A stretch of DNA of 64,000 bases, taken from positions 1 through 64,000 of the forward strand of contig CALVKA010000001.1 of the NCBI GenBank assembly GCA_944332475.1, written 5' to 3'. This document shows positions 1-64,000 of the stretch, piece after piece. Position 1 is the stretch's first letter. Each line of letters opens with the position of its first letter. A model generated the notes under the pieces. That model did no database searches. It was not told the DNA's origin and saw only the letters and a program-made list of their open reading frames with translations. The position numbers and the translations under genes are program-made. This stretch comes from an uncultured Bacilli bacterium. Its GTDB lineage: Bacteria; Bacillota_I; Bacilli_A; RF39; UBA660.

Positions 1-45
1 TCACAGAGTAACTACCTTTATGATGGTAATGGTATTGCAATATAA
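1..45 (+). CDS. 3' end of an upstream gene (partial)
   Basis: Frame 1 is open from the window edge and ends with TAA at 43-45, giving a 14-residue C-terminus ending DGNGIAI. The stop lies at the start of the ribosome binding site (AAGGGG, 44-49) of the next gene, which fits a tightly packed upstream neighbour. A second frame is also open to 55, so the reading frame is not certain. No function can be given. Confidence 0.35.
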   Translation, partial: SQSNYLYDGNGIAI

Positions 46-59
46 GGGGCATTGATAAT

Positions 60-2993
60 ATGAATAAAATAAAAACCTTTATAAAAAATAATGTAAAAGA
101 AATTGTTGTCTTTGGTATTTTTATCGTTTCTTTATCTGTTTTCTTTATCGGTAGTGCTTTTGCGGCATTAACTCCTACGAAAAGTGTTATTATAACATCA
201 AAAAATACTAGTTTTGAAAATAGTGAGGAAGGTTCCTGGCAAGTTACTAAGAGTGGTGAATGGACAGCTAAAGGAGAAGCTACAGTATCTTTTGATGTGG
301 ATACAACTTTAATGACGAATAATCAATATACCGATATTATTTTTGTACTAGATATTTCAGGATCTATGTCAGGAGAAAAACTAGAAAGAGTAAAAAGTGA
401 TTCTACAGAATTAATCAATACGTTACTTTCTAATTCTAATAATAGGGCAGCTTTAATTACCTTTGATACAACCTCTTCTATTTTATCAGGGCTTACCAAT
501 GATAGAGAAGCTCTAACTAATCAAATCAGTCAATTATCTGTTACAGGTTCTACCAATTATTATCAGGCTTTAGTAAATGTAGATACTAGCTTACAAGATT
601 ATACAAAAGAAGAGGGAAGAGAGTTAATTGTATTGTTCTTAACGGATGGATATCCTAATGTCGATACGCCAAATCAAATTGCCGAGTATGGTTATTTAAA
701 AGATCAATATCCATACGCAAACATCAATGGAATTCAGTATGAAATGGGAAATACTATATTAAATCCGATTGTTGAAATTAGTGATAATCAATTTATTGCT
801 GATATGGATACTTTAAATAATGTCTTATTTGATGCCAGTGTCGCACCGATTCCCTATGAAGAGTTCCAAATTATCGATTATGTTAATAAAGATTATTTTC
901 TATTAAACAGTAAAGATGATATTAAAGTTTCCCAAGGTAGTGTAGAGTTAACAGAAGAAAACGGATTACAGAAGATTACTTGGACAATCGATAACTTAAA
1001 ATCAGGAAATACTGCTAATTTGACAATGAAATTACAATTAAAAGAAGAGTTTATTGGACAAGGAGGAATCTATCCAACGAACGATAGTGAAGAAGTTATT
1101 AGTAAGATAGAAAATGGGGAAGAAGACATTACTAGTACCTTAACTCCAATACTAGCTGATAACTACAGAGTCATTTATGAAGGAAACAATCCAGAAGGAT
1201 GTAGTGTTACCAATATACCAGAGACTATCAATTATTCTGTCTTTGATACTGTAGCGATGACAGAAGAAGAACCTAGTTGTACAGGATATGAGTTTAGAGG
1301 ATGGGAAATCGCAACTGATAATGTCACAAGAGTAAATGATGATTATTTCATTATGCCAGAAAAAGATGTCACAATTAGAGCCACATGGGCCAAAACAAGT
1401 TTAGCGAAATCTATGGATGGATCAGTATCTAATGTAATGACTTTATATAAGGTTATGCAAGACCAAGCAGTAATGGATAATGTAGCTAGTGAATTTGTAT
1501 CCTCTTCAACAGGTATTCGATTTAATAGTATTTCTTCTAATACCAATGGAAAAGGTGTGTATGAGAGAGCAGGAACAGAAAACAATGAATATCCTATTTA
1601 TTATTATCGAGGGGATGTCGATAATAATCATGTGAAGTTTGCAGGATTCTGTTGGAAAGCAGTAAGGACAACAGAAACCGGAGGAGTTAAATTAATCTAT
1701 GATGGAGTACCGGATGAAAACGGCTACTGTAATAATACAGGAACCGCTTCACAAATAGGAACCAGTGCCTTTAATTCTAGTTATAATTCACTGGCTTATG
1801 TTGGATATATGTATGGAGCAAGATATACATATTCAAGCAGAAGTGTGAATTGGTATAATCTTGTCAACAAATCTAGATACTCCGTATCAGGAATGAGTTC
1901 CAGAACCTATTACTATTCAGATAGTGTTAGTTATGATTCATCCACAGGAGAGTATACATTAGTCGATGCAGAAGCTCTATCTTGGAGTGATAATTATAAT
2001 AATTTGGCAGGAAGCTATACATGTCGGTCAGAAACAGCCACGACTTGTAGTAGTGTATCCTATATCGATTCTACTAGTAGTAGTTACTTATATTATGTAT
2101 CGATGAGTAATGGAGAAACGTATGATAGTTTAATAGAAGAAGCAAATCAGCTTACCTGGGTATATGGAAATGATGTTACTTGGAACGGAAGTGAATATAC
2201 CTTAGTAGATACCGTAGAAAGTAAGCCAATGGAATGGTCAACAGATAGAACTAGTGTAGTAGGAAATGGACACCGTTATACTTGTTTGTCAAATGGAAAT
2301 ACTTGTAGTAGTGTTTACTATGTACATTATACTGGTTATTCTTCCTCAATATACTATATAACCTTAACAGGAGGAATCAATATTAGCCAGGCACTAACAG
2401 AAATGACTAGCGAGAGTACCAATGAAAATAGTTCTAGAATTAAGACTACGATAGATACATGGTATGAAGCAAATATGACAGACTATACGAAATACTTAGA
2501 AGATACTGTATGGTGTAATGATAGAAGTATTTATCAACTAAATAGTTGGGATAAAGATTATAGTGGAACAGGATATTTGTATTTTGGACCATATGGGCGA
2601 AGATATTCTAGCTATAATCCAACAACGACCTGTACTAATATTAATGATTCGTTTACGGTAAGTAATGAGAATGGAAATGGAAATTTAACATATCCAGTTG
2701 CGTTACTTACGATGGATGAAATAAATATGGCAGGAGGAGCAAACTCCAGCAATAGTAGTTATTATCTGTATACGAGGCAGCACTGGTGGTCATTTTCACC
2801 TAGCATCTATAACAGCAACACCGCCAACGGATTCCGCGTGCGCTCGACAGGCAACTTGAACTACAGCAGCGTGAACAACACGCTCGGCGTCCGTCCGTCC
2901 GTTTCACTTGCACCTGGAATTATGGTAGTAAACGGAGACGGAAGTAGTGAGAAGCCGTATGAGGTAATGTTGGAAGATGAGGTTTATGGGTAG
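60..2993 (+). CDS. Large secreted VWA-domain adhesin with C-terminal DUF6273-like domain
   Basis: A 977-residue surface protein. Residues 10-36 form a signal peptide or membrane anchor ending in AFA. A von Willebrand A domain follows (about 90-290) with an intact MIDAS motif DISGS at 98-102 and later TDG, so it should bind a divalent metal and a ligand. Around 360-440 is an InlB/Listeria-Bacteroides type repeat (GYEFRGW...MPEKDVTI). The last 480 residues resemble the DUF6273-type domain also found at 53014-53739, ending in a GVRPSVSL motif. There is no LPxTG motif, so it is secreted or held by the N-terminal segment. The start has AAGGGG ten bases upstream. Codons in the final 35 residues before the tail are GC-rich, unlike the rest (see the entry at 2801-2910). 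By position beside a pilus operon it may be a tip adhesin; that is inference. Confidence 0.75.
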   Translation: MNKIKTFIKNNVKEIVVFGIFIVSLSVFFIGSAFAALTPTKSVIITSKNTSFENSEEGSWQVTKSGEWTAKGEATVSFDVDTTLMTNNQYTDIIFVLDISGSMSGEKLERVKSDSTELINTLLSNSNNRAALITFDTTSSILSGLTNDREALTNQISQLSVTGSTNYYQALVNVDTSLQDYTKEEGRELIVLFLTDGYPNVDTPNQIAEYGYLKDQYPYANINGIQYEMGNTILNPIVEISDNQFIADMDTLNNVLFDASVAPIPYEEFQIIDYVNKDYFLLNSKDDIKVSQGSVELTEENGLQKITWTIDNLKSGNTANLTMKLQLKEEFIGQGGIYPTNDSEEVISKIENGEEDITSTLTPILADNYRVIYEGNNPEGCSVTNIPETINYSVFDTVAMTEEEPSCTGYEFRGWEIATDNVTRVNDDYFIMPEKDVTIRATWAKTSLAKSMDGSVSNVMTLYKVMQDQAVMDNVASEFVSSSTGIRFNSISSNTNGKGVYERAGTENNEYPIYYYRGDVDNNHVKFAGFCWKAVRTTETGGVKLIYDGVPDENGYCNNTGTASQIGTSAFNSSYNSLAYVGYMYGARYTYSSRSVNWYNLVNKSRYSVSGMSSRTYYYSDSVSYDSSTGEYTLVDAEALSWSDNYNNLAGSYTCRSETATTCSSVSYIDSTSSSYLYYVSMSNGETYDSLIEEANQLTWVYGNDVTWNGSEYTLVDTVESKPMEWSTDRTSVVGNGHRYTCLSNGNTCSSVYYVHYTGYSSSIYYITLTGGINISQALTEMTSESTNENSSRIKTTIDTWYEANMTDYTKYLEDTVWCNDRSIYQLNSWDKDYSGTGYLYFGPYGRRYSSYNPTTTCTNINDSFTVSNENGNGNLTYPVALLTMDEINMAGGANSSNSSYYLYTRQHWWSFSPSIYNSNTANGFRVRSTGNLNYSSVNNTLGVRPSVSLAPGIMVVNGDGSSEKPYEVMLEDEVYG
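2801..2910 (+). other. Candidate diversity-generating retroelement variable region (VR)
   Basis: Between 2821 and 2900 I count 51 G/C in 80 bases (64 percent) in a gene otherwise near one third GC. The codons are almost all NNC types (AGC, AAC, ACC, CGC, TAC), with fixed GTG, TCG, GGC and TTG codons between them. This is what adenine-specific mutagenesis of AAC codons in a template repeat produces. The block ends with a GC-rich stretch at 2881-2901 containing GTCC three times, in the place where an initiation-of-mutagenic-homing site would lie. It encodes the C-terminal part of a ligand-exposed domain. No reverse transcriptase or second copy is present in the window, so the assignment is a strong suspicion and not proven. 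Confidence 0.5.
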
Positions 2994-3072
2994 TTTACAT
3001 TATTTTACATATTGATTTTTGTTGTATTGTTTTATATTTTATTTGCCGTTTTGATGATGTTTTAAAATAGTA

Positions 3073-3101
3073 TTGAATAAAATTTAAAAACATAGTATAT
3101 T
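3073..3101 (+). promoter_or_regulatory. Sigma-A promoter of the pilus operon
   Basis: TTGAAT (3073-3078), 17 bases, then TATATT (3096-3101). The transcript would have a leader of about 140 bases before the first pilin gene. In that leader AGCCAA (3158-3163) can pair with TTGGCT (3210-3215), followed by a short T run, so some leader control is possible. The 253-base gap 2994-3246 holds nothing else I can support. Confidence 0.55.
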
Positions 3102-3249
3102 TAATATAGTATGAAGGATAGAGAATGGGTGTTATGTAGGAGAATATTTATGAAAAGAGCCAATGATAGAATTTGTTGTTTCTACTAGAGGTGATTTCTG
3201 GTTTTTTTGTTGGCTATTTTGTTGTTAGATTGCAGAAGGGAGAATTGTG

Positions 3250-5337
3250 ATGAAAGACAAGAAGAAGTTAATTATCGGTTTGATTGTTTTAGCTGTTGTT
3301 GCTGTGATTATTGCGATTGTTGCATCTCTTTCTTTTGCTGCACCTTTGGAAAATGATGTTAAAGTTGAGGAAGATAGTGAATTAACTTATTATATTGATG
3401 TTATATATGATGGTAAAGATGGTGAGGCTACTACTTCTAGTGATACTGCAACTGCTCAAGTTTATAGTGATTATATTTATGTAGAAGATAAGATTCCTGA
3501 TGGATTAACATTTAAAGGGTTTGTTCAATCTGATGATGGGGAAACTATTGGTGCTGTTAAAAGAAGTGATGGTACTTTCTGTGCGGGCTATGTAGAAGAT
3601 GGTATGTCTGGTTTACAATATAATGAGGTAACTAGAACAGTTTCTTTTAGGGTTAAAAATTTACAGGCTGGATGTAAGATTACAGTAGGTATTATTACGC
3701 AGACGCCGACTTTACCAACGGGTATTAATCGAATGGACTTTTATAATACAGCGTATGGTAGGGAAGGTAGTACTTCTATTAATTCTAATACCGTTCATGT
3801 GTTTATGGGGCGTGATAATGTCACTCCTTATCAAGTTGTCTATCAATACGAAGGGGATGTTCCTGAAGGGGCTCCTGATGTTCCTCTTACTACTACTTAT
3901 GTAGCGGGTAGTACCGTTGGTGTTAGTCAAAATGTTACTGTTGAGGGGTATGATTTTAGTGGCTGGAGTACAACAGATGTTAGTGTTAGTAATGGATCTT
4001 TTACAATGCCTTCGAAAAATGTGACTTTTGTTGGTAGTTTTACTCCTAAGGAATCGGAGGAAACTTATGAGGTTAGTTATTCTATTTCTGGTTCTATGCC
4101 GGATGGTTATATGCCACCAAGAGATAAAGACTATCCTGTTGGTAGTGATGTTAAACTTGATTCTTTGAAAGTTGGAGATGTTATTAATGGTTATCGGTTC
4201 TTAGGATGGGCTACAAATGATGTAGAGCTACCTGCAATGTCTACGGATGCATCAACAATATTTACTATGCCTAATAATAATGTTCAATTGGTCGGACAAT
4301 TTGAACGTATTAGTTATAAAGTTACTTATCAATTCCAGGGTTCTGTTGTTCCACCTAATGCTTCTAGCTTGTTACCGGCTGAACAGTCTTATTATCCAGG
4401 GAATACTGTAACGACTGCTGCTTATCCAGAAGCGAGTGGTTATCGATTCCTTGGCTGGTATTATGCAGATGAGTTTACGATGCCAGAAGAAGATGTCGTT
4501 ATCTATGGTGAATGGATGGTAGAGACTGGTACTTTTTCACCAACAATTACTAAGAGTATTACTAATAAACAAGATTCTTATAGTGCGGGAGAGATTGTTA
4601 CTTTTGATATTACGGTTACTAATACCGCTGATTTTGTTATTACAGATGTTATATTAGAGGAACAAACAGATGGATGTAAGTTTGTTAGTGGTGATTCCTA
4701 TACAGTTCGTAATGATAAATATGCATCGATTGCCTCGATTCCTGCTCATGGTAGTGTTACTGTTCATGCGCAATATGAAGCTGGAGATGATGCTGTCAAA
4801 ACGATTACGAATGTTGTAGAGTTAACTGGTGCTTTGGCTAGTAATAACTATTCGTTAGATACTAGTCAGGATTATACCGCTGAAGTTGATTTTGTGGTTG
4901 CTAATATATCTTTAGAAATAGCGAAGATTAATGATGATCAAGATCCGTTATCTAATGCTGAATTTACTTTGTATCGTAATCGTGAATTGACTAATGTTGT
5001 TTCTAAAGGGTTAAGTTTTAATGGTTTGGCTCCAAATACAACCTATTATCTAGAAGAGACAAAAGCTCCTACTGGATATCAATTATTAGGTCAAGTATTG
5101 GAAATAAATGTGGGTAGTGATGGTACGATTACTATTCCTGGATATGATGTTTCTACTCAGAATGGAGTAAACAGAGTATCTATTATTAATCATGAGATTA
5201 ATGTATTACCTAATACTGGTGGTAGTGGTATTATTCCATACATTGTTGTTGGTCTAGTACTTATTATTACCGGGGTAGTATGTTCTATCTTCATGATTCG
5301 GAAGAGAGGTGCAAGACATGAAAAAAGTCGTAAGTAG
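3250..5337 (+). CDS. LPNTG-anchored surface/pilin protein with InlB-type repeats
   Basis: A 695-residue wall-anchored protein, first gene of the pilus operon. I start at ATG 3250, seven bases after GGAG (3239-3242); an in-frame GTG lies just before it. The N-terminus is a signal peptide ending near SFAAP. About 70-180 is an adhesin-like domain, then three repeats with the pattern Y.F.GW...FTMP (about 200-430) of the InlB B-repeat family. A DUF11-like domain (TFDITVTNT) follows, then a SpaA/Cna-B type domain with the ETKAPTGY loop, whose Glu is the isopeptide-forming residue in this family. The C-terminus has LPNTG, a hydrophobic segment and an Arg/Lys tail, the sortase signal. Likely the large tip or ancillary pilin; the assignment among pilins is inference. 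Confidence 0.8.
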   Translation: MKDKKKLIIGLIVLAVVAVIIAIVASLSFAAPLENDVKVEEDSELTYYIDVIYDGKDGEATTSSDTATAQVYSDYIYVEDKIPDGLTFKGFVQSDDGETIGAVKRSDGTFCAGYVEDGMSGLQYNEVTRTVSFRVKNLQAGCKITVGIITQTPTLPTGINRMDFYNTAYGREGSTSINSNTVHVFMGRDNVTPYQVVYQYEGDVPEGAPDVPLTTTYVAGSTVGVSQNVTVEGYDFSGWSTTDVSVSNGSFTMPSKNVTFVGSFTPKESEETYEVSYSISGSMPDGYMPPRDKDYPVGSDVKLDSLKVGDVINGYRFLGWATNDVELPAMSTDASTIFTMPNNNVQLVGQFERISYKVTYQFQGSVVPPNASSLLPAEQSYYPGNTVTTAAYPEASGYRFLGWYYADEFTMPEEDVVIYGEWMVETGTFSPTITKSITNKQDSYSAGEIVTFDITVTNTADFVITDVILEEQTDGCKFVSGDSYTVRNDKYASIASIPAHGSVTVHAQYEAGDDAVKTITNVVELTGALASNNYSLDTSQDYTAEVDFVVANISLEIAKINDDQDPLSNAEFTLYRNRELTNVVSKGLSFNGLAPNTTYYLEETKAPTGYQLLGQVLEINVGSDGTITIPGYDVSTQNGVNRVSIINHEINVLPNTGGSGIIPYIVVGLVLIITGVVCSIFMIRKRGARHEKSRK

Positions 5338-6007
5338 TTTCTTTCTCTTCCTTTCCATTCTTAGCTTTGGAGTTTTGAATGTAAAGGCGGATAATATTGA
5401 TGGTTCTAGAACGTCTAGTCTTTCGGTTACTTATCAGTATGATACTGTTATGCTTTCTAATGTGGATGTATCCTTATACTATTTAGCTAGTGTGGATGAG
5501 TCGGGAGTTTTTCAGTTTACTGATGACTATTTGGATGTAGCGTTTGATACTACGAATATTAGTTCCTCTGATTTGACCTTGCAAGCTGAGACGATTGAAA
5601 ATTATATTTCTAGTCATCAGTTGCAGGCTAGTAGTCTTTTAAAGACAAATCAAAATGGTGTTACTAACTTTTCTAATTTGGTACCTGGTTTATATTTGGT
5701 AACCGTCGATAGTAAGGTAGTAGGTGATTATCGATATGATGCTTCTCCTACTATTGTCAGCATCCCTATACTAGAAGATGGTACTTACCAATATGATGTT
5801 CAAATGAATATAAAAACAGAAAGAGAAGAGTTAGAGCAAGAGATTACTCCGCCTGGTGGTATGGATAATAATAATGAAATGGTTCCTAATACACTTGATA
5901 ATATTTATCTTTATATTGTGTTATTAGTCATTTCTATTATTGTTATTATTGGAGTGATAATGTATATTTCTAAAAGGAAGGATGAAAAAAATGAAAAAAA
6001 GAAATAA
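5318..6007 (+). CDS. Minor pilin or ancillary wall protein with VPNT-type sorting signal
   Basis: A 229-residue protein starting at ATG 5318, behind AGAGG (5304-5308), overlapping the end of the upstream pilin by 20 bases. An in-frame GTG at 5309 is less well placed. There is a signal peptide to about VKADN and a Cna-B-like body with the GLYLVTVDS strand near residue 130. The C-terminus has VPNT followed by a hydrophobic stretch and a Lys-rich tail. This is a sortase signal with a degenerate motif, lacking the Gly after Thr, so it may be used by one specific sortase or work poorly. By size and order it fits the basal or minor pilin. Confidence 0.7.
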   Translation: MKKVVSSFFLFLSILSFGVLNVKADNIDGSRTSSLSVTYQYDTVMLSNVDVSLYYLASVDESGVFQFTDDYLDVAFDTTNISSSDLTLQAETIENYISSHQLQASSLLKTNQNGVTNFSNLVPGLYLVTVDSKVVGDYRYDASPTIVSIPILEDGTYQYDVQMNIKTEREELEQEITPPGGMDNNNEMVPNTLDNIYLYIVLLVISIIVIIGVIMYISKRKDEKNEKKK

Positions 6008-7517
6008 GATATTATTATGTATACTTACTATTTTCGTTTTTGTTGGAATGCTTAATGTTCGTGCTATTGCTACAAATGATCAGTCTGGTACGTCTGATCC
6101 AAATAGTAAGTTTGTTACAGATACTGGTTTATTATCTGTAACTGGTGTTCAATCAGGTGATCAATTTAGAGCTTATAAAATTTTAGATACTTATTATAAT
6201 GCTTCTACTAATATTATCACTTATGAATTTACAACTGATTTTAAAGCTTTCTTAGGAAGTAATTATGGTACGGAATTTAATGACTTAACAGTTGATGATT
6301 ATTATGATTACACTAGTGGAAATATTGAGTCTGGTTCAACACTTTCTACATCTGATGTAGATAAATTAGCTAGTGCTTATGCTGGTTATATTAAAGCTAA
6401 TAGTGTTACTGGTACAGATATGAATGTTTCAGGGATTACTGCTAGTGCTACAGTTCAAGCTGGTTCTTATTTGGTGTTACCTACTAGTACAGTGAGAGTA
6501 TATGCTGTTATGGTTGGAAATATCGATTTTTCAGCAGTTGGTACGGATTGGCAAATCAATTCTGAGACTATTGTTGCGAAAGTAAGTGATGCTGGCGTTA
6601 CAAAATCTGTTGGAGAAGATGGATATGATAGTGGTTCTTATTCTATTGGGGATGATATTCCATTTATCGTTGTAGGAACTGTTCCTACTTATCCAACGAA
6701 TGCTACGAATCGTACTTATATTATTACAGATACGCTTAGTGAAGGGTTAGATTTTAATGCTGTTAGTTCTGTTACCATTCAAGATGGTGGAGAAACTTTA
6801 GTTACTGATAGTACTGGTAATGTTACGAATAGTCAAAGTGAGCAAGTTGCAACGATTCAAATATCTGATCGTACTATGACGATTACATTTAATACTGCTA
6901 ATCTTAATAGTAATACGGTTACTGTTCGCTATACAGCTAAATTAAATAATCAAGCTGGATTAGGAGCTAGTGGTGGTAACCATAATAGTGTAGAATTAAC
7001 TTATTCTAATGATCCATACGGAGAAGGAACTTATACAACATCTCCAGATGATGATGGTGGAACTGTTGATATCTTCATGTATGGTTTAGAAATTTATAAA
7101 TATGACAATAATGATGGTTCTCCAGTTGCTTTAGCAGGAGCAGAATTTACTATTTATAAAGATAGAGAATTAGATAATGCTATTACTACTGTTAGTACAG
7201 GTAGTGATGGTATTGCTAGATATGCTGGACTAGCTCAAGGAACTTACTATGTTCAGGAAACGAAGTCACCAACTGGTTATCGTTTAGATAATACGGTTCG
7301 TGAAATTAAAATTGGTCCAGGAGAAGGTAGCTTAGATGCTGCTGAGACAGAAGGTTATTATCGTTTAGAAGTTGCTAATACTAAGGCTGGTTTATTACCT
7401 GTTACTGGTGGTATTGGTACTATTGCTATTACGTTAGTAGGTTTAGTTATTGTTGGTGGAGCTATTTATTTCTTCTTTGTATATCGTAAGAAGAAACAAC
7501 AAGAAGGACAAGCATAA
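5991..7517 (+). CDS. Major pilin (isopeptide D2 domain, LPVTG)
   Basis: A 508-residue backbone pilin. ATG 5991 lies nine bases after GGAAGG (5976-5981); the in-frame ATG 5982 touches the SD and is unlikely. The gene overlaps the minor pilin by 17 bases. It has a signal peptide, an N-terminal domain, and a fimbrial isopeptide-formation D2-like domain about 200-340 (TKSVG...YSIGDDIPF). A SpaA-like Cna-B domain follows about 360-470 with the ETKSPTGY loop. It ends LPVTGG, a hydrophobic segment and a Lys-rich tail. In sortase pili of this type the class C sortase joins a pilin Lys to the Thr of LPxTG. The sortase genes follow directly, which supports this as the shaft subunit. Confidence 0.82.
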   Translation: MKKRNKILLCILTIFVFVGMLNVRAIATNDQSGTSDPNSKFVTDTGLLSVTGVQSGDQFRAYKILDTYYNASTNIITYEFTTDFKAFLGSNYGTEFNDLTVDDYYDYTSGNIESGSTLSTSDVDKLASAYAGYIKANSVTGTDMNVSGITASATVQAGSYLVLPTSTVRVYAVMVGNIDFSAVGTDWQINSETIVAKVSDAGVTKSVGEDGYDSGSYSIGDDIPFIVVGTVPTYPTNATNRTYIITDTLSEGLDFNAVSSVTIQDGGETLVTDSTGNVTNSQSEQVATIQISDRTMTITFNTANLNSNTVTVRYTAKLNNQAGLGASGGNHNSVELTYSNDPYGEGTYTTSPDDDGGTVDIFMYGLEIYKYDNNDGSPVALAGAEFTIYKDRELDNAITTVSTGSDGIARYAGLAQGTYYVQETKSPTGYRLDNTVREIKIGPGEGSLDAAETEGYYRLEVANTKAGLLPVTGGIGTIAITLVGLVIVGGAIYFFFVYRKKKQQEGQA

Positions 7518-7524
7518 TTGATTT

Positions 7525-8493
7525 ATGAATAAAGAGATAAAAGAAAAACTTATTATTTTTCTATTTATCCTTATGATTGTTGTGGGACTAGGAATTATCC
7601 TATTCCCTTTAATTAGTAATCAAGTAAATGAGATACATTACCAAGAGGTCATTGGTACTTATGATGATACAGTAACTCAGAAGACAGAGATTGAAAATGA
7701 TCAAATGTTAATTAAAGCGAGGGAATATAATAGTTCTCTTTCTTCTACAAAGATTGTGGATGTTTTTCAAAATCCTGTTCAGACTAACTCTTCTGAGTAT
7801 TTGTCTATTTTAAATGTGGATGATAATGGAATGATGGGATATATCTCTATACCGAAGATTGATGTTAGAATACCAATTTATCATGGTACTAGTTCAGATA
7901 TATTACAAAAAGGGGTAGGACATTTAGAAGGGAGTTCTCTTCCCGTTGGAGGAGAGAGTACGCATGCTATTTTATCGGCACATCGTGGGCTCCCTTCTTC
8001 ACGTCTATTTACAGATTTAGATCAGCTTAAAGAGGGAGACATTTTTTATATTTATGTTTTAGATGAAGTTCTTGCCTATCAAGTAGACCAAGTTTTGGTT
8101 ACTGAACCATCAGAAACGGAAGCGTTAAAAATAGTGGATGGTAAAGACTATATTACTTTAGTTACTTGTACACCATATGCTGTTAATACTCATCGATTAC
8201 TCGTTCGTGGGGAAAGAATAGAATATAATAAACAAGTGGAAGAACAAACGGTAGAGGATAGGTCTTTATCTACTGCTGATATTATTTTATATGTTAGTTT
8301 AGTAATTGCTATTTTATTAATTGTTATTACTATTATAGCTATTGTTCGTTATAAGCAGAATAAAAATAGACAAGCTCAAACCAATGATGCACAGACTGTT
8401 GTTCCTACTTTACCTCCTAATAGTGTAGTGGAACAAAGTACCAATGTATCAGATTATGATAAACAAGATGTATCTAATGATGATATTATTTAG
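7525..8493 (+). CDS. srtC: Class C pilus sortase
   Basis: A 322-residue membrane transpeptidase that polymerises pilins. It has an N-terminal membrane segment (10-31) and a second one near 255-280, the two-helix topology typical of class C enzymes. The catalytic triad is visible: His153 in SAHRG, Cys215 in VTCTPY and Arg228 in LLVRGE. The CTPYAVNTHRLLVRG run is characteristic of class C. It begins seven bases after the major pilin and ends where the next sortase begins, so it belongs to the same operon. A DPW-type lid is not obvious at the usual place. Confidence 0.9.
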   Translation: MNKEIKEKLIIFLFILMIVVGLGIILFPLISNQVNEIHYQEVIGTYDDTVTQKTEIENDQMLIKAREYNSSLSSTKIVDVFQNPVQTNSSEYLSILNVDDNGMMGYISIPKIDVRIPIYHGTSSDILQKGVGHLEGSSLPVGGESTHAILSAHRGLPSSRLFTDLDQLKEGDIFYIYVLDEVLAYQVDQVLVTEPSETEALKIVDGKDYITLVTCTPYAVNTHRLLVRGERIEYNKQVEEQTVEDRSLSTADIILYVSLVIAILLIVITIIAIVRYKQNKNRQAQTNDAQTVVPTLPPNSVVEQSTNVSDYDKQDVSNDDII

Positions 8494-8507
8494 TGGGAGG
8501 GAATACT

Positions 8508-9290
8508 ATGAAAAGATGGAAGTTTATACTTGCGATTGTTATCTTGATCATCTTTTTAGGAGTATTCTCTTTTTCTTTATATCATATTATTTTATGGTAT
8601 CAAGATAATCAAAAGACAAATCAACAGATTGAAAAATTACAAGATATGGTTCAAGTCAATGAAGCGAAGGATACCATGACTACTGAAATGCTTGATAGTA
8701 GTCGTTATTATAATGTTGATTTGTTAAGTGTTGATTTTACGAATTTGTTAAATGAAAATGAAGAGGTTGTTGGTTGGATTCAAATTCCTAATACGAATAT
8801 TAATTATCCTTTTGTACAACATAGTGATAATTCTTACTATTTGAGGCGTTCTTTTGATCAAAGTTATAATAATGCAGGCTGGTTGTTTTTAGATTATCGT
8901 AATCGATTAGATCCGATTGATATGAATACAGTTATTTATGCTCATGGTAGAGTAGATGGGACGATGTTTGGTAGTTTAAAGAATGCTTTGACGGATGAGT
9001 GGATGATGCAAGAACAATATTATATTAAGATTTCTACTTTAAGTTATAATTATTTGTTTGAGATATTTAGTGCTTATCATATAAAGACTACCAATGATTA
9101 TTTGATTACTAATTTTAGTAGTAATCAAGAATATCAAAAGTTTTTGGATAAAATAAAGCGTCGTAGTATGGTTTCTTTTGATACTACGGTTTCTACACAA
9201 AATAAGATTCTTACTTTGTCTACTTGTTATAATAATCAAGAGAAAATGGTTGTGCATGGCAAATTGGTAAAACAGGAGAAAAGATATTAG
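8508..9290 (+). CDS. srtB: Class B-like sortase with Arg-to-Lys change
   Basis: A 260-residue sortase starting at ATG 8508, seven bases after GGGAGG (8495-8500). A single N-terminal membrane helix (5-27) is followed by a SrtB-type domain with VGWIQIPNT near 85. Catalytic His146 sits in YAHG and Cys240 in LSTCY. The Arg expected just before the VVHG strand is Lys246, and no other Arg is nearby until residue 259. In pilus loci of this layout a second sortase attaches the finished pilus to the peptidoglycan, which is the likely role here. It is the last gene of the operon, followed by a clear terminator. Confidence 0.82.
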   Translation: MKRWKFILAIVILIIFLGVFSFSLYHIILWYQDNQKTNQQIEKLQDMVQVNEAKDTMTTEMLDSSRYYNVDLLSVDFTNLLNENEEVVGWIQIPNTNINYPFVQHSDNSYYLRRSFDQSYNNAGWLFLDYRNRLDPIDMNTVIYAHGRVDGTMFGSLKNALTDEWMMQEQYYIKISTLSYNYLFEIFSAYHIKTTNDYLITNFSSNQEYQKFLDKIKRRSMVSFDTTVSTQNKILTLSTCYNNQEKMVVHGKLVKQEKRY

Positions 9291-9313
9291 ACTAGCTTTC
9301 GCTAGTTTTTTTC
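9291..9313 (+). terminator. Terminator of the pilus-sortase operon
   Basis: Six-base stem ACTAGC / GCTAGT with a TTTC loop (9291-9306), then a T run. It starts one base after the sortase stop codon. Confidence 0.85.
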
Positions 9314-9348
9314 TTTGATTTATATTATAATGTAGTTGGTGAAGAGCG

Positions 9349-10203
9349 ATGAAGTTAATTGTAAATAAAAATAGTGAATTATTAGACTATTTATATGAGC
9401 ATTTGGATATGCCTAAAAAGAGGGTTAAGCAATATTTGGTACATGGTTCTATCTATGTTGATGAGGATAGAGTAACACAGTATAATTATCCTCTTGTTGC
9501 TGGTATGAAAATTATGGTTGATACGAATAGTAAAAATGTTAAGAAAATGCCTTTTGAAGTTTTGTTTGAGGATGATCATTTGATTGTTGTTAATAAACCT
9601 AGTGGTTTGCTTACGATTGCAACAGAGAAAGAAAAAGAAAGAACACTATATCATATTGTTCGTGATTATGTTGTTTCTAAAAATCCTAGGGGACGTATTT
9701 TTATTGTTCATCGTCTAGATAAAGATACGAGTGGTATTGTTTTATTTGCTAAGGATGAGAGAACGAAGAATCAATTACAAGAGAATTGGAATGAGTATGT
9801 TTCTTTAAGAGAATATACGGCTGTTGTTTCTGGACATCCTAAGGAGGAATCTGGTCAAATTGTTCAATATTTAAAGGAGACTAAGACAAATTTGGTTTAT
9901 GTTTCTCGTCAAGAAGATGGTAAGAAGGCAATAACAAATTATTCTGTTGTGAAATCTAGTAAACATTATTCTATGTTAAAAGTAACAATTGAGACTGGGC
10001 GTAAGAACCAAATTCGTGTTGCGTTTGCTAGTAAAAAAATTTCTATTGTAGGGGATAAAAAGTATGGTAATAAAGATGGTGCAAATCGTTTATTTTTACA
10101 TGCGAATCGTTTAAAGCTTTATTATCCTGTGATTAAGAAAGATATTTTATTTGAAACTGCTATTCCTAATGAATTTAAAAAGTTACTTAGTAATGATTCA
10201 TAA
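9349..10203 (+). CDS. RluA-family 23S rRNA pseudouridine synthase
   Basis: A 284-residue enzyme of the RluA/RluD family, which converts specific uridines of rRNA (or tRNA) to pseudouridine. Residues 1-60 look like an S4 RNA-binding domain (MPKKRVKQYL). The catalytic motif HRLDKDTSG lies near 120-128 and its Asp is the nucleophile. FLHANRL near 247 is a further family motif. The ATG at 9349 follows GGTGAAGAG. It stands alone between a terminator and the asparagine T-box. Which uridine it modifies cannot be told. Confidence 0.88.
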   Translation: MKLIVNKNSELLDYLYEHLDMPKKRVKQYLVHGSIYVDEDRVTQYNYPLVAGMKIMVDTNSKNVKKMPFEVLFEDDHLIVVNKPSGLLTIATEKEKERTLYHIVRDYVVSKNPRGRIFIVHRLDKDTSGIVLFAKDERTKNQLQENWNEYVSLREYTAVVSGHPKEESGQIVQYLKETKTNLVYVSRQEDGKKAITNYSVVKSSKHYSMLKVTIETGRKNQIRVAFASKKISIVGDKKYGNKDGANRLFLHANRLKLYYPVIKKDILFETAIPNEFKKLLSNDS

Positions 10204-10207
10204 AAGT

Positions 10208-10236
10208 TTGACAAATGTATAAATATATAGTAGAAT
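10208..10236 (+). promoter_or_regulatory. Sigma-A promoter of asnB-asnS
   Basis: TTGACA (10208-10213), exactly 17 bases, TAGAAT (10231-10236). It lies directly after the pseudouridine synthase stop and drives the T-box leader that follows. Confidence 0.8.
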
Positions 10237-10242
10237 GGTTTT

Positions 10243-10527
10243 ATCGTTTTTAAAACGTTGAAGAAAAGAAGTAGCTATTTAACCTTTTGGTAGAGAGCTC
10301 ATGGTTGGTGAAAATGAGTAAAAGAGGATAGTGAATAACATTTCGGAGTGCTTAAAGAATTAAGTAGACTAAGCCGGTAGCGAACCGTTATATTTGCTAG
10401 ATTTGATTGAATCGAAAAAGTGATTATAGAGAATAATAACCTTTATAATAAATTGGGTGGCACCGCGGAAGACTAGTTTCGTCCCATAGTACTATTTTTA
10501 GTATTATGGTACAGACTAGTCTTTTTA
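10243..10527 (+). promoter_or_regulatory. T-box riboswitch, asparagine-specific
   Basis: Full-length T-box leader. The distal stem I element AGAGAG is at 10292-10297. A candidate specifier codon AAC (Asn) is at 10337-10339. The T-box core GGGTGGCACCGCGG is at 10455-10468. The terminator pairs AGACTAGT (10470-10477) with ACTAGTCT (10514-10521) before a T run. Uncharged tRNA-Asn should stabilise the antiterminator and switch on the two asparagine genes downstream. The AAC specifier agrees with the gene content. Confidence 0.9.
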
Positions 10528-10550
10528 TATTATTTATTAGGAGGAATATT

Positions 10551-12134
10551 ATGTGTGGATTTACAGTTTATACAAAAAATGATATGAGTAAAGAAGAGTT
10601 TATGAAGGGATTTTCTAAAATTCAATATAGAGGTCCTGATATGAGTCGTGTGGAGGAATATGATTTTGGTATTTTTGGATTTCATAGGTTATCTATTATG
10701 GGTCCTAGCGAAAGTGGAATGCAACCAATGAAGAGAGGCGGAAATATTCTTGTTTGTAATGGGGAAATTTATGGATTTCATAAAATAAAAGAGGAATTAG
10801 AAAAAGATGGAGTAGAATTTAAAAGTGAAAGTGATTGTGAAGTATTGCTTCCTATGTATGAAAAATATGGTTTAGATATGTTTCGTATGTTGGATAGTGA
10901 GTTTGCTTGTTGTTTCTATGATGCTAAGAAGAACGATTTTATTGCAGCAAGGGATCCTATTGGTATTAGAGCGATGTTTTATGGGTATTCTAAAGTTAGT
11001 CATTCTATTATGTTTGCGAGTGAAGCAAAAGCGTTAATTGATGTTTGTGATGAAGTGTATCCTTTTCCTCCTGGATATTATTATGCTGATGGAAAGTTTA
11101 CACAGTATCGTGATATGACTGAGGTAGATAAAGTGGTGTCTGATGATTTAGAACAAATTTATCCAGAAATTCATAAGAGATTAGTAGAGGGAGTTAAAAA
11201 GAGGCTTGATTCTGATATGCCTGTTGGTTTCTTATTAAGTGGAGGACTTGATTCTAGTTTGGTTTGTAGTATTGCAGCAAAACTTTCTGATAAACCAATT
11301 CGTACTTTTGCAATTGGTATGGATATTGATGCAATAGATTTAAAATATGCAAAACAAGTAGCGGATTATATTGGTAGCGAACACACGGAAGTCATTATTA
11401 GTAGGGATGATGTTATTGCCTCTTTACGTGATGTTATTTATCGATTAGAGACATGGGATATTACAACGATTCGTGCTTCTGTTGGAATGTATTTACTTTC
11501 TAAGTGGATTAGAGAAAATACAGATATTCGTGTTCTTTTAACTGGTGAAGTTAGTGATGAATTATTTGGATATAAATATACGGATTTTGCTCCTAGTGCA
11601 GAAGAGTTCCAAAAGGAAAGTGAAAAGAGAGTTCGTGAACTTTATATGTATGATGTGTTACGTGCTGATCGGTGTATTTCTAGTTGTTCTTTGGAAGCTC
11701 GTGTTCCATTTGCAGATTTAGACTTTGTGTCTTATGTTATGAGTATTGATCCAGAACTTAAGATGAATAAATATGGTCAAGGTAAATATTTACTTCGTAA
11801 GTCTTTTGAAGGAGATTATTTACCACAGTCCATTTTATATAGAGAAAAGGCTGCTTTTAGTGATGCAGTTGGTCATTCTTTAGTAGATGATTTAAAAGAG
11901 TATGCTGAGAGTGTTTATACAGATGAAGAATATCAAGAAAGAATTAAAATGTATTCAAAACATACTCCTTTTACAAAAGAGTCTTTATTGTATCGCGAAA
12001 TATTTGAAGAATTTTATCCAGGGCATAGTGACTTTATTGTAGATTATTGGATGCCAAATAAAAATTGGGAAGGTTGTCAAGTGGATGATCCTAGTGCAAG
12101 AGTTTTATCTAACTATGGAGCTAGTGGTGAATAG
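10551..12134 (+). CDS. asnB: Asparagine synthase (glutamine-hydrolysing)
   Basis: A 527-residue enzyme making Asn from Asp, ATP and Gln. I start at ATG 10551 because AGGAGG (10539-10544) lies six bases before it and because the mature enzyme needs Cys as residue 2 (MCGF), the glutaminase nucleophile; an earlier in-frame start inside the T-box terminator would bury it. The N-terminal half is the Ntn glutaminase domain. The C-terminal half has the PP-loop SGGLDSS (230-236) and SLEARVPF. It is followed by asnS after 28 bases under the same T-box, so Asn starvation raises both synthesis and charging. Confidence 0.93.
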   Translation: MCGFTVYTKNDMSKEEFMKGFSKIQYRGPDMSRVEEYDFGIFGFHRLSIMGPSESGMQPMKRGGNILVCNGEIYGFHKIKEELEKDGVEFKSESDCEVLLPMYEKYGLDMFRMLDSEFACCFYDAKKNDFIAARDPIGIRAMFYGYSKVSHSIMFASEAKALIDVCDEVYPFPPGYYYADGKFTQYRDMTEVDKVVSDDLEQIYPEIHKRLVEGVKKRLDSDMPVGFLLSGGLDSSLVCSIAAKLSDKPIRTFAIGMDIDAIDLKYAKQVADYIGSEHTEVIISRDDVIASLRDVIYRLETWDITTIRASVGMYLLSKWIRENTDIRVLLTGEVSDELFGYKYTDFAPSAEEFQKESEKRVRELYMYDVLRADRCISSCSLEARVPFADLDFVSYVMSIDPELKMNKYGQGKYLLRKSFEGDYLPQSILYREKAAFSDAVGHSLVDDLKEYAESVYTDEEYQERIKMYSKHTPFTKESLLYREIFEEFYPGHSDFIVDYWMPNKNWEGCQVDDPSARVLSNYGASGE

Positions 12135-12162
12135 ATGATATACTAAAAAAGGAGGAATAATT

Positions 12163-13545
12163 ATGGTAATTGATGCAAAAGAGTTATATGAAAAAATAGA
12201 TGGGTTTATGGATCAAGAAGTTACAATTCAAGGATGGATTCGTAATCATCGTAAGCAGAAAGAATTTGGATTTATTGATTTTTCTGATGGTACTTGTTTT
12301 AATCATATTCAAGTTGTTTATGATGATACATTAGATGATTTTGATACTATTCAAAAATATCATGTTGGTAGTGCGATTGAAGTTTTAGGAAAGGTAGTAG
12401 AATCTCCTAAAGAGGGTCAAGCATTCGAAATTCAAGCTAAGAAAGTTGTTTTACTGGGGGATTGTCCTGAAGATTATCCTATTCAGCCTAAGAAGCATTC
12501 CCGTGAATTTTTAAGAGAACAGGCATATTTAAGACCTAGAACAAACTTGTTTCAAGCAGTATTTCGTGTTAGAAGTGTAGCTGCTTATGCAATTCATAAG
12601 TATTTTCAAGATCATGGATATGTATATTTTCATGCTCCATTAATTACGGCTAGTGACTGTGAAGGTGCTGGAGAGATGTTTCATGTTACTTGTATGGATT
12701 TAGAGGATGTTCCTAAAGTAGATGGAAAAGTTGATTATAGTAAAGATATGTTTCTTAAACCTGCTTCTTTAACCGTGTCAGGACAGTTGGAGGCTGAGAC
12801 TTTCGCTTTAGCTTATAAGAAGACATATACGTTTGGTCCAACTTTTCGTGCAGAACATTCTAATACAAAAGTTCATGCTAATGAATTTTGGATGATTGAA
12901 CCAGAAATTGCTTTTTGTGATTTAAATCAAAATATGGAAATTATGGAAGAAATGTTAAAGTATGTTGTTTCTTATGTACTTGAACATTGTAGTGATGAAA
13001 TGACTTTCTTAGATAAGTTTGTGGAAAAAGGTTTGATTGATAAACTTACGAAATTGGTAAACTCTAAATTTACTAGAGTTACTCATAAAGAAGTTATCGA
13101 CATCTTACAAAAAGCAGATGTCAAGTGGGAGTTTGAACCTAAACAGGGTGAAGATATTGCCAAGGAACACGAAAAATATATTACAGAGTATTTTGATGGA
13201 CCAGTATTTATTACAGATTGGCCTAAAGATATTAAGGCATTCTATATGAAACAAAATCCAGATGGAGAGACTGTTGCGGCAGTTGATCTTGAAGTACCAG
13301 GAGCTGGTGAAATCATGGGTGGAAGTCAAAGAGAAGAAGATTATGATAAGCTTGTTTTGCGTATGAAAGAGTTAGATATGGATATGAGTGAGTTAGATTG
13401 GTATATTAATCTTCGTAAGTTTGGTGGATGTGTTCATTCTGGATTTGGTATGGGATTTGAACGTCTGTTAATTTATTTAACTGGTGTTGAAAATATCCGT
13501 GATGTCATTCCATATCCTAGAACACCAGGTAACTGTGATTTTTAA
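12163..13545 (+). CDS. asnS: Asparaginyl-tRNA synthetase
   Basis: A 460-residue class IIb synthetase charging tRNA-Asn. The N-terminal OB-fold anticodon-binding domain (about 15-100, VTIQGWIRNHR) is followed by the catalytic domain. Motif 2 is seen as FRAEHSNT...EFWMIEPE (about 223-245) and motif 3 as GFGMGFERLL near 435. The EFWMIEPE sequence marks AsnRS over AspRS. AAAGGAGG precedes ATG 12163. It is the second gene of the T-box operon and is followed by a terminator. Confidence 0.95.
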   Translation: MVIDAKELYEKIDGFMDQEVTIQGWIRNHRKQKEFGFIDFSDGTCFNHIQVVYDDTLDDFDTIQKYHVGSAIEVLGKVVESPKEGQAFEIQAKKVVLLGDCPEDYPIQPKKHSREFLREQAYLRPRTNLFQAVFRVRSVAAYAIHKYFQDHGYVYFHAPLITASDCEGAGEMFHVTCMDLEDVPKVDGKVDYSKDMFLKPASLTVSGQLEAETFALAYKKTYTFGPTFRAEHSNTKVHANEFWMIEPEIAFCDLNQNMEIMEEMLKYVVSYVLEHCSDEMTFLDKFVEKGLIDKLTKLVNSKFTRVTHKEVIDILQKADVKWEFEPKQGEDIAKEHEKYITEYFDGPVFITDWPKDIKAFYMKQNPDGETVAAVDLEVPGAGEIMGGSQREEDYDKLVLRMKELDMDMSELDWYINLRKFGGCVHSGFGMGFERLLIYLTGVENIRDVIPYPRTPGNCDF

Positions 13546-13560
13546 ATTATGTAATATTTT

Positions 13561-13590
13561 AGTTTACAGTATAATCTGTAAACTTTTTTT
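13561..13590 (+). terminator. Terminator after asnS
   Basis: Nine-base stem AGTTTACAG / CTGTAAACT (13561-13584) with a short AT loop, then seven T. Confidence 0.88.
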
Positions 13591-13648
13591 GTTTTTATTT
13601 TCTTTTTTTCTTGTTGTGGTATACTAACTTTTGCAAAAGAGGGATTAA

Positions 13649-14464
13649 ATGGAAAGAATATATGATTACATATTACAAAAAGAAAGTCATATTGGATTAT
13701 TAAGGCCAAGTAATGAAGATAGCGTATTAGCATTGGTTCATCCACAGGATGACCGTATTAAATTGTTAGCTGTTGCGGATGGCATGGGTGGAAAACATTA
13801 CGGGGATGTTGCGGCACATTATGTGACTGAAAAATTTGGTTATTGGTTTTTAGAACAGAGTCTTGATTCTTTTACTGATATGATGGAATTAAAAGAAAAA
13901 CTTTCTAATTTGGTATTTGAGTGTAATCAATATTTTATTTCATATTATGGTAGTGGTGAAGTTGGTACGACTTTAACTCTTGCTTTGGTATTATTAGATG
14001 ATACGATTCTTGTTCATTTGGGAGATTCTCGTTGCTATTTTTATCAAAATGGGGAAATTAAACAGATGACGGAAGATGATAGTGATGTTTGGTTGTATCA
14101 TCAGTATCAATCTGTGGAAAAGGAATGGTTGCGTTATTTTTCTACTAGTAATGTCATTCATAATTGTATTGGTATTTCTTATTCTTTGTGTCGACCTCAT
14201 GTATATATTTATCCTAATAAAAGTTATCAAACCTTATTACTTATGACGGATGGTGTTACGGATTTACTTACCGATTCTAAATTACAGCATATTTTGAGAG
14301 AAGAAGATATTTCCTCTGTTTGTAAGAGAATCATTGAAGAGGCTGTTTTTGTGAACCAGAATTTATTTGTACCGGCAGAGTTAAAAAAGTATCATTATGA
14401 TTATTATTTGGTCCCCGTTCGTGGTAGAGATAATGCTAGTGTTGTGTTGTTTTCTAAATTATAA
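13649..14464 (+). CDS. PP2C-family protein phosphatase
   Basis: A 271-residue PPM/PP2C Ser/Thr phosphatase. Metal-binding motifs are visible in order: RPSNEDS (20-26), VADGMGG (45-51), GTTLTL near 107, HLGDSR (about 125), TDGVTD (about 200) and GRDNASV near the end. All aspartates expected to bind Mn/Mg are present, so it should be active. An extended -10 box (TGG-TATACT, 13617-13625) lies just upstream. No PrkC-type kinase with PASTA domains is beside it, but two kinase-like genes lie at 18290-19783; a functional link is only a guess. Confidence 0.85.
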   Translation: MERIYDYILQKESHIGLLRPSNEDSVLALVHPQDDRIKLLAVADGMGGKHYGDVAAHYVTEKFGYWFLEQSLDSFTDMMELKEKLSNLVFECNQYFISYYGSGEVGTTLTLALVLLDDTILVHLGDSRCYFYQNGEIKQMTEDDSDVWLYHQYQSVEKEWLRYFSTSNVIHNCIGISYSLCRPHVYIYPNKSYQTLLLMTDGVTDLLTDSKLQHILREEDISSVCKRIIEEAVFVNQNLFVPAELKKYHYDYYLVPVRGRDNASVVLFSKL

Positions 14465-14517
14465 TTTTTTGTATAAATCATCTATCTTTGTCCATTCTAA
14501 TTGTAGGAGGGATAATG

Positions 14518-15129
14518 ATGAAAAAATTTGGAACAATTGTTCTTGGTGTCGGATTTTTTATGTTGTTAGTAGCAGGTTGTACAAATACGATGGAAACACC
14601 TACTACGAAGGTAGAAGAATATTTGGGTAAATATCAGAGATTAGATGATGATGTTTCTACTCAACTTGATCAAGTACTTGATGATGATAATACGATGAGT
14701 GATGATCAAAAAGATCAGTATCGTGCCCTTATGGAAAAACAATATCAAAATTTATCTTATAAGATTGAGAATGAAGAAATTAATGGAGATAGTGCTACTG
14801 TGGATGTAGAAATTGAAGTATTAGATTATGCTACTACGATTGCAGATGCCAAAGAATATTATCAAGAACATAAGGATGAAATCGAAAAAGAAAATGATCA
14901 AGAGCAATCTGATAATGATAATGTTGTTGAAGATGCGGTTGAAGGTACCGAAGAAGCTATTGAGAAAAGTGCAGCTTTTATTGATTATAAATTGAAAGAA
15001 TTGGAGTCTGTTAGTGATACTACTACTTATACGATTACTTTTCATTTAACGAAAGAGGATGGAGAGTGGCAAATACAAAATCTTTCTGATTTAGATTTAG
15101 AAAAAATTCATGGTTTGTATGAAGGATAG
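14518..15129 (+). CDS. Putative lipoprotein of unknown function
   Basis: A 203-residue exported lipoprotein. ATG 14518 follows GGAGG (14506-14511) with six bases between; ATG 14515 is too close. The signal peptide ends in a lipobox LVAGC with the modified Cys near residue 21. The rest is acidic and helical, with an Asp/Glu-rich linker and a C-terminal strand region (TYTITFHLTKEDGEW) like small ligand-binding lipoproteins. I do not recognise the family. Confidence 0.75.
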   Translation: MKKFGTIVLGVGFFMLLVAGCTNTMETPTTKVEEYLGKYQRLDDDVSTQLDQVLDDDNTMSDDQKDQYRALMEKQYQNLSYKIENEEINGDSATVDVEIEVLDYATTIADAKEYYQEHKDEIEKENDQEQSDNDNVVEDAVEGTEEAIEKSAAFIDYKLKELESVSDTTTYTITFHLTKEDGEWQIQNLSDLDLEKIHGLYEG

Positions 15130-15155
15130 ATATTATCAAATATCTATTTTTTTTA
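15126..15155 (+). terminator. Terminator after the lipoprotein gene
   Basis: ATAGATA / TATCTAT stem (15126-15147) then a run of T. The stem overlaps the stop codon. Confidence 0.75.
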
Positions 15156-15227
15156 AATATTCTTTATTTCCACTTTTTTTTTGACGTTGTTTTTGTTATA
15201 CTTAATAATAGAATAGAGGGTGTTACT

Positions 15228-17264
15228 ATGATAGGTAAAATCGAAGAGATTATTGATAATAGTGTTACAATTAAATTGGATATTGATATTAATGAGCAAC
15301 CTAATTTGGTTAATCTACATGTTATTTTTGAAGATGGTAGTACGAAGAAGGTTGTAGCAGAGATTGCGAATGTTAATCAGACAAAAATGATTGCGAATGT
15401 CGTAGGTGAAATTAATGATAACTTTTTTACACCTGGAGCAAGTTCTAAACCATCATTTAAATCTCAAGTTCGTTTGATTCAAGAAGACGAGTTGTCTTTG
15501 TTGTATGGAAAACAAGAGACAGAATTTGGTTTTACTAATTTTGGTACTAGTAATGTGTATGAAGGGTATAAAATCAATGTTCCTATTAATGAGTTTTTCA
15601 ATGCTCATTTTGCAATTTTAGGAAACTCTGGTGCAGGTAAGAGTTGTACTGTTGCATCTATTTTGCAAAAATTATATACGAGTAGTCCAACGGCTCCTAT
15701 TAATTCGTCTTTATTTTTCTTTGATGCATATGGTGAGTATACTCATGCCTTTAGTGATCTTCATAAGAAAAATCCAGCTTTGAATTATAAGGCTTATACA
15801 ACGAATATTATGGATCCAGATTGTGAGATTTTGAGAATTCCTGCTTGGTTATTAGATGTAGATGATTTGGCTTTGTTGCTTGATGCTACCACACCTGCTC
15901 AATTACCAATTTTAGAGAAGACATTGAAATTAGTTCCTATTTTAACAGGAGATTCTAGTGTTGTTATTAAGAGAAAAAATGATATTATTGCTAGAGCGTT
16001 ACAGGATATTTTATTGAGTGGAAATGATTCTACTAAGATTCGTGACCAAGTTATTGCGGTTCTTACGAAGTTTAATACTTCTGAGTTAAATCTAGAAAGT
16101 ACTATTGCTCAACCTGGATATGTTCGTACTTTAAAACAATGTTTGTATGTTGATAAAACTGGTAAGATGCAAGAGATGGAACTTGTTGTTGAATTTATTC
16201 GTGGTTATATTTCAGAAGAACAAGAAGAAATTAGTGAAGCTGATATGAATAAATTTTATACTTTGGTAGATTTGGAACAGGCTATGGAATTTGCTCTTAT
16301 TAGTGAAGGTATTTTAAAGAGTGATAAAGTGTTTGATACTGCTAATGTTATGAGTGTTCGTCTTCATACTTTAGCAACTGGTGAGAATAAAGAGTATTTT
16401 TCTTATCCTAAGTATGTTACAAGAGATCAATATATTGATTCTTTATTGTTGGATCCTACAACAAATATGAAAGTTCAGATTGTTAACTTTAATATTAACT
16501 ATGTTGATGACCGTTTGGCTAAGGTTATTACTAAGATTTTATCTCGTATGCTTTTCTTGAGAGCAAGTACGACCAAACCACGTGGTAGTTTAGCATATCA
16601 TATTATTATTGAAGAGGCTCACCGTTATGTACAACATGATAGTGATGTTGAATTATTAGGTTATAATATATTTGAACGTATTTCTAAGGAAGGTCGTAAG
16701 TACGGTGTATTTTTAGGACTTATTACACAAAGACCAAGTGAATTGTCTGATACTTGTGTTTCTCAATGTATGAATTTCGTTATTCTTAGAACATTACATC
16801 CGACGGATTTGAAATATATTCGTGAGATGGTTCCTAATGTTTCGTCTGAAATCGTGTTGCAACTTAAGAATTTGAAACCAGGAAACTGTATTGCATTCGG
16901 TAGTGCTTTTCAGGTGCCAACCTCTATGTATATTGATTTACCAAATCCAAGACCACTTTCTAATAATGTTGATTTGAGGACTGTTTGGTATCAAAAGGCT
17001 AATCCTGATGCTTTGATTAATCAGTCTGTTGGTGTTGGTGTTGGTGCAGTCAGTGCACCTACACCTGCTGTTAGAACTGCAGATTTTATGCCTCAACAAG
17101 GAATGGTTCAACCTCAACAAGTTGCAGGTGTTACTGCTACTTCTACACAACCTGTTATGACACCAGGGGCTATGGGAACACAACCAATGATGAGTCCTGG
17201 AGCAGCTGCACAACCTGTACAGCAAGCACCAACACAAAACCGTTTTATACAACCGGGGGTATAA
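15228..17264 (+). CDS. HerA-like P-loop ATPase (DUF87)
   Basis: A 678-residue ATPase of the HerA/FtsK-like group. The N-terminal 100 residues are beta-rich, like the HAS barrel that precedes HerA motors. Walker A is GNSGAGKS at 132-139. FFDAYGEY follows, and Walker B is in IIIEEAHRYVQ near 460; the sensor region ITQRPSEL is near 500. In archaea HerA pairs with NurA for DNA end processing, and bacterial relatives occur in defence systems. Here no nuclease partner is adjacent. The last 85 residues are a low-complexity tail rich in Gln, Pro, Ala and Met. An extended -10 (TGT-TATACT, 15194-15202) lies upstream. Likely a DNA-translocating motor of unknown purpose. Confidence 0.8.
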   Translation: MIGKIEEIIDNSVTIKLDIDINEQPNLVNLHVIFEDGSTKKVVAEIANVNQTKMIANVVGEINDNFFTPGASSKPSFKSQVRLIQEDELSLLYGKQETEFGFTNFGTSNVYEGYKINVPINEFFNAHFAILGNSGAGKSCTVASILQKLYTSSPTAPINSSLFFFDAYGEYTHAFSDLHKKNPALNYKAYTTNIMDPDCEILRIPAWLLDVDDLALLLDATTPAQLPILEKTLKLVPILTGDSSVVIKRKNDIIARALQDILLSGNDSTKIRDQVIAVLTKFNTSELNLESTIAQPGYVRTLKQCLYVDKTGKMQEMELVVEFIRGYISEEQEEISEADMNKFYTLVDLEQAMEFALISEGILKSDKVFDTANVMSVRLHTLATGENKEYFSYPKYVTRDQYIDSLLLDPTTNMKVQIVNFNINYVDDRLAKVITKILSRMLFLRASTTKPRGSLAYHIIIEEAHRYVQHDSDVELLGYNIFERISKEGRKYGVFLGLITQRPSELSDTCVSQCMNFVILRTLHPTDLKYIREMVPNVSSEIVLQLKNLKPGNCIAFGSAFQVPTSMYIDLPNPRPLSNNVDLRTVWYQKANPDALINQSVGVGVGAVSAPTPAVRTADFMPQQGMVQPQQVAGVTATSTQPVMTPGAMGTQPMMSPGAAAQPVQQAPTQNRFIQPGV

Positions 17265-17266
17265 TT

Positions 17267-17291
17267 AGGAATTTATACTTTTCCTTTTTTT
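17267..17291 (+). terminator. Possible weak terminator after the HerA-like gene
   Basis: AGGAA / TTCCT five-base stem (17267-17285) followed by T residues. The stem is short, so read-through into sepF is possible. Confidence 0.4.
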
Positions 17292-17341
17292 AAATGTGTG
17301 ATAGAATAATACTTAGTTAAGATAAAATTGGAGGATAGAAT

Positions 17342-17770
17342 ATGGCTTTAGATAAATTAAAAAATTTATTTGGTGGAGAAGATGAAGTGTTAGAAGAAGG
17401 AGCAGACGAAGAATTTTATTCAACTTCACGTGAAGAATATCATGAAGAAAATGGTGTTGCTGGCAGTAAGATGATGTTACTTGAGCCACGTGCTTATTCT
17501 GAGAGTCAACAAATAGCAGATTATTTAAAAGCTCGTTCTGCTGTTGTTGTTAATTTGAAAAGAGTTACACCGGACCAAGCAAAAAGAATTGTAGATTTTT
17601 TAAGCGGTACTATTTATGCTATTGGTGGAGATTTACAAAAATTAGGTGGAGGAATTTTCTTATGTACTCCTAATAATGTTAATGTAGAAGGTAAAATTAG
17701 TGATGATGCTGGACCAAGCAAATCCAATAAGGGTAGTAAAAAAGACAAAGATGATGATTTTGATTTTTAG
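17342..17770 (+). CDS. sepF: Cell division protein SepF
   Basis: A 142-residue protein that bundles FtsZ filaments and ties them to the membrane. The N-terminus ([12 protein letters not shown]) is the amphipathic membrane-targeting helix. The DUF552 core spans about 40-125 with the [18 protein letters not shown] run typical of SepF. The tail is charged. It precedes the DivIVA gene and then ileS, as in Bacillus (ylmF...divIVA-ileS), although ylmG and ylmH are missing here. Confidence 0.93.
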
Positions 17771-17793
17771 TGAATAGTTTCTGAGGTGATTAT

Positions 17794-18231
17794 ATGGAAA
17801 AATTTAGTTATGAGGCTAATGGATATAATCGTCAAGAAGTGAATCAGTTTGTTAATGATGTCATTGTGCAGACAGAAGGTATTATTAAGAAATGTAAAGC
17901 TCAAGGAGAAGCAGTAGAAAAGTTAAAAGCGGAACTTGAACATTATAAGAAGATGGAGAGCACGTTACAGACAGCAATTCTAAAAGCTGAAGAGACAGGC
18001 GATAATATTAAGAGAATGGCGAGAGAAGAGCGTGAGATGATTGTTCGAGATGCAAAGAATAATGCTAGTCGTATTGTCAATGAAGCGTTGTTAAAGGCTG
18101 AGAAAATAGAAAATAATGCAGAAACTTTAGAAAAGAATATGAAAATATTTAAACGGAAACTAAAAGTTATTATGGAGCAACAGATGGCTGTTGTCGATGA
18201 AATAGAATTATTAGAATTAGATCCGAAGTAA
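17794..18231 (+). CDS. divIVA: DivIVA-domain protein
   Basis: A 145-residue coiled-coil protein. The N-terminus has the DivIVA lipid-binding start (FSYEANGYNRQEVNQFV), and the rest is heptad-rich helix with many Lys and Glu. The length is near that of short DivIVA proteins and somewhat longer than GpsB. It probably marks septum or curved membrane and works with SepF, encoded 23 bases upstream. Confidence 0.85.
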   Translation: MEKFSYEANGYNRQEVNQFVNDVIVQTEGIIKKCKAQGEAVEKLKAELEHYKKMESTLQTAILKAEETGDNIKRMAREEREMIVRDAKNNASRIVNEALLKAEKIENNAETLEKNMKIFKRKLKVIMEQQMAVVDEIELLELDPK

Positions 18232-18253
18232 AAAGAGCTTGCCTCTTTTTTTC
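18232..18253 (+). terminator. Terminator after divIVA
   Basis: AAAGAG / CTCTTT stem (about 18232-18247) then seven T. It separates the division genes from the kinase-like pair. Confidence 0.7.
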
Positions 18254-18289
18254 TTTTGCGTTAAGATATTGAATGTTTTAGGAGGAAGT

Positions 18290-19027
18290 ATGGAAGTTAA
18301 GAGACCTTATCAATTGTTTTTAGATGATGGTAGTTGTATTTATGGCGATGAGTTGAAGTTCATTGGTCATGGCTATAATGCGGATGTATGGAAGTGGCAA
18401 CATGATGGCTGTGATTTTGCTGTTAAGACATTTTATCCTAATTGTTATGGGTTGGCCTTACATCAGGATATTGCATCTATTTTTTCACAAATTCAATTTT
18501 ACAATTTGCCTAATTTATATTCTACTGTTTGTCATCATTCTTTTTCCTTTCGTTCTATTGATGGCTATGTGATGGAGTTTTTTGAGGAAGAAAAAGGTGT
18601 TTCTTTGATGGATATTTCGTCTACTAATTTGTTTTCTTCTATTTCTTATTTAGAAGATGATATGCAAGCCTTTTCTTCTTATCAAGTCATGATGAATGAT
18701 ATTAGAAAAGATAATACTATGATTACGCGTGACGGGATGTTGCATTTATTTGATTATGATATGTTTTATGTAGATTCTGATATGAACCCTAAATATGTAA
18801 TGTTAAAAAATCAACATATGGTTTTATGGTTGCTTGGTAATTTGTTTTCTTCATCTTTACTTTTTGATTTTTCTTTTTCTACGGAAGAAAAGAAGAAGTT
18901 AAATGATTGGTTAAAGAAGACGTTTTCTCTTCGTCGAAATGGCAAGAGGTTACCTAGTGAAGTGATAGAAGAGTTTTTTGTTGAGGATACTCCTAGAGAT
19001 TCTTTAAAAAAATTAGTTCGTAGGTGA
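18290..19027 (+). CDS. Protein-kinase-like protein, first of a tandem pair
   Basis: A 245-residue protein with a reduced kinase fold. ATG 18290 has GGAGG just upstream. Visible features: a nucleotide-loop-like GHGYNADVW near 25, a VAIK-type Lys in FAVKTF near 44, a catalytic-loop-like MNDIRKDN near 140 with Asp and Asn in place, and LFDYD in the DFG position. The His of HRD is replaced. It is followed seven bases later by a paralogue. It could be an active small kinase or a pseudokinase; the target is unknown. Confidence 0.6.
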   Translation: MEVKRPYQLFLDDGSCIYGDELKFIGHGYNADVWKWQHDGCDFAVKTFYPNCYGLALHQDIASIFSQIQFYNLPNLYSTVCHHSFSFRSIDGYVMEFFEEEKGVSLMDISSTNLFSSISYLEDDMQAFSSYQVMMNDIRKDNTMITRDGMLHLFDYDMFYVDSDMNPKYVMLKNQHMVLWLLGNLFSSSLLFDFSFSTEEKKKLNDWLKKTFSLRRNGKRLPSEVIEEFFVEDTPRDSLKKLVRR

Positions 19028-19033
19028 TAGTTT

Positions 19034-19783
19034 ATGGATCGAAATCGTAATTTAGGAGTTTTAAATACGGATGTTGTTGATGAGAATGGTCATATTTTTT
19101 ATCGACATAATCTTTCTTATTTAAATCATGGTGTTAATGCTGAAGTATGGAGATGGCAGTATGATGGGAAACAAGCTGCTGTGAAAATATTTTTTGATGA
19201 GGCTTATCATAAGGGAATGAAACCAGATGTTGCCAGTGTTTTAAAAAATTTGCATTTGGTTAGTTTGCCTAATATTCATTCTATTTTGAAAAAGAATGGT
19301 AATAGTAGTGGTTCTATGGATGGCTATGTGATGGAATATTTAGAGGAAGATTTTCATGCTCATTTTTTAGATTTGCCAGTAGAAAATATTGTTTCTTCTT
19401 TTCAATTTATGGAACAAGATGCTACTACTTTAGCTTCTCATCATGTTCTTATGGCGGATGTCTTTCCTGGAAATATGATGATTACAAAAAGTGGACAGGC
19501 TCATTTGTTTGATTCTGATTTATATCAAATTTGTGAGGATTGCTCTTGTGATGAGATTTTAGATGATAATTATCAACTGCTTATTTCTTTAATTCGGTTA
19601 AAACTTCAACAAGATATTTTACATGATTTGGATGTTCCGGTGATGGATTGTTTTGCTATGATAAATGCTATCGATTCTTTTTTCTCCTTTGAAATGTGTT
19701 CTTGTGTGCCTAGTGAACAGATTCAATCTTTTTTTCAATCTGCAAAAACTCCTAGACAATACTTTAAAAAATTTGGAAATTAA
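19034..19783 (+). CDS. Protein-kinase-like protein, second of a tandem pair
   Basis: A 249-residue paralogue of the preceding gene. Aligned features: NHGVNAEVWRW near 35, AAVKIF near 54, SMDGYVMEYLEED (hinge), MADVFPGN (catalytic loop Asp and Asn kept) and LFDSD (DFG position). The shared DGYVMEF/DGYVMEYLEE segment shows the duplication clearly. The pair sits between divIVA and the ileS T-box, where Bacillus has no such genes. No membrane segment or sensor domain is present, so both act in the cytoplasm. Confidence 0.6.
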   Translation: MDRNRNLGVLNTDVVDENGHIFYRHNLSYLNHGVNAEVWRWQYDGKQAAVKIFFDEAYHKGMKPDVASVLKNLHLVSLPNIHSILKKNGNSSGSMDGYVMEYLEEDFHAHFLDLPVENIVSSFQFMEQDATTLASHHVLMADVFPGNMMITKSGQAHLFDSDLYQICEDCSCDEILDDNYQLLISLIRLKLQQDILHDLDVPVMDCFAMINAIDSFFSFEMCSCVPSEQIQSFFQSAKTPRQYFKKFGN

Positions 19784-19812
19784 TTGTCAACTTTTAAAAT
19801 ATGTGTTATATT
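19784..19812 (+). promoter_or_regulatory. Sigma-A promoter of the ileS T-box
   Basis: TTGTCA (19784-19789), 17 bases, TATATT (19807-19812), starting right at the stop of the second kinase-like gene. Confidence 0.75.
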
Positions 19813-19818
19813 AGTTTG

Positions 19819-20028
19819 GAAAGCATGTGCGAAAGACGGGATGTTTTGGAGTAAGTAGAGAGCTCATGGATGGTGAAAATGAGTTATGAAAATGCATTCG
19901 GATCACTTTCAAGTTGCGATTTATGGATAAGATAAATACGGTAACGCGTTATAGTTTTGAGATAGAGAAATCTATGAACTAAGGTGGTACCACGAGCAAT
20001 TCGTCCTTTGGATGAATTGCTTTTTTTG
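19819..20028 (+). promoter_or_regulatory. T-box riboswitch, isoleucine-specific
   Basis: The stem I element AGAGAGC is at 19857-19863 and the T-box core AAGGTGGTACCACG at 19981-19994. The terminator pairs GCAATTCGTCC (19996-20006) with GGATGAATTGC (20010-20020), then seven T. Two Ile codons lie in the expected specifier area, ATT at 19896-19898 and ATC at 19902-19904; I cannot decide between them by eye. It controls the small gene and ileS that follow. Confidence 0.88.
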
Positions 20029-20045
20029 TTTAGAAAGGAGTTAAT

Positions 20046-20225
20046 ATGAATAAACTTGAACTTTATTTAAGATCATTTGCCTCTACTGTGGGGAGAGGAT
20101 TAAATTATGTTACTCATCGTGGACAGTTTGCTACTCAAGATAGGGTAGTTGATGTTCCTAAAACTTATTATAGAGCACCTGCTAGTAAAGTTATGATAAA
20201 TAATGGTAGAAAGGGAAGGGGATAG
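20046..20225 (+). CDS. Small basic protein between T-box and ileS
   Basis: A 59-residue open frame with a strong SD, AAAGGAG (20034-20040), five bases before the ATG. It ends three bases before the ileS start, so it is well placed as the first gene of the isoleucine-regulated operon. The peptide starts MNKLELYLRSF and ends in a basic GRKGRG, with many Arg and Lys and no membrane segment. I know no family for it. Placement and SD argue for real translation; the function is unknown, and it might aid coupling to ileS. Confidence 0.6.
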   Translation: MNKLELYLRSFASTVGRGLNYVTHRGQFATQDRVVDVPKTYYRAPASKVMINNGRKGRG

Positions 20226-20228
20226 AAT

Positions 20229-23200
20229 ATGGATTTTAGAAAACTAGAAAAAGGTAGTATTCATGAAGTAGAATCTAACTATGTAAAAGAGTGGCAAAAG
20301 AAGAATATTTTAGAGAGAACCATTGAACATCGTAAGGATTGTCCTGATTTTGTTTTTTATGATGGTCCAATTTATGCGAATGCAAAGCCTGGAATTCATC
20401 ATGTTTTTGCGAAAACTATTAAAGATGCATTTTGTAAGTATAAGACAATGTCAGGGTATCGTGTTTTAAGAAAGATTGGTCTTGATACTCATGGACTTCC
20501 AATTGAAGTTAATGTTGAGAAAAAATTAGGTTTTAAAAATAAAAATGATATTGAAAAACTTGGTATTGAGAAGTTTTGTGAAGAGTGTAAGATTGAGACG
20601 GATAGTAATATTGATGAGGTTAAAAAAGTTACCGATATGATGGGGCAGTTTATTGATTGTGAAGATCCTTATGTTACTTGTAGTAATGATTATATTGAGT
20701 CTGAATGGTGGATTGTTAATGAGTTAAATAAAAAGGGTTTAATTTATCACGGTAACAAGGTATTACCTTATTGTCCAAGATGTGGTACAGAACTGGCTTC
20801 TCATGAAGTATCTCAGGGTTATAAAGAAGTTAGTGTTAATACTGTTACGGTTCCATTTAAAATAGTGGATAAGGATGAATATTTCTTAGTATGGACTACT
20901 ACTCCTTGGACTTTGATGGCTAATGTTGCTTTATGTGTCAATCCGGATTTAGAGTATGTAAAAGTTCGTTCTCGTGGATATACATTTATTGTTGGTAAAA
21001 GTTTAGCAGATAGTGTATTAGGAGATGATTATGAAGTAGTTGAAACTTATAAAGGTAGTGATTTAGTTGGAGTCAAGTATGAACAGTTAATGTCTTTTGT
21101 AAAAGTTGAAGGACGTGCTTTTGAAGTTTTAGCTGATAATTATGTTACGGATAGTGATGGTACTGGTATTGTTCATATGGCTCCTGCTTTTGGTGAAGAT
21201 GATAGTCGTGTTTGTAGGGAAAATGATATTACTTTTATCAACCCAGTTGGAAAAGATGGATGTTATACTACTGGTCCATGGGAAGGTACTTTAGTTACGG
21301 ATCCTGAACTTGAAGTTACGATTATTAAATGGCTAAAAGAAAATGATAAGTTATTTAAGAAACAAAAAATGGTTCATGACTATCCACATTGTTGGAGATG
21401 TAAACAGCCTTTGATTTATTATGCTAAGCCAGCTTGGTATGTAAAAACAACTGCTTATAAAGATGAAATTATTGAAGCTAATAAGACTGTTAATTGGTAT
21501 CCAGACTATGTTGGTACAAAGCGTTTTCATAATTGGCTTGAAAATATGATTGATTGGGGAATCTCTAGAAATCGTTATTGGGGATGTCCACTTCCAATTT
21601 GGACTTGTGATTGTGGTCATTTTGAAACGATTGGTTCTCGACAAGAACTAAAGGAAAAAGCAACCAGTGATATTGATGTTGATACTTTAGAACTTCATCG
21701 TCCATACGTTGATCGTATTCATATTAAATGTCCAAAATGTGGTAAGGAAATGAGTCGTGTTAGTGATGTTTTGGATGTTTGGTTTGACTCTGGTTCTATG
21801 CCTTATGCACAATTCCACTATCCATTTGAAAATAAAGAGTTATTTGAATCTCAATTTCCAGCAGATTTTATTGCTGAAGGAGTGGATCAAACTCGTGGCT
21901 GGTTCTATGTATTAATTGTTTTATCTACTTTAATTAGTGGAAAGAGTAGTTTTAAGAATGTTGTTGTTAATGATATGATGTTAGATGCTTACGGTAAGAA
22001 GATGAGTAAGTCTACTGGTAATATTATTGATCCAATTGAGATTATGAAGCAGTATGGTGCTGATACAATTCGTTTTTATATGCTATATGCATCTCCTGTA
22101 TGGACTCCATTAAAATTTGATGAAGAAGGAGTAAAAGAGGTTTATTCTAAATACATTTCAACATTTAGAAATGCTTATTCATTCTTTGAAATGTATGCGA
22201 ATGCTGATCATGTTGATCCAAGAGAGTATGACATTCCTGTTTCTAAACGTGAGTTGATTGATCGTTGGATTTTATCTAAATTAAATAAACTTATTCGTGA
22301 TGTTCAAGCGGCTTATCAAGAATATGATTTGAACAAAGTAACTAAGTTGATTATTCCATTTTTAAATGATGATTTGTCTAATTGGTATATTCGTAGTAAT
22401 CGTAGACGTTTTTGGGATAGTGAATTAACGGAATCTAAGAAAGCAGTTTATTTAACTACATATGAAGTGTTGGTTGCTTTATGTAAACTATGTGCTCCAA
22501 TTACTCCATTTATTACGGAGGAGATTTATCAAAGATTAACAGAAGAAGATTCTGTACATCTTGCAGATATGCCGGTAGAAAATACTGATTTGATTGATGA
22601 AGTTGTTGAAGAGAGAATGGATTTGGTTAGAGAGGTTTGTTCTTTAGGTAGATTTGCAAGAGAAGAAGCAAATATTAAAGTACGTCAACCAATTTCTCAT
22701 TTGATTTTACCTAAGAGTGATGAGATGATTATCGGAGATTTGCTTCCTGTTATTACGGAAGAGTTAAATGTAAAAGAAGTAGTTTTCAAAGAGAATATGA
22801 GTGAATACTTGGAGTATGTTGTAAAACCTAATTTTAAAGTTTTAGGGAAAACACTTGGACCTAAAGTTAAAGTTTTAAGTGAAATCTTAAATCATCTTAC
22901 GAGTGATCAAATTCAAAAGATTCAAAGTGATGGATTACTTGTTAATTTAGATGGTGATGATTTTACATTGACAAATGATATGGTTCTTATTTCTTTAAAA
23001 CAAAAAGAAGGATATGCTTCTAGTAGTAATAATCGTACTTGTGTTGTTTTGGATACAGAGCTTACGGATGATTTGATTTTGGAAGGTCTTGCACGTGAGT
23101 TTGTTCGTAAAGTACAAAGTCTTAGAAAAGAAGCAGATTTTGTTATTACGGATCATATTGTTGTTACTTATCATGGAACAGAAAAAATTAAAGACATGTT

Positions 23201-23324
23201 AGATCATTATTATGATTATGTTATGGGAGAAGTTTTAGGAGATAAGCTTGTTGTGGATGAAAGCTTAGATTTTGATGATAAGTTAAATGATGAAGAAGTA
23301 GCTATTCGCGTTGAAAGAGTATAG
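20229..23324 (+). CDS. ileS: Isoleucyl-tRNA synthetase, type 2 with GxHH signature
   Basis: A 1031-residue class Ia synthetase. The length and DTHGLPIEVNVEKKLG segment match the eukaryote-like IleRS2 type and not the common bacterial IleRS1. The HIGH signature is replaced by GIHH at 55-58. KMSKS is intact at 591-595. Cys pairs for zinc are present (CPRCG near 180; CWRCKQ near 390; CPKCGKEM near 500). The CP1 editing domain (about 200-400) contains the TTPWT start. IleRS2 enzymes are less sensitive to mupirocin, and the GxHH form is reported as hyper-resistant (see findings). Expression is set by the upstream T-box. Confidence 0.95.
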   Translation: MDFRKLEKGSIHEVESNYVKEWQKKNILERTIEHRKDCPDFVFYDGPIYANAKPGIHHVFAKTIKDAFCKYKTMSGYRVLRKIGLDTHGLPIEVNVEKKLGFKNKNDIEKLGIEKFCEECKIETDSNIDEVKKVTDMMGQFIDCEDPYVTCSNDYIESEWWIVNELNKKGLIYHGNKVLPYCPRCGTELASHEVSQGYKEVSVNTVTVPFKIVDKDEYFLVWTTTPWTLMANVALCVNPDLEYVKVRSRGYTFIVGKSLADSVLGDDYEVVETYKGSDLVGVKYEQLMSFVKVEGRAFEVLADNYVTDSDGTGIVHMAPAFGEDDSRVCRENDITFINPVGKDGCYTTGPWEGTLVTDPELEVTIIKWLKENDKLFKKQKMVHDYPHCWRCKQPLIYYAKPAWYVKTTAYKDEIIEANKTVNWYPDYVGTKRFHNWLENMIDWGISRNRYWGCPLPIWTCDCGHFETIGSRQELKEKATSDIDVDTLELHRPYVDRIHIKCPKCGKEMSRVSDVLDVWFDSGSMPYAQFHYPFENKELFESQFPADFIAEGVDQTRGWFYVLIVLSTLISGKSSFKNVVVNDMMLDAYGKKMSKSTGNIIDPIEIMKQYGADTIRFYMLYASPVWTPLKFDEEGVKEVYSKYISTFRNAYSFFEMYANADHVDPREYDIPVSKRELIDRWILSKLNKLIRDVQAAYQEYDLNKVTKLIIPFLNDDLSNWYIRSNRRRFWDSELTESKKAVYLTTYEVLVALCKLCAPITPFITEEIYQRLTEEDSVHLADMPVENTDLIDEVVEERMDLVREVCSLGRFAREEANIKVRQPISHLILPKSDEMIIGDLLPVITEELNVKEVVFKENMSEYLEYVVKPNFKVLGKTLGPKVKVLSEILNHLTSDQIQKIQSDGLLVNLDGDDFTLTNDMVLISLKQKEGYASSSNNRTCVVLDTELTDDLILEGLAREFVRKVQSLRKEADFVITDHIVVTYHGTEKIKDMLDHYYDYVMGEVLGDKLVVDESLDFDDKLNDEEVAIRVERV

Positions 23325-23351
23325 AGACTTTGAAAAGTCTCTTTCTTTTTT
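23323..23351 (+). terminator. Terminator after ileS
   Basis: AGAGACTT / AAGTCTCT eight-base stem (23323-23342) with a TGAA loop, then a T-rich run. It overlaps the ileS stop. Confidence 0.85.
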
Positions 23352-23392
23352 GTGATTTTTTGATATAATGGAACTAGAAAAGGGGAATAGAT

Positions 23393-23836
23393 ATGGAACG
23401 AGGAGAAGAAGTACAGGAGCTTAAGCAAAAGATGATTTTGTGTATTGTTGTTTTTGTATTTGTTTTGGCTATAGGGTTTGTTTTGATATTCAATCGTTTT
23501 GGTACAGATGTCAATGAAGTTTTACAAGCCCTACGTAATCAAGAGAGTTTTGTTGTGTTTTTTCGTGATAATGAAGAACGTTGTGATAAGTGTTCTATGG
23601 TAGAGGATAGATTAAATCAATTAGGTGTTAGTTATTATAATTTTAATGTACAATCTTCTAGCTTTGATGATGTTTTGCAACGCTTGAATATTGATTATGA
23701 AGTAAAAGTTCCAGCAGTTTATGTGATAGAAAAGGGAGAGGTTCGTTATAATATTACCAATATTCAAGATGAAGAAACGGTTAATTCTTTTATAGAGAAT
23801 AACCGTGTTGTGTCTTTTTCTAATCAAGATTCATAA
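23393..23836 (+). CDS. Membrane-anchored thioredoxin-like protein (CDKC)
   Basis: A 147-residue protein with one N-terminal membrane helix (about 14-34) and a short thioredoxin-like domain. The motif CDKC at 64-67 follows VVFFRDNEER, as in thioredoxin folds, and VPAVYVIEKGE supplies the cis-Pro region. The domain faces outward if the N-terminal helix is a signal anchor. A role in thiol exchange is likely. An extended -10 (TGA-TATAAT, 23361-23369) precedes it. Confidence 0.72.
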   Translation: MERGEEVQELKQKMILCIVVFVFVLAIGFVLIFNRFGTDVNEVLQALRNQESFVVFFRDNEERCDKCSMVEDRLNQLGVSYYNFNVQSSSFDDVLQRLNIDYEVKVPAVYVIEKGEVRYNITNIQDEETVNSFIENNRVVSFSNQDS

Positions 23837-23849
23837 TTGGAGTGATGTT

Positions 23850-24593
23850 ATGTCAAATGTTGTAGCGTTAATTACGGGGGCTAGTCGGGGTATTGGCAGT
23901 GCTATTGCAATGGAGTTTGCTAAGGCTGGTGTCAATGTTGTGTTAAATTATCATCGTCATGCTTTAATGGCACAGAGAGTTGCTGAAAAAATAAAAGATA
24001 AGTATGATGTTGATGTTTTATGTGTAAAGGCTGATGTTGCTGTAGAAGAAGAAGTAGAGGCAATGATGAATCAAGTGGTGGATCATTTTGGTAAAATTGA
24101 TATTTTGGTTAATAATGCTGGTATTTGTAGAGATAGTTTATTACTTGAAAAGTCTGTTGCTAACTTTAGAAGAATTTTAGATGTCAATTTGATTGGGACT
24201 TATTTATGTAGTAAATATGCAGCGAAGGTGATGTTGGAGCGTGGTGGAGGAAAGATTATTAATATTTCTTCTACGAATGCAATTGATACCTATTATCCGG
24301 AATCTTGTGATTATGATGCTTCAAAAGCGGGGGTTATTTCTTTAACTCATAATTTGGCTCGTGAATTTGCTCCTCATATTTTAGTTAATTGTGTTTGCCC
24401 TGGTTGGGTAAAAACAGATATGAGTGATGGTTTATCTATTGAACAAATTCAAGAGGAAGAAAACAAAATATTATTGCATCGTTTTGCGGATCCAGAGGAG
24501 GTTGCGAAAGTGGTTTTGTTTTTAGCAAGTTCCAAAGCTAGTTATATTAATGATTCTATTATTCGTGTAGATGGTGGAAAATTAAATAATTAA
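23850..24593 (+). CDS. fabG: 3-oxoacyl-ACP reductase FabG-like SDR
   Basis: A 247-residue short-chain dehydrogenase. ATG 23850 is chosen over an earlier in-frame start because GGAG lies nine bases upstream and the Rossmann motif TGASRGIG then falls at 9-16, as in FabG. NNAG is near 87. The catalytic Tyr155 and Lys159 are in YDASKAG, with the Ser in ISSTNA upstream. The C-terminal VDGG motif is present. It reduces 3-oxoacyl-ACP with NADPH in fatty acid synthesis, or another carbonyl; it stands away from other fab genes, so the substrate is not certain. Confidence 0.8.
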   Translation: MSNVVALITGASRGIGSAIAMEFAKAGVNVVLNYHRHALMAQRVAEKIKDKYDVDVLCVKADVAVEEEVEAMMNQVVDHFGKIDILVNNAGICRDSLLLEKSVANFRRILDVNLIGTYLCSKYAAKVMLERGGGKIINISSTNAIDTYYPESCDYDASKAGVISLTHNLAREFAPHILVNCVCPGWVKTDMSDGLSIEQIQEEENKILLHRFADPEEVAKVVLFLASSKASYINDSIIRVDGGKLNN

Positions 24594-24611
24594 TACAGGG
24601 AGTGAGTGTTT

Positions 24612-25862
24612 ATGTATCAAGATTTAGGAATTAGTGAAAAGGTTGTTCAACTTGTAGAAGAAGCGGAACAAGAATGTAAAGAAGAGTTTCAAAAATTAGA
24701 AAAGAATGGTTATTATCATAGTTTAAAAGTATTATCTAGTTTTCATAAAAATGAGATTACAGAATCTCATTTTAATGCAACTACTGGATATGGATATAAT
24801 GATTTGGGTAGAGATGGCATTGAAGCTGTTTTTCGTGATGTGTTGGGGGCTGAGAAGGCATTAGTTCGTAGTCAATTTATTTCTGGATCGCATGCTTTAA
24901 ATGTTTGCTTTTTTGCTTTACTTCGTCCAGGAGATTTACTTTTAAGTATTAGTGGTAAGCCTTATGATACGTTAGATGAAGTGATTGGTATTGTAGAAAA
25001 TGCGAGTTCTTTAAGGAGTTTTGGAGTGGAATATGATCAAATTGATTTGATTCACGATGATTTTGATTATGAAAGAATCGAAAAATATTTAAAAGATCAT
25101 AAGGTAAAAGTAATAGAGATTCAAAGGAGTAAAGGTTATTCTACTAGGAAGAGTATTTCTATTGAAAAGCTTGAAAAAGTAATTTCTTTGATTAAAAAAG
25201 TGGATTCTAATGTGATTGTTATGGTTGATAATTGTTATTGTGAAATGGTTGGTTTGAAAGAGCCTACAGAAGTTGGTGCTGATATTATGGTTGGCTCTTT
25301 AATTAAGAATCTCGGTGGAGGTATTGCTCCTAATGGTGCCTATATCGCTGGTCGTAGTGATCTAATTGATTTATGTGCTGAAAGGTTAACGTTACCTGGA
25401 GAAGGGGCAGATGTTGGTCCATCATTGGGTATTAATAAACAACTTTTACAAGGTATTTTTATGGCTCCTAGTGTTGTTACGTCTGCTTTAAAGACGGCGG
25501 TACTTACGAGTAGAGTATTAGAAAAATTAGGATATGATGTAGAGCCTAGTTATCAAGAAGAGAGAGTTGACATTGTTCAAAATATTATTTTTCGAGATCC
25601 AGATAAACTAATTCGTTTTACTAGAGGAATTCAACAAGGTTCTCCTATTGACTCTAATGCAATTGTTGAAGCGTGGGATATGCCTGGCTATCAAGATCAA
25701 GTGGTTATGGCCAGTGGTTCGTTTACACAGGGTTCTTCTATTGAGCTTTCTTGTGATGGACCTGTTCGTGAGCCTTATATTGCTTATATGCAGGGAGCTC
25801 TTACTTATGATTATGGAAAACTTGGTCTTATGAAGGCCGTTGATACTTTGCTTTTTAAATAG
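24612..25862 (+). CDS. Methionine gamma-lyase family PLP enzyme (YnbB/COG4100-like)
   Basis: A 416-residue PLP-dependent protein of the family sometimes labelled aluminium resistance protein. The PLP lysine is Lys232 in GSLIKNLGGG. TGYGYNDLGRD near 55-65 and SGSHALNV (about 93-100) are characteristic. ATG 24612 sits eight bases after GGGAGTG; a GTG six bases earlier is a weaker choice. Family members are annotated as carbon-sulphur lyases by fold, but the true substrate is not settled. It stands after fabG with an 18-base gap, so the two may be co-transcribed. Confidence 0.85.
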   Translation: MYQDLGISEKVVQLVEEAEQECKEEFQKLEKNGYYHSLKVLSSFHKNEITESHFNATTGYGYNDLGRDGIEAVFRDVLGAEKALVRSQFISGSHALNVCFFALLRPGDLLLSISGKPYDTLDEVIGIVENASSLRSFGVEYDQIDLIHDDFDYERIEKYLKDHKVKVIEIQRSKGYSTRKSISIEKLEKVISLIKKVDSNVIVMVDNCYCEMVGLKEPTEVGADIMVGSLIKNLGGGIAPNGAYIAGRSDLIDLCAERLTLPGEGADVGPSLGINKQLLQGIFMAPSVVTSALKTAVLTSRVLEKLGYDVEPSYQEERVDIVQNIIFRDPDKLIRFTRGIQQGSPIDSNAIVEAWDMPGYQDQVVMASGSFTQGSSIELSCDGPVREPYIAYMQGALTYDYGKLGLMKAVDTLLFK

Positions 25863-25878
25863 GATAATTGAAATATAG

Positions 25879-25989
25879 GTGAGTAATTTAAATTTATTGT
25901 ATTGGGATACTTATGCATGTGGTTATCGTAATAGTTCTAGGCTTATGGCTGGTACAAAGTTTTGTTCACATTGTGGAAAAGAATTATGA
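25879..25989 (+). CDS. Possible 36-residue zinc-ribbon-like peptide (or remnant)
   Basis: A GTG-started frame ends with KFCSHCGKEL, the second knuckle of common bacterial zinc ribbons. The first knuckle has only one Cys (YACGYRN), and no good SD precedes the GTG. A stop lies just before the start. It may be a decayed fragment of a zinc-ribbon protein rather than a gene. Confidence 0.25.
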   Translation: MSNLNLLYWDTYACGYRNSSRLMAGTKFCSHCGKEL

Positions 25990-26047
25990 TTTCGTTCATA
26001 TTCTTTTTTTTTGTACATATAGTTTATTAGAACTAAGGAGGAGTCGT

Positions 26048-26554
26048 ATGATAAATAAACAAAATCTATGGTTTTTGACGTTGTTTAGTTTAATTTTGGT
26101 ACTTAGTGTTTATTATATTACTATGCCAAATGATCTACTTACGAAAGCAGTGGCTACGGAAGAGACAGAAAAAAAAGAGGAAGAAGTAAAAGATACAGTA
26201 GAAGAAGTGTCTTCTTTAACAGCAATGCGAGTTAGTTTAGAGGAGGAACGCCAAGGAATGATGGATGATTTACAAGAACAGTTGACTAGCGATACGATTA
26301 GTAGTGAAGAAAAGAATAATGCTTATGAACAATTGAAGTATTTAAATTCTTTACAGAGCAAAGAAGAAGAGTTTGAAAAGAAAATCAAAAAAGAATTAGA
26401 TTTAGACTCTTTTGTTAAAATTGACAATACAGATGTATCTGTTGTTTGCGTTTCCTCTAAACATGATAGTAGTTTGGCTAATAGTGTGATGAGACTGATT
26501 CAGTCTGCTTATGATCAGAAGATGTATATTACGGTTAAGTTTCAAAAAGCTTAG
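26048..26554 (+). CDS. spoIIIAH: SpoIIIAH-like sporulation protein
   Basis: A 168-residue membrane protein. ATG 26048 is fixed by AAGGAGGAG (26035-26043); longer frames upstream have no SD. The start MINKQNLWFLTLFSLILVLSVYY is the SpoIIIAH N-terminal membrane helix, followed by a Glu/Lys coiled region and a C-terminal ring-building (RBM/YscJ-like) domain with VKIDN...VVCVSSK. In Bacillus it joins SpoIIQ to form the feeding channel between mother cell and forespore. The rest of the spoIIIA operon is not here. Retention suggests sporulation ability or a reused protein. Confidence 0.8.
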   Translation: MINKQNLWFLTLFSLILVLSVYYITMPNDLLTKAVATEETEKKEEEVKDTVEEVSSLTAMRVSLEEERQGMMDDLQEQLTSDTISSEEKNNAYEQLKYLNSLQSKEEEFEKKIKKELDLDSFVKIDNTDVSVVCVSSKHDSSLANSVMRLIQSAYDQKMYITVKFQKA

Positions 26555-26610
26555 GTAAATGCATACAACAAAGTATTTTATTTACATAGAATACTTTAGG
26601 TGGTGCAGAT

Positions 26611-26817
26611 ATGGCAAATGGAATATTAACCGCTAGAGAAAGAGAGATTTTTGAGTTGTTGATACAGAATATGACGACGAGGGAAATTGCAAAAAAGTTG
26701 AATATTAGTGAAAAAACGATTCGGAATCATATTTCTAATACGATGCAGAAATTAGGAGTTAATGGAAGAGCTGCTGCGGTTGTTGAACTATTAAAATTAA
26801 ATGAGTTATCTTTATAA
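26611..26817 (+). CDS. gerE: GerE-like LuxR-type transcription factor
   Basis: A 68-residue protein consisting of just a LuxR-type helix-turn-helix (LTAREREIFELL...TTREIAKKLNISEKTIRNHISNTMQKLGV), with no receiver domain. GerE of Bacillus is 74 residues and has the same architecture. GerE controls late mother-cell coat genes. The neighbours SpoIIIAH and GerM support the sporulation assignment. AGGTGGTG is the SD. AAAGTATT (26570-26577) can pair with AATACTTT (26590-26597) just upstream. Confidence 0.78.
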   Translation: MANGILTAREREIFELLIQNMTTREIAKKLNISEKTIRNHISNTMQKLGVNGRAAAVVELLKLNELSL

Positions 26818-26843
26818 ATCGTACTAAAACAGTACGATTTTTC
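26817..26843 (+). terminator. Terminator after gerE
   Basis: AATCGTACT / AGTACGATT nine-base stem (26817-26839) with a short loop, then T residues. The first T-rich stretch is short. Confidence 0.75.
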
Positions 26844-26865
26844 ATATACTTTTTTAGGTGATACC

Positions 26866-27822
26866 ATGCTTAAATCTAGAGCTATTCGTAAAATTTTTGT
26901 TACGACGTTATCTTTATTTATATTTTTGTTTGTTTATTCACTTCCAAATTTGGATGATCGTTATACTTTACAAACAAATTTAGAGATTGAAACTACTACA
27001 GGTTTAGCAACCAATAATATTTATTTGTTGAATGATGATAATTATTTGGTTAAAAGTAGAATCTTATTAGAGAGTTCTAAGATAGAAGATAAGATTTTTG
27101 AACTATTAGATTCTTTGATTATTCAAGAGGAAAATCATTTTCCTAAAGGTTTAAATCCTTATATTCCTAAAGGGACGAAGGTTTTAAATGTCTTATGTGG
27201 TGAGGGTATGGTAACAGTTGATTTCTCTAAAGAGTTTTTAAATATGAAAGTGGAACAAGAAAAACAAATTATTTCTGGTATTGTATATAGTATTTTAGAT
27301 TTGGAAAGTATTGATCGAGTTATTTTATTGGTAGAAGGGGAAGTATTAAAACAATATCCTAATACGCATGAGGCTTTACCAAGTCCACTTACTAAAGATA
27401 TAGGAATTAATAAGGAATATGATTTGACTTCTCGTAATGATATTTCTAAAGTAGTTATCTATTATTTGTCTTCTATAGAGGATGAGCTTTATTATGTTCC
27501 TGTTACAAAGTATTTAAATGATAGTCGTGATAAGATTAAAATTATTATTGATGAACTTTCTAATAGTTATATTTATGAATCTAATTTAATGAGTTTTTTA
27601 CATAGTAATGTAGAACTTCTTGATTATTATGAACAGGAGAATGTTTTGTTTTTGAATTTTAATCAATACTTATTTGATAGTAATGATAAAGTGTTAGAAG
27701 AAGTTCTATATAGTATTTCTTATTCTGTTTTTGATAATTATGATGTTTCTATGGTGATGTTTGAAGTAAATGATAATTATGTGGGGCAAGTTTCTAGAAC
27801 AGGAGAAATAGAGGGGAAATAG
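26866..27822 (+). CDS. gerM: GerM-like protein with two GerMN domains
   Basis: A 318-residue membrane-anchored protein. Residues 8-25 form a signal anchor. Two GerMN domains follow: the first about 40-165 with a KGTKVLNVLCGEGMVTVDFSKEF strand region, and the second about 180-310 with the parallel YEQENVLFLNFNQYLF. GerM is needed for engulfment and germination in Bacillus, where gerM lies near gerE, an order kept here. Confidence 0.8.
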   Translation: MLKSRAIRKIFVTTLSLFIFLFVYSLPNLDDRYTLQTNLEIETTTGLATNNIYLLNDDNYLVKSRILLESSKIEDKIFELLDSLIIQEENHFPKGLNPYIPKGTKVLNVLCGEGMVTVDFSKEFLNMKVEQEKQIISGIVYSILDLESIDRVILLVEGEVLKQYPNTHEALPSPLTKDIGINKEYDLTSRNDISKVVIYYLSSIEDELYYVPVTKYLNDSRDKIKIIIDELSNSYIYESNLMSFLHSNVELLDYYEQENVLFLNFNQYLFDSNDKVLEEVLYSISYSVFDNYDVSMVMFEVNDNYVGQVSRTGEIEGK

Positions 27823-27842
27823 AGTTTGTTCTCTATTTTTTG
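27817..27842 (+). terminator. Terminator after gerM
   Basis: AAATAGAG / CTCTATTT stem (27817-27838), loop TTTGTT, then T. It overlaps the gerM stop codon. Confidence 0.8.
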
Positions 27843-27930
27843 TCAAGTGTAGTAAAAAACTTTTTCTTTTTTCATTTTCTTAATTAATTTGTGATAAAAT
27901 GAAGATAGATATACTTAGGAGGATGAAGAT

Positions 27931-28983
27931 ATGGAAAGATTTATATTGGATTGTGATCCAGTTTCTCAAGTGAGTGATTCTTTAACTACTATCGCAGGAG
28001 AAGTGAGCCAGATTCATTCTACGGTAAATGGGTTTGATACTAGTTGTGAAGATTTTGACTTTTCTTCAGCAAAATCTGCTATTGCGTCTAATTTGGATGC
28101 GTGTGTTACTAAAGTTCAAAATACTTCTAAAGTGATAGAAAAAGTAGTTTCTACTCATACGAGTTTGCAAAACCGTTTGATTGGTAAAGATACAGAAGAA
28201 GAGACAGAAGAAGAGGATGCTGTATCTGGTAGTAAAAGTGGTAGTGCTGCTAGAGCATCTTCTTTGCTTGCTGGAGTAGCTGCTAGCTCTACTGGTTATT
28301 ATGGTACTTCTACTCGTAGTCATCATGCAGGAGCAAGTAATACTGTTGGCTGGGGTGGAGATAAGTATACTTATAAGGGACCAGGAGAAGTGGTTGCTTT
28401 ACCGAATGATGGTGCCATGAAGGTTAATTTTACGGATGATGCTGGTAATTCCTTGATTACGGTTAAACTTGAAGATGGTAAAGATGTATTTTATGATGCA
28501 CAAACAGGGGATAAGATAGAGGATTTAGGAGCAGAAGGAGCTTTGTTTTCTGATGATGTTGCTTATTTAGAGGAGATGCGTAATAAAGCCAGAACAAACG
28601 GTAGTGATACTGATTGGTATTGTATTGTTGATCGAGATAATTTTAGAACTACGGTACTTAAGAATTTAGATGGCGATTGGAGAGTTATTAAAACGTATGA
28701 CTGTGGAACAGGTGCTTGGGGAATCGAAGGTATGAATGAGTCTCATACGTTTACAGGTATGTGGAAAGTAGATCATAAATCTGCTTATGATGGACCTAAT
28801 GATTGGTGGACTTGTTTTATTCCATATTATAAACCTGATGGTACCGATTTTGGTCAAGGATTTCATGCTGGTTATACTGGTACTCCAGAGTATCAGTCTT
28901 ATGGGTGTACCAGATTGGATACTTATAATGCCAAATGGATTTTTGATAATGTTCCTATTGGAACAACGGTTGAAGTTTTTTAA
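27931..28983 (+). CDS. L,D-transpeptidase with WXG100-like N-terminal hairpin
   Basis: A 350-residue protein. The C-terminal third is a YkuD-type L,D-transpeptidase: His312 in GFHAGY and Cys326 in SYGCTRL (usually SHGCIRL), which forms 3-3 peptidoglycan crosslinks. There is no signal peptide or membrane helix. The first 85 residues look like the helical hairpin of WXG100/LXG type substrates, followed by a Glu stretch and a Ser/Ala/Gly-rich linker. Export by a type VII route is an inference. The SD AGGAGG (27917-27922) and an extended -10 (TGA-TAAAAT, 27892-27900) support the start. No secretion genes are nearby. Confidence 0.78.
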   Translation: MERFILDCDPVSQVSDSLTTIAGEVSQIHSTVNGFDTSCEDFDFSSAKSAIASNLDACVTKVQNTSKVIEKVVSTHTSLQNRLIGKDTEEETEEEDAVSGSKSGSAARASSLLAGVAASSTGYYGTSTRSHHAGASNTVGWGGDKYTYKGPGEVVALPNDGAMKVNFTDDAGNSLITVKLEDGKDVFYDAQTGDKIEDLGAEGALFSDDVAYLEEMRNKARTNGSDTDWYCIVDRDNFRTTVLKNLDGDWRVIKTYDCGTGAWGIEGMNESHTFTGMWKVDHKSAYDGPNDWWTCFIPYYKPDGTDFGQGFHAGYTGTPEYQSYGCTRLDTYNAKWIFDNVPIGTTVEVF

Positions 28984-29007
28984 AAGTATATATTTATATA
29001 CTTTTTT
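28982..29007 (+). terminator. Terminator after the L,D-transpeptidase gene
   Basis: AAAGTATA / TATACTTT stem close to the stop codon with a T run. The stem is AT-rich but long. Confidence 0.75.
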
Positions 29008-29019
29008 TGTTTATAATAC

Positions 29020-29048
29020 TTGCAACAAAAAGAAATTTATTGTATAAT
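29020..29048 (+). promoter_or_regulatory. Sigma-A promoter of the tRNA gene
   Basis: TTGCAA (29020-29025), 17 bases, TATAAT (29043-29048), twenty bases before the tRNA. Confidence 0.8.
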
Positions 29049-29068
29049 TTATTTTGTCAGCAAGTTAT

Positions 29069-29145
29069 GTCTGCGTAGCTCAGCTGGATAGAGCAATCGC
29101 CTTCTAAGCGATCGGTCAGGCGTTCGAGTCGCCTCGCGGACACCA
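29069..29145 (+). tRNA. tRNA-Arg (anticodon TCT)
   Basis: A 77-base cloverleaf. The acceptor stem GTCTGCG pairs with CGCGGAC with one G-U. The anticodon stem ATCGC/GCGAT encloses loop CTTCTAA, giving anticodon TCT (reads AGA/AGG, the common Arg codons here). The T arm is AGGCG-TTCGAGT-CGCCT. CCA is encoded at 29143-29145. Confidence 0.96.
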
Positions 29146-29158
29146 TTTTTGATTTATG

Positions 29159-29182
29159 AAGCTCTATAAAGAGCTTTTTTTA
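29159..29182 (+). terminator. Terminator after tRNA-Arg
   Basis: AAGCTCT / AGAGCTT seven-base stem (29159-29176) with a four-base loop and a run of T. Confidence 0.85.
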
Positions 29183-29267
29183 TATATTATTTATTATTGA
29201 GTTTTTTTGTGTTGAAAACTTAGTCAATATTTAGGAGTACTTTATATGAAAAAATAGCCAAGCAATT

Positions 29268-30419
29268 ATGATTATTTATATATGTATGAAAATAATCGAT
29301 ATTTTTTTAGGACCATTTTTGGTGGCATATTTTGTAAAAATATCTACTCAAACTATTGTTGATTTATCAATTTTTAATATCATGAATTATTTGTTTTTAT
29401 GTTTCTTTGGTGTTCTTGTTGGATATTTTGTTGAAAAAGGGCATTCACTAGGTACCTTTCGATTGGGAGTATTAGCAAGATTTTTTTATATTTTGATGAT
29501 TATGATATTAGGTAGTAAGATTACCAATCATTTTTCTTTAGTTGCCTTTTTATATGGATTTTCTTCTATGTTTTATCACTTGCCATTTAATTTATATCAT
29601 ACTGATTGTGTAGAAAATTCTAAAAGAAGTGATTTTGAGTTTAAAATGAATGTTGCGAAAAATTTCATTAGTATATTTATTCCTGTTTTATTAGGCACTA
29701 TTATTACTACGACTAATTATCAATTAACAGCACTTATTATTTTAGTGTTTTCTATTATTCAAATTATTGCTTCTTTTTATCTAAAACCTTTACCGAAATC
29801 TGATTATCAGTATCATTTGCTTTGTACATTTAAAAGGTTTTTGAAGGATAAACAGGTTCGTAAGATGCTTTTTGTTGATTATTTGAATGGTATGACTTTT
29901 TCTGATGGAGTACTTAGTACAGTTGTTACTGTTTTGATTATGTTTTTATTTCATTCTGATTTTCAATTAGGTATTATTCAGTCCATTACTGCAATTTTAA
30001 GCTTGAGTGTTATTTATTTTTATTCTAAACGTTATAAGGGGAAAGATGATAAAAAAATCATATATGTATCGAGCATTTTACTTTTTATATTTATGTTATT
30101 ATTAGCAGTGAATCCATCTGAAATTAGTATTGTTTTATATCAAGTTATATTTGGGGTCTTTGGTATTGGCCTATTAACCTTTATATATGGTTTACGTCTT
30201 TTCAATTTAGCTAAATCAACTGTTAATGATAATGAGAAGACAGAATATTGGGTATTACGAGAGTTGTTTTTAAATATTGGAAGGATTACTGGTTATGTGT
30301 TATTGTTGATAGTTGGAATTTTAGGGTTAGAATACTTGAATTATATTTTATTTTTCCTTAGTTTAGTTGTTTTAGGGTTTAGCTTTTATATTGCTAGAAT
30401 TAGCAAGAATGAGGCTTAA
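29268..30419 (+). CDS. MFS-type membrane transporter with a broken N-terminal start
   Basis: A 383-residue protein with about eleven hydrophobic helices and no soluble domain, resembling MFS permeases of the kind seen in peptide or drug export. The substrate is unknown. The best SD (AGGAG, 29233-29237) serves ATG 29246, but that frame reads Met-Lys-Lys-stop. Removing one A from the A6 run at 29249-29254 would join ATG 29246 to this frame and give MKNSQAIM. As written, translation would have to restart at 29268 (no SD) or 29286. It may be phase-variable, frameshifted or affected by a sequencing error. Confidence 0.65.
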   Translation: MIIYICMKIIDIFLGPFLVAYFVKISTQTIVDLSIFNIMNYLFLCFFGVLVGYFVEKGHSLGTFRLGVLARFFYILMIMILGSKITNHFSLVAFLYGFSSMFYHLPFNLYHTDCVENSKRSDFEFKMNVAKNFISIFIPVLLGTIITTTNYQLTALIILVFSIIQIIASFYLKPLPKSDYQYHLLCTFKRFLKDKQVRKMLFVDYLNGMTFSDGVLSTVVTVLIMFLFHSDFQLGIIQSITAILSLSVIYFYSKRYKGKDDKKIIYVSSILLFIFMLLLAVNPSEISIVLYQVIFGVFGIGLLTFIYGLRLFNLAKSTVNDNEKTEYWVLRELFLNIGRITGYVLLLIVGILGLEYLNYILFFLSLVVLGFSFYIARISKNEA

Positions 30420-30448
30420 TGGTATTATAAAATAGGGGGTTATCCTAA

Positions 30449-30583
30449 TTTCAATTTTATTTAGAAGAAGCTTATGAATTAGAACAGTATTTTGATGATT
30501 ATTTGGACTTTCATCTATATAAGTTATTTTTGAAATCAATCTTAGTTTATAAATATTATTTTATGGATATAATAAGGGTCTAG
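30449..30583 (+). pseudogene. Possible gene remnant without start
   Basis: 44 codons are open between TAA at 30446-30448 and TAG at 30581-30583. They read as an acidic/aromatic peptide (FYLEEAYELEQYFDDYLDF) with protein-like composition, yet there is no ATG, GTG or SD at its start. It probably is the decayed end of a lost gene. Nothing else is recognisable in the gap 30420-30626 except a -10-like TATAAT at 30604-30609. Confidence 0.25.
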
Positions 30584-30626
30584 GTATTAGGTCTTTTTTT
30601 TGGTATAATATTTATGAGGTGATAAT

Positions 30627-30965
30627 ATGAAAGAACAAATTAGTTATGATGATTTTAGTAAAGTAGAATTTAAAATTGGTGTTATTTTAGAATGTGAAAA
30701 ACATCCTAATGCTGATCGTTTGTTAGTATTTCAAATTGATGTAGGAGAGGATAAGCCTAGACAGATTATTTCTAGTATTGCAGAATTTTATCGACCAGAG
30801 GATGTTATTGGAAAAAGAGTGGTTGTTGTTACAAATTTAAAGAAAGCGAAATTTAGAGGAATGGATTCTGATGGAATGTTAGTTTGTGCTTCTTTACCAA
30901 ATGATGAGGATGTGGAACTACTAACTATTACAAAAGATTTTCCTGGTGGAACAAAAGTAGATTAA
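30627..30965 (+). CDS. tRNA-binding domain protein (CsaA-like)
   Basis: A 112-residue protein that is just an EMAP-II-like OB-fold, the same as the CsaA chaperone and the C-terminal domain of MetRS. Characteristic segments are KVEFKIGVILECEKHPNADRL, VVVVTNLKKAKFRGMDSDGML and the LLTITKDFPGG tail region. It probably binds tRNA or acts as a CsaA-type export chaperone. Length fits CsaA (about 110). It converges with the HD gene over a shared terminator. Confidence 0.85.
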   Translation: MKEQISYDDFSKVEFKIGVILECEKHPNADRLLVFQIDVGEDKPRQIISSIAEFYRPEDVIGKRVVVVTNLKKAKFRGMDSDGMLVCASLPNDEDVELLTITKDFPGGTKVD

Positions 30966-30993
30966 AAAAAGAGCCTTGAGCTCTTTATTTTTT
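30964..30993. terminator. Bidirectional terminator between convergent genes
   Basis: AAAGAGC / GCTCTTT stem (30968-30986) flanked by an A run on the left and a T run on the right. It therefore works on both strands, for the CsaA-like gene and the HD gene. Confidence 0.85.
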
Positions 30994-31728
30994 TTGATAT
31001 GAATATGATTTGTCTTCTAGATTTTTATTGTGTCCTGTTACACAGGCTAATAGTCCGTTGATAGATGTTAAGTCTTTTCCAAATGACACGACTTTGTCGG
31101 CTTTGCTCATTATTCTTCCTTGTTTAAATTTACTTGGGCAAAGTGATATTGGCCCTAGTTGAACTCTGGTACTGGAAGTGATAATTAATCCTTTGATATA
31201 GTGTGGTATCTGTTCTATTTTTTCTTTTGTGTTAAGTTCTAAATCTGTACCATCGAAGCTACGGACTGGGAAAGGAAACATATGATGAACTACACCATCA
31301 ATTATAATTTCTGACTCTTTATCATCTTGAAAGTATGATGGGTACCAAGTAGCGGCATTAATTGCTCCTTCCAATGGATGTGTAAATCCATGCTTATTTA
31401 CAAGTCTAGATTTCTTGATTTTCGTATTTTGCCATGGTAATTCATATAAGTCGTGAAATAGGGCAATATTCATTGCTGTTGTGGTTGTCTTATTATCCCA
31501 GCCTTTTTTTTGTGATAGTACGTAAGTGACGATTGTATCGCTTAAGATATGTTCTCCCAGACTAACGGTTTCGTGATGAGGAAATTCTTCTGAATTCATT
31601 CTTCTTTGAAATTCTGGATGTTCCCATATTGGCTCTATTACGTTCCAAACCTTTTTTTGATCAGAGGTTTTCAATTGATAATGTTCCATTAACTCTGTAA
31701 CTGATTGTCTATATTTATCCATTTCCAT
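30985..31728 (-). CDS. HD-domain phosphohydrolase
   Basis: A 247-residue protein with HD-domain landmarks: His60 in SLGEHIL, His92-Asp93 in ALFHDLYELP, a later HP in GFTHPLEG and VVHHMFPFPVR. Metal-dependent phosphohydrolases of nucleotides have this pattern, but the substrate is unknown. It has its own strong promoter on this strand and no operon partner. Confidence 0.75.
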   Translation of the reverse strand: MEMDKYRQSVTELMEHYQLKTSDQKKVWNVIEPIWEHPEFQRRMNSEEFPHHETVSLGEHILSDTIVTYVLSQKKGWDNKTTTTAMNIALFHDLYELPWQNTKIKKSRLVNKHGFTHPLEGAINAATWYPSYFQDDKESEIIIDGVVHHMFPFPVRSFDGTDLELNTKEKIEQIPHYIKGLIITSSTRVQLGPISLCPSKFKQGRIMSKADKVVSFGKDLTSINGLLACVTGHNKNLEDKSYSYQKK

Positions 31729-31754
31729 TTTTATTCCTTCTTTTTTGTAGACAT

Positions 31755-31783
31755 ATTATACTTTATTTTGCTTATTTTGTCAA
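31755..31783 (-). promoter_or_regulatory. Sigma-A promoter of the HD gene, overlapped by an inverted repeat
   Basis: Reading the minus strand: TTGACA (31783-31778), 17 bases, TATAAT (31760-31755). CTTATTTTG / CAAAATAAG (31771-31789) forms an almost perfect palindrome across the -35 box. It could be an operator or the terminator of the upstream minus-strand gene. Confidence 0.75.
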
Positions 31784-31796
31784 AATAAAGAAGTGA

Positions 31797-32657
31797 CTAT
31801 TCATCACTTCTGTTGGTATTGTTTCTTTTTCTTATTAATACTTTAGGTTTTGGTTCTTCGATAGGTGCCTCTATTAATTCTGGCATTTGGTCAACAATTG
31901 CATCTATGTCTATATCTTGCCATTGGTCTGGTAGTTGTTCTTGCGTACTAGCTATTTGTTGTGATGCAGGAATTGTTGTATTCTGAGTTTGTTTTTTTTC
32001 TTTTTCTTGTGTATATTGTACTTCTTCTGTTTTTTGTTTTTCTTTTTCCTCTTCTATATTTTCACCATTTGCTTGTGCAAGTTCCACAGTTTTATTATTT
32101 GCTTCTTTTGCTTTTTTGTGATAGTCTTTTGCAACTGCTCCTTGAACAGCGAATGTTCCTATGCTAAAAGCGTTTGCTAGTATGTTTACTTCTGGTATAT
32201 TAAGAGCTGTACTTAGATATGCTAATCCTATTGTAGGAAATAGGCAAAAAGTTTTAAATTTTCCTAAAAAAGAACTTTTGGGATTTCCATTTGTCGTGTA
32301 GGATTTAGAATTAATGTAGGCAATTGCTGCTTCAGCTCCAATATTTAATGTCAATAATGGCATATTTGGTAGAATAGCAATCGCTGGAACAATAGCAAAC
32401 ACTTTATCAACAATAGGATCTAGTATACGTCCAAATTCACTATAACCATTGTATTTTCTAGCAATTTTTCCATCGAAAAAGTCGGTGGAAGCAAATGCTG
32501 CTGTTGCGATAATAGCTCCGGGAATATTACCTGATAAAAATAATCCTGGGATTACAAAAGCACCTACTAATCTTGATGCGGTCAAAAGGTTAGGAATATA
32601 GGTGTTTTTATTTTTTAAACTTTCTTTAAATAGCGTTATGATGCTTTTTTTATTCAT
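31797..32657 (-). CDS. CDP-alcohol phosphatidyltransferase family protein
   Basis: A 286-residue membrane enzyme. The full CDP-OH signature is present: Asp62-Gly63, Ala66-Arg67, Gly76, Asp80, Asp84 (DGKIARKYNGYSEFGRILDPIVD). It joins an alcohol to a CDP-diacylglycerol-type donor in phospholipid synthesis; the PgsA type is likely but a cardiolipin-like enzyme cannot be excluded. About four or five membrane segments lie within 1-180. The last 100 residues are an unusual hydrophilic Gln/Glu/Lys-rich tail that normal PgsA proteins lack. Confidence 0.85.
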   Translation of the reverse strand: MNKKSIITLFKESLKNKNTYIPNLLTASRLVGAFVIPGLFLSGNIPGAIIATAAFASTDFFDGKIARKYNGYSEFGRILDPIVDKVFAIVPAIAILPNMPLLTLNIGAEAAIAYINSKSYTTNGNPKSSFLGKFKTFCLFPTIGLAYLSTALNIPEVNILANAFSIGTFAVQGAVAKDYHKKAKEANNKTVELAQANGENIEEEKEKQKTEEVQYTQEKEKKQTQNTTIPASQQIASTQEQLPDQWQDIDIDAIVDQMPELIEAPIEEPKPKVLIRKRNNTNRSDE

Positions 32658-32678
32658 ATGGGTCCCCCTTATTTCCTA

Positions 32679-32707
32679 ATTATAACAAATCCTTTCCTTT
32701 TAGTAAA
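32679..32707 (-). promoter_or_regulatory. Promoter of the phosphatidyltransferase gene
   Basis: On the minus strand: TTTACT (32707-32702), 17 bases, TATAAT (32684-32679). The -35 is weak. The region is divergent with the bacteriocin operon, whose own promoter I cannot place with confidence. Confidence 0.5.
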
Positions 32708-32786
32708 CAGTTGTTGTAGTGGTCTATATAAAAAAGGTGGAACTTTCTTTTTTTTTCGAATAATAAAGATGGAGGTGGAAGAATTA

Positions 32787-34859
32787 TTGAAGGTTGTTTT
32801 GCAGGATGGAAATAAAGATTGTGGTATTTGTTCCTTATTATCTATTATTCGACATTACGGGGGAGATGTGTCGAAGGAGTATTTGAGGGAATTAACGGGT
32901 ACTACTAAGACTGGTGTTTCTTTTTATCAGTTGCTAACGTCAGCTAGGGAATTAGGCTTTTCTTGTGAAGGAGTCAAAGGTGAACTTTCTTTTTTGGATA
33001 GTTCTCGGTTACCATGTATTGCTCATATTGTATACCAGAAAAAATATCAACATTTTGTTGTTGTCTATAAAGTGTATCCGAAGGAACAGCAAGTGTTGTT
33101 GATGGATCCAGCAAAAGGGAAAGTTGTGGTTTCTTATGCTGAATTCCAAATGCTTTCTAGCGGTTATTTTCTTTATTTGATGCCTGTAAAGACGTTACCT
33201 ATATATCATGAAAAAAAGACATTGTCTCTGTTTATTCAATCTTTTTGTAAAAAGCGACGAGTTTATTTATTTTCAATTTTTTTCCTTTCAATTTTATGTG
33301 TTGTTTTCCAGGTTATAACGGCTTTTCATTTTCAATATCTGTTTGACTATTCTGTGCAATTTTCAATCATTGATTCTATTTTTCAACTTAGTTTGTTCCT
33401 TGGCCTTATATACTCTTGTTATTTATTTGCTGGGATGTTAAAACAGATTCTTATGATAAAAGTTAGCTTTCTTTTTGATGAAGAGTTGATGCAATATGTT
33501 TATAAACAGATTCTTCTACTTCCATATTTATTTTTTAAGAATCGAACATTAGGGGAAGTTTTGGAACGGTTCCAAGATGTTGTAAAAGTTAAAAATTTTT
33601 TCTTGCAATTATTTGTAACTGTCGTGACCGATGTATTCTTTTTTCTTATTTTCTCTTGGTTATTGTTTCGAATACATTCTTATTTTTTGATTCTTTTTCT
33701 TTTCTATTTTTTATTATCTTTTTGTCTAGGAGTTAGTCTTTATCGTATTAAGAGGAAAAAGCAGAAAAAGATTTTATCTCGTAGTGATTTTTTTCAATCT
33801 TTTTTAGTAGAGTCTTTTCAGAATGTAGATACTATTAAAGGGTTACATTTGGAGTATGATTTTTTAAATCAATTTGAAAAACGATATCATTCCTATCTTA
33901 TTCGAAGTTATCAATTAAATCGAATTTTATTGTTAGAGGAAAGTGGCAAACAGATTCTTTATTATCTGATGTTACTTATTTTTTATGGGATGGGTGCTTA
34001 TTTTTTAATTCACGGCACTTTTTCGATTGCTCAATTTTTTATTTGTCAGTATATTTTTCAGTATTTATTGGGTTGTGGTAATCGTTTTTTATCTTTTTTC
34101 TTTGATAGTTATCAAATACCTATTGCTATTTCTAGAATTCAAGATTTGTTTACCTTATTTCGTGAAAACTTTGATGGTGGTACTTATTATCAACTTATGA
34201 AATTAGATGGTGATATTGTTTTTTCCCAGTTGTCTTTTTCTTATTCTAGTAGACCTTTGTTTTCGGACTTTTCTTTAGTAATTCCTGCACATACTAAAGT
34301 GCTTTTTACTGGAGAGTCTGGTGGAGGAAAGAGTAGTTTGGTAAAAATTTTGATGCGTTATTTAGAAGTGCCCTATGGAATGGTTCGAATTGGCGGTTTT
34401 GATATTAATCATTTACATTTAGAACTACTTCGTAGTCATATCTCTTATGTAACAGGCAATGAGTTTTTGTTTTCTAATACTTTATTATATAATATCACTT
34501 TAAATCGTGACGTTTCTCAAGAGAAGGTTGATGAGATTAGTCAAATGGTAAAACTAGATACTTTGCTTTCAAAGTTGCCAATGGGATATCAGAGTATGGT
34601 AGAGGAAAATGGGTTTAATTTTAGTGGTGGCGAACGTCAAAAGATTTTGCTTGCTAGAGCATTACTAAAAAATAGTGATATCTATATTTTTGATGAGGCA
34701 TTTCATCAGATTGATGTTGATCAAGAAAGAATTATTTTGTGTAATGTTTTTTCTTATTTGAAAGATAAAACGGTTATAGTTATTAGCCATAGACTCCAGC
34801 ATTTAGAATTGTACGATGCTAAGTACAGATTAGAGAAGGGGGAAATTTGTGAATTATAA
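32787..34859 (+). CDS. Bacteriocin ABC transporter with C39 peptidase domain
   Basis: A 690-residue peptidase-containing ABC transporter that cuts double-glycine leaders and exports the core. I prefer the TTG start at 32787: GGAGGTGG (32771-32778) lies eight bases before it, and it gives an N-terminus like the family (MKVVLQDGNKDCG). An ATG at 32769 overlaps the SD. The peptidase triad is complete: Cys12, His89, Asp107. About six membrane helices span 150-440. The ATPase has Walker A GESGGGKSS (509-517), signature FSGGERQK, Walker B IYIFDEAF and H-loop SHRL. It is the first gene of the five-gene operon. Confidence 0.92.
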   Translation: MKVVLQDGNKDCGICSLLSIIRHYGGDVSKEYLRELTGTTKTGVSFYQLLTSARELGFSCEGVKGELSFLDSSRLPCIAHIVYQKKYQHFVVVYKVYPKEQQVLLMDPAKGKVVVSYAEFQMLSSGYFLYLMPVKTLPIYHEKKTLSLFIQSFCKKRRVYLFSIFFLSILCVVFQVITAFHFQYLFDYSVQFSIIDSIFQLSLFLGLIYSCYLFAGMLKQILMIKVSFLFDEELMQYVYKQILLLPYLFFKNRTLGEVLERFQDVVKVKNFFLQLFVTVVTDVFFFLIFSWLLFRIHSYFLILFLFYFLLSFCLGVSLYRIKRKKQKKILSRSDFFQSFLVESFQNVDTIKGLHLEYDFLNQFEKRYHSYLIRSYQLNRILLLEESGKQILYYLMLLIFYGMGAYFLIHGTFSIAQFFICQYIFQYLLGCGNRFLSFFFDSYQIPIAISRIQDLFTLFRENFDGGTYYQLMKLDGDIVFSQLSFSYSSRPLFSDFSLVIPAHTKVLFTGESGGGKSSLVKILMRYLEVPYGMVRIGGFDINHLHLELLRSHISYVTGNEFLFSNTLLYNITLNRDVSQEKVDEISQMVKLDTLLSKLPMGYQSMVEENGFNFSGGERQKILLARALLKNSDIYIFDEAFHQIDVDQERIILCNVFSYLKDKTVIVISHRLQHLELYDAKYRLEKGEICEL

Positions 34860-35259
34860 ACCTTATGAGAATTTTTTTGCTACTCAACTTTTTTCCATTT
34901 TTTTTATCATTATTTTTGTGTTTGCCTTATATTTTTTCTTTCGTTTTTCCTCTTTTTCTTATTATCAAATGATTTCAGGTGTTGTTTTTAGTAAAAATCG
35001 AGTGGTCGTGTTATTAACTTCTAAGGAGTTATCATGGTTTTATCGTAATAAGAATGTTCTGATTGATGGTGAGAAGAAATCTTTTGTTATTGATACTGTG
35101 TATCGTGATTATATGAAGCAAAAGAAGAAGACTTATCATCAGGTTGTTTTACAGATTTCTTTATCTGATTATGCAGAAAACGATTCTATTTTATTGGGAA
35201 TACAACCGCAAAAGAAGTCTTTTAGTTTTCTTTTTTTCAACATTTGGAAAGGAGGTTAA
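34849..35259 (+). CDS. Bacteriocin export accessory membrane protein
   Basis: A 136-residue protein with one N-terminal membrane helix (12-33) and a small extracytoplasmic beta-rich domain. It starts at GTG 34849, inside the end of the transporter gene, with AAGGGGGA (34837-34844) as SD. Size and place recall short HlyD/LcnD-like or BlpC-type accessory factors, but it lacks the long coiled coil of HlyD. It probably assists the C39 transporter. The exact family is not recognised. Confidence 0.65.
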   Translation: MNYKPYENFFATQLFSIFFIIIFVFALYFFFRFSSFSYYQMISGVVFSKNRVVVLLTSKELSWFYRNKNVLIDGEKKSFVIDTVYRDYMKQKKKTYHQVVLQISLSDYAENDSILLGIQPQKKSFSFLFFNIWKGG

Positions 35260-35260
35260 T

Positions 35261-35401
35261 GTGGAGATTGTCAGTCATCTTGAGTTAGATCATGTGAGAG
35301 GAGGTGTATCTGGATGGGTAGTAGTTGGTATTGCTGCAGTTGTGGTGTTTTTAGCTGGTGTGCTAGAAGGAATTACTAGTCCTAATCCTTGTCAAAAATG
35401 A
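35261..35401 (+). CDS. Double-glycine bacteriocin peptide A
   Basis: A 46-residue prepeptide starting at GTG 35261, six bases after GGAGG (35251-35254 and flanks). The leader is 15 residues, containing LELDHVRGG, the standard ELxxIxGG pattern. Cleavage after GG would free a 31-residue hydrophobic core that starts VSGWVVVG and ends GITSPNPCQK. The core has a GxxxG-rich membrane-active look and one Cys. The tail GITxPxxC recalls putative class IIb peptides; that comparison is from memory. Confidence 0.85.
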   Translation: MEIVSHLELDHVRGGVSGWVVVGIAAVVVFLAGVLEGITSPNPCQK

Positions 35402-35568
35402 AAACAGTAGATATACATGAATTAGATTCGATTATTGGTGGAGATAGTATTTCTGGTACTGTTATTAATGCATTTACGAATGTTATTAAGTTGTTGTTAG
35501 ATGCTGGAAGAAGTGTTGGAAGTGCTATTCGTAGAGTGGCAGAGGGAAATTTATGTCCTTTAGAGTAA
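35398..35568 (+). CDS. Double-glycine bacteriocin peptide B
   Basis: A 56-residue prepeptide starting at ATG 35398 and overlapping the stop of peptide A (ATGA), so translation is coupled; there is no separate SD. The leader ends DIHELDSIIGG. The 41-residue core begins DSISGTVINAF, is amphipathic and cationic in its second half (GSAIRRVAEGNLCPLE), and carries one Cys. With peptide A this makes a likely two-peptide bacteriocin. Confidence 0.85.
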   Translation: MKTVDIHELDSIIGGDSISGTVINAFTNVIKLLLDAGRSVGSAIRRVAEGNLCPLE

Positions 35569-35663
35569 AACAAATTTTTTTCACGTTGTTTCTTTCTATC
35601 GTTTTAGGGATTGGTATGATTTTTTTGTATCATTTAGGAATTTTTGTGGGAAATTTGTTGTAA
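35553..35663 (+). CDS. Small membrane protein, probable immunity
   Basis: A 36-residue protein starting at ATG 35553, six bases after GAGGG (35542-35546), inside the end of peptide B. It is a single hydrophobic helix with a basic N-terminus (MSFRVKQIFFTLFLSIVLGIGMIFLYHLGIFVGNLL is the outline; key features are Arg4, Lys6 and a 25-residue hydrophobic run). Its location as the last gene after two peptides suggests self-protection, but it might instead be a third peptide or a helper. Confidence 0.6.
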   Translation: MSFRVKQIFFTLFLSIVLGIGMIFLYHLGIFVGNLL

Positions 35664-35699
35664 TATTTCGTTTTTTTCTAAAAAAGTTCATAAAAAATG

Positions 35700-35728
35700 T
35701 TGAAATATAAGGGAAGGTCTGATATAAT
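35700..35728 (+). promoter_or_regulatory. Sigma-A promoter of rpsU
   Basis: TTGAAA (35700-35705), 17 bases, TATAAT (35723-35728). Confidence 0.8.
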
Positions 35729-35761
35729 TCTTTGTAGTTAAAGCGAAGGGAGGGATAATTG

Positions 35762-35962
35762 ATGGCAACACAAGTAACAGTAAAAAATGGTAATTTGGAT
35801 TTAGCACTAAGAAAATTCAAACAAAAAGTGGCTAGAGACGGTGTCCCTTCAGAGTGCAAAAAACGTGAATCTTATATTAAACCAGGAGTAGCTAGAAGAG
35901 CAGCTAAAAAAGAAGGAATTAAGAATTCAAAGAAAAGAAATCGTAAAGATAACAGAGACTAA
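35762..35962 (+). CDS. rpsU: 30S ribosomal protein S21
   Basis: A 66-residue basic protein. ATG 35762 follows GAAGGGAGGG; the TTG just before it is not needed. Segments LDLALRKFKQKVARDGVPSE and RRAAKKEG match S21, which sits near the anti-Shine-Dalgarno end of 16S rRNA. It lies close to yqeY, as in Bacillus, but a lipoprotein gene is inserted between them. Confidence 0.95.
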   Translation: MATQVTVKNGNLDLALRKFKQKVARDGVPSECKKRESYIKPGVARRAAKKEGIKNSKKRNRKDNRD

Positions 35963-35975
35963 GGTCTCTTTTTTC
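35954..35975 (+). terminator. Terminator after rpsU
   Basis: AGAGAC / GTCTCT stem (35954-35969) across the rpsU stop, then T residues. Confidence 0.82.
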
Positions 35976-36000
35976 TTTCTCTGTTATTAAGGAGGTTATT

Positions 36001-37086
36001 ATGTCAGGAAAGATTTTAAGGAAATTAAATGGTACTTTTTTTGTTGCGATTGTTACTAGTTTAGTGTTGTCATTATCGGGGTGTACCAATAGTAATGACG
36101 GATATTCTGAAACAGAATATGCTACGGGAGAACATCAAATTGTTGAAGTTGTTAGAGATTTTAATCCGTTCTTTGGAAGAGATGGTCTTTATGGATTAAC
36201 AGCACCAGAAGGATACCAGATTTCCGATTATGATTATGACAAGACGGATAATTTTGAGTTTCATGATTATGTGTATGAGAATGTTGTTCCTGTTACGGTA
36301 TTAAATCCTGATAATATTGGGACTCCAGTAGCAGAGGTTTCGGAAGATGGTGCACTTTATGAGGCAGGTAGGCATGTCATTGTGGATATTAATCGTAATT
36401 TTTCTTTTCTTTTTGGAAAGGGAGATCAGGTCTTTCATTTAACAGCGCCGAATGGATATCGAGTTTTGGATTATGACTATGATAAGACAGATAGCTTTGA
36501 ATTCGAAAATATTACTTATGTAAATGATGAAACTGTTGAAGTTAGCGATATTCATTCCTTTGGTAGTCCAGTTACAGCTTTAGAAGAAAGAGGAGAGTCT
36601 TCTACTTATGATGTTGGAGAAGATATCATGGTTGTTATTCACAGGGGATTTAATCCTTTCTGGGGTAAGGATGAAATGAAGGAAGTTGGGCAAATTCCTG
36701 GCTACCAAGTAGTAGATTATGATTATGATAAAACAGATTCTTTGGAGTTTGAAACGATTGTTTATCAAAATACAGTTCCTGTTGTGGTAGAAGTGGATGA
36801 TACTATCGGGACTCCAGTAGAAGAGATATCTAGTTATGATCATAGTGATGGAGTTTATGATACGAATGAACATGTACTTGTTGATATTAATCGAGATTTT
36901 AATTTTTTATTTGGTTATGAAGGGACCAAACAAGTTGATGCTCCAGATGGCTATGAAGTTTTAGACTATGACTATGATATGAATGATAGTTTTGAATTTG
37001 AAACTACGGTCTATATTAATACAGAACCAGTTGAGGTGAGTGATTCTAATCAATTTGGTAAGGTTTATCAGAAGACAAGAGAGTAA
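36001..37086 (+). CDS. Lipoprotein with four tandem repeats of unknown domain
   Basis: A 361-residue exported protein with lipobox LSGC (Cys28). The mature part is four repeats of about 80 residues. Each contains a hydrophobic strand region with 'VVDINRNFxxxFG' or 'VVRDFNPFFG', then 'APxGYxVLDYDYDKTDxFEF', then 'xxYxNxxPVxV'. The DYDYDKTD core lies at residues 76, 158, 239 and 322. The Asp-rich loops could bind calcium or cations; that is a guess. I do not know the domain. It is inserted between rpsU and yqeY and has its own terminator. Confidence 0.78.
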   Translation: MSGKILRKLNGTFFVAIVTSLVLSLSGCTNSNDGYSETEYATGEHQIVEVVRDFNPFFGRDGLYGLTAPEGYQISDYDYDKTDNFEFHDYVYENVVPVTVLNPDNIGTPVAEVSEDGALYEAGRHVIVDINRNFSFLFGKGDQVFHLTAPNGYRVLDYDYDKTDSFEFENITYVNDETVEVSDIHSFGSPVTALEERGESSTYDVGEDIMVVIHRGFNPFWGKDEMKEVGQIPGYQVVDYDYDKTDSLEFETIVYQNTVPVVVEVDDTIGTPVEEISSYDHSDGVYDTNEHVLVDINRDFNFLFGYEGTKQVDAPDGYEVLDYDYDMNDSFEFETTVYINTEPVEVSDSNQFGKVYQKTRE

Positions 37087-37103
37087 AATCTTGTCTTTTT
37101 TAT
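37072..37103 (+). terminator. Terminator after the repeat lipoprotein
   Basis: AAGACAAGA / TCTTGTCTT nine-base stem (37072-37097) that includes the stop codon, followed by T residues. Confidence 0.85.
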
Positions 37104-37169
37104 TTTTGTGGAGTGGTACTATGTTTAATGAAGATATGAATTTTAACAGGTTTTATGGTTGATAATTAT

Positions 37170-37198
37170 TTGAATAATTTATTTTTGTTTTGTATAAT
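37170..37198 (+). promoter_or_regulatory. Sigma-A promoter of yqeY
   Basis: TTGAAT (37170-37175), 17 bases, TATAAT (37193-37198). Confidence 0.75.
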
Positions 37199-37218
37199 AT
37201 GAGTAAGGAGATGAGATT

Positions 37219-37656
37219 ATGGTAGAAAAATTAAAACAAGATATGATTGAGGCAATGAAGGCAAAAGATAAAGATCGTCTTACTACCATCCGTATGATTA
37301 AGGGTGATTTAGATAAAGAACATATTGATAAAAAACGTGAGATTAATGATGATCTATTAATTGAAGTTGTCAATCGTGGTATTAAGCAAAGAAAAGATTC
37401 TATCAGTGAATTTGAAAAAGGTGGTAGAAATGATTTAGTTGCGAAAACACAGGCAGAGATTGATATTTTACAAAGTTATTTACCTGAACAATTATCAGAA
37501 GAAGAGATAGTGGCTGTTATTGATGAGGTATTTTCTGTGGTTCACCCTGAAGGTGCTCGTGATATGGGTAAAGTAATGAGAGAAGTACAACCAAAATTAA
37601 AAGGGCGTGCGGATATGAAACATGTTAGTGAATTAATTAAAGCAAAGTTACAATAG
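37219..37656 (+). CDS. yqeY: GatB/YqeY-domain protein
   Basis: A 145-residue helical protein of the YqeY family, related to the tail domain of the GatB amidotransferase subunit. Typical segments are LKQDMIEAMKAKDKDRLTTIR, FEKGGRNDLVAKTQAEI and LPEQLSEEEI. Its role is not firmly known; tRNA or ribosome association is assumed from the fold. It keeps the Bacillus order after rpsU. Confidence 0.92.
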   Translation: MVEKLKQDMIEAMKAKDKDRLTTIRMIKGDLDKEHIDKKREINDDLLIEVVNRGIKQRKDSISEFEKGGRNDLVAKTQAEIDILQSYLPEQLSEEEIVAVIDEVFSVVHPEGARDMGKVMREVQPKLKGRADMKHVSELIKAKLQ

Positions 37657-37679
37657 AAGACTAAAAAGTCTTTTTTTTT
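37657..37679 (+). terminator. Terminator after yqeY
   Basis: AAGACT / AGTCTT stem (37657-37672) and a run of eight or more T. Confidence 0.85.
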
Positions 37680-37702
37680 CATATCTTTTATTAGGTGATG
37701 TT

Positions 37703-37942
37703 ATGCTTTCAAGAGTAAAGGATTATATTTTGGATCAAGAATTTCGCCTTACGTTGTTTAAACAACGGTTTTTAGCTATTAATTTTATTAAGATTTTATC
37801 TTTAGAAGAAACTAGAGTTTCTTTTTCTACTAGTTATGGGAGAGTGGTTGTGAAGGGTGAACATTTTACATTACAAAGATTGTTAGAGAGTGAAGTTTTA
37901 ATACAGGGGCATATCGAAGGTGTTGAAGTGTTCTATGAATAA
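37703..37942 (+). CDS. yqfC: YqfC/YabP-family sporulation protein
   Basis: A 79-residue protein of the YabP/YqfC family, found in spore formers next to yqfD. It reads as a small beta-barrel-like domain with IEGVEVFYE at its end. The SD is AGGTGATG. Identification rests on size, composition and the following yqfD gene. YqfC and YqfD are mother-cell proteins acting on the forespore coat or membrane. Confidence 0.78.
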   Translation: MLSRVKDYILDQEFRLTLFKQRFLAINFIKILSLEETRVSFSTSYGRVVVKGEHFTLQRLLESEVLIQGHIEGVEVFYE

Positions 37943-39110
37943 TCGTTATCGTATCTTGATTCAGGGAAAAAATCCTAGATATTTTTTATCTATGTTAATT
38001 CATATGCATATATCTATTTATCAGAAAGAGGAAAATTCTCTTGGTATTATCTTAGTGGTTAATGCTTCTGATTATCAGAAGATTATGGATATTAAGACTA
38101 GTTATCAGATTACTGTTTTAAATCGTTATGGTCTATTAAAAGTTAAATATTTGATTCATAAGTATTTTATATTTTTAGCTGGCTTGTTTTTCTTTTTTGG
38201 TGTTTTATTTTTTCTTAGTCATGTTATCTTTCAGATTGAAGTCATTCATTCTAATGAAGAAATTCAGTCTATTATTTATCGGGATTTGGAAGAGTTTGGG
38301 ATTGAGGAATTCCATTTTAAAGTTAGTTATGAAGAAAAAGAAGAGATTGTAGAAAAGATTTTAGAGAAAGAAACAGAAAGAATTGAATGGTTGGAGATAG
38401 AAGAGGTTGGTACCAAATATATTGTTCGTGTAGAGGAGAGAAAAAAGAATAAAGAGGAAGAGGTGTGTCAACCGCAAAGTATTGTGGCAAAGAAGGATGC
38501 TATGATATTAGAAATTCATGCAGAAGAAGGGGAGGTTATGAAAAAACGTCTTGATTATGTACAAAAGGGAGACGTTATTATTAGTGGACTTATCTATAAC
38601 AAAGAAGAAATTGTCAGTAAACGATGTGCTAAGGGACAGGTATTTGGGGAGGTTTGGTATCAAGTAACATTAGAAATTCCTAAACATTATCATGAAGAGA
38701 AGGTGACGGGTAAAAAGAAACATAAAGTGGAAGTTCAGTTTTTAGGTCACACCTATCATTTATTTTCTCATTATGATACGTATCAAAAGAGGAGTGTGTC
38801 CATTTTAAGTTCTAGACTTTTACCGATTCAATTACTATTTTCTACTTATTTAGAAACTGATGTAGTTGATCAAGAATATACTTTGGAAAACGTTGATTCT
38901 TTCGCTTTTTCTTTGGCGGAAGAGAAGATTCATCATAAACTTTCTAAACAGGATGAGGTAATTTCTAAAAAAATTTTGAAAAAGTATGAAAAAGATAGTA
39001 AAATAGTAGTAGAAGTATTCTTTCAAGTTAAAGAAGATATTACAGATACTGTTAGTATTGAGAATGTAGATATTGTGAAAGAGAATGAAAAGAATCAAGA
39101 GGAGGAGTAA
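37935..39110 (+). CDS. yqfD: YqfD-family sporulation protein
   Basis: A 391-residue protein with one membrane helix (about 85-107) in the middle of a cytoplasmic N-terminus and an outer domain, the YqfD topology. ATG 37935 overlaps the yqfC end by eight bases; a GTG at 37920 is possible. The outer domain contains a beta-hairpin lipoyl-like stretch (VAKKDAMILEIHAEEGEVMKKRLD) and GDVIISG, typical for YqfD. In Bacillus, phoH follows; here a VanZ gene does. Confidence 0.85.
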   Translation: MNNRYRILIQGKNPRYFLSMLIHMHISIYQKEENSLGIILVVNASDYQKIMDIKTSYQITVLNRYGLLKVKYLIHKYFIFLAGLFFFFGVLFFLSHVIFQIEVIHSNEEIQSIIYRDLEEFGIEEFHFKVSYEEKEEIVEKILEKETERIEWLEIEEVGTKYIVRVEERKKNKEEEVCQPQSIVAKKDAMILEIHAEEGEVMKKRLDYVQKGDVIISGLIYNKEEIVSKRCAKGQVFGEVWYQVTLEIPKHYHEEKVTGKKKHKVEVQFLGHTYHLFSHYDTYQKRSVSILSSRLLPIQLLFSTYLETDVVDQEYTLENVDSFAFSLAEEKIHHKLSKQDEVISKKILKKYEKDSKIVVEVFFQVKEDITDTVSIENVDIVKENEKNQEEE

Positions 39111-39112
39111 AC

Positions 39113-39712
39113 ATGTTTGGACCACTTTCTAATACGATTCAGGGTGTTGTCAATTTTACATGGCCTATGGTTTTGATTTCTACTATTATTATAGTGTCTT
39201 TTCGTATTGCGTATCTATGGAAAACTCATACTAAGTTTGTCTTGTACCAGGATTTATTATTGCTATGTTTTATTCTTTATGTTTTGTGTTTGTTCCAAGT
39301 GGTAACTTTTCAAGATACGGTTAGTTGGTCTAGTAATAATTTTATTCCTTTTAAGGAAATCTTTCGTTATGATTTTGGTAGTCGGTTATTTATTAAGAAT
39401 GTGGTTGGTAATATGTTATTATTTTTACCATTTGGTTTTTTTGTCAGTTATTATTTAAAGTGTGAGAAGGCTTGGCTTCCTCTTATCCTTACGTTAATTG
39501 CCTCTTGTTCGATTGAGGTTGTTCAAATGGTGATTGGTAGAGTGTTTGATATTGATGATATTTTATTGAACCTTCTAGGTGGAACTTTAGGTTTCTTATG
39601 TTATTATGGATTATCAAAAATTGGAAAAAAATTGCCGGATGTGTTGAAAAGTGAGACATTTTTAAATATAATAGCGATTGTTTTATTGATTGGGTTAATT
39701 TCGTTGTTGTAG
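39113..39712 (+). CDS. VanZ-like membrane protein
   Basis: A 199-residue membrane protein with about five hydrophobic helices. The VanZ signature is visible as NFIPFKEIF near 80, VGNMLLFLPFGF near 100 and VFDIDDILLNLLGGTLGF near 145-162. VanZ relatives confer low teicoplanin resistance in enterococci, but most family members have unknown roles. It lies three bases after yqfD and eleven before ybeY, in the slot phoH holds in Bacillus. Confidence 0.85.
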   Translation: MFGPLSNTIQGVVNFTWPMVLISTIIIVSFRIAYLWKTHTKFVLYQDLLLLCFILYVLCLFQVVTFQDTVSWSSNNFIPFKEIFRYDFGSRLFIKNVVGNMLLFLPFGFFVSYYLKCEKAWLPLILTLIASCSIEVVQMVIGRVFDIDDILLNLLGGTLGFLCYYGLSKIGKKLPDVLKSETFLNIIAIVLLIGLISLL

Positions 39713-39722
39713 AGGTGATAAA

Positions 39723-40172
39723 GTGAACGAATTAGAAATATTTAATCAAACAGATCGAGAAATATTGGAATTAGAGACGGTAAGAGATGTGTTAGAGCAC
39801 GCAATTGCAAAAGAAAAGTTAGAACATGTTGTATTTAATGTCATTATTGTGGACAATGATTATATTCATGAACTAAATAAAAATTATCGACATATTGATC
39901 GTGAGACGGATGTGATTACTTTTGCGTTAGAAGATGAAAAAGATATAGAAGAGCCAGATGGGGAAAGGATTTTAGGTGATATTTATATCTCTATTGATAA
40001 AGCAATTTCACAAGCAGAAGAGTATGGACATTCTTTGCTTCGAGAACTTTCTTTTTTAGCGGTTCATGGTTTTTATCATTTATTAGGATATGATCATCAG
40101 ACCAAAGAAGAGGAAGAGGTTATGTTTTCTAAACAAGAGGAGGTATTACATGACTGCAAAATCGAACGATAA
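39723..40172 (+). CDS. ybeY: Endoribonuclease YbeY (16S rRNA maturation)
   Basis: A 149-residue metalloprotein. The zinc site HGFYHLLGYDH (H-x3-H-x5-H) lies at about 115-125, and RETDVITFAL near 60 is the other family mark. It starts with GTG 39723 behind AGAGGTGAT. YbeY trims the 3' end of 16S rRNA and takes part in ribosome quality control. The dgkA start lies inside its 3' end. Confidence 0.95.
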   Translation: MNELEIFNQTDREILELETVRDVLEHAIAKEKLEHVVFNVIIVDNDYIHELNKNYRHIDRETDVITFALEDEKDIEEPDGERILGDIYISIDKAISQAEEYGHSLLRELSFLAVHGFYHLLGYDHQTKEEEEVMFSKQEEVLHDCKIER

Positions 40173-40563
40173 AAAGAAAAGGGTTATTTTAGATAAAAAG
40201 AGGTTGGTCGATAGTTTTCGTTATGCTTTTTGTGGTATAAGTGAAGCATATAAAGGGGAACAGAATTTAAAGATTCATACAGTGATTGCGATATTGGTTA
40301 TTATCTTTGGATTTGTTTTTCAAATCAGTTATTTAGAGTGGCTTGTCTGTTTGATATTAATTGGTTTAGTTTTGATGGCTGAATTTTTTAATACGGCTAT
40401 TGAATATGTTGTGGACTTAGCGTCTCCTAATATTCATCCTTTGGCAAAACTTGCAAAGGATACAGCGAGTGCGGGTGTACTTATGATGGCTATTATTTCA
40501 GCTATCATTGGTCTTATTATTTTTGTTCCAGAGGTAGTAGAGTTTGTAGGTGAATTATTATGA
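40150..40563 (+). CDS. dgkA: Diacylglycerol/undecaprenol kinase
   Basis: A 137-residue membrane kinase. ATG 40150 has GAGGAGG seven bases upstream and overlaps ybeY. The family motif AEFFNTAIE...VVDL and AKLAKDTASAGVL are complete, with three membrane helices. In Gram-positives this enzyme phosphorylates undecaprenol and so supports cell-wall lipid carrier recycling. The ATGA overlap with cdd shows translational coupling. Confidence 0.93.
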   Translation: MTAKSNDKKKRVILDKKRLVDSFRYAFCGISEAYKGEQNLKIHTVIAILVIIFGFVFQISYLEWLVCLILIGLVLMAEFFNTAIEYVVDLASPNIHPLAKLAKDTASAGVLMMAIISAIIGLIIFVPEVVEFVGELL

Positions 40564-40946
40564 AAGATAAATTATTCAAATTACATCAAAATAGTTATGT
40601 TCCAATCTCTCATTTTCCTGTTTCTGCTTGTGTTGTCACAAGAGATGGAAGAGAGTTTTTTGGAGTTAATGTAGAAGATGCTAGTACAAGAGCTGGTACT
40701 TGTGCAGAAAGAAGTGCTATTTTTCATGCCATTACGGATGGAGTTAAAAAAGAAGATTTTTTAGAACTTCATGTGATGGTCTCTAGTGGAAAAGTTGGTA
40801 TGCCTTGTTTTGTTTGCCGACAAATGATTTCTGAAATGTTTAGAAGGGATGCTAGAGTGTATTGTTATTCTACAGATGGGGATATGATAGTACATACGGT
40901 AGAAGAGTTATGTCCCTATCCTTTTGGAGAGGATGATTTAGCATGA
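40560..40946 (+). CDS. cdd: Cytidine deaminase
   Basis: A 128-residue zinc enzyme of pyrimidine salvage that turns cytidine into uridine. Zinc ligands are in GTCAERSA (about 46-53, with the proton-shuttling Glu) and MPCFVCRQ (about 80-87; PCGxCRQ is usual, so the Gly is Phe here). NVEDAS precedes them. It overlaps dgkA and era by four bases each. Confidence 0.93.
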   Translation: MKDKLFKLHQNSYVPISHFPVSACVVTRDGREFFGVNVEDASTRAGTCAERSAIFHAITDGVKKEDFLELHVMVSSGKVGMPCFVCRQMISEMFRRDARVYCYSTDGDMIVHTVEELCPYPFGEDDLA

Positions 40947-41833
40947 AATGTGGATTTGTTAGTTTAGTAGGAAGACCAAATGTTGGTAAGAGTACTTTGT
41001 TAAATAGTTTACTTGGTATGAAATTAGCCATTACTTCTAATGTTAGTGGTACGACCCGTAATGTCATTCAAGGGATTTATAATGATGATGATTCTCAAAT
41101 TATTTTTATTGATACACCGGGTATTCATAAGCCTACGCATAAGCTTGGTAATTTGATGAATAAAAAAGCTTATAATAATACAGAGGGTGTTGATGTTATT
41201 TTATTTTTGGTTGATATTTATAAAGGGTTTGGTAGAGGAGACGAATTTATTTTAGATAAAATTAAAGATTGTGGTGTTCCTGTTTTCTTATTATTAAATA
41301 AAGTAGATCAACTAAAAGATAAGAGTGTTTTATTAGGAAAGATTGAAGAGTTGCAGAAGAAGTATGATTTTGCAGAGATTATTCCTATTTCTGCTAAGAA
41401 GAAAGATAATTTTGATCATTTGATTCATAGTTTAAAAAAATATTTACCAGAGATGGATAAGATTTACTCTGATGAAGATTTGACGAATGTTTCTACTCGA
41501 TTTATTATGGCTGAGTTTGTTCGTGAGAAAGTATTAGAATTAACAAGACAGGAAATTCCTCATAGTGTTACTTGTTATGTAGAAAATTATGAAGAAGAGG
41601 AAAATTTGGTTCATATTCAGGTTTTAATTGTTGTCGATAGAGAAAATATCAAGAAAATTATTATTGGTAAGGGTGGTGCTATGTTAAAAGAAATTGGCAT
41701 GCGAGCTCGTCATGATATGGAGAATTTTCTTGGGAAAAAAGTTTATTTGGAAACTTATGTTAAAACATTAAAAAACTGGAGAGATGAAGAGAAGTATTTC
41801 TTAGAACTTGGTTTAAAAGAAGAAGATGAATAA
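40943..41833 (+). CDS. era: GTPase Era
   Basis: A 296-residue GTPase for 30S maturation. G1 is GRPNVGKST at 10-18, G2/G3 DTPG near 60, G4 NKVD near 120. The KH domain is in the C-terminal third (IIIGKGGAMLKEIG). It follows cdd by overlap and precedes yqzL-recO, the conserved Bacillus order. Confidence 0.97.
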   Translation: MKCGFVSLVGRPNVGKSTLLNSLLGMKLAITSNVSGTTRNVIQGIYNDDDSQIIFIDTPGIHKPTHKLGNLMNKKAYNNTEGVDVILFLVDIYKGFGRGDEFILDKIKDCGVPVFLLLNKVDQLKDKSVLLGKIEELQKKYDFAEIIPISAKKKDNFDHLIHSLKKYLPEMDKIYSDEDLTNVSTRFIMAEFVREKVLELTRQEIPHSVTCYVENYEEEENLVHIQVLIVVDRENIKKIIIGKGGAMLKEIGMRARHDMENFLGKKVYLETYVKTLKNWRDEEKYFLELGLKEEDE

Positions 41834-41854
41834 ATTTTGTATAAAATAAAATAG

Positions 41855-41886
41855 AAATCACCACTATAGAAATATAGAGGTGATTT
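41855..41886 (+). promoter_or_regulatory. RNA hairpin hiding the yqzL ribosome binding site
   Basis: AAATCACC (41855-41862) pairs with GGTGATTT (41879-41886), and CTATA (41864-41868) with TATAG (41873-41877), across one A-A mismatch and closed by a GAAA tetraloop (41869-41872). The SD GAGGTGAT of the next gene lies in the 3' arm. It can act as a weak terminator or as a translational lock. Confidence 0.6.
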
Positions 41887-41888
41887 TA

Positions 41889-41975
41889 ATGAAAGATATT
41901 TTATGGGAATTATTTAAAAAGACTGGAGAAATTAAATATTATCGTTTATATCAAGCAATTGCAAAGAAGAAGTGA
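41889..41975 (+). CDS. yqzL: YqzL-family small protein
   Basis: A 28-residue peptide (MKDILWELFKKTGEIKYYRL and a basic tail). YqzL of Bacillus, about 47 residues, begins the same way (WxLFxxTGxIxxY) and lies between era and recO, as here. The SD is GAGGTGAT, five bases before the ATG. The function is unknown. Confidence 0.75.
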   Translation: MKDILWELFKKTGEIKYYRLYQAIAKKK

Positions 41976-41981
41976 TGAAGT

Positions 41982-42725
41982 TTGAAAATAGAGTGTGTTG
42001 AAGGTATTGTATTAAGTGAGACAAACTATAGTGAATCAAGTAAGATTTTAAATGTATTTACAAAAGAATATGGTTTGATTGGTATTATTTCTAAGGGATG
42101 TCGTAATATGAAAAGTAAGTTACGTGGAGTTAGTCGTAAGCTTCTTTATGGTAAGTTTCATATTTATTATAAGGAACATGGTCTTTCTACGTTAACTGCT
42201 GTTGATGTTATTGATTCTTTTTCGAAATTACTTACTGACCTAGAAAAAGTTAGTTATGCTTCTTTTTTATTAGAGCTAACTACTCAGGTCGTTAGAGAAA
42301 ATGATGATGTTACCATATTAGATTTATTGAAAGATACTTTGGTTAAAATGGAAGAAGGGTTGTCTCCTATTATTTTAACGGAGATTTTAGAACTCAAGTT
42401 ATTGGATTATTTAGGAGTTCGTCCTAGTATTGATTGTTGTAGCATCTGTGGTAGCGATAAGCAGATTGTGACTGTCGATTCTACAGCCGGAGGATATTTA
42501 TGTCGTAATTGTTATCATAATGAACCATTGGTGTCTGATAAGATGATTAAGTTAATTCGTATGTTTTATTATGTTGGTATTAAGAGTATTTCTAAATTAG
42601 AAGTTAGTGAATCCGTGGTCATGGAAATCAATCAATTTTTAGATGATTATTATGATCGTTATACAGGTATTTATTTGAAGAGTAAAGACTTTATTCGACA
42701 GTTACATAAGTTAGATCAAGTGTAA
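41982..42725 (+). CDS. recO: DNA repair protein RecO
   Basis: A 247-residue recombination mediator that helps RecA load on SSB-coated DNA. It probably starts at TTG 41982, six bases after the yqzL stop. The N-terminal OB-fold starts IECVEGIVLSETNYSESSKIL. A zinc finger CSIC...CRNC lies about 151-176, as in Gram-positive RecO. The C-terminus is helical. Confidence 0.92.
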   Translation: MKIECVEGIVLSETNYSESSKILNVFTKEYGLIGIISKGCRNMKSKLRGVSRKLLYGKFHIYYKEHGLSTLTAVDVIDSFSKLLTDLEKVSYASFLLELTTQVVRENDDVTILDLLKDTLVKMEEGLSPIILTEILELKLLDYLGVRPSIDCCSICGSDKQIVTVDSTAGGYLCRNCYHNEPLVSDKMIKLIRMFYYVGIKSISKLEVSESVVMEINQFLDDYYDRYTGIYLKSKDFIRQLHKLDQV

Positions 42726-42742
42726 AACTTGATTTTTTTTGT
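42715..42742 (+). terminator. Terminator after recO
   Basis: ATCAAGT / ACTTGAT stem (42715-42733) across the recO stop and a run of eight T. Confidence 0.88.
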
Positions 42743-42748
42743 GTTTTA

Positions 42749-42757
42749 TGATATAAT
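42749..42757 (+). promoter_or_regulatory. Extended -10 promoter of the small membrane protein gene
   Basis: TGA-TATAAT at 42749-42757, followed by the SD AGGGGGAA and ATG 42784. No good -35 is visible. Confidence 0.6.
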
Positions 42758-42783
42758 ATGCACAATTTAAAGGGGGAATTTAT

Positions 42784-43050
42784 ATGGTTGAAAGTAGAAG
42801 GGAGAAAGTATTATTTATTCTTGATCTTATTGGTTGTGTTGTTGCTATTATAGCTTTATGGTTATTAATGTTTACTATGACCAAGATTGAAAACTTCTAT
42901 ATTGTGTTTGTTACCATCTTGTTAATTTATGTTGTTTTTCAATTGGCAGATTTTTTAGGTTCTGTACTTTCTTATGTGAAAAAGCCTAAGATTAAGAAAT
43001 ATTCTGGTTCTAAAGTTTCTATTATCAAATATAAATATTTAATTTGGTAA
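42784..43050 (+). CDS. Small two-helix membrane protein
   Basis: An 88-residue protein with two hydrophobic helices (about 11-31 and 38-62) and a basic C-terminal tail rich in Lys and Tyr. No known domain is seen. It ends seven bases before the -35 box of the next T-box operon, so it is monocistronic. The function is unknown. Confidence 0.65.
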   Translation: MVESRREKVLFILDLIGCVVAIIALWLLMFTMTKIENFYIVFVTILLIYVVFQLADFLGSVLSYVKKPKIKKYSGSKVSIIKYKYLIW

Positions 43051-43056
43051 TTGAAC

Positions 43057-43085
43057 TTGACACAGAAAAAATCCTTTTGTATATT
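43057..43085 (+). promoter_or_regulatory. Sigma-A promoter of the short T-box operon
   Basis: TTGACA (43057-43062), 17 bases, TATATT (43080-43085). This sets the transcript start near 43092. Confidence 0.82.
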
Positions 43086-43091
43086 ATAAGT

Positions 43092-43216
43092 AATAAGTGT
43101 GATGACCGGTGTGGAAAGCCGCGAGCAGTATAAAGATAAGTTGATTCTTCTAGAATAAGTAAGGTGGAACCGCGGGAATACTCGTCCTTACATTATTCTA
43201 GAAGTTTTCTTTTTTG
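43092..43216 (+). promoter_or_regulatory. Very short T-box riboswitch before LOG protein and glyS
   Basis: The T-box core AAGGTGGAACCGCGGG is at 43161-43176. The terminator pairs CTTCTAGAATAAGTAAGG (43147-43164) with CCTTACATTATTCTAGAAG (43186-43204), then T-rich sequence. Only about 55 bases lie between the predicted transcript start and the terminator arm. They contain a small hairpin (CGG...CCG, about 43107-43121) and no AGAGAG element. GGT (43108-43110) and GGA (43113-43115) are possible Gly specifiers. Target gene glyS supports glycine sensing. Confidence 0.8.
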
Positions 43217-43229
43217 GAGAGGAGATAGT

Positions 43230-43769
43230 ATGAGACTATTTATAGGTTGTTCTTCTAGTGATTCTTTAGATTCAGAGATTGTTTCAGATTGTAGGGAATT
43301 AGTAGAAGATATTGCTAGTATTCCAGGGGTTGATTTGGTATATGGGGCATATAATCAAGGCTTGATGGGTGTTTGTTATGATGCTTTTCAAAAACAAGGA
43401 AAGAAAATTATCGGGGTTACGCCTAGGATTTATGAAGATGATATAGATTCTTTCTTATTAGATGAATTCTATCTTACAGATACTACGATTGAAAGATTTA
43501 ATAAAATTTATGAGGAAAGTGATGTGTTCTTGTTTTTACCTGGTGGTATTGGTACATTTAGTGAGTTTTTTAATGCTGTAGAAGAACATCGTACTATGAA
43601 AGATGATAAACGAATTATTCTTTATAATGGTACGTATTTTTATACACCTATGATTAAAGAATTGTATCATTTGTATCAAGTGGGTTTTATTGAACAGGAA
43701 CTTGCTAGTTGTTTTGTTATTGAACAAGATAAAGAGGCAGTTAAGAAATTGATAAAGGAGATGAAATAA
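43230..43769 (+). CDS. LOG-family nucleotide monophosphate phosphoribohydrolase-like protein
   Basis: A 179-residue Rossmann-fold protein of the LOG/'lysine decarboxylase-like' family. ATG 43230 follows GAGGAG; an upstream frame would start in the T-box. The motif PGGIGTFSEFFNAVEEHR (usually PGGxGTxxE) is at about 106-123. LOG enzymes release ribose phosphate from cytokinin or other nucleotides; in bacteria the real substrate is often unclear. It is the first gene of the T-box operon, with no base between it and glyS. Confidence 0.85.
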   Translation: MRLFIGCSSSDSLDSEIVSDCRELVEDIASIPGVDLVYGAYNQGLMGVCYDAFQKQGKKIIGVTPRIYEDDIDSFLLDEFYLTDTTIERFNKIYEESDVFLFLPGGIGTFSEFFNAVEEHRTMKDDKRIILYNGTYFYTPMIKELYHLYQVGFIEQELASCFVIEQDKEAVKKLIKEMK

Positions 43770-45158
43770 ATGGCAAAATTAACAATGGAAAAACTTACGA
43801 ATTATTGTAAACAATATGGATTTATATTTCAGGGAAGTGAAATTTATGGAGGGCTTGCAAATACATGGGATTATGGTCCGTTAGGTGCGGAATTAAAAGA
43901 AAATATTCGTCATGCTTGGTGGCGTAAATTTATTCAGGAAAGTCCATATAATTATGGAATACAATCTGCGATTTTAATGAATCCTAAAACATGGGAAGTT
44001 TCTGGTCATGTTAATATGGCAACAGATCCTTTGATGGATTGTAAGGAGTGTAAAGAACGTTTTCGTGCTGATAAGATTGTCAATCAATATTTGTCTGAAC
44101 AGGGAAGTAGTGAACATGCAGATGGTTGGAGTCATGAACAATTAGAAAGTTTTATTAAAGAACATCATATTCAATGCCCTAATTGTGGTAAGGAAAACTT
44201 TACTGAAATTCGTGATTTTAATATTATGTTTAAGACTTTCCAAGGTGTGACTGAGGATAAAAAGAGTACTATTTACTTAAGACCAGAGACTGCTCAAGGT
44301 ATGTTTGTTAACTTTTTGAATGTACAAAGAAGTATGAGAGCAAAACTTCCTTTCGGTATTGGTCAGACTGGTAAAAGTTTTCGTAATGAGATTACTCCAG
44401 GTAATTTTATTTTCCGTACTCGTGAGTTTGAACAGATGGAGTTAGAATTTTTCTGTAAACCTGGAGAAGATGAGGAATGGTTTTCTTATTGGAAAGAATA
44501 TTGTATGAAGTTTTTACTTTCTTTGGGTATGAAGGAAGAACATTTACATTTTTATGATCAAAAGAAAGAAGAACTTGCTCATTATAGTAAAGCAACTACG
44601 GATATTGAATATTTATATCCATTTGGTTTTGATGAATTATGGGGAATTGCTAACCGTACGGATCACGATTTAACGAATCATATGAAGGGTAGTGGAGAAG
44701 ATTTTCAATGTGTAGATCCTGAGACAAATGAAAAGTTTATTCCTTATTGTATTGAACCTGCTTTAGGACTTGATCGTGTTATACTTGCTTTCTTATGTGA
44801 AGCTTATGATGAGGAAACGCTAGAAAATGGAGATACTCGTGAAGTGATGCATTTTCATCCAGCACTTGCTCCTTACAAAGTAGCTGTCTTACCTTTAAAT
44901 AAGAAGTATCATGGTGAAAAAGCTAGAGAAATTTATGCAGAATTATCTAAACATTTTATGACCAGTTATGATGAGACCGCTTCTATTGGTAAACGTTATA
45001 GAAGATGTGATGCTGTAGGTACTCCGTTCGTTGTTACAGTTGACGATGAAACTTTAAATAACAGTACAGTTACTTTAAGAAATCGTGATACGATGGAACA
45101 AATTGTTTTACCAGTTAGTGAAGTAATTCCTTATGTAGAAGAGAAGATGCAATTTTAA
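43770..45158 (+). CDS. glyS: Glycyl-tRNA synthetase (single-chain type)
   Basis: A 462-residue class II synthetase of the alpha2 type. The N-terminus [17 protein letters not shown] and DYGPLG match GlyRS. A zinc site is formed by CKECKERF and CPNCGKENF. Motif 2 lies at [21 protein letters not shown] and motif 3 at EPALGLDRV. The C-terminal anticodon domain begins near 365. It is controlled by the short T-box. Confidence 0.95.
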
Positions 45159-45165
45159 GAGATAA

Positions 45166-45197
45166 AGAGAATTCATTTGTTTTGAATTCTTTTTTGT
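45166..45197 (+). terminator. Terminator after glyS
   Basis: AGAATTCA / TGAATTCT stem (45168-45190) with a T run after it. Confidence 0.85.
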
Positions 45198-45231
45198 TGA
45201 CGTCAATTTATTATTTTCTTTCTTGTAACAC

Positions 45232-45260
45232 TTGTTTTTATTTGATTATCTATTTATAAT
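45232..45260 (+). promoter_or_regulatory. Sigma-A promoter of the VPDTG surface protein
   Basis: TTGTTT (45232-45237), 17 bases, TATAAT (45255-45260). Confidence 0.65.
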
Positions 45261-45286
45261 GAAATCAAAATAAGGAGTATGTTAAT

Positions 45287-46324
45287 ATGGATAAGAAAAA
45301 AATGATGGGTGTTATGAAAAAAATTATGGTATTTGTGTTTGTTCTAGGTTTTGGTATTATGAATGTTTCTGCTACAGATAATCCAATTGTTTCTAGTACG
45401 ATTGAAAACACAACAGGTGGGGATGGTTCTTTACAGGTATCTTTAGATCAATTGCCTGTTACTTATACGACAGGTAGCTATACTTATGTGATTGAAGGAG
45501 TAAATATTAATATTTATAATATTAATATTTCTGATGATGATACTGTTACTTTTAGTTCAAATCCAACTTATGTATTACCTGTGACAGGTACGAATTATTC
45601 TATTTTGCCGGAAGCAATGAAGGCTAATATGGTAGATAGTGATTATTCTAATATGGATAGTTATAATGCAACTTTTGTTAAGTTAAATTTAGGAATTGAT
45701 TTTAGTACAATAGAGCAGTTAGTTATGCAAAAATTGAATTCAGAAGGTGTAGAGGTAACAGAAAATAATATTTATTTTGTTACACTTGCGGTTGATTTTC
45801 ATTTTATCAATAAACCTAATTATGCAGGTTATCAGATGGATTTTATGAAATATTTGGTAGCTGAGGTTACTGACGATAATTTTTTTAATTTAACTAGTGA
45901 AGAGGTATTTAACTCTTTTGTTAAGAGGATTTCTATTAATCAATCTACTTCTCAAATCCTTGGAGCTTATGTATTAGAAGATAAACTTTATGATGAGACT
46001 GAAGGTATGGTGTTATCTGATCTTATTTATCTTACCGATAATGAAGATAATTTCTTTGGTTATGAAGATGCTACTGGTAATATGGAGCAGTTTGTGTTTC
46101 ATAATTTAAATGATATTAGTGAGTTTGCAGATAATTTGCAACCTGAAAATACTAGTAAAGTTATTCAAAATGTTTCTGAGACTATAGATAATACGTTAGT
46201 GGTTGATGTTCCAGATACTGGACTTAGTGTTGCTAATATATTTTATATTGCTGGAGCATTGGTTGTTTTGATTGGTGGAGGAATAATTGGAGTTACTGTA
46301 TGGCGTAGGAAAAAACAAGTATAA
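45287..46324 (+). CDS. VPDTG-anchored surface protein
   Basis: A 345-residue secreted protein with a signal peptide ending near VSATD. The body has no clear repeats and is acidic, Asn- and Thr-rich. The C-terminus has VPDTG at about 307-311, a hydrophobic helix and RRKKQ, a sortase sorting signal with a Val-Pro-Asp-Thr-Gly motif. It would be anchored by a housekeeping sortase, not seen in the window, or by the class B-like enzyme at 8508. The function is unknown. A TATAAT promoter and SD AAGGAG support the gene. Confidence 0.75.
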   Translation: MDKKKMMGVMKKIMVFVFVLGFGIMNVSATDNPIVSSTIENTTGGDGSLQVSLDQLPVTYTTGSYTYVIEGVNINIYNINISDDDTVTFSSNPTYVLPVTGTNYSILPEAMKANMVDSDYSNMDSYNATFVKLNLGIDFSTIEQLVMQKLNSEGVEVTENNIYFVTLAVDFHFINKPNYAGYQMDFMKYLVAEVTDDNFFNLTSEEVFNSFVKRISINQSTSQILGAYVLEDKLYDETEGMVLSDLIYLTDNEDNFFGYEDATGNMEQFVFHNLNDISEFADNLQPENTSKVIQNVSETIDNTLVVDVPDTGLSVANIFYIAGALVVLIGGGIIGVTVWRRKKQV

Positions 46325-46348
46325 GAACCGATGTGGTTCTTTTTTTTG
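46323..46348 (+). terminator. Terminator after the VPDTG protein gene
   Basis: AAGAACC / GGTTCTT seven-base stem (46323-46341) then a T run. Confidence 0.88.
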
Positions 46349-46374
46349 CTAAAAAAGAAAAAAAGTGCTATAAT
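46346..46374 (+). promoter_or_regulatory. Sigma-A promoter before the unknown gene at 46450
   Basis: TTGCTA (46346-46351), 17 bases, TATAAT (46369-46374). The -35 lies in the T tail of the preceding terminator. Confidence 0.65.
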
Positions 46375-46449
46375 ACAAGCTATCATTTCGGTTTTATATC
46401 TTTTTATTATTAAATTGACGGGGTTGGAATGATATGAAGGAGTTTTATT

Positions 46450-47442
46450 ATGAATTTAAAAGGGTTTTATTCTCATGTTCATTTACCTAGTGAGGCAGAA
46501 CTTGCTCAAAGTGCTTATGAGAGGGATATTTCTTATCGTGACTATTGTAAAGAATTAGCAGAGAATAGAGAAAAAAGAAGAGAGTATCGTTTGGTTTTGA
46601 AAGATTTAAAGTATATTGGTATGTTGACTAATTATTGGGATTCTGATAATCAAGTTTTTGTAGAACTTGGTAGAAAGTTGCCTTCTGGAGTGATTGCTCC
46701 AATTCGAGCATTAAGTGAAGAAGAGATTGATGATGCGTTTTCTATTGTTCAACATCATGAAGAGAGAGAGCCTTTTGATTTGGCTAATCGTTTACTTTAT
46801 GCTATGATTCAAACACAAGATAGAATTGGGATTACGGATACAGTGATTCCTAATAGTTTGGATTTAGTTTCTTCTTTAAATGATTTGTATTTTTCTCGTT
46901 CTAATACCAATACTGTGGTTACTCGAAATGGACAAGCAAGGGGAGTTATTTCTAATATTTTACCTTATCAGATTGCTAGTGGTATAGTTTCTAATCCTGA
47001 TTTTAAGCAAAGAGTTGAGGCTAGGTTAGAAGGCTTTGATATTTTACAAATGTTTAATTATTTTTATGATGCGAAAGACCATCCTTTTCCTATTCAATCT
47101 ATTCAGCAATGTGAACGATATGTTCCGGAGCGTTCTTCTAGAGCTGTGACTGCTCATTTTACTGAAAAGAATGGAAAACGATTGCTGGAACTTATGAATT
47201 CGGTACGAGATTATGCGAATCATATATGCGAGGATGAAAATTTTATTGATTCTGTGAAGGAACAACAATTCGTTTCCTGGGTTTCTCCTATTCATCATGT
47301 TTCTATGATTTATGCTTGCTCTTTGATGGGAGAAGAAGAGGTAGAGCCGTTATTTTCTATGAGTATGAATCAATTAGAGAATCATACAAAAGAAATTCGA
47401 AGAAAGAATGTTAAAAGTTATAAAAAGTTTCGTAAGAAATAG
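46450..47442 (+). CDS. Conserved-looking protein of unknown function
   Basis: A 330-residue cytoplasmic protein without membrane helices or signal peptide. It is mostly helical and charged, with no motif I recognise. The SD is AAGGAG (46437-46442), eight bases before the ATG. Its codon use and composition match its neighbours, so it is likely a true gene. It is monocistronic between two promoters. Confidence 0.65.
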   Translation: MNLKGFYSHVHLPSEAELAQSAYERDISYRDYCKELAENREKRREYRLVLKDLKYIGMLTNYWDSDNQVFVELGRKLPSGVIAPIRALSEEEIDDAFSIVQHHEEREPFDLANRLLYAMIQTQDRIGITDTVIPNSLDLVSSLNDLYFSRSNTNTVVTRNGQARGVISNILPYQIASGIVSNPDFKQRVEARLEGFDILQMFNYFYDAKDHPFPIQSIQQCERYVPERSSRAVTAHFTEKNGKRLLELMNSVRDYANHICEDENFIDSVKEQQFVSWVSPIHHVSMIYACSLMGEEEVEPLFSMSMNQLENHTKEIRRKNVKSYKKFRKK

Positions 47443-47470
47443 ATACGTATTTAGGTGCCTTTGTGTAAAA

Positions 47471-47499
47471 TTGACATTTTTTTGTTTTTGTGGTATAAT
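47471..47499 (+). promoter_or_regulatory. Strong sigma-A promoter upstream of the infC leader
   Basis: Consensus TTGACA (47471-47476), 17 bases, TATAAT (47494-47499). It lies 380 bases before infC; the first 140 bases transcribed hold a short open frame (47532-47645) and no terminator. Confidence 0.85.
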
Positions 47500-47531
47500 G
47501 TGCTACACATGAGGGGACGGTTGAATATAAA

Positions 47532-47645
47532 ATGTTAAATTTAGTAGTTGAGCAGGGATTTATTTGGTTACAGTTTATGAAATACCATGCTCGTTCATTA
47601 AAATTTAGTTATAAAAGTAAAAAGTTGTTGACAAATAAACATTAA
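47532..47645 (+). CDS. Possible 37-residue peptide in the infC upstream region
   Basis: ATG 47532 to TAA 47643-47645 encodes a basic peptide starting MLNLVVEQGFIWLQFMKYHA and ending KKLLTNKH. GAGGGG (47511-47516) is 15 bases upstream, too far for a good SD. The strong promoter just before it suggests this stretch is transcribed; whether it is translated is unclear. Confidence 0.3.
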   Translation: MLNLVVEQGFIWLQFMKYHARSLKFSYKSKKLLTNKH

Positions 47646-47656
47646 TAGCATAAAAT
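47628..47656 (+). promoter_or_regulatory. Second sigma-A promoter of the infC operon
   Basis: TTGACA (47628-47633), 17 bases, TAAAAT (47651-47656). It overlaps the end of the short frame and starts transcripts at the L20 leader. Confidence 0.78.
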
Positions 47657-47662
47657 ATTACT

Positions 47663-47800
47663 AGTCGAGAAAAAAGGAAAGAGATTTATATCCACCTGAT
47701 TGCAACTAGCGATGGGTCAAAAGCCTAGAGAACAAAATTGTTTTGTTACGTTTTGGTTTTTTAGTGGATATAAAGGTTTTATATCCACTTTTCTTTTTCT
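47663..47800 (+). promoter_or_regulatory. L20 leader / transcription attenuator of infC-rpmI-rplT
   Basis: The terminator pairs AGTGGATATAAA (47763-47774) with TTTATATCCACT (47778-47789), then T-rich sequence. The upstream stretch TTTATATCCAC (47685-47695) can instead pair with the terminator 5' arm, forming an antiterminator. This is the layout of the Firmicute L20 leader, in which excess L20 stabilises the terminating form. Confidence 0.82.
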
Positions 47801-47819
47801 TGTAATAATGGAGGTGTTA

Positions 47820-48353
47820 ATTATAGCAAGTAATAAGGGGAATCAACCTATTAATGATCAAATTAAAGCACGTGAAGTGTTAGTTATTGGTCCTAATGGG
47901 GAGCAAGTCGGAGTTAAGTCTTTACAAGATGCTTTAACATTGGCAAGTTATGCAAATTTAGATTTGGTTTTAATGAGTCCAAATGCTAATCCACCAGTTT
48001 GTAAAGTAATGGACTATAATAAGTACCGTTATGAAAAACGTAAGAAGGAAAAAGAAGCATTAAAAAGACAAAAAGCAAATATGTCTGAGTTGAAAGAATA
48101 TCGTTTATCACCTGTGATTGATGTAGGAGACTTTGAAACAAAGCTTAGAAATGCTACTAAATACTTAGAAAAAGGTGATAGAATTAAACTTTCTGTCCGT
48201 TTTAAAGGTCGTCAAATGGCTCATACGGAGTTAGGTAAGGAAGTTTTAGAACAATTTGCATCTCGTGTTACAGAAATTGCGGATATAGAACAAAAACCCA
48301 AATTAGACGGCAGAACCATGACTATGTTATTGGTTCCAAAGAAAAATAAATAG
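47820..48353 (+). CDS. infC: Translation initiation factor IF-3 (AUU start)
   Basis: A 177-residue IF-3. No ATG suits the family N-terminus. ATT at 47820 gives MIASNKGNQPIND and a normal length; GGAGGTG (47810-47816) precedes it. The ATG at 47808 lies at the SD itself. A rare AUU start is a known feature of infC and allows IF-3 to limit its own synthesis. The N domain (REVLVIGPNGEQVG) and C domain (KYLEKGDRIKLSVRFKGRQMAH) are both present. Confidence 0.9.
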   Translation: MIASNKGNQPINDQIKAREVLVIGPNGEQVGVKSLQDALTLASYANLDLVLMSPNANPPVCKVMDYNKYRYEKRKKEKEALKRQKANMSELKEYRLSPVIDVGDFETKLRNATKYLEKGDRIKLSVRFKGRQMAHTELGKEVLEQFASRVTEIADIEQKPKLDGRTMTMLLVPKKNK

Positions 48354-48367
48354 TAGGAGGAATAGTT

Positions 48368-48553
48368 ATGCCAAAAATTAAGACACATAAAGGAACAGCA
48401 AAAGTGGTTAACAAACGTAAGAATGATTATAAAATTGGACGTCCAGGAAGTCGTCATAACACTGGTGATAAACCAACAAGTGTTAATAGAAAGAATAGAA
48501 AAGGATCTAATTTAAGTAAAGCAGATCAAAATAGATTAAAGAATTTAATCTAA
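48368..48553 (+). CDS. rpmI: 50S ribosomal protein L35
   Basis: A 61-residue basic protein starting MPKIKTHKGTAKV, with GRPGSRHNTGDKP. Length and place between infC and rplT are standard. Confidence 0.95.
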   Translation: MPKIKTHKGTAKVVNKRKNDYKIGRPGSRHNTGDKPTSVNRKNRKGSNLSKADQNRLKNLI

Positions 48554-48584
48554 TTGCAAGAAGTAAATTGAAGGAGGAAGAAAC

Positions 48585-49202
48585 ATGGCAAGAGTAAAGA
48601 ATGGAGCAGTTACAAAGGCTCGTCATAAAAAAGTATTAAAACAAGCTAAAGGTTACTTTGGTAGTAAGCATAGACTTTATAAAACAGCAAAAGAACAATT
48701 AATGAATTCTGGACAATATGCATTCAGAGATAGAAGACAAAGAAAGAGAGATTTTAGAAAATTATGGATTACTAGAATCAATGCTGCATGTCGTCAAAAC
48801 GATATCAGTTATTCTAGATTTATCGAAGGTTTAACAAAAGCTGGAGTTGAAGTTAACCGTAAGATGTTATCAGAAATTGCAATTAATGATCCTAAGATGT
48901 TTAGTGAATTCGTTAAAATTGCACGTGCTGGTAAAGAAGGAAAAGTTACTCGTGCAGAAGAAGTTATTGGTCATGAAGTAACAATTGCTACTGGTAAGAG
49001 TGATAGCAAAGCAGAAAAGACTACTACTAAGAAAGCAGCACCTAAAAAAGAAGAAAAAGCTGAAGTAAAAGAAGAAAAGGCTGATGCTGTTGATTATTCT
49101 AAAATGACAGTTGCTGAATTAAAGAAAGCTGCTAAAGAAGCTAAGGTAGAAGGATATTCTACTATGAAAAAAGCTGAATTGGTTGCAGCATTAACTAAAT
49201 AA
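48585..49202 (+). CDS. rplT: 50S ribosomal protein L20 with Rho_N-like C-terminal extension
   Basis: A 205-residue protein; normal L20 has about 118. Residues 1-118 are a complete L20 ([35 protein letters not shown]). A Lys/Glu/Ala-rich linker follows (about 130-168), then a 36-residue domain at 170-205 ([20 protein letters not shown]) that resembles the Rho N-terminal or SAP/LEM-type helical domain. The same domain ends S2. L20 is the sensor of the upstream leader. No terminator separates it from rpsB. Confidence 0.93.
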
Positions 49203-49290
49203 ACATATTAGTGGATTTATTTGTCGAGTGCCTTAGGGTGATGAATATTAGAAACTAATAGAAGAAATAACGAAAAGGAGAATTATATTT

Positions 49291-50277
49291 ATGGCTATAG
49301 TATCAATGAATTATTTATTAGAAGCTGGTGTTCATTTTGGACATCAAAGAAGAAGATGGAATCCAAAGATGAAGGAGTACATCTATACTACAAGAGATGA
49401 CATTTATATCATCGATTTACAAAAAACAGTTAAGAAGTTAGAAGAAGCATATGAGGCAATGAAAGGTATTGCTGAAGCTCAAGGAAAAGTTTTATTTGTA
49501 GGAACTAAGAAACAAGCTCAAGAAGCTGCTGAAGAATGTGCTACTAGAACTAATATGTATTTCGTTAATGAAAGATGGTTAGGCGGAACATTAACAAACT
49601 TTAAGACGATTCGTTCTAGAATTAAGAGAATGGATGATATCGATAAGATGGAAGCTGATGGTACATTCGATTTATTACCTAAAAAAGAAGTTATTCAAAT
49701 TAAAAAAGAATATGCTAAGTTAGATAAGAACTTAAGAGGTATTCGTGATATGAAGAGATTACCTCAAGCATTAGTAATTGTTGATCCTCGTAAGGAAGAA
49801 AACGCAATTAAAGAAGCTCGTATTTTAGGTATTCCAGTATTTGGTATCGTAGATACTAATTGTGATCCTGATTTAGTTGATTATGTTATTCCTGGTAATG
49901 ATGATGCCGTTCGTGCTGTTAAGTTATTACTTGGGGTATTAACTAATGCGATTGCTGAAGTTAATGGAAATGAAATTATTGATTATGTTAATGATGATGA
50001 TAAGACAAAAGTAGAAAAAAGAGCTTCTAAGAAAGAAGTAGTAAAAGAAGAAAAAGCTGAGAAAGTAGAAAAGGCCGAAAAACCAGTTAAAGAAGAAAAG
50101 AAAGAAGAAAAAGTAGAAGTAAAAGAGGAAGAAAAAGCTGAATTAAAGTCTGAGGCTAATCCTGTAGATTATTCTGCTATGACTTTAGCTGATTTAAAGA
50201 AGGCTGCTAAAGAAGCTGGTGTTAAGGGTTATTCTACTATGAAAAAAGCTGAATTAGTTGAAGTATTATCTAAATAA
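49291..50277 (+). CDS. rpsB: 30S ribosomal protein S2 with Rho_N-like C-terminal extension
   Basis: A 328-residue protein; normal S2 has about 240-250. The S2 core is complete ([56 protein letters not shown]). From about 240 a Lys/Glu repeat linker leads to a 36-residue terminal domain at 293-328 ([20 protein letters not shown]), nearly the same as that on L20. SD AAAGGAG precedes ATG 49291. tsf follows after a hairpin. Confidence 0.94.
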
Positions 50278-50298
50278 TTGTGTTAAACTAATATTAGG

Positions 50299-50327
50299 AG
50301 GGGTGGATGGTATTCACCCTTTTATTG
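50299..50327 (+). terminator. Weak terminator or attenuator between rpsB and tsf
   Basis: AGGGGTG / CACCCTT stem (50299-50321) with a nine-base loop, then TTTATT. It may reduce tsf expression relative to rpsB. Confidence 0.55.
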
Positions 50328-50347
50328 TATAAAAGAGGAGGATATAA

Positions 50348-51229
50348 ATGATTAAAGCAAGTGATGTTAAAGAATTAAGAGAGAGAACAGGGGCTGGAAT
50401 GCTTGATTGTAAAAAAGCGTTAGAAGCTACTAATGGTGATATGGAGCAAGCAATTGATTGGTTAAGAGAAAAAGGTATTAGTAAAGCTGCTAAGAAAGAG
50501 AGTAGAGTTGCTGCTGAAGGCTTAACCGAGGCTAAGGTAGATGGTAATGTTGCTGTTTTATTAGAGGTTAATTGTGAAACGGATTTCGTTGCTCAAAACG
50601 ATGATTTTAAAGCGTTGGTTTCTAATATTATGAATACATTATTACATCATGATATTAAAACTATGGATGAGGCAAATGATTTAACTATTGAAGGTGGTAG
50701 TGAAACTATTGGAGAAGCTATCGTTAACTTTGTTGCTAAAATTGGAGAAAAGATTAGTTTTAGAAGATTTGAAAGAATTGAAAAGACAGATAGTCAAGTG
50801 TTTGGAATTTATTCTCATATGGGTGGAAAAATCACTGCTGTTGTCGTATTAGATGGTACAAACGAAGAAGTAGCAAGAGATGTTGCTATGCACGTTGCTG
50901 CTATGAATCCAACAGCATTAAGACGTGATGAGGTTCCAGCTGATTTAGTTGAGAGAGAATCGCATGTTATTAAAGAACAAGTTATGGGTGAAGGTAAACC
51001 TGCAGATATTGCAGAAAAAATGGTTACTGGAAGACTTAATAAGTTCTATAAAGAAGTTTGTTTAGAGGAACAAGCATTTATTAAAGATTCTAATACAAAT
51101 GTATTAAATTATGTAAAATCTAACGGTGGAGAGATTGTTTCTATGACTCGTTTTGCTGTTGGAGAAGGAATTGAAAAGAAGCAAGAAAATTTTGCTGATG
51201 AAGTTATGAGTCAAATTCAAGGAGCATAA
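50348..51229 (+). CDS. tsf: Elongation factor Ts
   Basis: A 293-residue nucleotide exchange factor for EF-Tu. The N-terminal UBA-like domain carries LRERTGAGMLDCKKALEA, and ETDFVAQND near 80 is the EF-Tu contact motif. The length is normal. In most bacteria pyrH follows; here a lipoprotein gene does. Confidence 0.96.
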   Translation: MIKASDVKELRERTGAGMLDCKKALEATNGDMEQAIDWLREKGISKAAKKESRVAAEGLTEAKVDGNVAVLLEVNCETDFVAQNDDFKALVSNIMNTLLHHDIKTMDEANDLTIEGGSETIGEAIVNFVAKIGEKISFRRFERIEKTDSQVFGIYSHMGGKITAVVVLDGTNEEVARDVAMHVAAMNPTALRRDEVPADLVERESHVIKEQVMGEGKPADIAEKMVTGRLNKFYKEVCLEEQAFIKDSNTNVLNYVKSNGGEIVSMTRFAVGEGIEKKQENFADEVMSQIQGA

Positions 51230-51245
51230 TTTAATAGGAGTAGGT

Positions 51246-51758
51246 ATGAAGAAAGTAGTAGTTCTAATTGTAGTATGTAGTGTGTTGTTTTTCTTAGGAG
51301 GTTGTTCAATCAAGAAGACTGAGGAATTGACTGATGCGGAGAAGTTCGCAAACGAATATTCTATTAGTAAGAAAAATCCATTTCAATATGCTACAATGGA
51401 TGATGTCTTAGAATTGTTTGAAAATAAATCCGGCATTTTGTTTTTAGGGGATTCTGACTCTGAATGGTCTACTTTTGGAGCAAGAGTTTTAAATAAAGTC
51501 TTAAAAGAAGAAAAAGTTAGTCAAGTTTATTACTTTAATCCAGAAAGAATTAAGAATAAAAAAGGGGAAAAGTTTCAAAAGATTTGTGAACTTTTGGATT
51601 TGAATGAAGATAGTTCTTTACCAATTGTTTATATAATATCTGATGGAAAAGTAATAGATTCTGCTGATTATTTGGTTCACGAAGATTCTTCTATGGATGA
51701 AGACAGTGCTGTACAATTAGAAAAAGAATATTTAGATTTAATTTCAGAATATATATAG
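51246..51758 (+). CDS. Thioredoxin-like lipoprotein lacking the Cys pair
   Basis: A 170-residue exported lipoprotein with lipobox LGGC (Cys20). The body looks like a thioredoxin fold: a GILFLGDSDSEWSTFGARVLNKV region, in which the redox pair CxxC of related proteins is SEWS, and a SLPIVYIISDGK cis-Pro region. Without the cysteines it cannot do thiol chemistry; a binding role is possible. It occupies the pyrH slot between tsf and frr. Confidence 0.68.
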   Translation: MKKVVVLIVVCSVLFFLGGCSIKKTEELTDAEKFANEYSISKKNPFQYATMDDVLELFENKSGILFLGDSDSEWSTFGARVLNKVLKEEKVSQVYYFNPERIKNKKGEKFQKICELLDLNEDSSLPIVYIISDGKVIDSADYLVHEDSSMDEDSAVQLEKEYLDLISEYI

Positions 51759-51783
51759 TGTCCTTATTTGGACACTTTTTTTA
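51757..51783 (+). terminator. Terminator after the thioredoxin-like lipoprotein
   Basis: AGTGTCC / GGACACT seven-base stem (51757-51776) with a TTATTT loop and seven T. Confidence 0.9.
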
Positions 51784-51842
51784 CTTTTTCTTTCTTTTTC
51801 AAGTAGTTTATATTATAATGATAGCAAGGAGAGATGAATTTA

Positions 51843-52388
51843 ATGGATAGTGATATTATCAAAATTACAAAAGAAAGTATGGAAAATACTCTTAAGAATT
51901 TAGAAAAGAGATTTTCTTCTGTTCGTGCTGGTAGAGCGAATCCAGCTAGCTTAGATGGTGTCATGGTTGAATATTATGGAAGTATGACTCCACTTAAGCA
52001 ATTGGCAACTATTTCTGTACCAGAGGCAACGCAGTTGTTGATTAAGCCTTTTGATCGTAGTTCTTTGGGAGCAATTGAAAAGGCTATTATAGCTGCTAAC
52101 TTAGGTTATAATCCTAGTAATGATGGAGAGACCGTTCGTATTGTTATTCCTGCTCTTACAGAAGAAAGAAGAAAGGAATTAACTAAGCAAGTAAAATCTA
52201 TTGCAGAAGATGCAAAAGTATCTGTTCGTAATAACCGTCATGAAGCGTTAGAGATGGTAGAAGCTGAAGATTTACCTGAGGATATGGAAAAGAATATGGA
52301 AAAGGAAGTACAGGAATTAGTACAGACCTATAATAAAAAGATTGATGAAATGTTAAAAGAGAAAGAAGGAGAATTAATGACAATTTAA
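51843..52388 (+). CDS. frr: Ribosome recycling factor
   Basis: A 181-residue factor that splits post-termination ribosomes with EF-G. I start at ATG 51843 (MDSDIIKITKESM); an ATG at 51834 touches the SD AAGGAG (51826-51831). The motif FSSVRAGRANPASLDGVMVEYYG is diagnostic. TATAAT (51814-51819) is a likely -10, so frr has its own promoter after the preceding terminator. Confidence 0.95.
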   Translation: MDSDIIKITKESMENTLKNLEKRFSSVRAGRANPASLDGVMVEYYGSMTPLKQLATISVPEATQLLIKPFDRSSLGAIEKAIIAANLGYNPSNDGETVRIVIPALTEERRKELTKQVKSIAEDAKVSVRNNRHEALEMVEAEDLPEDMEKNMEKEVQELVQTYNKKIDEMLKEKEGELMTI

Positions 52389-52426
52389 TTCTTTTCTTTT
52401 GATATTATGATGGGAGTAGGATGTGT

Positions 52427-53026
52427 ATGAAAGCAATGGATTACTATCAATTGAAAGCAATTGTATTGGGACTTAGAGATGGCTATTTATCAGGGCAACC
52501 ATTTATAAGATTAGCAAAATCTTGTTTACAATATGATGAGGATAAAATTCGTGATATTTCTTTTTATATTAATAGTTTTGATGGTCAAGATAGTTTGTTT
52601 ATAGAGTTTTTAACTTATCCGGAAGTTTTTGATGATATAAAAAAACTTTTGACGCTTTTTTCAAATGATTCAAAGGATTCTAAAAGGGTTTTCTATGTAA
52701 TGCCTAATTTACCGATTGATGAAATTCAGGTGACTAATCGTCGTTGTAAAGCTAAGATTATAGATAATGATCAATTTCAAAAGGCAATCCATCAATATTT
52801 TGATTTGCCATTTTTTAGAAACATTCAAAATGAGTTTTCTTCCGCTCAATCTCATGATACGTTGATGACGGAAGTGGCTGGTTTTTCTTTTTACAGTGAT
52901 GTTTTGACGTTGTCTTACATTCCTAATGAGGATATATTTTTTGCTGATGCGGGTGAAAATAGTATTTTACAAGGGTTAAATGAGACTTTTGATGATTTGT
53001 TTTTTCTTTGGCTATGCAAGAGATGA
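52427..53026 (+). CDS. Protein of unknown function upstream of the truncated surface gene
   Basis: A 199-residue soluble protein with no recognised motif. ATG 52427 is ten bases after GGGAG; ATG 52421 is also possible. It has no signal peptide or membrane segment. Its last 13 bases overlap the next frame. The function is unknown. Confidence 0.55.
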   Translation: MKAMDYYQLKAIVLGLRDGYLSGQPFIRLAKSCLQYDEDKIRDISFYINSFDGQDSLFIEFLTYPEVFDDIKKLLTLFSNDSKDSKRVFYVMPNLPIDEIQVTNRRCKAKIIDNDQFQKAIHQYFDLPFFRNIQNEFSSAQSHDTLMTEVAGFSFYSDVLTLSYIPNEDIFFADAGENSILQGLNETFDDLFFLWLCKR

Positions 53027-53739
53027 TTTCTCCTTATTGTGAGGAAAATATTAATGTTCGTATTTCTCCTGAACTTGCCGAATTTACTAGGGGAGAAGTT
53101 GGAGAAGAAGGAGGACTTGTTGAGAATGAAGATGGTAGTCATGACTTTGTAGGTGATGAGACTTCTGCTGTTAGTAATTATATCCAACTTCCTGGGGATA
53201 CTTATTTATGGAGAATTTTATCTATTGATTCGGATGGCAATTTAAAGATTATTCGTAATCGAGATGAAAGTTTGACTTCTATTTATACTACAGCAGATTC
53301 TTCTAACTGGGCAGGTACGACAGTTCTTGCGAATTTAAATAGTTTTTATCAGGAGCATTTGGCAAATTTATCTGATATCATTGTTCAAAATCCTAATTGG
53401 TTATTAACGAGTGCTAGCAATAGTAATCCTACTGCAGTCACTATTAATGGTAGTTATACGGATAGTCTGATTGGTTTGATTCGAAATGATGAAGTGGTTA
53501 ATAGTTCTGGTAGTGTTTCAAATAATGGAGACTGTGCTTCTTGGTTAAATGATGGTTATCAGTGGACGATGACTTCTGTTACGAATAAGCCGAAACAGGC
53601 GTTTCGAATGAATGAGGGAAAATTTCGAAATTCTAATATTAATACGAACACTGTATATCGCCCTGTTATTTATTTAAAGTCCACGGTTTCTTTTTCGGGT
53701 GGTACTGGGACTGAGGGGGCTCCATTTGTTGTTTCATAA
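53014..53739 (+). CDS. DUF6273-like domain protein, probably 5'-truncated
   Basis: A 241-residue frame. It reads LPGDTYLWRILSIDSDG near 70, NSNPTAVTINGSYTDS in the middle, and ends FRNSNINTNTVYRPVIYLKS and FSGGTGTEGAPF. That is the same layout as the C-terminal domain of the VWA adhesin at 60-2993. Yet there is no signal peptide and no SD before ATG 53014 or 53023, and the frame opens inside the preceding gene. Related proteins usually carry an exported N-terminus. It is probably a remnant cut off from its start, or part of a frameshifted gene. Unlike the adhesin it has no GC-rich block. Confidence 0.5.
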   Translation: MQEMISPYCEENINVRISPELAEFTRGEVGEEGGLVENEDGSHDFVGDETSAVSNYIQLPGDTYLWRILSIDSDGNLKIIRNRDESLTSIYTTADSSNWAGTTVLANLNSFYQEHLANLSDIIVQNPNWLLTSASNSNPTAVTINGSYTDSLIGLIRNDEVVNSSGSVSNNGDCASWLNDGYQWTMTSVTNKPKQAFRMNEGKFRNSNINTNTVYRPVIYLKSTVSFSGGTGTEGAPFVVS

Positions 53740-53747
53740 AAAAATAT

Positions 53748-53775
53748 TTGTTTTTCTTGTTTCTTGTGTTATAAT
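53748..53775 (+). promoter_or_regulatory. Sigma-A promoter of the pheST T-box
   Basis: TTGTTT (53748-53753), 16 bases, TATAAT (53770-53775). Confidence 0.65.
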
Positions 53776-53781
53776 AAGCGT

Positions 53782-53993
53782 ATCGATGTTGATTAAGAAG
53801 TAGTAATAAATGAGGTCTTTAGAGAGAGTCTGTGGATGGTGGAAACAGATAGGAATAGTTTATGAATTCGTCTTAGGAGTCCCTATAACAAAATTATAGG
53901 CGTTAATCGCGTTAAGATAATTGAGTTAGTTTACTACTATAAATTAAGGTGGTACCGTGTTGTGAGACACCCTTAAGTTATAGTTTTTTTTTG
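53782..53993 (+). promoter_or_regulatory. T-box riboswitch, phenylalanine-specific
   Basis: The AGAGAG element is at 53821-53827. A TTC specifier (Phe) is at 53867-53869 in the GAATTC context. The T-box core AAGGTGGTACCGTG is at 53947-53960. The terminator pairs ACTATAAATTAAGGTG (about 53936-53951) with CACCCTTAAGTTATAGT (about 53968-53985), then a long T run. It controls pheS-pheT. Confidence 0.9.
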
Positions 53994-54015
53994 TTATTAA
54001 AAGGAGAGGTTATTT

Positions 54016-55065
54016 ATGAATATGGATCAATTACAAGAAGAAATGTTACAAGAGTTAGAGCAAGTAACAGATTTGAAACTATTAAATGATTTAAGAGTTA
54101 AATATTTAGGTAAAAAAGGTCTTATTACGGAGTTAAATAGTGAGATTAAAAATGTTCCTAATGAAGAAAAAAAGGAATTTGGACAAAAGGTTAATGGTCT
54201 TCGTTCTTTGTTTCAGTCTCATTATGATGAAATCAAAAGTCGTTTAGAAGAAGAGGAGTTAAATCAAAAATTAGCAAGTGAAGCTATTGATATTAGTTTG
54301 CCTAGTACTAGGGTGTATCAAGGTGCTCCTAATATTTTAGAAAAATTGATTGAAGAAGTAGAAGAAGTTTGTATGTCTATGGGATATGATGTTGTGGATG
54401 GACCTGAGATTGAAGAGGATAAATATAATTTTGAAATGTTAAATATTCCAAAAGGGCATCCTGCTAGAGATGCACAAGATACGTTTTATTTGGAGGGAGA
54501 AGAGATTTTACTTCGAAGTCAGACTTCTCCTGTACAGGTTCGTACGATGTTAAAAGGTAAGGGTGAAGTACCAGTTAGAGTTATTTGCCCTGGTAAAACT
54601 TATCGTCGTGATGATGATGATGCTACTCATTCTCATCAATTTATGCAAATTGAAGGTTTGCTTGTTGATAAAGATATTTCTTTATCTGATCTAAAGGGTA
54701 CGATTGATGTCATTGTTAAGAAGTTGTTTGGAAAAGATGTTGAAACACGTTTTCGTCCAAGTTATTATCAATTTACAGAGCCTTCTGTAGAAGTGGATAT
54801 CAGTTGTTTCAATTGTAAAGGGAAAGGATGTAATATCTGTAAACATACTGGTTGGATTACGATTGCTGGTGCTGGAGTAGTTCATCCTAATGTGCTTCGT
54901 ATGAGTGGATATGATCCTGATGTTTGGAGTGGCTTTGCTTTTGGTTTTGGAGCAGAGCGTATGGCTATGTTAAAATATGATATCAACGATTTAAGAGTTT
55001 TTTATAATACGGATTTAAGGGAAGTTAAACATTTTGATAGAGGGGAGTTAGAGAATCATGATTAG
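54016..55065 (+). CDS. pheS: Phenylalanyl-tRNA synthetase alpha subunit
   Basis: A 349-residue class II subunit. The N-terminal coiled coil (10-90) is followed by the catalytic core with HPARDAQDTFY near 155, YRRDDDDATHSHQF (motif 2, about 196-209) and GFGAERMAML (motif 3, near 316). A Cys pair set CFNCKGKGCNICKHTGW is present. The gene overlaps pheT by eight bases. Confidence 0.96.
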   Translation: MNMDQLQEEMLQELEQVTDLKLLNDLRVKYLGKKGLITELNSEIKNVPNEEKKEFGQKVNGLRSLFQSHYDEIKSRLEEEELNQKLASEAIDISLPSTRVYQGAPNILEKLIEEVEEVCMSMGYDVVDGPEIEEDKYNFEMLNIPKGHPARDAQDTFYLEGEEILLRSQTSPVQVRTMLKGKGEVPVRVICPGKTYRRDDDDATHSHQFMQIEGLLVDKDISLSDLKGTIDVIVKKLFGKDVETRFRPSYYQFTEPSVEVDISCFNCKGKGCNICKHTGWITIAGAGVVHPNVLRMSGYDPDVWSGFAFGFGAERMAMLKYDINDLRVFYNTDLREVKHFDRGELENHD

Positions 55066-57430
55066 TTTGGAATGGGTAAAAGATTATATTGATATATCTG
55101 ATCAAGATTTAGAAGAATTAGCTGTTAAAATAACAGAAGCTGGTATCAATGTAGAAAAAGTAATTACGAATCATATTGATAACTTAGTTATTGGTAAAGT
55201 TGTCTCTTGTGTTGATCATCCTAATAGCGATCATTTGCATGTTTGTCAAGTGGATGTTGGTAATGAAGAGTTGCAGCAAATTGTCTGTGGTGCTCCTAAT
55301 GTATGTGAGGGAATTAAAGTTATTGTTGCGCTACCTGGTGCTGTTTTACCTGGTGACTTTCAAATTAAAGCTAGTAAAATTCGTGGAGTAGAGTCTAAGG
55401 GTATGATTTGTGCTTTGTTTGAACTTGGATTAGAAGAGAAGACTGAGGAGACCTATAGTCGTGGTATTGAAGTTTTAGCTCACGATGCTCCTATTGGTAA
55501 AGATCCGCTTGTCTATATGGGACTTGAGTCCACTTTATATGAGTTGGATGTTCATAAACATCGTAATAATGATTGCTACTATCATATTGGGTTTGCTTAT
55601 GAGATTGCGGCTATTTTAAATCGCAAAGTGACATTACCTGATTGTAGTTATCATGAGGATAAAGATTCTGTAGAGAAGCATTTTTCTTTAGATGTTGAAA
55701 CTAGCAAATGTCCTTATTATTTGGCTAAGATGGTTACTGGTGTAAAAATCGGGGAGTCTCCTGAATTTATGCAAAGAAGACTTATTGCTGCTGGTATGAG
55801 ACCAATTAATAATGTTGTTGATATTTCAAATTATGTTATGTTAGAGTTTGGTCAACCTCTTCATTTCTTTGATAAAGATACGTTGGGTGATCATATTTTA
55901 GTAAGAGATGCGAAAGAAGGAGAAGAAGTTGTTACTCTTGATGGTAAGAGGCGTGTTCTTCGAAGTAGCGACATTGTTATTACAGATGGTAGCAAACCTG
56001 TTTGTATTGCTGGTGTCATGGGTGGAGAAAATACTGAGGTAACAGAAAATACAAAAAATATTTTAATCGAAGCAGCTATCTTTGATTCTGTTAGTATTCG
56101 TTATACAGCTGCTCACTTGGATCTTAGAAGTGAGGCTAGTATTCGTTATGGTAAGGGATTAAATTATGAATATACCTTGATGGCTATCAATCGTGCGTGT
56201 CATTTATTAGAAAAGTATGCAGGAGCTAAAGTGTTATCTGGTATGGTTCGTCATGATGTTGTTGATAAGAGCGAAAAGGTTGTTGAGTTTAGACCGGAAC
56301 AAGTAGATAAGATGTTAGGTATTCGTATTACGGAAGAGGATATGAAGTTTGAACTTGAACGACTTGACTTTCCTTATACGATTCGTGATGGTGTATTTAG
56401 AGTTGTTATTCCTAAGAGAAGACTTGATGTAGATCCTAATGTTAATGATATTGCAGAAGAAATCGGTAGACTTTACGGATATCAGAAGTTGGTTTCTACA
56501 TTACCTAAAGTTGGTATTCGTCGTGGCGAATATGTTGGTGATGTCAAATATCGTAAAGCGGTGTCTAAACGTCTTCGTAGTTTAGGATTTAACGAGGTTA
56601 AAACTTATACATTGGTATCACCTGAAATGAGTTCTCATTTTGATTATGAAGGTAAAGAAAAAGCCATCTTACCAAATCCAATGAGTGTGGATAAAAGTGT
56701 TGTTCGTACCACTTTAATTCCATCTTTACTTCAAGTTTATCAATACAACAAAGCTCGTAAAGTAGAAGATGTTGCAATTTATGAGGTTGCGAAAACATAT
56801 GATAAAAGTTATCAGGAAGAAAGTAAGATTGCTTTCTTAATGCAAGGAGATTATGTTGTTAATCCTTGGAAGAGTAGTGTTTCTTGTGACTTTTATTTGA
56901 TGAAAGGTTTTGTTGAAGATATTCTTTGTTATTTTGGTTTTCAAAATCGTTATCAATTTGTTAATGCTAACCTACCTGATATGCATCCTGGCAAATCTTG
57001 TCAAATTTTAATTGATAGAAAACCGGTTGGTATTTTAGGGCAAGTTCATCCGAGAGTATGTAAGGATGAAGTTTATGTTTGTGAGATTTCTTTACAAGCT
57101 TTGATGCAACATGTCAAACCATTGAAGTTTAAGGAAGCAAGTAAGTATCCAACGATTGCTAAGGATGTGGCGTTTGTTGTAGATAAGGATGTTATCTCTT
57201 GTGATATAGAAGCTACGATTAAAAAGGCTGGTGGAAGACTTCTTCAGTCTATTGAAGTCTTTGATGTTTATGAAGGAGAACATGTAGCGGAAGGTAAGAA
57301 GTCTATTGCTTATAATTTGTTGTTTATGGCTGATGATCGTACTTTGACAGATGAGGAAGTTATGAAAGTGTTTGATCAAATTATAGATAAAGTGGTTTCT
57401 GTTCATTCTGCAGAAGTACGTGACAAGTAA
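55058..57430 (+). CDS. pheT: Phenylalanyl-tRNA synthetase beta subunit
   Basis: A 790-residue subunit. The N-terminal OB/EMAP-like tRNA-binding domain (about 40-150, HPNSDHLHVCQVDVG) is followed by the B3/B4 editing domain, B5 (SEKVVEFRPEQVDKMLG) and the catalytic-like fold, and a C-terminal anticodon-binding FDX-ACB domain (YPTIAKDVAFVVD). It works as (alpha-beta)2 with PheS. Start ATG 55058 overlaps pheS. Confidence 0.96.
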   Translation: MISLEWVKDYIDISDQDLEELAVKITEAGINVEKVITNHIDNLVIGKVVSCVDHPNSDHLHVCQVDVGNEELQQIVCGAPNVCEGIKVIVALPGAVLPGDFQIKASKIRGVESKGMICALFELGLEEKTEETYSRGIEVLAHDAPIGKDPLVYMGLESTLYELDVHKHRNNDCYYHIGFAYEIAAILNRKVTLPDCSYHEDKDSVEKHFSLDVETSKCPYYLAKMVTGVKIGESPEFMQRRLIAAGMRPINNVVDISNYVMLEFGQPLHFFDKDTLGDHILVRDAKEGEEVVTLDGKRRVLRSSDIVITDGSKPVCIAGVMGGENTEVTENTKNILIEAAIFDSVSIRYTAAHLDLRSEASIRYGKGLNYEYTLMAINRACHLLEKYAGAKVLSGMVRHDVVDKSEKVVEFRPEQVDKMLGIRITEEDMKFELERLDFPYTIRDGVFRVVIPKRRLDVDPNVNDIAEEIGRLYGYQKLVSTLPKVGIRRGEYVGDVKYRKAVSKRLRSLGFNEVKTYTLVSPEMSSHFDYEGKEKAILPNPMSVDKSVVRTTLIPSLLQVYQYNKARKVEDVAIYEVAKTYDKSYQEESKIAFLMQGDYVVNPWKSSVSCDFYLMKGFVEDILCYFGFQNRYQFVNANLPDMHPGKSCQILIDRKPVGILGQVHPRVCKDEVYVCEISLQALMQHVKPLKFKEASKYPTIAKDVAFVVDKDVISCDIEATIKKAGGRLLQSIEVFDVYEGEHVAEGKKSIAYNLLFMADDRTLTDEEVMKVFDQIIDKVVSVHSAEVRDK

Positions 57431-57439
57431 TTATATATG

Positions 57440-57474
57440 AAAAGGTAAAAGCTATACTTTTACCTTTTTTTGTT
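57440..57474 (+). terminator. Terminator after pheT
   Basis: AAAGGTAAAAG / CTTTTACCTTT stem (about 57441-57467) with a five-base loop and a T run. Confidence 0.9.
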
Positions 57475-57537
57475 TTATACTTTTAACATAGAGAGTGTAT
57501 GCATTTTGTTGGGATGTCATTTTGGAGGTGTAGTGTT

Positions 57538-58422
57538 ATGAAAAAAAGTGAACATAAATTTTCGTGTTTATTTGGTCTAATTTTATTATTATCTTTGGTT
57601 TCTCTTATTTATTTGTCTTATTTGGCATTAACGGCTGAAAGTTCTGTTAGTAGTTTTATTCGAAGAGTTGACCCCTTAACTGTTTTGGCTATTATTTTTA
57701 CATTGCCTATTTATGTTATTGTGGTTTCCTATAGTTTGCGTTTTTTTGCAGTTCATGATAAAAATCAAAATGTTGTTATGGCACCACAGACGACAGTTGA
57801 AGGGATTTTAGATGAGAAAACACGGAATATGTTAGATAAAGATGGTGATGGGGAAATTATGATTTCTGAATATTATCCTTTATCAGAAGGAGAAGTATTA
57901 CAAAAGGTTTTAGAGGTAGATTCTAGGTTTTCTAAGGAAGATTTTTATGCCTGGGTAAAACATTTATATTCTACTATTTTAGAAGCACTTGATAAGAAAA
58001 ATCCTGTTATGCTACGTCGTTTTGAAAGCGATTATCTGTATCAGAGACACATTGCTTTATTTGAAGATATTAAAGCAAGTGGTGCTAGTATTTCTAATTA
58101 TGCTATTAAAGGAGTATTACTAAAAGATTTTAAGATTGAAGGAGATAAAGAGATTTTAGTAGTAGCTTTAAGTGCATCTATTAATAAAGAAAGTATTTAT
58201 GATGATAAGTATAAATCTTATATTTTGACTTTCGCTAGAAAAAAGGGTGTTAAGACAACGGGAACTTTATTAGATCAAAAAGAGACCAATTGTCCAAATT
58301 GTGGAGCAGTTTTGGATTTAAATGAACAAGGAATTTGTTCTTACTGCCATACCGTTATTTCTAATGGTGATTTTGGGTGGATATTAATTGATATGAAAAG
58401 TATTAAGTTGGTTGGAGACTAA
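57538..58422 (+). CDS. Tim44-like membrane protein with EF-hand-like loop and zinc ribbon
   Basis: A 294-residue protein. ATG 57538 follows GGAGGTG. Two membrane helices (about 10-32, 45-68) are followed by an EF-hand-like DKDGDGEI loop (100-107). A Tim44-like domain (about 115-240) comes next, which in mitochondria binds membrane and motor, and then a zinc ribbon with Cys252, Cys255, Cys267 and Cys270. Bacterial Tim44-like domain proteins have no settled function. The mix of domains is unusual. Confidence 0.7.
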   Translation: MKKSEHKFSCLFGLILLLSLVSLIYLSYLALTAESSVSSFIRRVDPLTVLAIIFTLPIYVIVVSYSLRFFAVHDKNQNVVMAPQTTVEGILDEKTRNMLDKDGDGEIMISEYYPLSEGEVLQKVLEVDSRFSKEDFYAWVKHLYSTILEALDKKNPVMLRRFESDYLYQRHIALFEDIKASGASISNYAIKGVLLKDFKIEGDKEILVVALSASINKESIYDDKYKSYILTFARKKGVKTTGTLLDQKETNCPNCGAVLDLNEQGICSYCHTVISNGDFGWILIDMKSIKLVGD

Positions 58423-58426
58423 AAAG

Positions 58427-58452
58427 GAATGCTTTATTTAGCATTCTTTTCT
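58427..58452. terminator. Bidirectional terminator between convergent genes
   Basis: GAATGC / GCATTC stem (58427-58446) with an eight-base loop and T on both sides. It serves the Tim44-like gene and the minus-strand gene. Confidence 0.8.
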
Positions 58453-58800
58453 TTTTTTTTCTTGTTCTTCTTTTTTTGTTTTCACAATTTTTAGTTTAGT
58501 ATTTACTTTTAATTCTTTTACAGTATTTAAAGGTAGAAAATAAACATTATAAACCTTTCTTTTTGGAAAAATATATTTTTCTGTATTCATTTTTTCATAT
58601 AGATATAAAATATTATCTTCTTTATCTGTTAGTACAATATCTATTTTTTGACATAAAAAGTTTGTGGTGACAAATTTCTTTTTTGAAAATTTAACTCCAT
58701 AGTCGATTGGTTCTAAAACAAATTTTAGTCCTTTAAAGCGATTCCAAAAACCTTTTAGTTCTATTATTTTTATTTTTTTCCTTTTTACCTGTAAATACAT
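58438..58800 (-). CDS. DUF192-like small protein
   Basis: A 120-residue basic protein. The pattern FWNRFKGLKFVL...GVKF...TNFLCQKIDIVLTDKEDNIL resembles DUF192 (UPF0127) domains, which form small beta-barrels of unknown function. It is rich in Lys and ends KKEEQEKKRKEC. Identification is from pattern memory only. It is alone on this strand. Confidence 0.5.
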   Translation of the reverse strand: MYLQVKRKKIKIIELKGFWNRFKGLKFVLEPIDYGVKFSKKKFVTTNFLCQKIDIVLTDKEDNILYLYEKMNTEKYIFPKRKVYNVYFLPLNTVKELKVNTKLKIVKTKKEEQEKKRKEC

Positions 58801-58895
58801 ATTTTTTCCCTCTTTCTTTTTTATTTTAACATTTTTTCTTTCATTTACAAAGTATATTAAATATGATATTATATATAGGAAAAGGAGGTAATAGT

Positions 58896-59618
58896 ATGAG
58901 TGGACATTCTAAATGGGCAACGATTCACCGTAAAAAAGGATTAATCGATGCTGCTCGTGGTAAAGTGTTTCAAAAATTGGCAAAAGAAATTATGGTAGCA
59001 GCTAAGGGTGGTAGTCCTGATCCTGATCAGAATGCAGCCTTACGTTTAGCTGTGGATAAAGCTAAAGCACAGAATATGCCAAAAGAAAATATTAATAAGG
59101 CAATTGAAAAAGCAACTGGTTCTGGTGATGCAGAAAACTATGAAAGCATTAGATATGAAGGTTATGGTCATGGTGGAGTTGCGTTTATTGTAGATTGTTT
59201 AACTGATAATCGTAATAGAACAGCCTCACAAGTTCGTAGTGCTTTTACAAAAGCTGGTGGTAATTTAGGTACAGATGGATCTGTTAGTTATATGTTTGAA
59301 CGTCGTGGATCTATTGTTATTCCTGCTGATTATGACGAAGATACGATGATGATGGTAGCATTAGATGCTGGTGCACTTGATTTTGAAAAAGTAGGGGATC
59401 ATTATTTAATTACAACAGATACTGAAAGTTTTGCTAATGTAAAGAAAGCTTTAGAAGATAATGATGTGAAAGAATTTTTAGAGTGTGAACTTACCTATAT
59501 TCCAAATATGGAAGTTACTCTTGATGAAGAAGGAGCAGAAAAGGTACATAAGTTAGTAGATACTCTAGAAGATTTAGATGATGTACAAGATGTATATTAT
59601 AATTTAAAAGAAGATTAA
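58896..59618 (+). CDS. yebC: YebC/PmpR-family protein
   Basis: A 240-residue protein (normal length). ATG 58896 follows AGGAGGT; an earlier in-frame start has no SD. It begins SGHSKWATIHRKKG and carries RYEGYGHGGVAFIVDCLTDN, both diagnostic. Family members act as transcription regulators or, by recent reports, in translation of proline-rich stretches. An extended -10 (TGA-TATTAT, 58864-58872) precedes it. Confidence 0.94.
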   Translation: MSGHSKWATIHRKKGLIDAARGKVFQKLAKEIMVAAKGGSPDPDQNAALRLAVDKAKAQNMPKENINKAIEKATGSGDAENYESIRYEGYGHGGVAFIVDCLTDNRNRTASQVRSAFTKAGGNLGTDGSVSYMFERRGSIVIPADYDEDTMMMVALDAGALDFEKVGDHYLITTDTESFANVKKALEDNDVKEFLECELTYIPNMEVTLDEEGAEKVHKLVDTLEDLDDVQDVYYNLKED

Positions 59619-59631
59619 TTAGGAGAATATT

Positions 59632-60159
59632 ATGGATAAAGAAGCTCAATTAAAAAAGATCAATACAGAACTTAAAGTCTATATTAATGAGGCTTCTTTT
59701 ATTTCGAATGCGTGTAGAAATCAATTACTTCGTATGTTAGGAAGAGAATTTGATATTGATTTACCAATTGAGGATTTTCAAAATATTGATGTTCGTTTAT
59801 TTGAAAATGGTAATATCGAAATGAGAGGAGATCTTTATTCTAGAGAAGAGGAACTTTCTTTTGAGGAAGTATTAACAAGGTATGCTTCTTTTCAAGAAAA
59901 AGCTGATGGATTATTACAGAGAAGAGGGAAAAGTGCTTTTCCAAATAATGATAAGAATAATATCAAAAATCTGTTGATTGTTATGGTGATGTTAACATTT
60001 TTTATTGCTTTGACAATTTATGCGATTCGTTCTTTTTTTAATGGAAATTATATTCATTCTCTTTGGTTATTGTTTGTTGTTTTTTCTTGGTTGGTACCGA
60101 ATGTCAGAGAAAGATTTCAACAGGCATTTCATTATATTAAAAGAAAGTTGAAAAAATAG
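59632..60159 (+). CDS. Two-helix membrane protein of unknown function
   Basis: A 175-residue protein. The first 105 residues are soluble and helical (ELKVYINEASFISNACRNQLLRML). Two membrane helices follow near 112-132 and 140-158, then a basic tail. It begins 13 bases after yebC and ends at a strong terminator, so it shares that operon. No family is recognised. Confidence 0.65.
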   Translation: MDKEAQLKKINTELKVYINEASFISNACRNQLLRMLGREFDIDLPIEDFQNIDVRLFENGNIEMRGDLYSREEELSFEEVLTRYASFQEKADGLLQRRGKSAFPNNDKNNIKNLLIVMVMLTFFIALTIYAIRSFFNGNYIHSLWLLFVVFSWLVPNVRERFQQAFHYIKRKLKK

Positions 60160-60184
60160 GCAACAACTTTGGTTGTTGCTTTTT
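60160..60184 (+). terminator. Terminator after the membrane protein gene
   Basis: GCAACAAC / GTTGTTGC eight-base stem (60160-60179) with a TTTG loop and T run. Confidence 0.9.
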
Positions 60185-60190
60185 GTTCGA

Positions 60191-60219
60191 TTGCGACTTT
60201 TTCTCTTTTGTTATATAAT
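60191..60219 (+). promoter_or_regulatory. Sigma-A promoter of ruvA-ruvB-queA
   Basis: TTGCGA (60191-60196), 17 bases, TATAAT (60214-60219). Confidence 0.75.
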
Positions 60220-60240
60220 TGCTCTAGGAGTTGAAGATGA

Positions 60241-60804
60241 ATGTATGATTATATAAATGGAACGATTGCGGAATTAAAGAATAATGCGATTGTTATTGAT
60301 AATAATGGGATTGGATATTTAGTTTATGTACCAAATCCTTATGCTTTTGAAGTTGGTAAACAGTATAAAGTTTTTGTTTACCAACAACTAAAAGAAGATG
60401 AAGAAGCTTTATTTGGTTTTAAAATAAGGCAAGAAAAAGAATTGTTTTTAAAGTTAATTAGTGTTAAGGGACTTGGTTGTCGTATGGCATTGCCTATTCT
60501 TGCCGTGGGCTCTATTGATGGTATTATGGATGCGATTGAAAGAGAAAATATTCTATATTTGAAAAAGTTTCCTAAGATTGGTGAGAAGTTAGCTAGACAG
60601 ATTGTTTTAGATTTAAAAGGAAAGTTAGAATTTATTGGAACTGGTATTACGGATGATGTTGTTGAAAATGAAGAAGAATTAACAGAAGCTTTGATGGCTT
60701 TGGGATATAAAGATAAAGAAATTAAGAAAGTTATTTCTCAGGTTGATGGTAATCAATCTATCGAAGAACAAATTAAAGAAGCTTTACGTTTATTATTACG
60801 TTAA
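60241..60804 (+). CDS. ruvA: Holliday junction DNA helicase subunit RuvA
   Basis: A 187-residue Holliday junction binding protein. The OB domain begins MYDYINGTIAELK. Two helix-hairpin-helix motifs follow (LISVKGLGCRMALPIL; FPKIGEKLARQIVLDLKGKL). The C-terminal domain III that binds RuvB is present (EELTEALMALGY). It forms the branch migration motor with RuvB. Confidence 0.95.
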   Translation: MYDYINGTIAELKNNAIVIDNNGIGYLVYVPNPYAFEVGKQYKVFVYQQLKEDEEALFGFKIRQEKELFLKLISVKGLGCRMALPILAVGSIDGIMDAIERENILYLKKFPKIGEKLARQIVLDLKGKLEFIGTGITDDVVENEEELTEALMALGYKDKEIKKVISQVDGNQSIEEQIKEALRLLLR

Positions 60805-60822
60805 TAGAAAGTGGGTGTTTTA

Positions 60823-61821
60823 ATGCAAGAGGAAAGTGTTATTACAAATTATCGTTTAGATGATGATCAGTTGATGGATAATACCATTCGTCCAGAAACC
60901 ATTGATGAGTATGTTGGACAAGAAGATGTGAAAGAAAACATTCGAATTTTTGTAGAGGCAGCGAAAATGAGAAATGAGCCATTGGATCATGTTTTGTTGT
61001 ATGGTCCTCCGGGATTAGGAAAGACAACTCTTGCATTTATTATTGCTCATGAATTAGGTACAAACATTAAAACGGCTAGTGGGCCTAGTATTGAAAAGAG
61101 TGGAGATTTAGCTGCTATTTTATCTTCTCTAGAGCCAGGGGATGTTTTATTTATCGATGAAATTCATCGTATGCCTAGATATATTGAAGAGATTTTATAT
61201 CCTGCTATGGAAGATTTTTCTTTGGATATTATTGTTGGTAGTGAAGGTAATAGTCGTAATATTAAAATAGATTTACCACCTTTTACTTTGGTAGGAGCAA
61301 CGACACGTGCTGGAGATTTATCTGCTCCTTTAAGAGACCGTTTTGGGATTGTCTCTAAATTACAGTTTTATACAGTAGATGAACTTACTCGTATTGTTGA
61401 AAGAACTGCTAGGGTATTGGGTGTAGAAATTGAGGAAGAAGCTGCTAGGGAGCTTGCTACTCGTAGTCGTGGAACTCCTAGAATTGCAAATCGTTTGTTT
61501 AAACGTGTTCGTGATTTTGCTTTGGTAAAGGGAAATGGAGTTGTTGATTTAGCGATTACAGAAGAAGCGTTAGAGCGCTTGAAAGTTGATAAGATGGGAC
61601 TTGATAATACAGACCATGAATTGTTGTTTGCCATTATTGAGAAGTTCGGTGGTGGACCTGTTGGAGTGGAAGCATTAAGTAGTTCCATTGGAGAAGAAGT
61701 AACGACGATTGAAGATGTTTATGAACCATATTTATTGCAGACAGGATTATTAAAGAGAACCAGTCGTGGTAGAATTGCGACCGATAAGGCTTATGAAGTA
61801 TTAGGTATTGAAAAACAATGA
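60823..61821 (+). CDS. ruvB: Holliday junction DNA helicase RuvB
   Basis: A 332-residue AAA+ ATPase. ATG 60823 is preferred to a GTG at 60811 that would be part of the SD-like GTGGGTG. Walker A is GPPGLGKTT near 65, Walker B LFIDEIHR, sensor 1 GATTRAG, and the C-terminal winged helix ends RGRIAT. It pulls DNA through RuvA for branch migration. Confidence 0.96.
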
Positions 61822-61864
61822 TATATATGTGTTTTAAGATATTTAAAATAGTTGAAAGAAGTTG

Positions 61865-62896
61865 ATGAAGATGACAGTTGAAGAATTTGATTATGATTTA
61901 CCAGAGGAGCTGATTGCTCAAACTCCTTTAAAGAAACGTGATGAGTCTAGACTTATGGTTTTAGATAAAGAAACAGGGGAAATTGAACATAAACATTTTA
62001 GAGATATCCTTTCTTATTTAAATCCAGGAGATACTTTGGTATTGAATGATACTAAGGTTTTGCCAGCTAGACTTTATGGAGAAAAAGAAGATACGAAAGC
62101 GATGATTGAAGTATTACTTTTGAAAAATACAGCGGGGGATACTTGGGAATGTTTGGTAAAACCTGCTCGTCGTATTAAAGAAGGTACTGTAGTTATATTT
62201 GGTAATGGTAAGTTAAAGGCTAAATGTGTTTTTGTAGGAGATGAGGGAATTCGTCATTTTACATTTTCTTATGATGGTATTTTTTTAGAGGTATTAGAAG
62301 AACTTGGTACGATGCCTCTTCCTCCTTATATTCATGAACAATTAGAAGATCAATCTCGTTATCAGACAGTCTATGCGAAAGAAGTTGGTAGTGCTGCGGC
62401 TCCTACAGCGGGCCTTCATTTTACAAAAGAATTGTTAAAAGAGATTGAAGATAAAGGAGTTTGCGTTGCCTATATTACTTTGCATGTTGGTCTTGGTACT
62501 TTTCGACCAGTTAATGTAGATACGGTTGAGAAACATAAAATGCATAGTGAATTTTATCATATGACGAAGGAAGTTGCTGATTTGTTGACAGAAACGAAAA
62601 AGCAAGGAAAGAGAATTATCAGTGTTGGAACAACAAGTACCAGAACATTGGAGACGATTATGAGTTTATATGGAGAATTCCGTGAATGTAGTGGTTGGAC
62701 GGATATCTTTATTTATCCTGGTTATCAGTTTAAGGCAATCGACTGTTTAATTACTAATTTTCATTTACCTAAATCTACTTTAGTGATGCTTGTTTCTGCT
62801 CTTGCTGGAAAAGAACATATTTTACATGCTTACAAGATAGCTGTACAAGAGAAGTATCGTTTCTTTTCTTTCGGGGATGCAATGTTTATTAAGTAG
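61865..62896 (+). CDS. queA: S-adenosylmethionine:tRNA ribosyltransferase-isomerase
   Basis: A 343-residue enzyme of queuosine synthesis; it transfers and isomerises the ribosyl part of SAM onto 7-aminomethyl-7-deazaguanine in tRNA. The start [21 protein letters not shown] is at ATG 61865. Motifs are [12 protein letters not shown] near 60, [10 protein letters not shown] near 180, and [11 protein letters not shown] near 255. The order ruvA-ruvB-queA is as in Bacillus; tgt does not follow directly. Confidence 0.95.
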
Positions 62897-62972
62897 GATT
62901 ATGAATATTCATAATGTAGATGGATTTTATCATAAGATAAAGTATGTTTTCTATAAAAAATAGAGAAATCGT

Positions 62973-63001
62973 TTGCTTTTTATATTTTGCTGTGTTATAA
63001 T
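62973..63001 (+). promoter_or_regulatory. Sigma-A promoter of rplS
   Basis: TTGCTT (62973-62978), 17 bases, TATAAT (62996-63001). A palindrome ATTATGAATATTCATAAT lies further up at 62900-62917. Confidence 0.8.
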
Positions 63002-63007
63002 TGTAGT

Positions 63008-63082
63008 CGTCTAAGCGATGATCCGCTGTTTCTTGTTAGATATGATCATTTGTGAAATATATATTTAGAGAGGAGAACTTAT
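63008..63082 (+). promoter_or_regulatory. Probable L19 leader
   Basis: The 75-base leader contains CCGCTGTTTCTTGT and the pairing ATGATC (63019-63024) with GATCAT (about 63046-63051). Firmicute rplS genes often have a short structured leader that binds L19. The match is by general layout; I cannot score it against the model. Confidence 0.5.
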
Positions 63083-63427
63083 ATGAACGTTATTGACAAA
63101 ATTAATAAAAAACAACTTAATCCAAACGTTCCTGAATTTCGTGTTGGTGATACGGTAAGAGTTGATGTTAAAATCATCGAAGGTAAAAGAGAACGTATCC
63201 AAGCTTTCGAAGGAGTAGTTGTTGCTCGTCGTGGAGGAAGTATATCTGAAACATTTACTGTTCGTAAGATGAGTAGTGGAGTTGGTGTTGAAAGAACATT
63301 CCCAATTCATTCACCAAAAGTAGCTGGTATTACAGTTGTATGTAGAGGTAAAGTAAGACGTGCTAAACTTACATTCCTAAGAGGTATGGTTGGCGGATAC
63401 CGTATTAAAGAAAGAGGACAAAAATAA
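63083..63427 (+). CDS. rplS: 50S ribosomal protein L19
   Basis: A 114-residue ribosomal protein of normal length. [19 protein letters not shown] and [13 protein letters not shown] are diagnostic. The SD is GAGAGGAG. It is followed by a strong terminator. Confidence 0.97.
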
Positions 63428-63450
63428 AATAAGGCCAAGCCTTATTTTTT
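63427..63450 (+). terminator. Terminator after rplS
   Basis: AAATAAGGC / GCCTTATTT nine-base stem (63427-63447) with a short loop, then T. Confidence 0.9.
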
Positions 63451-63471
63451 TGTTATTGGGGTGTGTGATGT

Positions 63472-63981
63472 ATGGAAGAGGTTAAGACAAAAGAGAAAAA
63501 TTATTTTAAAGAATTTTTGCCTTATTTGATTATTATCTTGATTGTTGTTTTTCTTAAGGCTTATGTTATTAGTCCTATTCGTGTGAATGGAGTTTCTATG
63601 AATCCGACGTTAGATGATCGAGATATTATGTTGTTAGATGAGGTCAGTTATTATTTTACTGATATTAGTCGCTTTGATATCGTGGTCGTTCGTCAGGATG
63701 ATGAATATTTGATTAAGAGAGTAGTTGGGCTTCCAGGAGAAGAAATTCGATATGAAGATGATAAACTTTATATTGATGGTGAATATATAGAAGAGGATTA
63801 TGAAAGAAAAGAAACTAGCGATTTTTCTACTACGTTAGGAGAAGGTGAATATTTTGTCATGGGAGACAATCGAACGAATTCTACGGATAGTCGAATTTTT
63901 GGACCAGTCTCAAAAGATGATATTATTGGCAAAACTAGTTTTACTATTTTACCTTTTTCAAGATTTGGTAGTAAAGAATAA
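63472..63981 (+). CDS. lepB: Signal peptidase I
   Basis: A 169-residue membrane protease with one N-terminal helix (about 14-34). Catalytic Ser is in NGVSMNPT near 43, Lys in LIKRVVGLPGE near 83, and the GDNRTNSTDSR box is near 140. It removes signal peptides from secreted proteins such as the pilins and adhesins in this window. Length fits Gram-positive single-pass SPases. Confidence 0.95.
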   Translation: MEEVKTKEKNYFKEFLPYLIIILIVVFLKAYVISPIRVNGVSMNPTLDDRDIMLLDEVSYYFTDISRFDIVVVRQDDEYLIKRVVGLPGEEIRYEDDKLYIDGEYIEEDYERKETSDFSTTLGEGEYFVMGDNRTNSTDSRIFGPVSKDDIIGKTSFTILPFSRFGSKE

Positions 63982-63982
63982 A

Positions 63983-64000
63983 ACTCTAGATATACTAGAG
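63983..64000 (+). terminator. Terminator after lepB, cut by the window edge
   Basis: CTCTAG / CTAGAG arms around ATATA at the very end; the expected T run lies outside. Confidence 0.6.

Follow-up and report, generated by a model that had tools for sequence, protein, structure and literature searches.

The first gene of the 64,000-nucleotide stretch of DNA analyzed here (hereafter, the window), from an uncultured Bacilli bacterium, encodes a surface adhesin. A short GC-rich block near the 3′ end of this gene raises the question of whether a diversity-generating retroelement (DGR) made it and whether such an element still acts on it. An earlier note on this DNA had described the block as rich in NNC codons and proposed that the gene "is, or was" a DGR target. 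The block proved to be real. At positions 2821–2900, 51 of the 80 bases are G or C (0.6375), and among all 80-nt segments of the 64 kb (mean GC 0.321, sd 0.057), the maximum was found at the segment beginning at 2822, the next peak reaching 0.575. Codons 914–946 of the gene (2799–2897) include 22 NNC codons out of 33, as compared with 10.7% in the remaining gene, and no other 33-codon segment of the gene holds more than 8. Among NNY codons, 22 of 25 end in C within the block versus 101 of 505 in the remaining gene (Fisher p = 2.8e-12). One TAT codon (2808–2810) had been thought to need an AAT ancestor. However, it sits at a position that is fixed as Phe, Tyr, or Trp in the template repeats (TRs) of relatives, where TTC or TGG is found, and therefore an AAT origin is not required.

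We then considered the protein that carries the block. The adhesin consists of a hydrophobic N-terminal signal, a VWA domain, an InlB-type repeat, and a C-terminal variable domain; a GBS104-like_Ig match in Pfam was weak and below cut-off. Neither Pfam nor NCBIfam provided a name for the long C-terminal region, and no LPXTG sorting signal was found on the translation, which ends in ...EKPYEVMLEDEVYG. A domain encoded at 53014–53739 had been proposed as a homologue, but its similarity to the adhesin is weak (BLASTP E = 0.12, 24% identity). The AF2 model of aa 447–977 had a mean pLDDT of 94.2, and the block corresponds to model residues 468–500, among the last strands. A Foldseek search of this model against the PDB returned nothing significant, and a structure search of a viral library returned DUF6273 proteins with marginal scores. 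The best VIA-align row was a structure of the Thomasclavelia ramosa IgA peptidase (Z 13.6, rmsd 3.9, 196 aligned residues), a match indicating that part of the model shares a fold with this structure, but uninformative on function. C-type lectins, namely Lcl, CD23, and mannose-binding protein, matched at middling Z, and the aligned ranges extended to the last strands bearing the block. Values were Z 6.4, rmsd 5.2, and 122 aligned residues for the C-terminal domain of Legionella Lcl, and Z 4.5, rmsd 2.9, and 103 aligned residues for the CD23 lectin. The domain probably adopts a C-type-lectin-like fold with insertions, and the block probably forms its binding face. Most of the DGR targets in the literature are C-Lec domains located C-terminally (PMC8144416).

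Features of the adhesin gene, its variable region, and the adjacent operon (positions in the window)
Feature	Position	Strand	Basis
977-aa surface adhesin	60..2993	+	Translation; Pfam VWA_2 (8e-15), Flg_new_2 (4e-6)
VWA domain, aa 92–207	333..680	+	Pfam
C-terminal domain, aa 447–977	1398..2990	+	Homologue search, AF2, structural alignments
Putative DGR variable region (VR)	2799..2897	+	33 codons, mostly NNC; codon counts and TR alignments
GC-rich 3′ end of the putative VR, at the IMH position	2881..2900	+	Nucleotide match to genome G248
GTTTCACTT, directly after the putative VR	2901..2909	+	Nucleotide-level conservation in several genera
Region of the hairpin of relatives	2910..3060	+	10–15 bp stem and short loop in relatives; none in the window
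SpaA/InlB/SHIRT pilin with LPNTG	3247..5337	+	Domain searches; G008 orthologue, 68% identity
232-aa pilin-like protein	5309..6007	+	Weak SpaH/EbpB match below cut-off
Major pilin, LPXTG	5982..7517	+	GramPos_pilinBB, SpaA, RrgB_K2N_iso_D2
Sortase	7525..8493	+	Domain search, G008 orthologue
Second sortase	8493..9290	+	Domain search

Homologues of the domain, searched for with the last 207 residues of the adhesin (aa 771–977), were present in 61 of 147 related genomes, at up to at least 21 copies per genome. Viral contigs, scanned at both the DNA and the protein level, yielded no matches, and a single scan of genome contigs gave one distant relative. A Pfam RVT_1 search of the 147 genomes revealed reverse transcriptases (RTs), mostly of ~370 aa, a few kb from several of these domains, including in three genomes of the same genus (G001, G010, and G012). 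We then ran a script designed to detect near-repeats that mismatch at the adenines of one copy. In eleven genomes, three of them of the same genus, a TR followed a homologue of the C-terminal domain, with mismatches to the VR located mostly or only at TR adenines. Counts at TR adenines and elsewhere were 14/0 (G034), 18/0 (G074 and G012), 15/0 (G072), 13/0 (G433), 21/1 (G453 and G033), 22/1 (G066), 22/3 (G213), 13/4 (G010), and, for the two TRs of G001, 13/5 and 16/5. G080 contained an additional TR/VR pair of a different type (28/0). In G012, whose cassette was annotated in full, the order is target, TR, MutS_I-domain protein, bAvd, and an RT with IGNMTSQ. By their anatomy, these loci are DGRs.

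Other features of the family were noticed during this survey. The protein lying between TR and bAvd in G012 carries MutS domain I (L076:12173-12574), and contig C58 of G001 (L074) has tandem TRs, at 4903–5018 and 5136–5248 of the reverse complement, adjoining one target and an RT. G427 (89% complete) encodes tandem targets with freshly diversified VRs (L143, reverse-complement coordinates 5594 and 6788), and neither a DGR RT nor a TR was found in it. In G427 and in G080, each with two VR paralogues, 16–17 codons differ at positions 1 or 2 and 3 at position 3, the gene bodies being 84% identical. Last, G064 (71% complete) holds some twenty paralogues (L090, L091, L102-L105, L165-L178), whose VRs grade from TR-like (GC 0.61–0.64) to fully AT-rich (0.22–0.34). 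This gradient looks as if retired VRs decay to the local composition.

The window block was next compared with the TRs of these relatives. It aligned codon for codon with the TR of G033 (TR protein, PYNFNNNNANEYNVNSTGNLNNNNVNNTNGVRP; window, PSIYNSNTANGFRVRSTGNLNYSSVNNTLGVRP). All 16 window codons opposite an AAY codon of this TR end in C, and taking it as a guide, about 12 of 32 adenines are changed in the window. Across nine TRs, which are related and so not independent (those of G074, G066, and G433, whose frame was not resolved by the script, were left out), 95 of 98 window codons opposite an AAY were NNC, 38 of them still coding for Asn, and the amino acid was kept at 117 of the 212 other aligned positions. 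Besides, the last bases of the block and those downstream (2886–2915) are identical at 30 of 30 positions to G248, which belongs to another genus. Taken together, the TR-linked homologous domains of relatives, with their DGR-type RTs, and the NNC pattern opposite TR AAY codons argue that the block very likely originated as a DGR VR, as the earlier note had proposed in its "is, or was".

Two explanations that dispense with a DGR were weighed against this origin. One is that a GC-rich coding segment was imported by ordinary horizontal transfer, which would produce a sharp GC island within an AT-rich gene such as the one observed. Yet the island occupies the place taken by the VR in homologous DGR targets and, opposite the AAY codons of the relatives' TRs, the differences in its codons are restricted to bases 1 and 2, which makes such an import extremely improbable. 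The other is antigenic variation through gene conversion from silent cassettes. The many paralogues of the domain in relatives and the range of G064 VRs, from TR-like to AT-rich, speak in its favor. However, no donor copy of the block was found in the source genome, and gene conversion does not yield the adenine-restricted differences seen against the relatives' templates; we consider this very improbable. In the DGR scenario, mutagenic cDNA from a GC-rich, AAC-rich TR would once have replaced positions 2799–2897, and homing would have randomized positions 1 and 2 of the codons. This change would have altered the putative binding face of the lectin-like C-terminal domain of the VWA adhesin.

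Whether the VR is still being rewritten is a separate issue, and we searched the source genome (~95% complete, 7 contigs) for the DGR machinery. No DGR-type RT (IGxxxSQ) was found in this assembly. The single RT found there, on contig C6, is the maturase of a group II intron, present as a fragment at the contig end (L012:5140-5964); it was rejected as a DGR RT because PQGGNLSP stands in place of the IGxxxSQ of DGR RTs. When a DGR RT served as protein query, the source genome gave no match either, while RTs were recovered from 7 of the 19 genomes searched. Searches of the assembly for a TR with the VR, the VR with A allowed at any base, a predicted TR, and a generic TR pattern returned nothing beyond the VR and matches at chance level. 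The generic pattern recovered the TRs of nine DGR-bearing relatives. No bAvd was found in the assembly, but this says little because, within the genus, bAvd was seen in just 2 of 16 genomes, DGR-bearing G001 and G010 not being among them. Thus, the genome-wide check suggested by the earlier note, for a DGR RT and for a near-copy of the block differing at adenines only, uncovered neither in the 95%-complete assembly. This result bears on present activity and not on origin.

Cis elements were also considered. In BPP-1, a hairpin/cruciform lies downstream of the VR and efficient homing needs it (PMC3240598). A perfect stem of 10–15 bp with a 2–4 nt loop was observed downstream, near the stop codon, at each of the 10 scanned TR-adjacent VRs from relatives, the G433 VR, which lies at a contig end, being left out. 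No such hairpin was found after the window VR. Hairpins were likewise not found in G070, G248, G427, G220, and G445, which have GC-rich VRs and in which no DGR RT was found. Overall, the hairpin accompanied 12 of 16 GC-rich VRs where the genome has a DGR RT or TR versus 0 of 5 where neither was found (p = 0.006), a comparison conceived after the data were seen and made among related genomes. The VR is directly followed by GTTTCACTT, a possible cis element given its conservation; among 26 GC-rich VRs, 7 were followed by GTTTCACTT, 3 by GTTTCACTA, and 4 by GTTTCTCTT.

As RT, TR, bAvd, and downstream hairpin are all missing from the assembly, "was" or "imported" is favored over "is", and DGR activity appears to have been lost at present from the source genome. 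The likely explanation is an orphaned VR: after its diversification, either the cassette would have disappeared or the VR (or the gene), already diversified, would have been acquired from a DGR-bearing relative. Third positions of the VR show almost no decay, which suggests either a recent last round of homing or the arrival of the VR or gene from a lineage that had a DGR. So little decay is easier to reconcile with activity that is recent or ongoing than with a relic of long standing.

Accordingly, a live DGR target had to be considered, in which an RT-Avd-TR cassette would lie in the few per cent of the genome that are unassembled, possibly immediately beyond the contig edge on the upstream side, and would diversify the VR in trans. 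The cassette could be unassembled because the assembly is incomplete, because base 1 of the window is also that of the 509-kb contig C1, which places the adhesin gene 59 bp from the edge and leaves no assembled DNA upstream for the search that the earlier note called for, and because domain-bearing genes are often near contig ends; the DGR loci of relatives are often on short contigs or at contig ends. Fresh, undecayed NNC codons also go in this direction, and so does G080, in which two GC-rich VRs are on contigs other than that of the RT, suggesting trans targeting. Nevertheless, RT and TR would both need to be missing from a 7-contig assembly of this completeness. Moreover, the window VR has no hairpin, whereas G080 VRs retain theirs, and hairpins are also missing in the five genomes with VRs and no DGR RT found. 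We therefore regard a live target, the main rival, as unlikely, and an orphaned VR as the better account of the locus.

As had been noted earlier, a pilus operon stands beside the adhesin gene, with two LPXTG pilins and two sortases downstream. G008, of the same genus, has an orthologous operon (identities of 68% for the first pilin, 59% for the major pilin, and 74% for the sortase). There, on contig C15 (L089:966-4574), in an operon orthologous to window 3247–8490, the SpaA region of the LPNTG pilin houses the variable domain as an insertion. This arrangement is a natural domain shuffle, and the presence of the same domain inside the first pilin of G008 links the domain with the pilus. Although devoid of LPXTG, the window adhesin may sit at the pilus tip and be presented with the pilus. 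VWA tip pilins such as GBS104 and RrgA are encoded beside LPXTG pilins and sortases, and so is the window VWA protein; it differs from them by lacking LPXTG and by having a C-terminal lectin-like variable domain.

The locus can be compared with other known systems. It resembles BPP-1-type/Avd DGRs by its C-terminal VR of ~100 bp, its AAY-derived codons, its GC-rich 3′ end, and the TR/RT cassettes of the same genus, and differs by a source genome in which no RT, TR, Avd, or post-VR hairpin was detected. In isolates of Treponema denticola, DGR target genes persist without RT and TR (PMC4891356). There too, a VR-bearing target is retained in a genome without the core DGR, but in another phylum and with another target, the window target being the one that adjoins a sortase-pilus operon. 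In Bacteroides, tip pilins of type V pili are diversified by DGRs (reviewed in PMC12632263). The window shares with them the DGR diversification of a pilus-associated adhesin; it has, however, a Gram-positive sortase-pilus context and a VWA protein with a putative tip placement. A DGR-diversified adhesin by a Gram-positive sortase-pilus operon would parallel the Bacteroides tip pilins in an unrelated pilus type. A literature search, mostly outside subscription papers and preprints, found none joining DGRs with sortase, or with pilus and von Willebrand.

A further and rather doubtful proposal is that the family keeps and passes on DGR-made variable domains without the machine. Its basis is that genomes devoid of RT hold fresh, diversified VRs without the homing hairpin. 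If true, DGRs would supply a shared and shufflable lectin-like repertoire, sometimes housed in pilins as in G008, beyond tuning one resident target. In any case, the family offers a natural series that comprises live cassettes, targets probably diversified in trans, orphan VRs that are still fresh, and VRs that have decayed. Such a series makes it possible to test whether the post-VR hairpin marks targets that are still rewritable, and how long DGR-made diversity survives after the machine is lost.
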